This document shows, piece after piece, positions 1 through 24,283 of a stretch of 24,283 nucleotides of DNA (the first letter of the stretch is position 1; each line of letters opens with the position of its first letter). The translations under genes and the position numbers were made by a program. The notes below the pieces were generated by a model. It was not told where the DNA came from. It ran no database searches and saw only the letters and a program-made list of their open reading frames with translations. This stretch comes from a virus: positions 1 through 24,283 of the IMG/VR virus record IMGVR_UViG_3300032092_002842. One strand, 5' to 3'.

Positions 1-81
1 TAAGTTGGTATCGCTCGCAAGACTGGCAAGCGTAATGGTCGCGTCTGATGCTGCCGGGTAAGCTAGAAGAATATCGGCCAC
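1..81 (-). CDS. Phage tail-region protein, N-terminal fragment (window edge)
   Basis: The first 27 codons of a gene leave the window at its left edge. It opens with GTG at 81, just past the stop of the upstream gene at 83, and a G-rich ribosome site (GGGGGTG) lies a few bases before it. The peptide begins MADILLAYPAASDATITLAS. Alternating small, Thr and Ser residues of this kind are common at the N-terminus of short siphophage proteins encoded downstream of tail genes. No function can be assigned from so short a piece. The start is supported by the ribosome site and tight spacing, not by homology. Confidence 0.55.
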   Translation of the reverse strand, partial: MADILLAYPAASDATITLASLASDTNL

Positions 82-82
82 G

Positions 83-541
83 TTACACCCCCATCATCTT
101 TCGTGCATTGCGAACCAAACCGACGCCTAGCGTTCCGATGCCATTATGGTCGACCCATCGAACTTGCTTGTTAGCAAGAGCGTCTAGGCTGGTTACTTGT
201 TGCGTTGAAGCAAACACGCACTGAACCATTGCCGTTTTCATTGCTATAGCCCCTTGGCTGTCCATGTCGATTTTTTGCGTCTTGGTAGACTCAACGAAAC
301 CGATAATATTTTTAGCCGCTTTCCAGCACTGATAAGCCGATGTGTTTTCGTCTGGCGGGTCTGAGTCAGCAACGTGCTTCATTCGAGCGTAATAGCCCTC
401 TTGGGTTGCGTGCCAAATCGCGTCAGCCGTATCAACCCATACGCGAATCCAAACCATCTTAGAATTAATTACATCCGCCGCCGCTTGGTCGCTCAGGTTT
501 GCGTATTCTGCTTTCGAAAGCTCTTGGATTAAGGCTTGCAT
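83..541 (-). CDS. Hypothetical phage protein (152 aa), late operon
   Basis: The start is the ATG at 541 because AAAGGA lies about 6 nt upstream; the open frame continues further but only as a shadow. The protein begins MQALIQELSKAEYANLSDQ and is mainly helical and soluble, with no signal peptide or membrane segment. The opening pattern (short helix, YANLSDQAAADVIN, then a mixed basic/aromatic stretch) resembles a family of small siphophage proteins encoded near tail and lysis genes whose function is not known. It begins 2 nt after the stop of the holin-like gene and is followed within 2 nt by the next gene, so the three are co-translated. The phage-family assignment is an impression only. Confidence 0.8.
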   Translation of the reverse strand: MQALIQELSKAEYANLSDQAAADVINSKMVWIRVWVDTADAIWHATQEGYYARMKHVADSDPPDENTSAYQCWKAAKNIIGFVESTKTQKIDMDSQGAIAMKTAMVQCVFASTQQVTSLDALANKQVRWVDHNGIGTLGVGLVRNARKMMGV

Positions 542-543
542 CG

Positions 544-765
544 CTATTCCTTTCGCTGCTTTCCAAATTCCAGAATTAGAGCGTGCATTTTTTCGTGCAA
601 TGCCTCTCGGTCGTCCTTGCACTCTTTTAGGTCTGCTTTGGTATCCGTAACAAACTTCATCACGTAAGCAAATAGGAAAGAAATTGCCCCAGCCATCGTT
701 GTAAAGGCTGCCGCCGTTATCCCGAGTTGAGACTCCTGCGATAGTTGAGCCAAAAACATCATCAT
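544..765 (-). CDS. Small membrane protein with charged tail, holin-like
   Basis: A 73-aa protein has one hydrophobic segment (roughly residues 14-38, containing TMAGAISFLFAYVMKFV) followed by a highly charged, coiled-coil-like tail (residues 39-73, rich in K/E/D). Size, topology and position at the end of the structural operon fit a holin or holin-associated membrane protein, but no endolysin is visible next to it, so the role is inferred. Three consecutive ATG codons (765, 762, 759) are possible starts. I chose the first because CGAGG lies at suitable spacing. Its start overlaps the stop of the preceding gene (ATGA-type coupling). It ends in TAG. Confidence 0.75.
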   Translation of the reverse strand: MMMFLAQLSQESQLGITAAAFTTMAGAISFLFAYVMKFVTDTKADLKECKDDREALHEKMHALILEFGKQRKE

Positions 766-1052
766 CGCATTGCCTCGTCGATTCTTGAAAAAAGAAGGTA
801 GCCTTTGTAGGAGTATTGCTTGCCGTGACGCTCGATAACAAATTGAGGCCACGGCCCCTTGCCTGGATCTTTGCTTGTCGCAACCACCCAGCCGTCAGCT
901 TCGAATTTAGGTTGCTCGATCCGCTTCCAGTCGTTGCACTCTCGGTTGTCGACGCCGAACAAAACAATTTCGCGCCGAAGTTTTTCGTGCGAATAATTGC
1001 CGAATGTCAATAAAATGACTGTTGCTAAAATCCGCAGCACTTGTCCGGTCAT
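762..1052 (-). CDS. Hypothetical protein with N-terminal membrane anchor
   Basis: A 96-aa protein has a hydrophobic N-terminal stretch (about residues 5-17, LRILATVILLTFG), which could be a signal anchor or uncleaved signal. A soluble basic/aromatic domain of about 75 residues follows. A GTG one codon earlier (1055) is an alternative start; GAGGATC upstream could serve either. Its last bases overlap the start of the holin-like gene, so it probably belongs to the same lysis or membrane cassette. I do not recognise the soluble domain. A small phage membrane protein such as a spanin-like or exclusion factor is possible but not shown. Confidence 0.7.
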   Translation of the reverse strand: MTGQVLRILATVILLTFGNYSHEKLRREIVLFGVDNRECNDWKRIEQPKFEADGWVVATSKDPGKGPWPQFVIERHGKQYSYKGYLLFSRIDEAMR

Positions 1053-1064
1053 CACTAAGGATCC

Positions 1065-1340
1065 TCAGTTACCGTTTGCAAACCGATCCAATCGAATCAT
1101 CGGCTTGACCAGCAGACGAACCAGTTTGTCCAGGAACACGCGACCGAGGACCAACGGCGAGATCGCAAGCATCAAGACCAGCCACAGGACTGACGCAAGC
1201 GAACGCGCCATTTCCAACGGTTGGCTTGTGTTGCTCGGCAGGGAAGAACGAAGTGGTCGTTGCCCACCGCCATACTCGCCGTCAATCGGTTGGCCGTCTC
1301 GTCCGATATTCAACCAGTTCCAGAAAAATTTCTCTGACAT
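1065..1340 (-). CDS. Hypothetical small membrane protein
   Basis: A 91-aa protein starts at ATG 1340 with AGGA about 9 nt upstream. It has a hydrophilic N-terminus with a Gly-rich patch (YGGGQ near residue 25), one strong membrane segment around residues 46-67 (LASVLWLVLMLAISPLVLG) and a short basic C-terminus. That makes it a single-pass protein with probably a cytoplasmic, positively charged tail. It lies 12 nt from the next gene and 18 nt from the previous one, so it is in the same transcript as the other exported proteins at the end of the late operon. No family is recognised. Confidence 0.7.
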   Translation of the reverse strand: MSEKFFWNWLNIGRDGQPIDGEYGGGQRPLRSSLPSNTSQPLEMARSLASVLWLVLMLAISPLVLGRVFLDKLVRLLVKPMIRLDRFANGN

Positions 1341-1358
1341 TGATCGTGTTCCTGCGGG

Positions 1359-2084
1359 TTAAGGGTTAGGACATTTTCCGTCGACGCACAATCCGCGAAT
1401 CACGGCTCGAAGGCATTCTTTGTATTCCTCTACCGTTTGCGGGTTGGCTTTACCGATCTCCTTGTCGATCGGTATCCTCCAGATGTTGAGCCAGTCTTTT
1501 TTTCGACTTGTTGGCTCTCGCATTCCGAAGCACGTCTCGATTGTGCTCGTCACAAGCCCCTTCGCGTCCGGGAGATACGCGGGCAGCTTCGGAAGAAGGT
1601 TGATCAGCGAGCTTGCCAGCAACGACGTTGTGGCTGCATCCTGCAACGTATCAACGGCGGCTCGGGATGTTAGGCGAATCGATTCGAGCGACGGCGGCGG
1701 ATTCCCTGGACTCGGTTGAATCGGATTCGGTGGCGGATTCGGTGTTGGCGTTGGAACGGGTGGAGGTGTAGGAGCGATCACTGTCCCAGTGACAACGATT
1801 TCATGCCAACTGTACGCAATCTCAGCTTGCTTGTTCGCGACAATCAGACCGAACTGGTATTTGCCTGGGGTTGGGATCGAAAAAAAGATATTGGACCCGC
1901 ACGACGCTGAGGCGGATTTCAATTCCTCTGGGATGATCCAAACCTTATTGTCTCCTGTCGCGTCCTCGTGGGACAGAAACACAAGCGTTCCCGCCAGAGC
2001 TGTCGACGGACCCTTGATTGACGCTTTGAGGTCTTGCCCAAAAACTGGGATTGCAAGCAAAAGGAAAAGTATCAGGGGTCGCAT
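1359..2084 (-). CDS. Exported protein with PKD/Ig-like domain and Pro-rich linker
   Basis: The 241-aa product has a clear signal peptide (residues 1-16, MRPLILFLLLAIPVFG, cleavage near FGQ). A beta-rich domain of about 80 residues follows, with the KGPSTALAGTLVFLSHEDA pattern seen in PKD/Ig-like domains. Then comes a linker of about 30 residues made almost wholly of Pro, Asn, Thr and Ser (residues ~103-132), and a helical C-terminal domain with three Cys (one in TIETCFGM, the others in ECLRAV and LCVDGKC). An exported protein encoded by a phage could act at the cell surface, in adsorption or superinfection exclusion, or be a virion appendage. This architecture is familiar from exported planctomycete proteins, which is one reason for the host guess. 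Confidence 0.8.
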   Translation of the reverse strand: MRPLILFLLLAIPVFGQDLKASIKGPSTALAGTLVFLSHEDATGDNKVWIIPEELKSASASCGSNIFFSIPTPGKYQFGLIVANKQAEIAYSWHEIVVTGTVIAPTPPPVPTPTPNPPPNPIQPSPGNPPPSLESIRLTSRAAVDTLQDAATTSLLASSLINLLPKLPAYLPDAKGLVTSTIETCFGMREPTSRKKDWLNIWRIPIDKEIGKANPQTVEEYKECLRAVIRGLCVDGKCPNP

Positions 2085-2118
2085 GGTATGCCTTGTTAGT
2101 TTAGGGTGGTCTATAGAA

Positions 2119-2140
2119 GAGCGACGCCCGAGCGCCGCTC
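2119..2140 (-). terminator. Hairpin between two late genes, weak terminator
   Basis: In the minus-strand transcript GAGCGGCG pairs with CGTCGCTC (8 bp with one G-U) around a 6-nt loop. The following bases are CTTCTATAG rather than a run of T. It could slow polymerase or protect an mRNA end, but the missing T-tract argues against an efficient intrinsic terminator. Confidence 0.35.
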
Positions 2141-2172
2141 CATGGTTTGTTTGCGCAAATCCAGTCCGAGGA

Positions 2173-2595
2173 TTAGGTTCCTGGTTGCGGTGCTGGTTGT
2201 TGCTTCTTGCGGCGATTCTCGATGATCATTTTGACCAACTCGAGAATCAACGGAATGAACACTTCCCAGCCTTGCGTACCAACCGCAGGTCCAGACGACT
2301 GAATAGAAGCCTCTTGCTCGAAACATTTCGTCTCGATCGCACAAAGCACGCCTTCGAGATCATCGCATTCCGAATCGCAAACAAGGCACTGGTTCTCGGC
2401 ATCGAGATCTTCGCTCATCGCGGAGAAACCAATCGTCCCAGACTGAGGCGAGGTAATCTTTGCAACAAGGCACCCGAAAAGCCACATTGCTTGCATCAAA
2501 GTCTGCGCTGATGGTCCCTTGCGGACAGCGGCAACCAATTCGAGCAAGCACGATACGCTTACTTCGCCATCAAACTTGCTTTCACAATTCGACAT
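2173..2595 (-). CDS. Hypothetical protein with Cys-rich acidic centre
   Basis: A 140-aa protein starts at ATG 2595 with AAAGGTG about 7 nt upstream; a GTG three codons earlier is less well placed. The middle (residues ~66-92) is acidic and holds four Cys in short spacing (CLVCDSECDDLEGVLC), with another Cys a few residues on. It ends with a hydrophobic helix (VFIPLILELVKMIIENRR) and a Lys/Gln/Pro tail. The terminal helix may associate with membrane or be amphipathic. The Cys cluster could bind metal or form disulfides. It sits between the protease and the exported PKD-like protein. No family recognised. Confidence 0.65.
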   Translation of the reverse strand: MSNCESKFDGEVSVSCLLELVAAVRKGPSAQTLMQAMWLFGCLVAKITSPQSGTIGFSAMSEDLDAENQCLVCDSECDDLEGVLCAIETKCFEQEASIQSSGPAVGTQGWEVFIPLILELVKMIIENRRKKQQPAPQPGT

Positions 2596-2623
2596 AAAAA
2601 ACACCTTTCAAAAATGGTACTGA

Positions 2624-3547
2624 CTAAACAAAACTGAGTTGATCGTTGACGAGTGCGGCTACGATGTCTTGAGTCTTTGGGACGCCCATACCCCAGAACG
2701 GATCGAATCCAGGATCACCCTTGTCCTGGGTGTACTTCGCCAGAAACGCTCGAACGGCTTCCACCCCGGTAAACTCTGCTGCGCCTTCGCGTCGCATTAG
2801 CTCAACAATCAAAGCAAACAACCCCGCCGCGAACGGAGTTGCCATGCTCGTTCCTGACATACCTCGGAAACTGTTGTTGGTCGAGCAAGACACGATGTCT
2901 TGTCCTGGACAGCACATGTCGAGCTCGCGTCCACCAGACGAAAACGAAGCTCTTTGCCCGTCTTTTCGATAGGCACCAATGCAAAGCGACTCAGGATACT
3001 TTGCTGGGTAGCCAATTGTATTTTGCCTTCCGTTGAAGCCTGAGTTGCCAGCAGCCGAGATCGTGATCACCCCTTTGCTCCAAGCATACTCCATGGACTT
3101 TCGCGTCGGCTCGTAAGGACTGCTTGACCCCAGCGACAAGGAAAGGATGTCTGCTCCATTGTCTACTGCATCGCGTACTCCATTGGATATTCCATCGGAC
3201 GATCCCTGTCCGCCGTTTGAAAGCACCTTGATTGCCATCAACGACGCATCAGGAGCAACTCCGATTCCATCTCTAGCGAGCACGGTCCCCGCGCAATGAT
3301 TACCATGACCGTTTCCATCACTTATGCTTTCGCCTCGAATGAACGACTTCGAATAAACTGGCTTCGGAAGCAAGTCATGGGGAGTATATCCAGTGTCCAG
3401 GACCGCCACGACGATACCCTTGCCAGTGACCCGCTTCCAAATCGGCTCGAACGTCGCTTTTGGAAGATGCCACAGATCTCCCGGAACTGCAAACGTCTGC
3501 ACGTCCGAAACCAAGTCTGGTGGCAAATATACTGGTGGTGACTTCAT
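2624..3547 (-). CDS. Subtilisin-like serine protease (S8 family)
   Basis: A 307-aa S8 peptidase carries all catalytic signatures: Asp51 in VAVLDTG, His81 in GNGHGNHCAGT, the oxyanion Asn168 in AAGNSG and the nucleophile Ser234 in GMSGTSMATP. The protein is close to a bare catalytic domain. It has no detectable signal peptide and little room for a propeptide (about 40 residues before the first strand), so it may act inside the cell or in the particle rather than as a secreted enzyme. ATG 3547 is preferred over GTG 3550. It lies after capsid and lectin-fold genes, downstream of a terminator-like hairpin. Capsid maturation, processing of virion proteins or host-surface degradation are possible roles. 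Dedicated prohead proteases are usually of other folds, so the location is unusual. Confidence 0.93.
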   Translation of the reverse strand: MKSPPVYLPPDLVSDVQTFAVPGDLWHLPKATFEPIWKRVTGKGIVVAVLDTGYTPHDLLPKPVYSKSFIRGESISDGNGHGNHCAGTVLARDGIGVAPDASLMAIKVLSNGGQGSSDGISNGVRDAVDNGADILSLSLGSSSPYEPTRKSMEYAWSKGVITISAAGNSGFNGRQNTIGYPAKYPESLCIGAYRKDGQRASFSSGGRELDMCCPGQDIVSCSTNNSFRGMSGTSMATPFAAGLFALIVELMRREGAAEFTGVEAVRAFLAKYTQDKGDPGFDPFWGMGVPKTQDIVAALVNDQLSFV

Positions 3548-3572
3548 CACTTGACCCCGATATCAATCTGAA

Positions 3573-3606
3573 GGAAAAACAGGGGTAGGCAAATCGCCTG
3601 CCCCCC
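3573..3606 (-). terminator. Probable intrinsic terminator after the lectin-fold gene
   Basis: On the minus strand GGGGCAGGC pairs with GCCTACCCC around GATTT (one C-A mismatch in nine pairs), followed by TGTTTTTCC. It lies between the stop of the lectin-fold gene and the protease start, where transcription of abundant capsid products might be reduced. The mismatch lowers confidence. Confidence 0.55.
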
Positions 3607-3625
3607 ATCCAAACAACTCAACTGC

Positions 3626-4483
3626 TTAGAGCAATTGAGCGCAAGCCCACCAATCGATGTACAACTGGTGAGCAGCCGTAGCTTCAAAGTTGATCGCAGC
3701 ACAGAAGTTCATGTACAGATTCGGCCACGGAGTAGCGCCAGTGATCGCAGAATTGATCCTCGCGGTAGCAACTTCTTCCCCGTTCATCCAAATCGAACAC
3801 TGCTTGCGAGCTGCGTGGTAACGGAAACCTGCCTTGATGTAGGTGTCAGCCGCCAGCGTCAGGACGCTTGCACGAGTCCCTGGAGTACCACTGACACGAT
3901 TGTACGAAAGGCTCATTGCCGAGCCTTGCGTCCCAATGCGAGTGAACCCCAAGAAGTTGTTGGACGCCAAAGCACCTGCGTCAGTAAACACGCCGCTGTC
4001 CGCACAAGCTCCAGTTCCAGCCAAGCCGATAAAGATGTCACTGCAAGACGCCGTAATGGCAGAAACCTTGAAGCGACACTCAAAAGCCAGTTCTTGCATC
4101 CTTGCGGGATTGACGTGAAACGGCGTCATCGTTCCACTCCCAGCCTGAAGAATGGCAATGTCGTTGGCGGTTGTGTCCGATTGCATCACGATGACGCCAG
4201 GACCGTTTTCGCTAACAGACGGAGTTGCCGAAGGAACAGCCGCAGCCGTCGGAACAACCGTTGCATCGTTGTAGGCGAGATAAGAATTGCCATTCGACTG
4301 GAAGTACGTGGTCGCCGTAGCCAGTGGGGAAACAGCACCAAAGTTTTCGAAATCGTCAAAGAGGCCGCGCACCTCGTTCCCGCTCGCTTGGTCAGGGAAC
4401 ACACCACCAACAGGCGGCGCAAAACCCCTCCAAAGTTTTGGAGACAAAAGACGCTGATCCAACTCTACGTATTGAGTTTGCAT
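3626..4483 (-). CDS. Lectin-fold (ConA/LamG-like) virion protein
   Basis: The 285-aa product starts at ATG 4483 with GAAGGG about 8 nt upstream. After an N-terminal region of about 40 residues it shows the features of a concanavalin/LamG-like jelly roll. These are a segment ending in LAFECRFKVSAI, FIGLAGT with an acidic loop, IKAGFRYHAARKQCSIWMNG (the typical strand pair before a W-x-N-G turn) and a final LYIDWWACAQ strand, rich in Ala, Thr, Ser and Gly. It directly follows the major capsid gene and probably is a structural protein: head decoration, spike or fibre that binds glycans or other virion parts. Fold assignment is by pattern; the exact role is inferred from position. Confidence 0.7.
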   Translation of the reverse strand: MQTQYVELDQRLLSPKLWRGFAPPVGGVFPDQASGNEVRGLFDDFENFGAVSPLATATTYFQSNGNSYLAYNDATVVPTAAAVPSATPSVSENGPGVIVMQSDTTANDIAILQAGSGTMTPFHVNPARMQELAFECRFKVSAITASCSDIFIGLAGTGACADSGVFTDAGALASNNFLGFTRIGTQGSAMSLSYNRVSGTPGTRASVLTLAADTYIKAGFRYHAARKQCSIWMNGEEVATARINSAITGATPWPNLYMNFCAAINFEATAAHQLYIDWWACAQLL

Positions 4484-4535
4484 ACCAAAAAACCCTTCAA
4501 AAGCCAAAGTCTACCCGAGGTAAAGCCGGGTCTTG

Positions 4536-4572
4536 AAAAAAACTGGCGGCGCAATTTAACGTCTCGCCGCCA
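4536..4572 (-). terminator. Strong intrinsic terminator after the capsid gene
   Basis: The minus transcript has TGGCGGCG paired perfectly with CGCCGCCA (8 bp, 13-nt loop), followed by G and seven T. It sits about 40 nt past the capsid stop codon. A second palindrome built on CTGACA/TGTCAG (around 4587-4611) lies between the stop and this terminator. Together they would end much of the transcription after the capsid gene, with read-through feeding the lectin-fold gene. Confidence 0.85.
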
Positions 4573-4613
4573 CAGACGTTTGCCAACGACTGACATTATG
4601 TCAGCCAGTCGTG

Positions 4614-5732
4614 TTAGGCGGTTTCGGTCACAGTCTGAGTGCAATAGCCACGGAAGTTTGCGCGACGATTGAAACAGACCATTTGAAGCGAGTCATCCAT
4701 GCAGCGAACGCGAACGTTGCTCATCTCTGGGTGCTGGAATGCCTTCCTCTTGCGCATCTGCCGACCTGCGGCGTAGTACGCTTTGAAAGTCGACCAGTTG
4801 ACCCCAAGGACGATCCCGTCAGTTCGAGCATTGACGCTCTCGCTGCTGGTCCAAGCTGGAACCCAGTTCAACGGCACGCCACGGATGTAAACCTGACCGC
4901 TGCGAGCAGCCATGTCGTCGCCAATGTTGTCGTTTCCAAGCTGAAGCATTCGCCGACCAGCCGCCAAGACGCTGTAAGTCGTCAAAAGCTCCCAGTCGCT
5001 TCGCTTCTGATCAACGATGTCTGGTCGCTGAACAGGTGGCTCGAACGAACACTTATCCATCGAGCTGATCACCTTTTCGACAAAATCGGCGCGAGTAATC
5101 GACGTGTAAGGAAACGTTCGGTTTCTCCATTGCGGGTACTGGGTACACGAAATGCCGCCAACGCCGACGCTTGACCACCCAACAGGCTCGGCTCCATTGA
5201 AGCCTTCAGTCGCGTTGTTCTCAGTCACGCTGTCGCTCGTGGAGGTGATCCACCAAAGCAACGACGAAACAATATTGGGGGTCTGAGTAGGACTCGATGG
5301 ACCAGGACCGAACACCAAGTCTTCCATGCCAGTGTAGAACGACGTCATGAGGTCGCGTTCTTGATCCTCGATGTAGTCGTAAATCTGCCGACCGCCAGTG
5401 CGGAAGATCTCTTCGTCGATGTCGTAGTGGTAGTTGTTCGTGGTCAACGCCCACTTCAATTCACCTTGGTCGAGCGTGTTGACTCGAGTCGAAGAATCTC
5501 GGTGGTACAGACCAACAGATTGGAAGTTGTCTTGATATCCGACCTTTACCTTCCACCTGCATTCCGACGTGCTCATCGTGTCCTTCTTCAGATTTCCCGA
5601 AAAAAGACGCGATGCGTAATGGTACTTCTGCAACGTTAAGGACAAATCCTGCGCTGCAAGCCGTTCTTCACCCGCAAACTTCTGGTGGATGCTGTTTACA
5701 AAATCGTCAATCTGCTCAATGGACAAAGCCAT
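4614..5732 (-). CDS. Major capsid protein (HK97-type fold inferred)
   Basis: The 372-aa protein follows the scaffold gene and precedes a strong terminator, the usual place of the major capsid protein in portal-scaffold-capsid gene orders. It begins MALSIEQIDDFVNSIHQKF, has no signal or membrane segments, and mixes a helical N-terminal arm (residues ~1-45) with a long beta-rich body. Near the end is a region similar in character to capsid P-domain and A-domain strands (IVLGVNWSTFKAYYAAGRQM ... MVCFNRRANFRGYC). Size fits an unprocessed HK97-fold subunit with separate scaffold. Identification rests on synteny and length; I did not recognise a specific capsid family by sequence. Confidence 0.8.
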   Translation of the reverse strand: MALSIEQIDDFVNSIHQKFAGEERLAAQDLSLTLQKYHYASRLFSGNLKKDTMSTSECRWKVKVGYQDNFQSVGLYHRDSSTRVNTLDQGELKWALTTNNYHYDIDEEIFRTGGRQIYDYIEDQERDLMTSFYTGMEDLVFGPGPSSPTQTPNIVSSLLWWITSTSDSVTENNATEGFNGAEPVGWSSVGVGGISCTQYPQWRNRTFPYTSITRADFVEKVISSMDKCSFEPPVQRPDIVDQKRSDWELLTTYSVLAAGRRMLQLGNDNIGDDMAARSGQVYIRGVPLNWVPAWTSSESVNARTDGIVLGVNWSTFKAYYAAGRQMRKRKAFQHPEMSNVRVRCMDDSLQMVCFNRRANFRGYCTQTVTETA

Positions 5733-5751
5733 GTTACGGCTCCTTTATTGT

Positions 5752-6681
5752 TTAAGCTCGTTCGAGTTCCCTGTAGAGGCGATCAGCCGCTTCCCGAGGG
5801 TCTTCACTCGGAGGTTGAGGCTTCGTTGGACTTCCGCCCAAACGCATACCGCTCTGCCTGGAAATCTTCTGTGTATGTTGTTTCAAACGCTTCTTCCCGA
5901 TTTCGTCCGCGAAAACCATGCCGGCAACGCGATCGTACAATCGTTCATTTTCTTCCACTGGATGACCAAGCTGTTTCATGCCGATCAAGTGAGCCTTGAT
6001 GGCAATCCGAAGCTCTTTTCGCCGTTCAAGCTCCTTCTCAGTCTCCTTGCCCGTCTTGCCAAACAAGTCGGCGTGACCAAGCTGATCAACGATGCCGTCG
6101 AAACGAGCCTCGTCGTGAGTGATGGTTGCTTGAACGAGATTCGCTTCGAGTCTTTCGAGTCGAGTTTCGTAGTGGTCCCGCATTCGCGAAAACTCATCCA
6201 CGATCTCGTCGTCGTAAAGATCCTTGCTCAGCGTAACCTCGTACTTGCCGCTATCTTTGGCGGCTGACGAACGGTCGTCCTGTGTGGCTTCTTGCTTGCT
6301 TGGCTTGTCGTCGGAGAATGCCTTTCGGCCAGAGTCCAACGCTTTTTTGTCAAACAATCGCAAAGCCCGATCCAACTCCTCGCGGCTGGAAAAATCAGAC
6401 AAGTCAGACTCGTCGATCCCATACGCGGCTACCTCGGCTTTAACGTCGTCAGTGACCCACTCTGGAGCACTTGACTCGTCGCCGGAACCATCCTCGCTTT
6501 GGAACGTGTCCTCGGCGGCTTTTCTGCTGGACTTGTTCTCAGCAGCTATTCTTTCGACTGGCGCAGTGTCAGCGATGATCTCGGCGTCCGATTTTCGCTC
6601 GGCTTGAGATTCCTCGAACACCTTTTCAGCGTATTCTTTGATTTGTTCGCTGGTCATTTCTTCATTCAGATCATCACTCAT
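5752..6681 (-). CDS. Capsid scaffolding protein
   Basis: A 309-aa, very acidic, highly charged, helix-forming protein is almost free of Cys and poor in aromatic residues, typical of scaffolds that fill the procapsid and leave or are degraded. The C-terminus (residues ~265-309) is basic, with KKRLKQHTQKISRQSG and then a Pro-rich tail ending in LYRELERA, matching the usual capsid-binding helix-loop-helix at scaffold C-termini. I chose ATG 6681 because GGAGGA lies about 8 nt upstream; earlier in-frame ATGs (6687, 6696) are badly spaced. It overlaps the preceding gene by 8 nt and lies 19 nt before the capsid gene. Confidence 0.85.
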   Translation of the reverse strand: MSDDLNEEMTSEQIKEYAEKVFEESQAERKSDAEIIADTAPVERIAAENKSSRKAAEDTFQSEDGSGDESSAPEWVTDDVKAEVAAYGIDESDLSDFSSREELDRALRLFDKKALDSGRKAFSDDKPSKQEATQDDRSSAAKDSGKYEVTLSKDLYDDEIVDEFSRMRDHYETRLERLEANLVQATITHDEARFDGIVDQLGHADLFGKTGKETEKELERRKELRIAIKAHLIGMKQLGHPVEENERLYDRVAGMVFADEIGKKRLKQHTQKISRQSGMRLGGSPTKPQPPSEDPREAADRLYRELERA

Positions 6682-6997
6682 CGCCATATCCTCCATCCAT
6701 ATCCCTGAATCCGCGCATACGAAGGAACTCGTTACGTGCGCGACGACTTGTAAATTGAACTTGACCGCTGTCGCGAACAGCAGCTCCCTGGATGCAATGC
6801 TGCTTAATCAGCTTGCGAGTCTCGTCCACTTGGCTTTTCATTACCCCGCAACCCTCAGATACCAAGGGGTTGTGCTCGGTGTACGTGTTTGCCGCCATTG
6901 CCGGTCGCTCGAGCCAGTCGGCCTTACGAGGCACCAAGCGATCGAGCTCTGCCTCGGACACTTCCTTGCCTTTGTACTTGTGGACGATCTTGCTCAT
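6674..6997 (-). CDS. Hypothetical protein between portal and scaffold
   Basis: A 107-aa soluble, basic, mostly helical protein starts MSKIVHKYKGKEVSEAELDR. Its start overlaps the portal stop (TAATG), and its end overlaps the scaffold start, so it is translationally coupled to both. The second half contains VRDSGQVQFTSRRARNEF, a pattern also seen in small phage proteins in this position that are thought to be structural or assembly factors. I cannot name a family. Head-completion or portal-associated functions are plausible. Confidence 0.75.
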   Translation of the reverse strand: MSKIVHKYKGKEVSEAELDRLVPRKADWLERPAMAANTYTEHNPLVSEGCGVMKSQVDETRKLIKQHCIQGAAVRDSGQVQFTSRRARNEFLRMRGFRDMDGGYGDE

Positions 6998-8787
6998 TAC
7001 CCGACTCCTTGCAACATCGAGTTTCTTTGCTGTGAGTTGATCTGCGGCTGACCACCCATCAAGGTTTGGATCAGCGCATTGCTCCTGGCTGCTTCGGTGC
7101 CGCCACTGCTGACGTTCTTCCTGATCGTCTCCCTGCTCGTGACAGGTGACTGCCTGACCGTGTTCTCGTCGCCCCCGAGCATCTCAGCCGGCGCGGCGAA
7201 CGTGATAAACCGCTTGAACTCAGGTCTGTTTTTCAGTCTGGCAATTTCTTCGACAATGGCTTGCGCATCGATCGAAGCACCCGAGGCTTGGAACATCGGC
7301 CAAAGCGGTGCGATCTCGCGGAGCACCTGGAACAATTCCTGAAGCCTCTGCTCCGGAGTCTTGAAGATCATTGAGTATGGTTCAATCCTGAACTCGTAGT
7401 CGTCAAACTCACCTTGGCGGTAGTCTGGAGTCCAGTCGGAGTTCACATTGATGCCTGTGTTGCCGACTTCCATAGAGGTCTTCAACTCAAGCGTCTCGTC
7501 CTCCCACATCAGCCTGCCGAGGTCCAAAATGCACTTGGAGGCAAACGAAACCACCGCCATTCGCATGTCAGCTACGTTCTTTGAGACGTTGCCATGGATT
7601 AACTCTTCCTGGCCGAGCGTGCTGGCTTGCTGACCAAGACCACCCATAGCCTGAAGATTTCCAGCCAAACGGTCGTATTCCGTTTGAATGAATGTCGCTA
7701 GCGCCATGTCGCGCTGATCAACGCCGCCGCTTTGGAACTGCTTGATTGACTCTGGACTCTTGGCTCGATACCAACCGTTACGCTCGGCAGTCCTGAGTCT
7801 TTCGGCGTCATCCTCCATCCCTGGTGGGTAGACATTGACCACTCGATTGGCATCCGAGTCAGCTTCCATGCGCCTGTGCAGACGATTCTGGAGATCGTGC
7901 ATTCCCTTGAGGTTCATCGCGGGAGACGTCGGGATAATGTTGTCGGGGGTTTCGCCGAGCGACAAGAACTTGTACGGACCTGCTTGGGATCCCGTCCATG
8001 GTCTTTCGATGAGCGGTTCCATGTCTTGCTGGTCGCAAGGCAAGGTAACGATTGTGTTGTTTTCGGCGATCCAGATGTCCTGGAGCCAAATCATGTCCTT
8101 GAGATCGTCATCCTGAGCACTTCCCCAGTCCGAAGCCATGTCTCGAGTAGCACCTACCGAATCATTGTGCTCCCTGTTGGTCGGTCTGAGTTTGTCCTTA
8201 ACCTTTTTGTCGTACCCAGGTTCGTCCATCACCTTTTCGAAGTCGGCGCGATAGCGATGTCCGCAATATCGCATCTTGCTTAACTCTTTGGCGGTCATAT
8301 CGAGAATCAAATCGTCAAGCGACACTCGATTGAACCAAGGCTCACCTGGATCGAGCCAAACATCTTCCTCTGACGCGAGAAGTCCGTGAAAGCGAGTGTC
8401 CGTGTCACGCATCATGACAACGCCACACCCGAGACAGAAGAACGCATCAAGGACAATCATCCTGAACGTCTCATCAAGAGCCATGTCGCTGATGAGCTTG
8501 GCAAGGTTGACTTCAAAACGCCTTGCGAACGGAAGCATGTCCATTCGTGGAGTCGAAACCAAGACGCTAGGGTTGTTTGCAGCCAGAGCGACCGTGTAGA
8601 TACGTGCCGTCTGGTTTATCAAGTTGACGAGAGTCTTGTTCTCTGCGCCTGATTCGTTGTACCAAGAGCCAACGTAATCCTTGATCAGCGTATGCCGAAC
8701 GCGACGAAAAGGCTCCAGAGCATCCCGCGATGAGCGGATTGCCTTGTAAAGCCGATCTCGTTTTTGCTGGTCTTTTAGATCAAACAT
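6997..8787 (-). CDS. Portal protein
   Basis: The 596-aa product forms the dodecameric ring through which DNA enters the head and to which tail and terminase bind. Evidence includes length, position downstream of terminase, the large N-terminal helical/wing region (FRRVRHTLIKDYVGSWY; LINQTARIYTVALAANNPSV), the mid-protein segment SPAMNLKGMHDLQNRLHRRM followed by VVNVYPPGMEDDAERL, and the stem/clip-like region LQAMGGLGQQASTLGQEEL. A polar Gln/Asn/Ser-rich C-terminus follows. The combination of long N-terminus and Gln-rich tail is closest to P22/podovirus-like portals, though I would not fix the subfamily. No clear ribosome site precedes the start at 8787; 86 nt separate it from the previous gene. 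Confidence 0.9.
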   Translation of the reverse strand: MFDLKDQQKRDRLYKAIRSSRDALEPFRRVRHTLIKDYVGSWYNESGAENKTLVNLINQTARIYTVALAANNPSVLVSTPRMDMLPFARRFEVNLAKLISDMALDETFRMIVLDAFFCLGCGVVMMRDTDTRFHGLLASEEDVWLDPGEPWFNRVSLDDLILDMTAKELSKMRYCGHRYRADFEKVMDEPGYDKKVKDKLRPTNREHNDSVGATRDMASDWGSAQDDDLKDMIWLQDIWIAENNTIVTLPCDQQDMEPLIERPWTGSQAGPYKFLSLGETPDNIIPTSPAMNLKGMHDLQNRLHRRMEADSDANRVVNVYPPGMEDDAERLRTAERNGWYRAKSPESIKQFQSGGVDQRDMALATFIQTEYDRLAGNLQAMGGLGQQASTLGQEELIHGNVSKNVADMRMAVVSFASKCILDLGRLMWEDETLELKTSMEVGNTGINVNSDWTPDYRQGEFDDYEFRIEPYSMIFKTPEQRLQELFQVLREIAPLWPMFQASGASIDAQAIVEEIARLKNRPEFKRFITFAAPAEMLGGDENTVRQSPVTSRETIRKNVSSGGTEAARSNALIQTLMGGQPQINSQQRNSMLQGVG

Positions 8788-8873
8788 CTACAGTCGAAAT
8801 GGTACGGATGATTTTCCGAACGACTCCGACTGGGTTTTATCGCCAGCCTATCGCTTAACTAAGCTTTTTCCAG

Positions 8874-9212
8874 CTACTTTTTCCCGCTGGATGGGGTCTT
8901 CTCACCTGTGAGCAATGCTTTCGCTTGCGTCAAATATTGAGCCGATTGCGAATACTTTTGTGCGCAGTCCGCATCCTGATCGTCCATTGATTGCTGAGTC
9001 GCCTTCAACGCCGCCTGAGCCAACTTGTCAACCGATTCGCTTAGCAAACTTGACAGAGAGGAGCGATCCCCTCCATGCGTACTCCACGAATGAGTTGAAG
9101 TCAAAGCCGACTGCGAAAACTTTAGCGATTTGTCTGCATTCTGGCTAGCCCTTGCTTTGTCAGCAAGCTTGCCAATCGCTGTCAGTGTCTTTTCTGCGAA
9201 CTCGTCAGCCAT
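8874..9212 (-). CDS. Small helical protein between terminase and portal
   Basis: A 112-aa, Ala/Ser/Lys-rich helical protein contains two related stretches, SLKFSQSALTST near residue 29 and KYSQSAQYLTQAKALL near residue 86, which suggests an internal duplication of a helical unit. A strong GGAGGAAAG ribosome site precedes its start. It sits 38 nt downstream of terminase and upstream of the portal. Short alpha-helical proteins in that location can be structural or packaging accessories, but no known family is recognised. A short inverted repeat (CAGGT-TAAT-ACCTG) lies just before its ribosome site. Confidence 0.7.
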   Translation of the reverse strand: MADEFAEKTLTAIGKLADKARASQNADKSLKFSQSALTSTHSWSTHGGDRSSLSSLLSESVDKLAQAALKATQQSMDDQDADCAQKYSQSAQYLTQAKALLTGEKTPSSGKK

Positions 9213-9250
9213 TCTTTGCTTCCTCCAGGTATTAACCTGAAATTCCTTGC

Positions 9251-11146
9251 TTATCGCTTCAAAACGTCGCGTATTGAGTACATCGGACTGCCGATATCGA
9301 CACTACGTCGTTCCTGGCGTTCCCGCCATAAGTAACTACCATAATCTGGAGTTTGTCCCGTTTCAACATCGCTGTCAATTTTTTTTCCAGGATTATCGGT
9401 AGAAAATACCAACCAAGCACCCGCAGCGGAGATTGCTCGATCGCCGTGATTCTTCTCTGTCGCACCTTTGTTCTTGGTCGGAGCGTGGATAATTCTTCCG
9501 TTTTCCCACTCGTACTCGCCGCACTCAACGAGCATTTCCTCGGACCTTGGAGTGTACTCTCCACTTTCCATCGCCAACGCAAATTGCTCGAACATATCCG
9601 CCTTGTCGGCATCACGGCATGGGAACCCAGCCTTGCGACTCTTTGTTTGGGATCCGAGTTGATCAACGTCCCGATAGAAAATGTTGCCGTAGTAGCAAAC
9701 CTCACGCACCTCCTTGGCGAAACCTCCGGAAACACCCGAGTCTTCCCATCCGAGCAAGGCATTTCGCATCCACAGGCACAATCCGACTACGATGCGAGCA
9801 AACGGACGCGGCTCGAGACCTTTGACCGTGTACTCAAGCACTTGCTCGCCTGTCCGATTGTCGATTCCCGATGCCACGGAGTTCGAGGCAAAGGCTCCCA
9901 CCCCGCCTGACGCGATGTCGCAAGCGATCGTGAATGGACCAAGTGTTGGTCTGTTGTCGATCCCTGGCTTGAACCAGAGCGACAAGGGACCATTCTCGTC
10001 GGGGATGAGACCTTTGAGCTCAAGCGTTTCGCTGTCGAACACCGGCTTGCCTCTCCAAACTGGCTTTTTGCAGTGCTCGCGTTTCATTCGGTCCAACAGG
10101 TCCGTAGTGAACACCTTGCCGGCTGACCCCCTGGCGTCCATGTCCAACTCTCGAGCGATGTACCGCGGAGTAGACCCTGGGACCAAGCAATGGGAGTCGT
10201 ACCAGGGAGATCTCACCTTACCTTCAATTTTGTGTCCCTTGCGCTCGATCGTCCGCAGTTCTCGCTCATGCGACTTAATGTACTTTTCGACTTCCTCTTG
10301 CTCGTCAGGGTTGATCGCTTTAACCACCCCATCCTGCTTGACGTAGGCTAATCTGGCGTGCTCTGGGTTATCCTTCCAGTCGAGGGAATAGACTTTCGGG
10401 TTGTCCGTGTCAGTTGCCGACTCGTAGAACACTCCCGTATCAGCGCCGAAGGTGGAGCAAAGCACGACGCAATTAGTCACATGCGCAACGCTGGACATGA
10501 TTTTGTAGTCGATGCCGTTTGCGATGAACTCCTCGGATCCAACTTCGTCGAACGCAAACATCGTCGTCCGGCCACCCCGAGCAACGTCACTCGTTGCAGC
10601 AAACCCAACCCATATCGAACCCGTAGTTGGCAAAAGAATCGTGTGGTCGTCGATATTCCGCTTATACCCGTCGAGCATCCACAACGGAAGCTTGTCAAGC
10701 ATCGTGGATAACTTGTTCATTACTGCGGTTGGATCTTTTGAATCCATCATCTTTTCGTTCCGAGTCACCAAACCCGAAGAAAAGCCTTTTTCGAACAAAG
10801 CTCGCCTGATCTGCGTCCCGAGGTAGACGTATGTCCCGCCTTGCGCTCGGCTTTTGGGGATCGTCACCGACACTGGATGCTCAGTGTCCATCGCCTCTGT
10901 GATCGCATCATCGATCGCCGTGATCACCTTTTCTTGGTGATTCCATGGAACAAACGGCTTCATCTTGACCTTGGCTCGCGGCTCATGCACCCACAGAGCG
11001 AACGCGAAGAAGAACAGCACATCGGTTTCGCAGGCTTGTAACAACGCGTCGCGGAACCGCTTGTCGGTCAAGGCGCGCTCCCTGCATCGGATTCGCCACT
11101 CCAGGTTTTCTACTGGATCTTTTGGTGCTAGGTCGTAGTAGGACAT
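9251..11146 (-). CDS. terL: Terminase large subunit (ATPase/nuclease)
   Basis: The 631-aa protein packages phage DNA into the procapsid. The ATPase half has a Walker-A-like loop PKSRAQGGT (residues 97-105) in the deviant form often seen in terminases, and Walker B plus catalytic Glu in TMFAFDE (195-201). A coupling motif VVLCSTFGA lies near residue 227. The nuclease half has RNase H-fold acids: Asp410 in IACDIASGG, Glu468/Asp469 in GWEDSG and Asp569 in HGDRAISAAGAW. Start ATG 11146 has no strong ribosome site; the leader upstream contains an intrinsic terminator and a strong promoter. It is the first gene of the structural block. No canonical small subunit is recognisable nearby; the small genes at 11258-11881 are candidates. 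Confidence 0.95.
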   Translation of the reverse strand: MSYYDLAPKDPVENLEWRIRCRERALTDKRFRDALLQACETDVLFFFAFALWVHEPRAKVKMKPFVPWNHQEKVITAIDDAITEAMDTEHPVSVTIPKSRAQGGTYVYLGTQIRRALFEKGFSSGLVTRNEKMMDSKDPTAVMNKLSTMLDKLPLWMLDGYKRNIDDHTILLPTTGSIWVGFAATSDVARGGRTTMFAFDEVGSEEFIANGIDYKIMSSVAHVTNCVVLCSTFGADTGVFYESATDTDNPKVYSLDWKDNPEHARLAYVKQDGVVKAINPDEQEEVEKYIKSHERELRTIERKGHKIEGKVRSPWYDSHCLVPGSTPRYIARELDMDARGSAGKVFTTDLLDRMKREHCKKPVWRGKPVFDSETLELKGLIPDENGPLSLWFKPGIDNRPTLGPFTIACDIASGGVGAFASNSVASGIDNRTGEQVLEYTVKGLEPRPFARIVVGLCLWMRNALLGWEDSGVSGGFAKEVREVCYYGNIFYRDVDQLGSQTKSRKAGFPCRDADKADMFEQFALAMESGEYTPRSEEMLVECGEYEWENGRIIHAPTKNKGATEKNHGDRAISAAGAWLVFSTDNPGKKIDSDVETGQTPDYGSYLWRERQERRSVDIGSPMYSIRDVLKR

Positions 11147-11163
11147 GACTTCGCGTCAGTAAA

Positions 11164-11200
11164 TGGAAAAAGCCGCGAGACAGGAGTCCCGCAGCTTCTT
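11164..11200 (-). terminator. Intrinsic terminator in the terminase leader
   Basis: On the minus strand AAGCTGCGGGAC pairs with GTCTCGCGGCTT over 12 bp, including two G-U pairs that exist only in the minus-strand RNA, around a 4-nt loop TCCT. TTTTTCC follows. The hairpin lies about 18 nt before the terminase start and about 30 nt after the predicted start site of the promoter at 11235-11262, so it sits inside the leader of the late operon rather than at the end of a gene. Confidence 0.85.
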
Positions 11201-11234
11201 TGGAGATTTGCTCCCGATGAAAGAGCATGCGTAA

Positions 11235-11262
11235 GTGTACCGAAAGCAAGTCGCATGTCAAC
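11235..11262 (-). promoter_or_regulatory. Sigma70-type promoter of the late operon
   Basis: On the minus strand TTGACA (perfect -35) is separated by 16 bp from TACACT (-10, 4 of 6 matches). It overlaps the 3' end of the small gene 11258-11449 and would start RNA near 11228, giving a leader of about 80 nt that contains the intrinsic terminator. Confidence 0.7.
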
Positions 11263-11449
11263 TACTCTCCGCAACACTTTTTGTGTTGGTACAATTTTTC
11301 ATGTGCTCAGCAAGTTCCTCTCGCCAGTACGGATGCCGCATGTCGTAGTGCAATCGATCGACCTGCGCCAAGATCTTCCGCTCGAATCGCTTGGCTTCGG
11401 CTTCCGCCACTTCTTGCAGTTCTTTGAGCGTTGGATTGCGCAATGCCAC
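11258..11449 (-). CDS. Small helical protein upstream of terminase
   Basis: A 63-aa charged helical protein starts with GTG at 11449, 2 nt after the stop of the upstream gene, with GGAAAG about 9 nt ahead. The sequence (TLKELQEVAEAEAKRFERKI then HYDMRHPYW) is rich in Glu, Lys and Arg. Its place directly upstream of terminase large subunit is where small terminase subunits are usually encoded, but it is much shorter than known ones and has no recognisable DNA-binding motif, so I leave it unassigned. Its end contains the late promoter. Confidence 0.6.
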   Translation of the reverse strand: MALRNPTLKELQEVAEAEAKRFERKILAQVDRLHYDMRHPYWREELAEHMKNCTNTKSVAESS

Positions 11450-11451
11450 GG

Positions 11452-11748
11452 CTATTTTCTTTCCAGCGCCTCTCGCATACCCATCGTCTTGAGCCGAGCT
11501 CGCAGCGTCGACTCCTTGATCGTATGGGACATCGCCCAGTCCTTGATCGACATCCGTATGCCGTTGTACTCTACGCCGCAGTTCCCGCAGGACGATGTGT
11601 GACCGCTTTGCAGGTGGTCCAAACGCACCTCAACCTCGTTGCCGCACGAACACTTGCATTGGAACTTGCGCTTGCCAGTGGACGCAACCTCGCTGACTAC
11701 GGTCAACTCGCCGTACTTCTTTCCTTTTCCAATAGCAATCGGACGCAA
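11452..11748 (-). CDS. Zinc-ribbon plus HTH protein, homing-endonuclease relative lacking nuclease
   Basis: I start it at TTG 11748: the codon sits one base after the TAA of the previous gene and follows AGGGAAAG, and an upstream ATG (11820) would only add 24 residues that are the shadow of that gene. The 98-aa product has YGELTVVSEV and CKCSCGNEVEVRLDHLQSG and CGNCG, the zinc-ribbon module commonly fused to phage HNH and AP2/homing endonucleases. It ends with MSIKDWAMSHTIKESTLRAR followed by LKTMGMREAL, matching the small HTH often found at their C-terminus. The HNH or other catalytic domain is absent. It may be a DNA-binding remnant or a repurposed regulator or terminase partner. Confidence 0.7.
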   Translation of the reverse strand: MRPIAIGKGKKYGELTVVSEVASTGKRKFQCKCSCGNEVEVRLDHLQSGHTSSCGNCGVEYNGIRMSIKDWAMSHTIKESTLRARLKTMGMREALERK

Positions 11749-11749
11749 C

Positions 11750-11881
11750 TTACTTTCCCTTCGCCTTGGGTTTCGGGGGACTTTTCTTCGTCGAGGAGGT
11801 AGCTTTCTTGCAACTCCCACTGCTGTACGCTTTCTTGCCTTTCACTGGCTCGTATCCTTTCCAACATCGATTCTTGTTCAT
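11750..11881 (-). CDS. Small Cys/Lys protein with RCWKGYEPV motif
   Basis: A 43-aa protein starts at ATG 11881 (AAAGGG at good spacing) and begins MNKNRCWKGYEPVKGKKAYS. The RCWKGY-x-P-x-x-G-x-K-x-Y-S-x-G-S-C pattern is a short module I have met in many phage and large-virus proteins, sometimes as a tail of larger enzymes; its function is not known to me. A low-complexity Lys/Ser/Pro tail (SSTKKSPPKPKAKGK) follows and probably binds nucleic acid or is disordered. It is the first gene of the minus block divergent from the recombinase. Confidence 0.7.
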   Translation of the reverse strand: MNKNRCWKGYEPVKGKKAYSSGSCKKATSSTKKSPPKPKAKGK

Positions 11882-11916
11882 CAGCATCCCTTTCTGCGCA
11901 AAATTACCTTGCAATA

Positions 11917-11944
11917 ACTTAGCAACATCCACCCCACTTAGCAA
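11917..11944. repeat. Direct repeat pair ACTTAGCAA upstream of divergent genes
   Basis: ACTTAGCAA occurs at 11917-11925 and 11936-11944, with GCAATA adjoining both copies. The start-to-start distance is 19 bp, about two helical turns. The pair lies just upstream of the small minus-strand gene and within 30-60 bp of the recombinase promoter, so it is a candidate operator or recombinase-accessory site. No binding protein can be named. Confidence 0.45.
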
Positions 11945-11972
11945 TACGTCACCAATTAGGCTACTACCCTAC

Positions 11973-12001
11973 TTGACTACTCTGGCATTGCGCACTATCA
12001 T
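11973..12001 (+). promoter_or_regulatory. Promoter of the serine recombinase
   Basis: TTGACT (5 of 6) and TATCAT (5 of 6) are separated by exactly 17 bp. Transcription would start about 12008, leaving a leader of about 39 nt with a GAAGGAGATAT ribosome site before the recombinase. Confidence 0.7.
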
Positions 12002-12046
12002 GCCGATGGTGTTTTACCGATAGTTTTCTTCGAAGGAGATATTTCG

Positions 12047-12655
12047 ATGACAGTAGCAGCGTATGTTCGAGTTAGCACAGAATGTCAGAATGAGGCTAGC
12101 CAGAAACGAGAGATTTTGCAGTGGCTTGCTGGAAACGGCATTAAGCATGGTAGCGTCACATGGTACATCGACAAGGCAAATGGATCGGATCTTAAAAGAC
12201 CAGCCTTCGAGCAGATGCAAAAGGACATTTTTAACGGCGCTATCAAGACCGTGGTGATCTACAAGCTTGATCGTTTATCGAGAGAGATGTCTGATGGCGT
12301 TAAGGTGCTTGCCGATTGGGGCGCGAAGAAGGTTCGGCTCGTATGCACCTCGCAACAGTTCGACTTCTCAGGTGTCATCGGCGAGTTAGTTGCAGCTATC
12401 ATGTTTGCGATGGCGAAGTGGGAGAAGGTGAACACCAAGGAGCGCCAAGCGGCCGGAATCGCTGTTGCGAAGGAGAAAGGCGTTTACCGAGGTCGCATTC
12501 GTGGCGCTACCAAGGCTGGCGTTAATCCAGCTCGCGCGGCTGAACTGCGAGCGAAGGGTTTGAAACACGCGGAAGTAGCGAAAGCCATGGGTATCAGCGT
12601 GAGCACCGCGTTCCGATATGCGCAAGATGCTAAACGCGAAGCAGCAGGCAAGTAA
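12047..12655 (+). CDS. Small serine recombinase (resolvase/invertase family)
   Basis: The 202-aa protein cuts and rejoins DNA through a Ser-DNA intermediate. Catalytic residues fit the family: Arg8 and Ser10 in YVRVST, and Arg76 and Arg79 in KLDRLSRE. A long E-helix region (VIGELVAAIMFAMAKWEKVN, ~110-129) and a C-terminal helix-turn-helix (~165-192, KGLKHAEVAKAMGISVSTAF) follow. The total length matches resolvases and invertases, not large serine integrases. The ribosome site AAGGAGATATTTCG is excellent. It is the only rightward gene in the middle of the window and is convergent with the small-gene operon. It could act as phage integrase, DNA inversion switch or resolvase; no invertible segment is evident. 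Confidence 0.95.
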   Translation: MTVAAYVRVSTECQNEASQKREILQWLAGNGIKHGSVTWYIDKANGSDLKRPAFEQMQKDIFNGAIKTVVIYKLDRLSREMSDGVKVLADWGAKKVRLVCTSQQFDFSGVIGELVAAIMFAMAKWEKVNTKERQAAGIAVAKEKGVYRGRIRGATKAGVNPARAAELRAKGLKHAEVAKAMGISVSTAFRYAQDAKREAAGK

Positions 12656-12704
12656 GAGCGCACCCCAGGCCCATATAAGGATGCAATCTCGCAAGGTGCC
12701 GGAA

Positions 12705-12726
12705 ATCACGGGATTTTTTCCGTGAT
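12705..12726. terminator. Hairpin with T-rich loop after the recombinase
   Basis: ATCACGG pairs with CCGTGAT (7 bp) around the loop GATTTTTT. The T-run is in the loop rather than after the stem, so this is not a classic intrinsic terminator in either direction, though its place 50 nt after the recombinase stop suggests it may end or stabilise that transcript. Confidence 0.35.
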
Positions 12727-12791
12727 ACTGACAAATAGGCTTACTTTGGCGAAGGTAAGGTGCGAGCAGCCAGCGCTGCTTGGTCTCCGTT

Positions 12792-12813
12792 TTTGTTGCC
12801 CATGGGCAACAAA
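12792..12813. repeat. Perfect 22-bp palindrome around GTTGCCCATGGGCAAC
   Basis: The two arms pair without mismatch over 11 bases each, centred on CCATGG. The central 18 bp is found again at 22896-22913, 10 kb away. The sequence contains no obvious gene. A protein-binding palindrome or a host-type dispersed element is possible. Confidence 0.7.
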
Positions 12814-13025
12814 TTCAGAACCGCCGTTCTCTTCGCCTGCGTCCACCTATCGGTCAGCCTGTTGCTCCTGTTCGACCCTTGAGGTTAGGAGCCTTTCCAC
12901 GTCGCAGGACGCTTCTTAGACTCGTTCCCATGCACTTCGGCGGTCTTCCACAGATCGGACAACTTGCTCAAACGATTGCAGGCACAAGCGCCGATTGCTC
13001 GGCATTACACTCGTGCCATATATGT

Positions 13026-13058
13026 GCTCACCCCCAGGATGTGGATTTGGGGGTGAGC
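13026..13058. repeat. Perfect 11-bp hairpin in noncoding DNA
   Basis: GCTCACCCCCA and TGGGGGTGAGC are exact inverse complements separated by the 11-nt loop GGATGTGGATT. No T-tract follows on either strand. It lies between convergent genes and may act as a bidirectional barrier, an RNA end or a DNA-binding or recombination site. Confidence 0.65.
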
Positions 13059-13159
13059 TGTGCGACAAGATCACGCACGAAGAAACGCCTTGCGGCGAGT
13101 TTTGGAAAACGAACTATGATCTTGTCTTTGTGCCGAATCCACTCAGCACGTTTCGAATT

Positions 13160-13486
13160 TTACCTCCAGCAACGCTGAATGTCAACCAAACACCTGAGTT
13201 GTTCGCTCATTCCAGTTTCCACCAAATAAATCTCGGAAAATTCCTGCAAGGACAATTTGTCGTGAAGGTACAGGTAGAGCATACGACCCCAAAAATTGAC
13301 GCGAATCAGCAAATACGTTTCGCATTGCAAATTAAACGATGTTTCATCAAGAGTTGCGTCAAATGGCTCACTCGAGACTAAAACCGGAAAAAAAACACGG
13401 TCTTTTGGAGTTTCTCGAAGAGATCGAGTTTTTGCGTTAATAAGCGTTCGGTGCTTTTGACCACCAATCAACAACACCTTGCTCAT
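13160..13486 (-). CDS. Hypothetical small phage protein (VLLIGGQKH family)
   Basis: The 108-aa protein starts MSKVLLIGGQKHRTLINA. The N-terminal strand plus GG-x-x-H pattern resembles another protein in this window (16828-17409, which begins MNVLFVGGCQHGKIESL) and small phage proteins of the form M-x-x-VLLVGGP-x-DG. The start overlaps the upstream stop by the ATGA junction at 13483-13486, supporting a real gene against the opposite-strand frame across the same DNA. The body is beta-rich (RMLYLYLHDKLSLQEFSEIY). Function unknown. It is the last gene of the small-gene operon. Confidence 0.75.
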   Translation of the reverse strand: MSKVLLIGGQKHRTLINAKTRSLRETPKDRVFFPVLVSSEPFDATLDETSFNLQCETYLLIRVNFWGRMLYLYLHDKLSLQEFSEIYLVETGMSEQLRCLVDIQRCWR

Positions 13487-14274
13487 GCGGGCTCCTCGCT
13501 TCCAGTCACCTCGTCCACAATTTGCGCCGCGCTGCTACTTGCGGTTGCGGTGGCAGCGTCGCCCTTCACGATTGCCATGCATGGACAGTGACTTCCGTGA
13601 CTGTTTATGTCATTTTCGTCGACCAGAATCATTGGAGCGACAAGGCGGGTGCCGATCAGCGGCTTCAAAGGATCCCACTTGACTAGATCCGCTTCCAGCT
13701 TCGCACGCTCGTCCTTTGACAGTCCAGATCCCCACACAGCCTTTGAAGCCAGTCGTTTCCGTTCTTGGATGTCGATCGGCCAGTGCTTGTTGTAAGCCTC
13801 CCACCAGAACGTCAAGTCCTGCGTCTCGTTGTCGTAGTATCGTGCAACAAACTCCGACTTGAACGCCGAATGCACGTTTTCGAACACGGTGCTCGTGACA
13901 ATGACTTGTCCTGGGAAGTTTTTGTGGATCAGGTCGCACATTCGCCTGTAGTTGCTACCGCGGATCACGCCGGCTTCGATCAGAATCAGGTTGTCTTTGA
14001 AAAAAACCGTTTTGCATGCCTGCAACGCCAGTCGCTCGAATTCGCCACTCCACGCTTGGTCGGGATACGGGACATCGACAGTGAACCCTTCGCAAACCTC
14101 GCCATCGTGGCTTAGGAAGTGGCGCAGGATCTGCCATGCAATGGACGAGTAGTCCGACGAAACGGCTACCAGCGTCGAATTTGACGCGTTAAAGCCTGCA
14201 TTCCGCAGCATGATGCCGAGCTTGTTGATCAATTCGTGCTCCTCAACCCGCGAGCACTCCAAAATTTGCCTCAT
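13483..14274 (-). CDS. Unknown protein with possible PRTase/Rossmann-like core
   Basis: The 263-aa protein has an alternating alpha/beta pattern: STLVAVSSDYSSIAWQILRH (residues ~33-52), NLILIEAGVIRGSNYRRMCD (~95-114) and VIVTSTVFENVHSAFKSEFV (~123-142). The middle segment sits where phosphoribosyltransferases have their PRPP loop (hydrophobic strand, acidic residue, small residues, then a helix), but the acidic pair is changed to EAG, so an active PRTase is uncertain. The C-terminal 70 residues include a Cys pair (HCPC) and a low-complexity Ala/Ser/Thr stretch. It is co-transcribed with the short gene that follows. No other assignment is supported. Confidence 0.65.
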   Translation of the reverse strand: MRQILECSRVEEHELINKLGIMLRNAGFNASNSTLVAVSSDYSSIAWQILRHFLSHDGEVCEGFTVDVPYPDQAWSGEFERLALQACKTVFFKDNLILIEAGVIRGSNYRRMCDLIHKNFPGQVIVTSTVFENVHSAFKSEFVARYYDNETQDLTFWWEAYNKHWPIDIQERKRLASKAVWGSGLSKDERAKLEADLVKWDPLKPLIGTRLVAPMILVDENDINSHGSHCPCMAIVKGDAATATASSSAAQIVDEVTGSEEPA

Positions 14275-14329
14275 AAACCACCATTTTCGTGAAAAAGTCT
14301 CGAAACTACTGCTGACACGGCGTCAAATG

Positions 14330-14617
14330 TTACTCTGGCTCAAAATTGTGCTCGTTGAGGTATTGCAGCACGTCTCGAGCGTGTGCCGCGCTTTCGTAAG
14401 CCGAGATGGTCTCGCTTTCGTAGGCATAGCGACCGAAGCTATCGCCGCCTTGCCAAACAACTGTCGCTTTCATGTGGCAGTCCTCCTGACCGTTTTTTCG
14501 AGTCTCCTCGATCTCCAGCATGGTAAGGTCTTCGTTCCAGTCGGTGATCGCATATTGCTCGCCATCGACTTCGAACGTGTAACTGACCGACTTCTTGTAC
14601 GCTACTTCTTGTGCCAT
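14330..14617 (-). CDS. Hypothetical small protein (95 aa)
   Basis: A soluble acidic protein begins MAQEVAYKKSVSYTFEVDGE. The first half is beta-rich and the end is helical (YESAAHARDVLQYLNEHNFE). GAGG precedes the start. It overlaps the HNH gene by 16 nt at its start, and both lie in the same minus-strand operon. No family recognised. Confidence 0.7.
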   Translation of the reverse strand: MAQEVAYKKSVSYTFEVDGEQYAITDWNEDLTMLEIEETRKNGQEDCHMKATVVWQGGDSFGRYAYESETISAYESAAHARDVLQYLNEHNFEPE

Positions 14618-15042
14618 CGTTTAACATCCTCTCGAACATTTGGGTTGTAAAGCGTCCAGGAGGGTCTACGCCACCCCCATGGACCGTCTGGGTCGTGACC
14701 AATGCGGAAGTGGTGCTCGCGGCAGAGCGTGATCAGATTGTCCATGTCCAGCTCGAGCTCAGGGTAATCCTTGAACGGCTTGATGTGGTGGACGTTCAAG
14801 TCCCACGACAGACCGCAAGCTTCGCAACGGGGGTGCAGCTCGACGAACTCGTTGCGGACAGCCTGCCACTTGCCAGAGCGTTCGCCGTAGGGAGTCATCG
14901 ACTCGACCGACTCAACATGCTGTTCGATCGGCTCGTCCGGTATCGAGCCTATCGCGTCGGAGAAAAAGTACGCGACGATACCGAGTAGGCAAACGCCGAG
15001 CAGCGTAAAAAACGCCTCTGCCAAAGCTTTACGTTGGGTCAT
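14602..15042 (-). CDS. HNH endonuclease with N-terminal membrane helix
   Basis: The 146-aa protein has a membrane segment at residues ~9-28 (AFFTLLGVCLLGIVAYFF). A zinc-type HNH domain follows: CEAC (73-76), the first catalytic His pair in NVHHIKPF (85-86), ELELDMDNLITLC with Asn102, and CREHH (107-111). HNH enzymes nick or cut DNA using a metal ion, and small phage HNH proteins often assist packaging or act as homing enzymes. A membrane anchor on one is unusual and would place the nuclease on the inner membrane face or outside it. The start ATG 15042 has GAGGTGACAG, a good ribosome site, so the anchor is not an artefact of a wrong start. Confidence 0.88.
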   Translation of the reverse strand: MTQRKALAEAFFTLLGVCLLGIVAYFFSDAIGSIPDEPIEQHVESVESMTPYGERSGKWQAVRNEFVELHPRCEACGLSWDLNVHHIKPFKDYPELELDMDNLITLCREHHFRIGHDPDGPWGWRRPSWTLYNPNVREDVKRWHKK

Positions 15043-15370
15043 CTGTCACCTCGTTTCGCATCGGTCGATTCACGCCTGGGATCGGATGCTCAAGTGTTAA
15101 TCGTGGGACGCTTGCAGAAAGAAACGCCGCAGCGAACATCGTCATAAACTCATCCGACAGCAAGACCTCGCGGATTGCTTGTTTCATGTCGGCTTGCGGG
15201 TCTCGACGCTCAATCAATTCAAGATCAGCAATTGCGGCCCAAGCGCATCTCCGTCCGCATTCGGATTTACACCGCACGCTATCAGATAGGAACTCTTTAA
15301 CGATTAGAGGCACCTTATATGGTTCGTCAGTCTTCAATCGCACCACATCGCCAATCTTAAATTTCGTCAT
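15029..15370 (-). CDS. YodC-like small phage protein
   Basis: I start at ATG 15370 because AAAAGGAAAAACG precedes it; a longer frame upstream is a shadow. The 113-aa protein opens MTKFKIGDVVRLKTDEPYKV, the signature of the YodC/DUF2158 family of small beta-barrel proteins with unknown function that are frequent in phages and enterobacteria. Cys in CKSECGRRC (residues ~35-43) is the usual central motif. A helical C-terminal extension of about 50 residues (QAIREVLLSDEFMTMFAAAF) is additional. It overlaps the following HNH gene by 14 nt. Confidence 0.75.
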   Translation of the reverse strand: MTKFKIGDVVRLKTDEPYKVPLIVKEFLSDSVRCKSECGRRCAWAAIADLELIERRDPQADMKQAIREVLLSDEFMTMFAAAFLSASVPRLTLEHPIPGVNRPMRNEVTDDPT

Positions 15371-15630
15371 CGTTTTTCCTTTTCGGCTTGGATTTTCTTC
15401 TGCGCAACACAAATGACGCACGGCGACAATGCAACGGTGTTGCCGCACGCACATAGATAGCTTGGAACGCGATAGAACTTTACGCCAGTTGTCGCTGGAG
15501 CGTCGGCTTCGCGGCATGCAAGACACTTCTTAGAATTGCTGTGTGTCAGTTGGTACTGTTCGCCACACTTGGCGCAATGGCTGTAGGCGGCTGCCTTGCG
15601 TGCTGGTCGTATTCGCTGGGTCGGTCTCAT
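15367..15630 (-). CDS. Zinc-ribbon protein (two CxxC pairs)
   Basis: The 87-aa protein has an N-terminal basic stretch, then CAKCGEQY and CLACRE (one zinc knuckle set) and CACGN with CVIC (a second set), spaced like a double zinc-ribbon. ACAGGAGATTTGCG is its ribosome site. It ends in a Lys/Glu tail and overlaps the YodC-like start by ATGA. Small zinc-ribbon proteins of this type in phages may bind nucleic acid or partner proteins; the function is unknown. It is the first coding gene after the structured RNA array. Confidence 0.75.
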   Translation of the reverse strand: MRPTQRIRPARKAAAYSHCAKCGEQYQLTHSNSKKCLACREADAPATTGVKFYRVPSYLCACGNTVALSPCVICVAQKKIQAEKEKR

Positions 15631-15652
15631 CGCAAATCTCCTGTTGTAAAAA

Positions 15653-15781
15653 GGGTAGAGTGTATACTGTGCAGCTCGGACTATGAATGCCTTACGCCAT
15701 TACGGGAACCGTTTTACCGATCTCACCAGCCAACCAGCGACTCCTCGTACAAGTCCGCCACTGATCCACACTCTCCTACCC
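15653..15781 (-). ncRNA. Structured RNA element E5 of the array
   Basis: The element's ends form GGGTAG/CTACCC and it is followed by TTTTT. A 5-bp stem with 7-nt loop (GACTT-GTACGAG-GAGTC) near 15742-15758 resembles an anticodon arm, with U at the position before a possible ACG triplet. No T-arm is evident near the 3' end, so this is the least tRNA-like unit. The TTTT spacer (15782-15785) joins it to E4. Confidence 0.35.
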
Positions 15782-15785
15782 AAAA

Positions 15786-15916
15786 GGACTGCGACGGGAT
15801 CGATCCGTCTTGGCTCGCTGCGAGTGTCAACGCAACACTCCCAAGCGAGCCTTTTAGCGTCGTTGTGCTGTCGCGATTTCATCGCGTCGGCACGCTAGCC
15901 CCACTGGCTACAGTCC
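15786..15916 (-). ncRNA. tRNA-like RNA element E4 (131 nt)
   Basis: The 5' strand GGACTGT pairs with the 3' strand GCAGTCC over 7 bp. A D-arm-like hairpin AGCC-AGTGG-GGCT follows directly. The next hairpin, CGCG-ATGAAAT-CGCG, could be read as an anticodon loop with U33 and GAA (Phe), and the T-arm position has GACGG-ATCGATC-CCGTC (5 bp, 7-nt loop). Between them is a large extra hairpin (GGCTCGCT pairing with AGCGAGCC, and GAGTGT with ACACTC), which makes the element 131 nt instead of about 75. A tRNA with a big insertion or a tRNA mimic are both possible. Confidence 0.45.
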
Positions 15917-15920
15917 AAAA

Positions 15921-15986
15921 GGACCGTGCGGGACTGGCTACCTGCTTGGCGTGGGATACTCGATGTTCCAACCACGCCGCCGATCC
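15921..15986 (-). ncRNA. tRNA-like RNA element E3
   Basis: The ends GGATCG and CGGTCC pair (6 bp, one G-U), matching the ends of E1 and E2. Inside are GGCGTGG/CCACGCC and a T-arm-like hairpin with GCAGG/CCCGC just before the 3' strand. It is 66 nt and separated by TTTT from E4. No anticodon can be read with confidence. Confidence 0.4.
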
Positions 15987-16067
15987 TCGCTGGTAAGGTG
16001 TGTCCAGCTTGCGGAATCTCACCGCAACCTCTATCCGTTTGCTTTCGCAGGCGTTTGCATCCCTAAA

Positions 16068-16160
16068 GGATCGTGCAGGTTTCGATCCTGCCGTGCTCTG
16101 TAACGGTCCTAGAAACCGCTTCCTCCGGCTTTCCAGTGTGACGCGACACACCGCCGATCC
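16068..16160 (-). ncRNA. tRNA-like RNA element E2 (93 nt)
   Basis: GGATCG at the 5' end pairs with CGATCC at the 3' end. The T-arm position has GCAGG-ATCGAAA-CCTGC, very close to a normal tRNA T-arm apart from A in place of T54. A 5-bp stem with loop TTCTAGG (16103-16119) could present a CUA triplet. An extra hairpin (GTGTG/CACAC) replaces a normal D-arm. Length and T-arm suggest a divergent class II tRNA; the anticodon is uncertain. Confidence 0.45.
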
Positions 16161-16162
16161 AG

Positions 16163-16231
16163 TTGCGGGTCTAGGAATCGCACCTAGCACTCGGAGCTTA
16201 TGAGACTCCGATGGGCGCTAGCCCACCCGCA
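16163..16231 (-). tRNA. tRNA with CAU anticodon (Met-like), short D-arm
   Basis: The acceptor strands TGCGGGT and ACCCGCA pair perfectly over 7 bp. The anticodon arm is GGAGT-CTCATAA-GCTCC, with U33 and anticodon CAU. The T-arm is CTAGG-TGCGATT-CCTAG. The D-arm is reduced to GGGC-TAGC-GCCC, giving only 69 nt with no encoded CCA. It would read AUG, or AUA if the C is lysidine-modified. It lies 2 nt from E2 and 7 nt from E1, in a tight array typical of phage tRNA clusters. Confidence 0.7.
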
Positions 16232-16238
16232 ATAAAAA

Positions 16239-16342
16239 GGATCGTGCAGATTTTCACCTGCTAATCGACTTGCCTACATTCCGGCGCTTGTGGCTCCGTA
16301 GAGCCCTGCAACACCGTGCTGTAGATCGCACCGACCCGATCC
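16239..16342 (-). ncRNA. tRNA-like RNA element E1 (104 nt)
   Basis: GGATCG and CGATCC at the two ends pair as in E2, followed by TTTTT. A hairpin GCAG-loop-CTGC precedes the 3' strand as a T-arm would, and an internal hairpin closes with the stable UACG tetraloop (GGCTC-TACG-GAGCC). I cannot identify an anticodon arm. A further hairpin (GCAACT/AGTTGC) lies upstream at about 16345-16361. Confidence 0.4.
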
Positions 16343-16361
16343 TCGCAACTTAGGCAGTTGC

Positions 16362-16488
16362 CGCCCGATGAGGTTTAGAGGTCACATCGTTTACTCACCT
16401 CAATGCCGGGTACGTTATCCGGCGTGCTGTCCGTAAGCACCGTACACCCTCAGCAGCCGATCCTCTCCCCCCGACTGCCGAGCATGGA
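16362..16488 (-). other. Upstream part of the RNA array (E0), noncoding
   Basis: This stretch between the secreted-protein stop and E1 begins, on the minus strand, after GGATCGG near 16460, the same 5' sequence as E1-E3. It holds stems such as GTGCT/AGCAC and GCCGG/CCGGC. No matching CGATCC 3' end is visible, so it may be a degraded member of the array or the 3' untranslated region of the upstream gene. Confidence 0.35.
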
Positions 16489-16734
16489 TCAACCGCGTCT
16501 TCGACAACGCAGGATGGGTCTTCGCAAAACGCGAGTCGCACTGGCAACCGTCGATCGCACAGGCTGAGCCTCGCCGACGACCTGCACAGCTCGCACAGGC
16601 AACGCAACTACCGACACCGCGGCAGAAGCCACGCGAGCCGCACACTGACCGCCGAGACAGTCCTGAGCCGACGCTGGCAACGTTGCCACCAACAGAGCCA
16701 CAACCAACATGATTGCCGACCTGATGCTTTTCAT
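16489..16734 (-). CDS. Small exported protein with signal peptide
   Basis: The 81-aa product starts at ATG 16734, preceded by a perfect AGGAGG at about 8 nt. It has a textbook signal peptide (MKSIRSAIMLVVALLVATLP, cleavage after ASA near residue 23), then QDCLGGQCAARVASAA with two close Cys and an Arg/Val/Ala-rich basic tail ending RRPILRCRRRG. The mature part would be about 58 residues. A small cationic exported protein in an early phage operon could alter the envelope, block superinfection or be an antimicrobial-like factor; nothing in the sequence decides. Its promoter (16784-16811) belongs to the repeated promoter family, and the RNA array follows on the same strand. Confidence 0.8.
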   Translation of the reverse strand: MKSIRSAIMLVVALLVATLPASAQDCLGGQCAARVASAAVSVVALPVRAVQVVGEAQPVRSTVASATRVLRRPILRCRRRG

Positions 16735-16783
16735 AATCAAATCCTCCTGAAACATGGAACCCAAAACCTCAACCAAAAACGAC

Positions 16784-16811
16784 ATGATAGCACATTGACC
16801 CGTCAACGCAA
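16784..16811 (-). promoter_or_regulatory. Phage promoter, TTGCGT family (copy 1)
   Basis: The minus strand has TTGCGT, a 16-bp spacer containing GGGTC, and TATCAT. RNA would begin near 16777, about 43 nt before the exported-protein start. The spacer box and preceding C are shared with the copies at 18873, 19313 and 22723. Confidence 0.65.
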
Positions 16812-16827
16812 GAGCAGGTTGGGGAAA

Positions 16828-17409
16828 TTACGACGGCGAAGTGTAGTTTGTGTCCAGCGGGATTTGTTCGCCTTCGGGTACTAAAGGGAAGTCTTCGTGT
16901 TCAAAATACGCTTCAAAGCCTATTTCCGCAGAACCCGAGACGTTTTTGAGCGTCATGCCACGCGGGTATCCGTACCGCACAGCAAACGCTTTTGTTCCGT
17001 TTTCTTCCAAAAATTGCACCATCGAAGCACTGACTCGAAAACGCTTGATACGGGTAGCACCTCCGCTGCGAATAGACTTAGGCATTCCCAAACCTATTTT
17101 GCGTAGCTTTTGGGAGATGAAAGGCTCGGCTAAGTACATATCAAGGTGCTCGCGTTTGATCCCGCTGGCGAAGTAGACGTAAGCCAGAAGGTCGTCGTCG
17201 CTGCGCACCCTCCGCAAAACATACTCGCATTTTTCATACGTGAAAGCGTTTACTGGCTCGTACTGATTGACTATCGCTGACGGACCCGTAAACAAATGCA
17301 ATCGGTCGTCTGGGTCATACGGGACAACAGTCTTCTCCATCGGAATCTTGCCGCTGTCGAGGCTTTCGATTTTTCCGTGCTGGCAACCACCGACAAACAA
17401 AACGTTCAT
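16828..17409 (-). CDS. Hypothetical protein (193 aa), VLFVGGCQHG start
   Basis: A soluble protein begins MNVLFVGGCQHGKIESLDSG, sharing the N-terminal strand and GG-x-x-H pattern with the protein at 13160-13486. It continues with a charged mid-region (YEKCEYVLRRVRSDDDLLAY) and the segment IKREHLDMYLAEPFI. The N-terminal motif is common in short phage proteins of unknown role; the remaining 150 residues are not recognised. It overlaps the preceding small gene by ATGA. A GAAGGAG ribosome site lies about 10 nt before the ATG. Confidence 0.75.
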   Translation of the reverse strand: MNVLFVGGCQHGKIESLDSGKIPMEKTVVPYDPDDRLHLFTGPSAIVNQYEPVNAFTYEKCEYVLRRVRSDDDLLAYVYFASGIKREHLDMYLAEPFISQKLRKIGLGMPKSIRSGGATRIKRFRVSASMVQFLEENGTKAFAVRYGYPRGMTLKNVSGSAEIGFEAYFEHEDFPLVPEGEQIPLDTNYTSPS

Positions 17410-17723
17410 AATGGCGCAACTCCTTCAGCGTGGTTTTTTTGTTCAATCCCTAAGTATCGCAACAGCGCATTGCGAACAAGCAGCATGAACTGTTCATCGC
17501 TTGCTTCGCAAACGCCAAACAAAGCGCCGCCTATGTTCTTTACTCTGTAGCGGATGCGTTGAGGCTTTGACAACTCAACCCGATCGGTTAGTCCTACGTA
17601 ATTGCAAGGGTCAAGATCTGGCTCCGCTGGAACCTCAAACCAAAAGTACGGCTTGCTGACCGTGATGCGTGTTCCGCGTCTCGGACCATCGAGAAAATAC
17701 AGTTCGTACTTCTGGTCGCTCAT
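17406..17723 (-). CDS. Hypothetical protein (105 aa), YELYFLDGPRRG type
   Basis: ATG 17723 is chosen for its AAGGAGGTGGCGCC ribosome site; the longer frame is spurious. The protein opens MSDQKYELYFLDGPRRGTRI, again a strand followed by DG-P-x-x-G, similar to the small proteins downstream and suggesting a family of paralogous accessory proteins. It is beta-rich (SKPYFWFEVPAEPDL, RIRYRVKNIGGALFG) with a helical end. Both ends overlap neighbours by ATGA, so it is tightly coupled within the operon. Function unknown. Confidence 0.75.
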   Translation of the reverse strand: MSDQKYELYFLDGPRRGTRITVSKPYFWFEVPAEPDLDPCNYVGLTDRVELSKPQRIRYRVKNIGGALFGVCEASDEQFMLLVRNALLRYLGIEQKNHAEGVAPL

Positions 17724-17818
17724 GGCGCCACCTCCTTGGCTACGCGCGTATTTAGCATCCACACAAGATTGCGTTGCTGTTCAGCCGCGTACCTCGTTCG
17801 TACTTTGTATGTTTTCAT
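17720..17818 (-). CDS. Very small protein (32 aa)
   Basis: ATG 17818 is preceded by GGGAGAATTAAGACG and the frame ends at the ATGA of the next gene. The peptide MKTYKVRTRYAAEQQRNLVW followed by MLNTRVAKEVAP is basic and helical. The overlap geometry and ribosome site match its neighbours, which supports translation despite the size. No function can be proposed. Confidence 0.6.
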   Translation of the reverse strand: MKTYKVRTRYAAEQQRNLVWMLNTRVAKEVAP

Positions 17819-17832
17819 CGTCTTAATTCTCC

Positions 17833-18144
17833 CTAGCCGCCGTGTTTTTCGAGTAAGTCCTTGGTTGCCCAAAACACAACCCTAGCCTTTTTCGCTTTTT
17901 CGCCATGCTCAAGAGGAATGCCTAGATTGTGAATCATCCTCAGTAACTCCAGCATCCTCGGAGCGTCGGCCATAAGTTCGGCGTTGGCTTTAGCAAAACC
18001 AAAATAATCCTCGCGGCACATTGCTGCCTGGGTAAAACCAACAACAAAACCACCAGGTCCAATTATCCTGTAACCGAGCCCGCCATCGCGCTGGACTCCG
18101 TCCTGTACTTCCCACGGCCCCGGAGTAAATTTCGATTCTGCCAT
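17833..18144 (-). CDS. Phage protein with TPGPWEV N-terminus
   Basis: I start at ATG 18144 because AAAGGA sits 8 nt upstream; 18147 is also an ATG. The 103-aa protein begins MAESKFTPGPWEVQDGVQRD and contains ANAELMADAPRMLELL. That combination (FTPGPW near the start and a NA-x-L-x-A-x-A-P-x-x-L-x-x-L helix) is a widespread phage protein type of unknown function, usually found in early-gene cassettes. Confidence 0.8.
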   Translation of the reverse strand: MAESKFTPGPWEVQDGVQRDGGLGYRIIGPGGFVVGFTQAAMCREDYFGFAKANAELMADAPRMLELLRMIHNLGIPLEHGEKAKKARVVFWATKDLLEKHGG

Positions 18145-18166
18145 CATGTTTCCTTTCGAGTTAAAA

Positions 18167-18322
18167 TCACTCGGTCCCGTTCCACACTCGCTCCAGGTAG
18201 TCCAGATCGCTTTGGCTCGCACAGATGCCTAGCCCAAGTTCCTGGCAACGCCTGACGTGCCAATCGAGCGCATGCGCAAGCCATAGCCATCGAACATGCC
18301 GAATACCCCATAGTCGCTTCAT
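18167..18322 (-). CDS. Small protein (51 aa) in early operon
   Basis: ATG 18322 overlaps the stop of the gene before it (ATGA), and GCAGGTGG lies at ribosome-site distance. The product MKRLWGIRHVRWLWLAHALD, ending SDLDYLERVWNGTE, is rich in Trp, Arg and His and mostly helical. It is too short to have been found by a length cut-off, but the junction and acidic C-terminus argue for a real gene. Function unknown. Confidence 0.65.
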   Translation of the reverse strand: MKRLWGIRHVRWLWLAHALDWHVRRCQELGLGICASQSDLDYLERVWNGTE

Positions 18323-18429
18323 GATGCCACCTGCGCCTTCAACTTGTAAACGGCTTCCTTCAGGACACCAGTGAGGGTTTCCAATCCGTTGAGGGATTCG
18401 ATCAACTCTAGTGTCTCACAACGCTGCAT
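18319..18429 (-). CDS. Very small protein (36 aa) in early operon
   Basis: ATG 18429 opens MQRCETLELIESLNGLETLT and ends at the ATGA shared with the 51-aa gene. The composition is a single amphipathic helix. No clear ribosome site is visible, which is the main reason for doubt; its coupling to the next gene supports it. Confidence 0.5.
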   Translation of the reverse strand: MQRCETLELIESLNGLETLTGVLKEAVYKLKAQVAS

Positions 18430-18441
18430 ACACAAGGTCTT

Positions 18442-18603
18442 TTACGTCCCGTCAACAGTCAACACCCTGCAAAATCGAAACGCGAACAACGCTGGATTGC
18501 CTTGCTTTAGAAACTCGCTTGGTATCTTAATGGTCGCATCGATCCCTTCGCAATGCGTTTTGGTGAACGTCTCCCACCACGCCAAAAACTCAGGTAGTTT
18601 CAT
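18442..18603 (-). CDS. Small protein (53 aa), MKLPEFLAWW
   Basis: ATG 18603 overlaps the upstream stop (ATGA) and has GGGA at suitable distance. The peptide MKLPEFLAWWETFTKTHCEG then IDATIKIPSEFLKQGNPALF has a folded-domain look (aromatic helix, two strands). The family is unknown. It belongs to the same early cassette, transcribed from the promoter at 18873. Confidence 0.65.
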   Translation of the reverse strand: MKLPEFLAWWETFTKTHCEGIDATIKIPSEFLKQGNPALFAFRFCRVLTVDGT

Positions 18604-18830
18604 GTGTTGTCGTCCCATGACCATTCGGGATACCCATCGCCGTAAAAGTAGTCCTGAACCGCCTTCATCTTCTCTTCCTCAGTGGCAGCATCCCATGCCG
18701 CACGATCGTCAAAGCCAAGCTCCTCCGCAGTCGTAATCGCGTGCCGACCGCTTTGGCAGTTCGACCCGTCGTCTACCGTCACTCGGATCTCGTCGCCTTT
18801 CGGCTTCGGCGTGTTGTCAAAACCACCCAT
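18600..18830 (-). CDS. Small acidic protein (76 aa), first gene after a phage promoter
   Basis: ATG 18830 has GGGAGTTGATC as its ribosome site; the longer frame lies upstream of the promoter and is not used. The product starts MGGFDNTPKPKGDEIRVTVD and ends YGDGYPEWSWDDNT. It is strongly acidic, and a small DNA-mimic or protein inhibitor is conceivable, but nothing specific supports that. It heads the small-gene operon that continues to 17406. Confidence 0.7.
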   Translation of the reverse strand: MGGFDNTPKPKGDEIRVTVDDGSNCQSGRHAITTAEELGFDDRAAWDAATEEEKMKAVQDYFYGDGYPEWSWDDNT

Positions 18831-18872
18831 GATCAACTCCCGTATTGGAAACGTTACCACCCCGCCAACGCA

Positions 18873-18901
18873 ATTGTACCGCGATGGACCCAGAAACGCA
18901 A
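18873..18901 (-). promoter_or_regulatory. Phage promoter, TTGCGT family (copy 2)
   Basis: TTGCGT and TACAAT on the minus strand are 17 bp apart, with GGGTC in the same register as in the other copies. RNA would begin near 18866, about 36 nt before the 76-aa gene. Confidence 0.7.
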
Positions 18902-18953
18902 GACCAGCAGACGACCAAACAGCAGCAAGCATATATGATGCCCCGAAAGCAGC

Positions 18954-19265
18954 CTACCAAGCCATCGCCTCGAGAATCGTCTGACGCATCTTCGCTCTCG
19001 TAATCCGCATCGTCGTTGCTCGAGCCTCTTCCAGGCTTGCGCATTGCCAATCGCTGAGTGTGTACAACGCCTTGACCGCTCGAGCCGCATCCTCGGCACG
19101 ACCGAACGTCATTTCGCCGTAATACGCCAATGTCTTCCCGAAACTCCACCCGATACGCCACCCAGGATCGCGACCACTTTCGCCCCAAGTCAACGAGCCT
19201 GGATCCTCATCGAACGGCTTTTTCACGTTGTCGTAAACCGCTACCCAGCGACCAATCTCTGACAT
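18954..19265 (-). CDS. Hypothetical protein (103 aa)
   Basis: ATG 19265 gives MSEIGRWVAVYDNVKKPFDE; the longer upstream frame crosses a promoter. A beta-rich N-terminal half (YYGEMTFGRAED) is followed by helical stretches. The residues WAVYD-type and the WGESGRDPGWRIGWSFG turn are not a motif I recognise. The start has only a weak AGAG ribosome site. It is transcribed from the promoter at 19313 and is separated from the next gene by 123 nt containing another promoter. Confidence 0.65.
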   Translation of the reverse strand: MSEIGRWVAVYDNVKKPFDEDPGSLTWGESGRDPGWRIGWSFGKTLAYYGEMTFGRAEDAARAVKALYTLSDWQCASLEEARATTMRITRAKMRQTILEAMAW

Positions 19266-19312
19266 CGTGGCAATCTCTATCGCAAAAACACACCAACCAC
19301 AACACAAACGAC

Positions 19313-19341
19313 AATTTACTCGCATGGACCCGATGACGCAA
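19313..19341 (-). promoter_or_regulatory. Phage promoter, TTGCGT family (copy 3)
   Basis: TTGCGT, 17 bp, TAAATT on the minus strand, with spacer CATCGGGTCCATGCGAG. Over the 29-bp element it is nearly identical to the copy at 22723. RNA would start near 19306, giving a 41-nt leader for the 103-aa gene. It overlaps the end of the methyltransferase gene closely. Confidence 0.7.
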
Positions 19342-19344
19342 GTG

Positions 19345-21333
19345 TTATTCAAACGGGAGCATGCCACTGGTTTTGCCGACTACGTGAGCAATACGAGCTT
19401 CCGCGATTTCCAGATATTCAGCCTCTTGCTCGATGCCGATAAAGCGAAAACCCTCAAGCATCGCCGCCTTTCCCGTCGAACCAGACCCCATAAACGGATC
19501 AAGGATCAAGCCGCCAGGAGGGGTGACAAGCCTGCAAAGGTAACGCATCAGGTCGGTAGGTTTGACCGTGGGGTGGACGTTCTTCCGTTTCGTCTCACAG
19601 AGATTGCCACTACCAGTTTTTATGGGGTAGTTGTCATCCTCCATCATCCCACATGCCTTCAAAAGCATGTTGTCACACCCTTCATCCCGGTCTTTCTTGC
19701 TTGCCTTTGCGCAGTAAAAGAATCTGGCTGCGGAACCAGTGTCATTCCTGGATGAGAAAGGAACGCGACCAAACTCACCGTAACAATTTGCATCCCCAGT
19801 CTTACTCGGTTCGCTGCCTCGAACGTCTCCTTGCTGCCCTTTGCTGTCAGGAAACAACGCCAGCACCTCCTCGCTGCCATCGTGGAGAAAATTAGCCGGA
19901 AACCGGCCCAATTGCTCAGCCTTAGCGACCGCTTCATCGCCGCGAGCCTTGCAAGCCTCAATCGCTTCGCTGTCATGCTTCCAAGGTCTGTCCCATCCTT
20001 CTGTGGTTGTGCTGATCCTACCGCCGCCTAGCTTGTCCCCGTTTGCCTCTACCCTACACGCATCGATATTCAGCCCGCCGGTTCCGTGTTCGAGTACGTT
20101 GGCTGCGACGGTAAGCTGCGATCCGGGTACGAACTCAGGAAGTCCGCTCGGCCACAAAAACCGACCCTCTAAATCCCGGACTATGCGGACAGACGCCATA
20201 GAGCCTGTAAGCCCAGTTGCAATTCCAACAAAGGACTCTGTATCCCTCAGGGTATCCGTCTCTTTTGAGTTGCTCGTAAACTTTTCCGTGAATAGATTTC
20301 CTGTGCTGGGTCCCTCCGCCGTTGATATGGTCGATTGTAAGGAAAACTGGTTCGGTCTCTCCGCAGCATTTGCACTTTCCACCGTAAGCGGATAAGACTT
20401 GATCTCGCAATTTTTCGCGCTGGGATTTTGCGTAACTCCTGTTGTGCTCCCTGTTTTTTGCTCTCCAATCGGCATGGGCTTTTCTAAACTTTTCCGGGTC
20501 TGCCTCTCTTCGCTCCCTGTCTCTGTTTCGCCTGCACTCTTTGCATATACTGCCGAAGGTTCCAAGTGTCTTGTTGAATCTAAGCTGGCCTTGAGTTTTT
20601 TCTTCCCCGCACCGCTTGCATTTTCTTTTTTCCATTTTATATCTCCTTTTACTCCTTGATTTCTTAGGCTGGATTCTACCACGGCCAAGACGTTTACGCA
20701 AGATGTTTTTAACGGCTTGCGGGCTAAGGTAATGGGCTCTAGGGCAGGCTTGAGGGCTGTACCCCATCCTTCCCATTGACGGGCTGCGTCTGTGGCTGGC
20801 TCTCCGGTGAGAGGGACTTCCTTCGTAGCTGGTTTGCACCAGAGGTTTCTCCCGTCCCCCGTGTCCGATGTCTCAGCATCACCGAACGCGGATGTCCGCG
20901 TCCCGATCACTTCGCGTTCCGCTCCTGCCGCCTTGTCGATCGCCTTGGAGACGTCGAGACTTTTCGGAAAGCCTTGCCCGTAGCACCAAAAAATCATATC
21001 GCGAATTTCGAATCCTGCGAACCTGAGGGACATTGCCATCCAGTCCTGCGTTCGAGTCCCGGCAAACGCTAGTAAATGCCCACCGGGCTTGAGCACCCTA
21101 AAAACTTCCTTCCAGACAATAGGCGGCGGGACAAACGCATCCCATTTCTTACCCATGAAGCCTTTGCCCTGGACTTCAAAATACCCTTGCGTCGCCCAAG
21201 CAGTCATCACTTTGACTGGATCCGGAGCCTTTCCTAGCCCATAAGGCGGATCGGTAACAATCGCATCGACCGAGCAATCCGCTAGGGTCTTGAGTACGTC
21301 GAGGCAATCGCCGTGGTGTAATTCATATCGCAT
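19345..21333 (-). CDS. DNA methyltransferase carrying a ~200-codon insertion
   Basis: The 662-aa enzyme is an N6-adenine or N4-cytosine methyltransferase of the beta order: motif IV DPPY at residues 28-31, the AdoMet motif LDPFMGSGSTG near 611-621, and HPTVKPTDLMRYLCRL between. It transfers a methyl group from AdoMet to bases in duplex DNA. Residues ~209-407 are extra. The conserved run ...ALEPITLARKPL is followed by a hydrophilic Ser/Thr/Lys/Glu-rich stretch before TVAANVLEHGTGGLNIDACR resumes the family sequence. That stretch overprints an HNH gene in another frame (20135-20635), yet contains no stop. ATG 21333 is preferred over 21369 since the latter lies inside the previous gene. No restriction partner is visible nearby. 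Confidence 0.92.
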   Translation of the reverse strand: MRYELHHGDCLDVLKTLADCSVDAIVTDPPYGLGKAPDPVKVMTAWATQGYFEVQGKGFMGKKWDAFVPPPIVWKEVFRVLKPGGHLLAFAGTRTQDWMAMSLRFAGFEIRDMIFWCYGQGFPKSLDVSKAIDKAAGAEREVIGTRTSAFGDAETSDTGDGRNLWCKPATKEVPLTGEPATDAARQWEGWGTALKPALEPITLARKPLKTSCVNVLAVVESSLRNQGVKGDIKWKKENASGAGKKKLKASLDSTRHLEPSAVYAKSAGETETGSEERQTRKSLEKPMPIGEQKTGSTTGVTQNPSAKNCEIKSYPLTVESANAAERPNQFSLQSTISTAEGPSTGNLFTEKFTSNSKETDTLRDTESFVGIATGLTGSMASVRIVRDLEGRFLWPSGLPEFVPGSQLTVAANVLEHGTGGLNIDACRVEANGDKLGGGRISTTTEGWDRPWKHDSEAIEACKARGDEAVAKAEQLGRFPANFLHDGSEEVLALFPDSKGQQGDVRGSEPSKTGDANCYGEFGRVPFSSRNDTGSAARFFYCAKASKKDRDEGCDNMLLKACGMMEDDNYPIKTGSGNLCETKRKNVHPTVKPTDLMRYLCRLVTPPGGLILDPFMGSGSTGKAAMLEGFRFIGIEQEAEYLEIAEARIAHVVGKTSGMLPFE
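20135..20635 (-). CDS. HNH homing-type endonuclease nested in the methyltransferase gene
   Basis: The 166-aa protein starts at ATG 20635 with a near-perfect AAAAGGAGATATAAA ribosome site. It has an N-terminal zinc ribbon (CKRCGEEK ... CKECRRN), a basic coiled linker, then a zinc-HNH core: CKCCGE, LTIDHINGGG, HRKSIHGKVYEQLKRDGYPE, VLCWNCN. This is the usual form of freestanding phage HNH homing enzymes, which cut an unoccupied allele and spread their own gene. It lies wholly within the methyltransferase gene on the same strand, in a different frame. The last His of some HNH motifs is replaced (CWNCN), as in many members. Confidence 0.9.
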   Translation of the reverse strand: MEKRKCKRCGEEKTQGQLRFNKTLGTFGSICKECRRNRDRERREADPEKFRKAHADWRAKNREHNRSYAKSQREKLRDQVLSAYGGKCKCCGETEPVFLTIDHINGGGTQHRKSIHGKVYEQLKRDGYPEGYRVLCWNCNWAYRLYGVCPHSPGFRGSVFVAERTS

Positions 21334-21340
21334 TTCAAGC

Positions 21341-21595
21341 CTACTTTCCCTTGCTCCACTCAACCCCAATTCTTGCCGCTCGCATCACCAACTCCTCGTT
21401 GGCTCCTTTGGCAAGGTAATCCATCACCGCGCAAATCAAATACTGCTCCGCATCCTCCAGCTTCTCACCAGCCTTGAGACCCTTCGGGTCGTGATCCATC
21501 ATCCCGCTAAGACGATAGCGGTTCAATCGCCGCTCAGGAACCCTATCAGCGTAAATCTGATACCAACGTCGCTTTACCTCAACACCACTGTCCAT
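21341..21595 (-). CDS. Hypothetical small protein (84 aa) between methyltransferases
   Basis: A soluble protein starts MDSGVEVKRRWYQIYADRVP. The rest is helical, with HDPKGLKAGEKLEDAEQYLI and MDYLAKGANEELVMRAARIG. It sits 8 nt after the stop of the downstream-type methyltransferase and 7 nt before the start of the other, so all three genes form one operon. It might be a small partner of one of the enzymes; no family recognised. Confidence 0.65.
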   Translation of the reverse strand: MDSGVEVKRRWYQIYADRVPERRLNRYRLSGMMDHDPKGLKAGEKLEDAEQYLICAVMDYLAKGANEELVMRAARIGVEWSKGK

Positions 21596-21603
21596 GAACC
21601 CAC

Positions 21604-22716
21604 CTATTGAAACAAAAGTCCGCTGGATTGCTTTACTGCTGCATCAATTCTGGTTTCAGCCAACTTTATGTACTTGGCGTTTAACTCAATGCCGACGTAC
21701 CTTCTGCCGTTGAGGATAGCAACCTCGCCTGTTGTTCCGCTGCCGTTGAAGGGATCGAGAACCACACCGCCCTTTCGAGAGCCGGCCAGAACGCAAGGCT
21801 CGATCAACGCAGGAGGAAATGTGGCAAAGTGAGCACCCTTGTATGGCTTTGTGTTGACAGTCCAGACGGAACGTTTGTTTTTGCCTTTTTCTAAGTCTAC
21901 CGCCATGTCCCCAAAATCGTTGTCGTAATTATGACCCTGCATACTTTCTTTGCTTCCTCCGCCGTTTTGAGCTCTTTTCCATCGGTACTTAGCTCGCTCG
22001 TGCGTTGCTTCGCTGCATGGTTCTTTGATCGCCTCATTGTCAAAGTAGTACTTTGCCGACTTGCTCAGCAAGAAAACGTATTCGTGTGCCTTGGTGCATC
22101 GATCCTTGACGCTCTCGGGCATCGGGTTTGGCTTGTGCCAAATGATGTCCTGCCGCAGATACCAGCCGTCGGCTTGCAAGGCAAAGGCAACACGCCACGG
22201 GATGCCAATGAGGTCTTTTGGTTTGAGGCTTGCTACATTCACCCTTATTCCGCCCGTCTCGTCCGCCGTATGCCAGTTCCCTACGTCGCCTGTGCCGTTT
22301 TTACGCTTCGAATTGGTGCCAGCGTTATAACTATCCCCTATGTTCAGCCACAGCGTCCCATCGTCCCGCAGCACCCTTCGGACCTCGCGGAACACCGCAA
22401 CTAACTTCGCCACAAACTCGTCAGGCGTAGGCTCAAGCCCAATCTGACTATCAACCCTAACCGCACCGCACTTTTTGCATTTGCTAGCATCGCAACCAAA
22501 ACGAACACCAGAAACTATTGCGCCAGGAGCCTTGTTGTCCTGAACTTGCCCTCCTACGGAATGATCGCAACCAGGATCGCCACCCTCCCATTCCGCTGTC
22601 CCGTAATCCCGCAGCCCAAAATACGGCGGCGACGTTACGCAACAGTCAACAGATCGCTCTGGCATCGACGCAAGCAATTTGAGGCAATCGCCCTGGTGTA
22701 GCTCGTAAGGTTTCAT
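21604..22716 (-). CDS. DNA methyltransferase (TSPPY type) with Cys cluster
   Basis: The 370-aa enzyme has the catalytic motif TSPPY at residues 28-32, the form usual for N4-cytosine and some N6-adenine methyltransferases, and the AdoMet-binding LDPFNGSGTTG near 320-330, again in the beta order. An inserted segment (residues ~50-83) contains Cys50, Cys75, Cys80 and Cys83 (CKKCGA), probably a zinc ribbon in the target-recognition region. Its target site cannot be read from sequence. Modification of phage DNA against host restriction is the likely role, as no cognate nuclease is seen. ATG 22716 lies only 6 nt beyond a promoter -10 box, so its mRNA may be leaderless. Confidence 0.93.
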   Translation of the reverse strand: MKPYELHQGDCLKLLASMPERSVDCCVTSPPYFGLRDYGTAEWEGGDPGCDHSVGGQVQDNKAPGAIVSGVRFGCDASKCKKCGAVRVDSQIGLEPTPDEFVAKLVAVFREVRRVLRDDGTLWLNIGDSYNAGTNSKRKNGTGDVGNWHTADETGGIRVNVASLKPKDLIGIPWRVAFALQADGWYLRQDIIWHKPNPMPESVKDRCTKAHEYVFLLSKSAKYYFDNEAIKEPCSEATHERAKYRWKRAQNGGGSKESMQGHNYDNDFGDMAVDLEKGKNKRSVWTVNTKPYKGAHFATFPPALIEPCVLAGSRKGGVVLDPFNGSGTTGEVAILNGRRYVGIELNAKYIKLAETRIDAAVKQSSGLLFQ

Positions 22717-22722
22717 GCAAAC

Positions 22723-22751
22723 AGTCTACTCGCATAGACCCGATGACGCAA
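22723..22751 (-). promoter_or_regulatory. Phage promoter, TTGCGT family (copy 4)
   Basis: TTGCGT, 17-bp spacer CATCGGGTCTATGCGAG, TAGACT on the minus strand. The start site would fall at or next to the methyltransferase ATG at 22716. It is nearly the same sequence as the copy at 19313 (one spacer difference plus the -10). Confidence 0.65.
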
Positions 22752-23037
22752 GCCATTTTATAAACGCGGGGGACGGGGATACCGCTACCGTCTCGTGCGG
22801 ACGGGTGGGAGGTCTGGGTCGTTTTCCGTTGGTCCGCATCGTCTCGCGTCGTTCCGTCGTCGTGCGGTTGGTCGATAGCCACCATAGCGCAGAAATGTTG
22901 CCCATGGGCAACAAAAAGCGTCAAATAGGGTCCATCGCTTCGCTCGTCACAAAACGCAGGAAAAACACCCTGAAATCCAGCACAAAACACCGCATCAGCA
23001 AGCCTATACCCGTGCCGACGTGCCAAACTGGCATCCA
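22752..23037. other. Noncoding stretch with repeated palindrome
   Basis: Between the methyltransferase promoter and the end of the 205-aa gene there is about 290 nt without a convincing gene. A frame starting by TGATG coupling at 23038 runs through the promoter into the methyltransferase and is probably spurious. The stretch contains the palindrome at 22896-22913 and a GC-rich segment. Confidence 0.5.
22896..22913. repeat. Second copy of the GTTGCCCATGGGCAAC palindrome
   Basis: A perfect 18-bp palindrome identical to the core of the one at 12792-12813. Flanks differ, so the palindrome itself is the conserved unit. It lies between genes. Confidence 0.7.
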
Positions 23038-23655
23038 TCAGCGATCCGGCAGCATTTCAGCGAGCAACCCACGGATCTCGTCGATTGCCAGTCGTTCGCG
23101 TCGGATCATATCGCGCTCGTCCTCCACATGCGCAGAAGCTTTAGCCGCGACATCCACGAACTTTGCGTAAGCTCGGATCGACGTTTCCAGCCACCCCAAC
23201 GCCGCCCAAGATGGCGCGGGACTCATCGCCTTGCGCAAATCGACGATTGCGCGGTCCCCGAGGTCACGGACCACCGACAGCCGGTTCGCTTGCACCCACT
23301 GGATTTCTTGCGCTAACGTTGCGTTCTGCGGCAGCGTCGGCCACTCCGATGGAACGTCGGACAAGCCGGTGACGGCGGCCTCGTCTCGCGTGCGCGCCTG
23401 GATGGCTCCCGTTACGTCGTTTCGCGCGGTCGGGTAGTCGACGCCCCCTGCCTCTTCTCGCGATTCTTCCCCCGATGGTTCCGCAGGCTGGATTGGCGGG
23501 AACATCTCCACCAGTTTCGCGTAAACCATCTGTTGAGCTTCGCGCTTCTCGACGCCGCTTCGCCTAGCCTCGCGCATTAGATCGTCGCGGATTGGCTCGG
23601 CTTCGCTCCATCTACCCTCGCGCCTCAATCGCGTCACAACGTCCAAGATATCCAC
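23038..23655 (-). CDS. Hypothetical helical protein (205 aa)
   Basis: The gene opens with GTG at 23655, with GAGGG about 9 nt ahead. The protein starts MDILDVVTRLRREGRWSEAE and is largely helical: an N-terminal basic helical domain, an acidic Pro/Glu-rich linker (~55-80), then APSWAALGWLETSIRAYAKF and a long C-terminal helix (RRERLAIDEIRGLLAEML). Codon choice is richer in GC than in neighbours. Its general shape would suit a DNA-binding or terminase-accessory protein, but I recognise no family. It has a leader of about 230 nt with strong secondary structure, transcribed from the promoter at 23895. Confidence 0.75.
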   Translation of the reverse strand: MDILDVVTRLRREGRWSEAEPIRDDLMREARRSGVEKREAQQMVYAKLVEMFPPIQPAEPSGEESREEAGGVDYPTARNDVTGAIQARTRDEAAVTGLSDVPSEWPTLPQNATLAQEIQWVQANRLSVVRDLGDRAIVDLRKAMSPAPSWAALGWLETSIRAYAKFVDVAAKASAHVEDERDMIRRERLAIDEIRGLLAEMLPDR

Positions 23656-23894
23656 TTCGCGTTACCCTCAAGACACAAGGATTCCTATGGTTCCGCAGCT
23701 TGTTTATCGACGCCGCAACCGATCCGAAGATCCCGACTAGCCATTGGCTACCCCTCGCGTCTATCCAGGTCTGAAGCTTGTGGCTCGTACCCTGGCAGGA
23801 TTGGCTAGACTCCGGTCAAGCCGCTCGGCGATCCCTTGGACTGTGCTTTCGCCTTAGTCGCTCGGTGGGACCGCATACCGTTCGATTTGCTTCC
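23656..23894 (-). other. Long structured leader of the 205-aa gene
   Basis: The predicted RNA start is near 23888, about 230 nt before the GTG. The leader holds stems such as CCAGG/CCTGG around GTACGAGCCACAAGC, a hairpin TAGCCA-A-TGGCTA type, and GATC-TTCG-GATC closed by a UUCG tetraloop. Short words (GTAGCCAGT-like, GAGCCACAAGC) recur in the RNA array at 15786-16342. No known riboswitch is recognised. It may be a regulatory leader or carry further tRNA-like units. Confidence 0.45.
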
Positions 23895-23922
23895 AAGATA
23901 CCACTCCGAGCATCCCCGTCAA
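23895..23922 (-). promoter_or_regulatory. Leftward promoter of the divergent control region
   Basis: TTGACG (5 of 6) and TATCTT are 16 bp apart on the minus strand. An A/T-rich segment (23929-23957, runs of A and of T) precedes it and could act as an UP element or repressor site. Confidence 0.65.
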
Positions 23923-23970
23923 CTATTTTGGAAAAAACTAGATTCTTTTTTTATTTGAGGTGGACCCTAG

Positions 23971-23999
23971 TTGACATTGTGCCGTATGGTACTTAGGAT
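23971..23999 (+). promoter_or_regulatory. Rightward promoter of the divergent control region
   Basis: A perfect TTGACA is 17 bp from TAGGAT. RNA would begin near 24006 and include a terminator-like hairpin before the first gene. With the leftward promoter 48 bp away, this is an early control region like phage immunity loci. Confidence 0.7.
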
Positions 24000-24033
24000 C
24001 ATATCGGGCGGCACGTTGCCACCCACACAACCC

Positions 24034-24059
24034 GCGCCAGTGAGACGGCGCACTTTTTT
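24034..24059 (+). terminator. Terminator-like hairpin in the rightward leader
   Basis: GCGCC pairs with GGCGC (loop of 8), followed by AC and six T, then the ribosome site GGAG and the gene start 14 nt later. As it lies between promoter and gene, it can act only as an attenuator or an antitermination target. Confidence 0.6.
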
Positions 24060-24073
24060 GGAGACGATGAACG

Positions 24074-24283
24074 ATGAAGCTCAAACACGGCCAAAAGGCG
24101 ATTTTCTACACTCCCTCAGACTACTCGGCGTACAACTACCACGAGCAGTACATCCATCCGACGATCTACATCGGAACATGCAGGGTAGTCGATGCCATAG
24201 AGTCACTTCGGAACGTTGGATGCCGCGACGAAGAATACTACCTAAAAAAAGCCAAAGCGTTACGCGAAGCGACTGGCAACACC
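24074..24283 (+). CDS. Rightward gene, N-terminal fragment (window edge)
   Basis: Seventy codons open to the window end. ATG 24074 gives MKLKHGQKAIFYTPSDYSAY followed by NYHEQYIHPTIYIGTCRVVD, a beta-rich start with balanced codon use. The other ATG, at 24067 in a different frame, yields a Arg/His-rich shadow. GGAG lies about 10 nt upstream. The product is not recognised. It is the first gene after a strong divergent promoter and a terminator-like hairpin, a position where phages keep early regulators or accessory genes. Confidence 0.6.
   Translation, partial: MKLKHGQKAIFYTPSDYSAYNYHEQYIHPTIYIGTCRVVDAIESLRNVGCRDEEYYLKKAKALREATGNT

Follow-up and report, generated by a model that had tools for sequence, protein, structure and literature searches.

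A proposed trans-acting small RNA from a lambda-like late leader, predicted to silence early genes of its own phages

The window analysed here, a whole linear IMG/VR contig of 24,283 nt, carries a compact unit of promoter, two hairpins and terminator ahead of its terminase gene. We consider it probable (about 0.8) that this unit, laid out like the late leader of lambda, specifies a trans-acting phage small RNA of ca. 61 nt which silences early genes of the phage itself. The unit and its fold are conserved among relatives, the linker between the hairpins is complementary to the ribosome-binding sites of many early genes, and linker and sites covary between lineages.

The leader unit and its conservation

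The terminase large subunit (631 aa; 9251..11146 on the minus strand, ATG at 11146; phrog_5989, E 3.4e-9) has relatives encoded in 91 viral stretches. Upstream of the leader unit is a Zn-ribbon/HNH-like gene (11452..11820, minus strand; phrog_374, E 1.8e-13), followed by a divergent serine resolvase (12047..12655, plus strand; PF00239, E 8.3e-31) and an 87-aa ORF with zinc-finger-like cysteines (15367..15630, minus strand), for which family searches gave no confident family. The interval from the Zn-ribbon gene to the unit contains a 63-aa ORF (11258-11449, minus strand), in a stretch which is absent from near-identical relatives such as L002. The window also encodes a subtilase in its structural region (2624-3550, minus strand; PF00082, E 1.7e-47) and, by ARAGORN, a tRNA-Met (CAT; 16162-16231, minus strand) in surroundings without clear genes; L056 has two tRNAs too (Rfam).

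The promoter of the unit consists of a -35 hexamer TTGACA (11256..11261, minus strand), a 16-base spacer and a -10 hexamer TACACT (11234..11239, minus strand), with 10/12 consensus matches. By itself it is no better than chance, the 20 kb scanned containing 7 promoter-like sites vs 11.6 in shuffles. The RNA would start near 11227, about 7 bases past the -10 hexamer and 81 bases ahead of the terminase ATG, which agrees with the sequence-only reading that had placed this promoter about 80 nt before terminase. The proposed small RNA (~61 nt; 11167..11227, minus strand) thus takes its 5' end from the promoter and its 3' end from a run of T residues. Within it the fold predicts hairpin 1 (UGCUCUU / loop UCAUC / GGGAGCA; 11209..11227, minus strand) and hairpin 2, which together with the T run (11171-11167) forms a putative intrinsic terminator (11167..11200, minus strand) indicated by fold and covariation. 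The same reading had described a 12-bp hairpin followed by TTTTT in the leader, and stem, G-U pairs and T run are as it stated: AAGCTGCGGGAC (11197-11186) pairs with GTCTCGCGGCTT (11181-11170) around the loop TCCT, with one U-G and one G-U pair among the twelve. RNAfold lengthens the stem to 15 bp, reaching into the T run. Hairpin 2 is absent from the list of the consensus terminator scan, presumably since its T run is taken up in the stem. Folding of the minus-strand RNA gives -23.4 kcal/mol over 51 nt (z -5.7; equalled by 0/200 shuffles); the fold of the plus strand is unremarkable (z -0.16 over 84 nt). The sequence GAGCAARTCTCC has a single exact occurrence within the window.

For comparison the best 80 of the 91 stretches with terminase relatives were kept, and up to 170 upstream bases were inspected for 71 of them. 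A covariance model, R1, was built from 15 leaders using the terminator pairs only. It gave strong matches in 34 of 81 sources, many of which are near-identical or part of the model, and when whole records were searched one strong match each was found in 16/24 and then in 3/8 further records, the strong copy being single in each record and adjoining terminase. The window, itself part of the model, matches at 11224-11165 with 68.4 bits, while the L253/G025 leader, which lies outside the model, scores 50 bits (E 8.5e-13).

Conservation of promoter and hairpin in relatives had been suggested as a check, and both are conserved. Promoter hexamers with a spacing of 16-18 are present in 20/20 leader loci checked, each with 10 or 11 of 12 consensus matches; the -35 is TTGACA in 19 of these and TTGACT in L023, and the -10 of most relatives is TATAGT or TATATT. 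In the terminator stem, 9/11 pairs have changed on both sides in a compensatory manner. Pairing holds in 94.8% of 154 cells vs 80.5% in shuffles, none of 500 shuffles being as good, and control stems slid along the alignment are 30-50% paired. Hairpin 1, its arms read by hand, forms standard pairs with differing letters in 13/13 leaders. Because they are conserved in relatives with compensatory changes in the stem, we regard the promoter and hairpin 2 as genuine; the 9/11 compensatory pairs indicate that the hairpin is selected as RNA and that promoter, hairpins and terminator form one compact unit of transcription. It had been argued that two G-U pairs alone mark the hairpin as RNA-selected; the conclusion is upheld by covariation, but the argument from a single sequence was weak. 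Conservation likewise supports the proposed order of promoter, leader and terminator ahead of terminase, with its lambda-like layout and a predicted leader RNA of about 60 nt.

The clade shares the unit despite diverged sequence. The gap from terminator to terminase is often only about 20-100 nt; in L011 and L051 the unit stands some 610 or 710 nt ahead of terminase, with one or two small genes in between. The related clade L026-L030 lacks the unit, its terminase following the Zn-ribbon gene at a short distance. A palindrome, TGTGACA-N(3-4)-TGTCAC(A), occurs between the terminator of the small RNA and the next gene in L044, L045 and L051, and is a possible late-operon operator.

The invariant linker and its predicted targets

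Between the two covarying hairpins the linker AARUCUCC is invariant, while both stems vary. A plain terminator needs no invariant linker, and AARUCUCC therefore points beyond a terminator role. With its flank the linker reads GCAAAUCUCC, the exact complement of GGAGAUUUGC, a ribosome-binding site that precedes numerous early genes in this phage group ("early" is defined here by position outside the terminase-side late module, not by timing). The seed of the window, GCAAATCTCC (11202..11211, minus strand), spans the invariant AARTCTCC columns and is the exact complement of GGAGATTTGC; in the window fold its part AAATCTCC is unpaired except for the first A. The leaders fold as hairpin 1, linker and hairpin 2, with the linker fully open in 7/11 folds and partly paired in the remaining four (L012, L025, L051 and L058), mostly to positions that coincide with the likely start or precede it. 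As in a small-RNA gene, a conserved unpaired seed lies between structured parts, and the unit has its own conserved promoter and intrinsic terminator.

The sequence GGAGATTTGC stands directly before the resolvase ATG in many relatives (L011, L020, L022, L039, L058, L059 and L066), and in the window before the 87-aa ORF. This predicted target (15632..15641, minus strand), a 10/10 complement to the seed, forms a duplex of -17.4 kcal/mol, the best among 30 hand-listed window starts, about six of which are a few bases off; the next best is -11.0. It is the only perfect target in the window, where the resolvase site GGAGATATTTCG (12035-12046) pairs only partially (-9.4) and the start of terminase itself pairs worst of the 30. 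Across the family the predicted targets comprise a RecE-like exonuclease (phrog_5715), a YqaJ exonuclease (PF09588), an SbcC-like ATPase (phrog_77; AAA_23), the resolvase (PF00239), a gp88/DUF7227-like protein and several unknowns. Also frequent is GGAGATTGA, with 11 sites and weaker pairing to the linker; among GGAGA gene-start sites it accounts for 5/25 in G022 and 4/26 in G008.

Gene starts were counted as GGAGA, four bases and ATG, excluding the small ends of G007, G017, G030, G027 and G003. In RNA-bearing records 31 of 234 GGAGA starts are GGAGATTTG vs 3 of 105 in RNA-less records (Fisher P 0.0015; the pattern was first noticed in these same data, and the further records are close relatives, so that the P values given here overstate independence). 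TTTG is the commonest of the 256 continuations of GGAGA in nine RNA-bearing records (21/176, expected 4.9). A second set of eleven RNA-bearing records, some of them closely related to the first nine and two of them devoid of such sites, gave 10/58 (expected 2.6). The three TTTG sites among the 105 starts of the eleven RNA-less records all belong to resolvase genes of one clade. When each set of homologous proteins is counted a single time, the values become 17/163 and 8/55 for the RNA-bearing sets and 1/95 for the RNA-less set. At the resolvase, GGAGATTTGCG persists in three relatives that lack the RNA, and this site is therefore independent of the RNA.

Tests of pairing energy, lineage, linker swapping and the late module covered 11 of the 20 RNA-bearing records, with gene starts taken from a crude, leader-blind caller and a single cut-off of -14.5 kcal/mol, set once. 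The real linkers gave 62 gene starts at or below this value vs a mean of 20.6 and a maximum of 35 for the nulls, which were 100 linker sets with the UCUCC core kept and the flanks shuffled. G008, G005 and G026 exceed all their own nulls; the result is suggestive for G014 (equalled or exceeded by 4/100 nulls), G020 (6) and G002 (6); and G016 (1 hit; 44 nulls of 100 as high), G025 (3; 42), G007 (3; 30) and G022 (6; 16) do not reach significance by themselves. The window itself has a score of 0 in the pairing-energy and late-module tests because the caller dropped its target ORF. Strong pairing was found at 4/208 starts of the late module (limit 25 kb) vs 58/757 others, and GGAGAYTTG at 0/53 late-module GGAG starts vs 24/256 elsewhere.

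Linker and site also change together by lineage. The heptamer ACAGGAG occurs at 27/493 starts of phages with a CUCCU linker vs 3/472 of those with CUCCA. The RNA-less records have it at 6/630 starts, five of them in G017 (5/119), and base rates therefore vary. The base preceding GGAGA is U or A in a ratio of 26:21 in CUCCA phages vs 13:51 in CUCCU phages (P 1.4e-4). Genes carrying GGAGACTTG in phages with the linker CAAGUCUCC have counterparts with GGAGATTTG in CAAAUCUCC phages. The exonuclease site is GGAGACTTGC in G026 (CAAGUCUCC linker) and GGAGATTTGC in G014, G022, G008 and G025 (CAAAUCUCC linker), and has been lost in G016 and its clade-mates L335-L337; the gp88-like gene has GGAGACTTGG in G005 vs GGAGATTTGC in G002. 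Most sites of the CAAGUCUCC phages are still GGAGATTTG (11, vs 3 GGAGACTTG and 6 GGAGGTTTG), and these pair with the linker by wobble. As two added scans yielded few orthologues, the A/G switch of seed and target rests on few genes of one lineage (G005, G026). The complementarity exceeds chance and covaries with the linker, more weakly so in the swap test (P 0.03-0.04), in which pairing was stronger with a phage's own linker than with an exchanged one (P 0.033 and 0.039).

Alternative readings, wider searches and hosts

The layout was initially taken to be an antitermination switch, and a late leader of the lambda type, in which hairpin 2 halts polymerase as long as neither a protein nor the RNA permits read-through, and whose RNA has no targets, would indeed show promoter, leader, terminator and late gene in this order, with promoter and terminator conserved and the terminator often some 20-100 nt from terminase. 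The absence of an evident Q-like gene had been remarked upon, and the Q families PF03589 and PF06530 gave no match at E <= 1 in any of 11 records searched, several of 60-73 kb, although records may be fragments and an unfamiliar Q could be missed. The variable distance to terminase, the small genes which can intervene and the clade L026-L030 without the unit argue against a dedicated attenuator; moreover such a leader leaves the invariant linker and its covariation with early ribosome-binding sites unexplained. We therefore do not retain a Q-type switch as the purpose of the unit and consider a targetless leader unlikely. Read-through antitermination into terminase is possible but unsupported. 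The sequence-only reading had named a small protein or the leader itself as candidate antiterminator; the leader as the actor was the better guess.

It could also be asked whether GGAGATTTGC is simply a favourite ribosome-binding site, matched by the linker through chance or anti-Shine-Dalgarno mimicry. T-rich spacers are common, and some RNA-less relatives use GGAGATTTGC at the resolvase, but the sites are in excess both of the position-independent expectation and of flank-shuffled linkers with an identical UCUCC core, and the matching upstream of GGAG is lineage-specific; we hold this to be very improbable. Equally slight is the probability that GGAGA sites of the host, in its mRNAs or small RNAs, are the main targets of the RNA, the phage matches being secondary. 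UCUCC can pair with any GGAGA site, and the known phage small RNAs VpdS and PreS hit host genes in the account of PMC12197685, yet it is in the phages that complementary sites are enriched, and there they track the linker by lineage. A DNA operator GCAAATCTCC, present in the leader as well as ahead of early genes and bound by a regulator of the phage, would likewise be shared between the loci. In the leader, however, GCAAATCTCC is the strand between two covarying RNA hairpins, at the genes the site is the ribosome-binding site in sense orientation, and opposite the G of the variant linker the targets have C, or U as a wobble partner; such an operator is extremely improbable. We accordingly prefer a small RNA directed against early genes of its own phage.

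A scan of viral contigs for promoter plus seed gave at least 120 stretches, mostly chance matches beside family members, and one for seed plus terminator gave 82, consisting of family members and chance terminators; no convincing unit outside the terminase family was found in either, among the matches listed in the case of the first. L415 (25 bits, 5.8e-5) was rejected as a further unit, having no evident promoter and preceding a different gene. G010, G017 and some unit-less relatives yielded no convincing alternative locus with seed plus terminator, and Rfam gave no match in the window. In L049 terminase begins with ATGAGCAAATCTCCT (3987-4001), whose letters are identical to the seed of the small RNA; no leader unit was found there and we treat the identity as coincidence. 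The terminase of L066 (3992-6799), a single 935-aa frame, contains an extra in-frame segment of some 300 aa which follows 'VTNC' and closes with 'VHNC', with an HNH-like ORF (4755-5513) overlapping in another frame; the insertion looks like an intein, and similarly long terminase matches occur in L058, L037, L248 and L270.

Terminase relatives in host genomes were confined to two contigs, both of Planctomycetes MAGs (66% and 51% identity), and the small RNA is absent from both. These two contigs make Planctomycetes the likely hosts, a tentative assignment.

Proposed action and comparison with known phage RNAs

From the arrangement of these elements we infer transcription, ribosome blocking with repression, and timing as follows. 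Transcription of the ca. 61-nt RNA would begin from a sigma-70-type promoter, at the foot of hairpin 1, and end at hairpin 2. The exposed linker (G)CAAAUCUCC would pair with the Shine-Dalgarno region GGAGAUUUG(C) beside the start codons of early genes, the proposed targets being the exonuclease, the SbcC-like ATPase, the resolvase and small unknowns. Pairing over 8-10 bases would most likely cover the Shine-Dalgarno sequence and block initiation. Since the RNA gene heads the packaging operon, early shutdown would probably follow late expression or rising genome copy number; alternatively the RNA may keep early genes low from the start, and the timing is uncertain. Terminase might then be reached by incomplete termination, antitermination or another promoter. 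More broadly, and only as a tentative possibility, these planctomycete phages may possess an early-to-late switch made of RNA alone, in which an early replication and recombination regulon evolved seed-matching sites lineage by lineage and is silenced by late transcription or copy number without a protein repressor.

Trans-acting phage small RNAs, and their origin in late leaders, are already known. Searches of the open-licence literature gave no report of this RNA, nor of any phage RNA directed against the ribosome-binding sites of many early genes; a multi-gene early regulon coevolving with its seed, which our literature search did not find, is the new element. To our knowledge phage small RNAs are mostly known singly, from phages of enterobacteria and Vibrio, and we know of almost no phage genetics in Planctomycetes, the probable host phylum. 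Here one RNA appears to coordinate many genes of its own phage, seed and targets changing together in uncultured phages, which would offer a simple model for temporal control without protein. A terminator that precedes terminase may be there to regulate, not to attenuate, and such regulons in other phages could be found from a comparison of their leader linkers and ribosome-binding sites.

The late leader of lambda, pR'-tR' (6S RNA), is subject to Q antitermination and shares with the present unit the order of promoter, short leader, terminator and late operon; it differs in that the present phages have an invariant antisense linker, that small genes may come between unit and terminase, and that no Q family was found in the 11 records searched. 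OOP, sar and aQ, like the proposed RNA, turn down phage genes, but as presented in PMC12197685 they are antisense RNAs with one phage target each, sar blocking the start of translation, whereas the present RNA is located apart from its many predicted targets. VpdS of VP882 affects phage and host mRNAs via Hfq, and the target of PreS of lambda is host dnaN (PMC12197685). Both are free-standing phage small RNAs acting in trans; neither is described in that source as having a seed that matches a set of early-gene ribosome-binding sites. StxS of the Shiga-toxin phages runs from the late promoter PR' to the terminator tR', binds a ribosome-binding site and silences translation (PMC7873438); it is given as a trans-acting RNA of 74 nt in PMC12197685. 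StxS is processed, Hfq-bound and directed at stx1B and host rpoS, whereas many early genes of the phage itself are predicted as targets here and no Q gene was found in the 11 records searched. The present RNA would resemble StxS in being a short phage RNA made from a late promoter and stopped by a terminator before the late genes, its binding being a prediction, and StxS, as described there, provides the precedent that a late leader can be a working small RNA which binds a ribosome-binding site.

Follow-up and report, generated by a model that had tools for sequence, protein, structure and literature searches.

The window analysed here, IMG/VR virus record IMGVR_UViG_3300032092_002842, positions 1 to 24,283 (24,283 bases), carries an uninterrupted ORF for a DNA N6/N4 methyltransferase (Pfam N6_N4_Mtase, E 9.6e-33; PHROG 67, E 2e-72), in which the motifs DPPYG and DPFMGSGSTG are both intact (Table 1). 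Alignment with seven insert-free relatives (L001, L003, L005, L007, L009, L010, and L018) confirms the original prediction, made from the sequence, that this frame of 662 codons includes the extra residues 209-407, and fixes their ends: conservation ceases at RKPL and picks up exactly at TVAANV, leaving an insert of ~597 nt and a net gain of about 197 codons. A second DNA methyltransferase ORF (21604-22716, minus strand) lies directly upstream of the inserted one, and the same order of the pair recurs in L001 and L002.

Table 1. Features of the inserted methyltransferase gene, in window coordinates
Feature	Position	Strand	Remark
DNA N6/N4 methyltransferase ORF, insert included	19345..21333	-	662 codons + stop; uninterrupted
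In-frame insert, methyltransferase residues 209-407	20113..20709	-	Alignment with insert-free relatives
N-end module SCVNVLAVVESSLRNQGVKGDIKW, residues 211-234	20632..20703	-	Conserved; related peptide ends the N-halves of split methyltransferases
HNH shadow in the methyltransferase frame, residues 235-365	20239..20631	-	Ser/Thr/Lys/Glu-rich, open, weakly conserved, predicted disordered
C-end module ESFVGIATGLTGSMASVRIVRDLEGRFLWPSGLP, residues 366-399	20137..20238	-	Conserved; related peptide starts the C-halves of split methyltransferases
HNH endonuclease ORF, third frame relative to the methyltransferase	20135..20635	-	166 aa + stop; ATG at 20635, stop at 20137-20135
Shine-Dalgarno AAAGGAG, 7 nt upstream of the HNH ATG	20643..20649	-	Read from the sequence

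The insert was also predicted to hold a complete HNH gene with its own ribosome site, in another frame of the same strand, and this is borne out by an ORF of 166 aa that is preceded by AAAGGAG and matches the PHROG 2255 HNH endonuclease (E 1.5e-19); an additional AAGGAG is found near its start, at 20657-20652, and a Pfam search of the window HNH gave no strong HNH match. In the relatives that share its site, described below, GGAG or GAGG stands 5-7 nt ahead of every HNH start, and all six members that were aligned have the same D-H...N residues. Judging from the sequence, the window HNH is presumably both expressed and active.

A search with the HNH retrieved five IMG/VR contigs (L033-L037) in which a homologous HNH (47-68% identical) sits in this methyltransferase with neither site nor frame changed, and a pattern search added a seventh locus, L098, which comes from a PVC-group MAG. 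These seven loci, metagenome contigs included, are the only members known of the same-site family, and the methyltransferase of L033 is truncated by the end of its contig. The inserted members are scattered on the methyltransferase tree, in a patchy spread, and the window methyltransferase has its nearest relatives among insert-free genes (up to 67.5% identity), the inserted members being more distant (43-63%), as homing predicts.

Across the HNH, all seven same-site loci keep an open methyltransferase frame, whereas none of nine free-standing HNH relatives does, each having 2-20 stops in the equivalent frame; the other shifted frame contains 2-11 stops in every same-site member. Stops in the third frame need NTA or NTG before A or G, and are therefore mostly avoidable by synonymous choice. 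When each HNH was recoded synonymously with the local codon usage, the methyltransferase frame stayed open in 5.7% of recodings for the window alone, and in 5.7, 0.6, 3.7, 2.2, 17, 3.1, and 0.5% over the seven loci, giving a joint P of about 1e-11, which is indicative as the loci are diverged yet not fully independent. A stricter null, in which each gene's own codons were permuted, was weaker (10% for the window, with L037 uninformative). In the methyltransferase frame the seven members share an identity of 0.364, where the HNH amino acids alone would predict 0.269 (sd 0.008). Most of this excess falls within the last 30 HNH codons, which adjoin the C-end module (z 6.2 and 11.2), and it is small over the ~120 preceding codons (z about 1-3). 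The open-frame layout is beyond chance, and it is highly improbable that HNH composition and codon bias produced it incidentally, with the methyltransferase a tolerated wreck and the HNH an ordinary mobile gene, since the ease of keeping the third frame open and the modest figures for the window alone, which would favour such an origin, are outweighed by the joint probability across diverged loci, the free-standing relatives that are never open, the conservation above the synonymous null, and the intact methyltransferase motifs.

No group I or group II intron was matched by Rfam in the window, at a relaxed threshold included, nor in six related loci, and the intron reading was rejected on this basis; a Pfam search of the window methyltransferase found no intein domain, and no Hint-type splicing motifs were seen by eye in the insert, whose +1 residue is Thr. 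As neither an intron nor an intein signature was found, the insert is probably read through unspliced and most likely remains, translated, in the methyltransferase. The seven loci and the lack of an intron core lend good support to the prediction of an out-of-frame HNH, probably unspliced, inside a host gene whose frame stays open. The same negative search speaks against the small intron that was offered as an alternative, and the term 'frame-shadow intein' proposed for the element is misleading, since there is no indication of the insert being removed. A homing endonuclease within a conserved host gene is likewise a feature of inteins and group I introns, but here no splicing domain or ribozyme core was detected and the insert is apparently retained. 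An unrecognised self-splicing intron, or some other removal at the RNA level by which the methyltransferase would never contain the insert, is very unlikely. Group I introns do often carry HNH genes, and at its left end the insert looks like the downstream exon (TSCVNVL vs TVAANVL), as also noted for the ShiLan domain compared below (PMC11855218); nevertheless, about 600 nt with a 500-nt ORF leave little room for a ribozyme core, neither the window nor the six related loci gave a group I or II match, and splicing would select neither an open frame nor protein-level conservation of the insert ends.

Such conservation is found at both ends of the insert, with the consensus NVLxxVESxLRxxGVxGEIxW at the N-end (core E..LR..GV.GEI.W) and RDSDGxFxWPxxLP at the C-end, and together with the weakly conserved middle it shows that the insert consists of an N-end module, a nearly free open linker, and a C-end module. 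In the modules, the rate of difference at third codon positions (0.58-0.69) is about double that at first and second positions (0.24-0.38), in the fused genes and in the split genes described below alike, indicating selection at the protein level. The expectation that the methyltransferase frame through the HNH encodes disordered protein thus seems to hold for the ~130 middle residues, but not for the two ends. Part of the conservation of GEI.W could stem from the ribosome site and start codon of the HNH; counter to this, the peptide persists in split cases whose GGCGAT or GGTGAT weakens the Shine-Dalgarno. In AlphaFold models, which were shallow and poor overall (mean pLDDT 49 and 56), the insert had an ordered N-end helix (pLDDT 83-93), C-end strands (70-80), and a low-confidence middle, and no pairing between the end modules was seen. 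The end modules could not be assigned to a known phage domain, as tblastn with the joined modules gave only weak, unrelated matches (Gordonia GMA1 terminase, syn9 baseplate), and the C-module as a single query gave no matches.

We consider it likely, with good confidence, that the window holds an HNH homing element in a phage DNA methyltransferase gene which has been selected not to break its host gene. The HNH would be translated in the third frame from the internal Shine-Dalgarno site, and would have spread by cutting insert-free methyltransferase genes. The methyltransferase would be translated straight through, with the insert kept, presumably in an active enzyme, as a surface excursion formed by the helical N-end module, the ~130-residue disordered HNH shadow, and the beta-rich C-end module. 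The two end modules may hold the entry and exit points of this excursion together.

Related N-end and C-end modules are present in six split methyltransferases of the same family (L004, L059, L060, L066, L071, and L093), in which the host gene consists of two ORFs around an HNH gene. One of these, L004, was found by methyltransferase homology alone, and it has another HNH, another insertion site, a broken methyltransferase frame, and similar ends. L059, L060, L062, L066, L071, and L093 were retrieved by searching with a sequence pattern of either end module, and the module similarity of the split cases is partly ascertained, as most were retrieved with a module pattern. In the split cases the insertion is mostly at the FPKS-ALKP linker. 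The N-half ends in E..LR..GV.G[DEN]I.W[KR] (with the variant GVENIEWK in L093), with a stop directly after W[KR], just inside the overlapping HNH start, and the C-half has its own start and a Met-led peptide ending [IV]..[DNH].DG.F..P; L062 is degenerate, with no C-half in the examined stretch. The split-case endonucleases are of several types (PHROG 8446, PHROG 1271, and PHROG 3322), and no fewer than four endonuclease types are found between related modules. Among the seven same-site loci, none has a broken methyltransferase frame with the HNH family of the window: relatives in which the frame is broken and an HNH is kept differ from the window in having separate ORFs, other HNH types, and mostly another site, and they carry the related modules.

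An N-end profile built from L004 and L093 alone, both found without the N-end pattern, detects the window (E 1.7e-4) and ranks fused members first to fifth of 2,624 ORFs. The C-end link between fused and split cases is weaker by single-profile search (E 0.3-2); the profile-profile score is 28.8, against a maximum of 14.4 in 100 column-shuffled controls. The fully specific N-module pattern retrieved only L004, and relaxed patterns retrieved the split cases together with unrelated peptidoglycan-binding-like proteins and one unrelated ORF.

On the model reported for NrdA/mobE of phage Aeh1, compared below, the end modules may be borne by the element and keep the interrupted enzyme together, whether it is fused, as in the window, or split, as in other loci. 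In the split loci they lie on the two half-proteins and may join the halves, presumably by pairing physically. We put forward tentatively, giving it slightly less than even weight, the reading that this is an HNH element family with its own protein fastener, namely two short peptide modules that stay with the element as its endonuclease gene changes and join the interrupted methyltransferase, whether this is a single overprinted polypeptide or a pair of associating chains. The related modules around at least four endonuclease types would also fit a small domain already present in some methyltransferases, on which HNH genes land, but the modules are found at no fewer than two positions of the methyltransferase (ARKPL/TVAANV and the FPKS-ALKP linker), and joined-module searches of phage genomes returned no HNH-less copy, which makes such a domain a rather unlikely, if serious, explanation. 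If the modules are instead a fastener carried by the element, they would provide a splicing-free way for a homing gene to reside inside a host gene, and might serve as small protein-joining tags.

The layout is not as unusual for a homing enzyme as was first thought, since a hidden HNH endonuclease in an actinophage DNA methylase, in the same methylase family and at a nearby site, has already been published as the ShiLan domain (Arsenault et al. 2025, PMC11855218). This is an in-frame insert of ~200 codons without stops, whose third frame encodes an HNH and which lacks the signature of an intron or an intein; its distribution is patchy and its left end resembles the downstream exon (PMC11855218). 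In all these respects, including the completeness of the third-frame HNH, ShiLan gp65 and the window are alike. The ShiLan HNH begins at a GTG 18 bp into the insert, has no ribosome site, so that a leaderless start was proposed, and stops at the insert end (PMC11855218). It spans almost the whole insert, whereas the window HNH starts about 75 nt inside its insert, at an ATG with a Shine-Dalgarno. The two also differ in the insertion site, that of ShiLan being at ALKP, about 12 residues upstream of RKPL/TVAANV, and in the HNH itself, which in ShiLan has zinc ribbons; conserved end modules of the window type were not seen in ShiLan gp65. New with respect to ShiLan are therefore the other site and HNH family, the internal Shine-Dalgarno, and the two conserved end peptides, as well as the statistical test over seven loci and the end modules common to gene-splitting relatives. 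An endonuclease gene that itself leaves the host frame open represents a third way, besides introns and inteins, for a selfish endonuclease to reside in a coding gene. The related end modules connect the published hidden-HNH inserts with gene-splitting HNH elements, and make the step from fused to split host enzymes directly testable.

In the NrdA of Aeromonas phage Aeh1, the subject of work attributed to Friedrich (2007) and Crona (2011), insertion-borne tails on both parts are reportedly interaction domains that restore activity. The likeness to the window is that the interrupted enzyme acquires new tails on its two parts through the insertion of an HNH gene. In Aeh1, as outlined in PMC2988022 and PMC3267527, the HNH insertion nrdA-a / mobE / nrdA-b leaves the host enzyme as two polypeptides, whereas the window methyltransferase is a single ORF. 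Homology between the modules and the Aeh1 NrdA tails was not apparent by eye.

Other hidden endonucleases were met in the searches. In Escherichia phage BUCT618 (OM735461 36809-37411; L029:1893-2495), an ORF annotated merely as methyltransferase contains a different hidden third-frame HNH, with zinc ribbons, at another site (after FPKSANVSKQID); the host frame is open (P 0.002 by synonymous recoding), and the searches found no near-identical relatives with an empty site. The methyltransferase ORF of L098 contains two hidden endonuclease genes, the second being a third-frame zinc-ribbon HNH (L098:1187-1630) between SAARFF and KYSPKAS. The inserted methyltransferase of L035 (818-4306) also has an apparent intein in the FPKS region (YGCLSEDTEV ... 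FVTGNSGFPKS), and ShiLan gp65 likewise has an intein there. Elsewhere in the window, on the minus strand, another HNH-like ORF (14602-15042) has an apparent N-terminal membrane segment, and an ORF at 2624-3550 resembles a subtilisin-type serine protease, which is unusual in a phage structural region.
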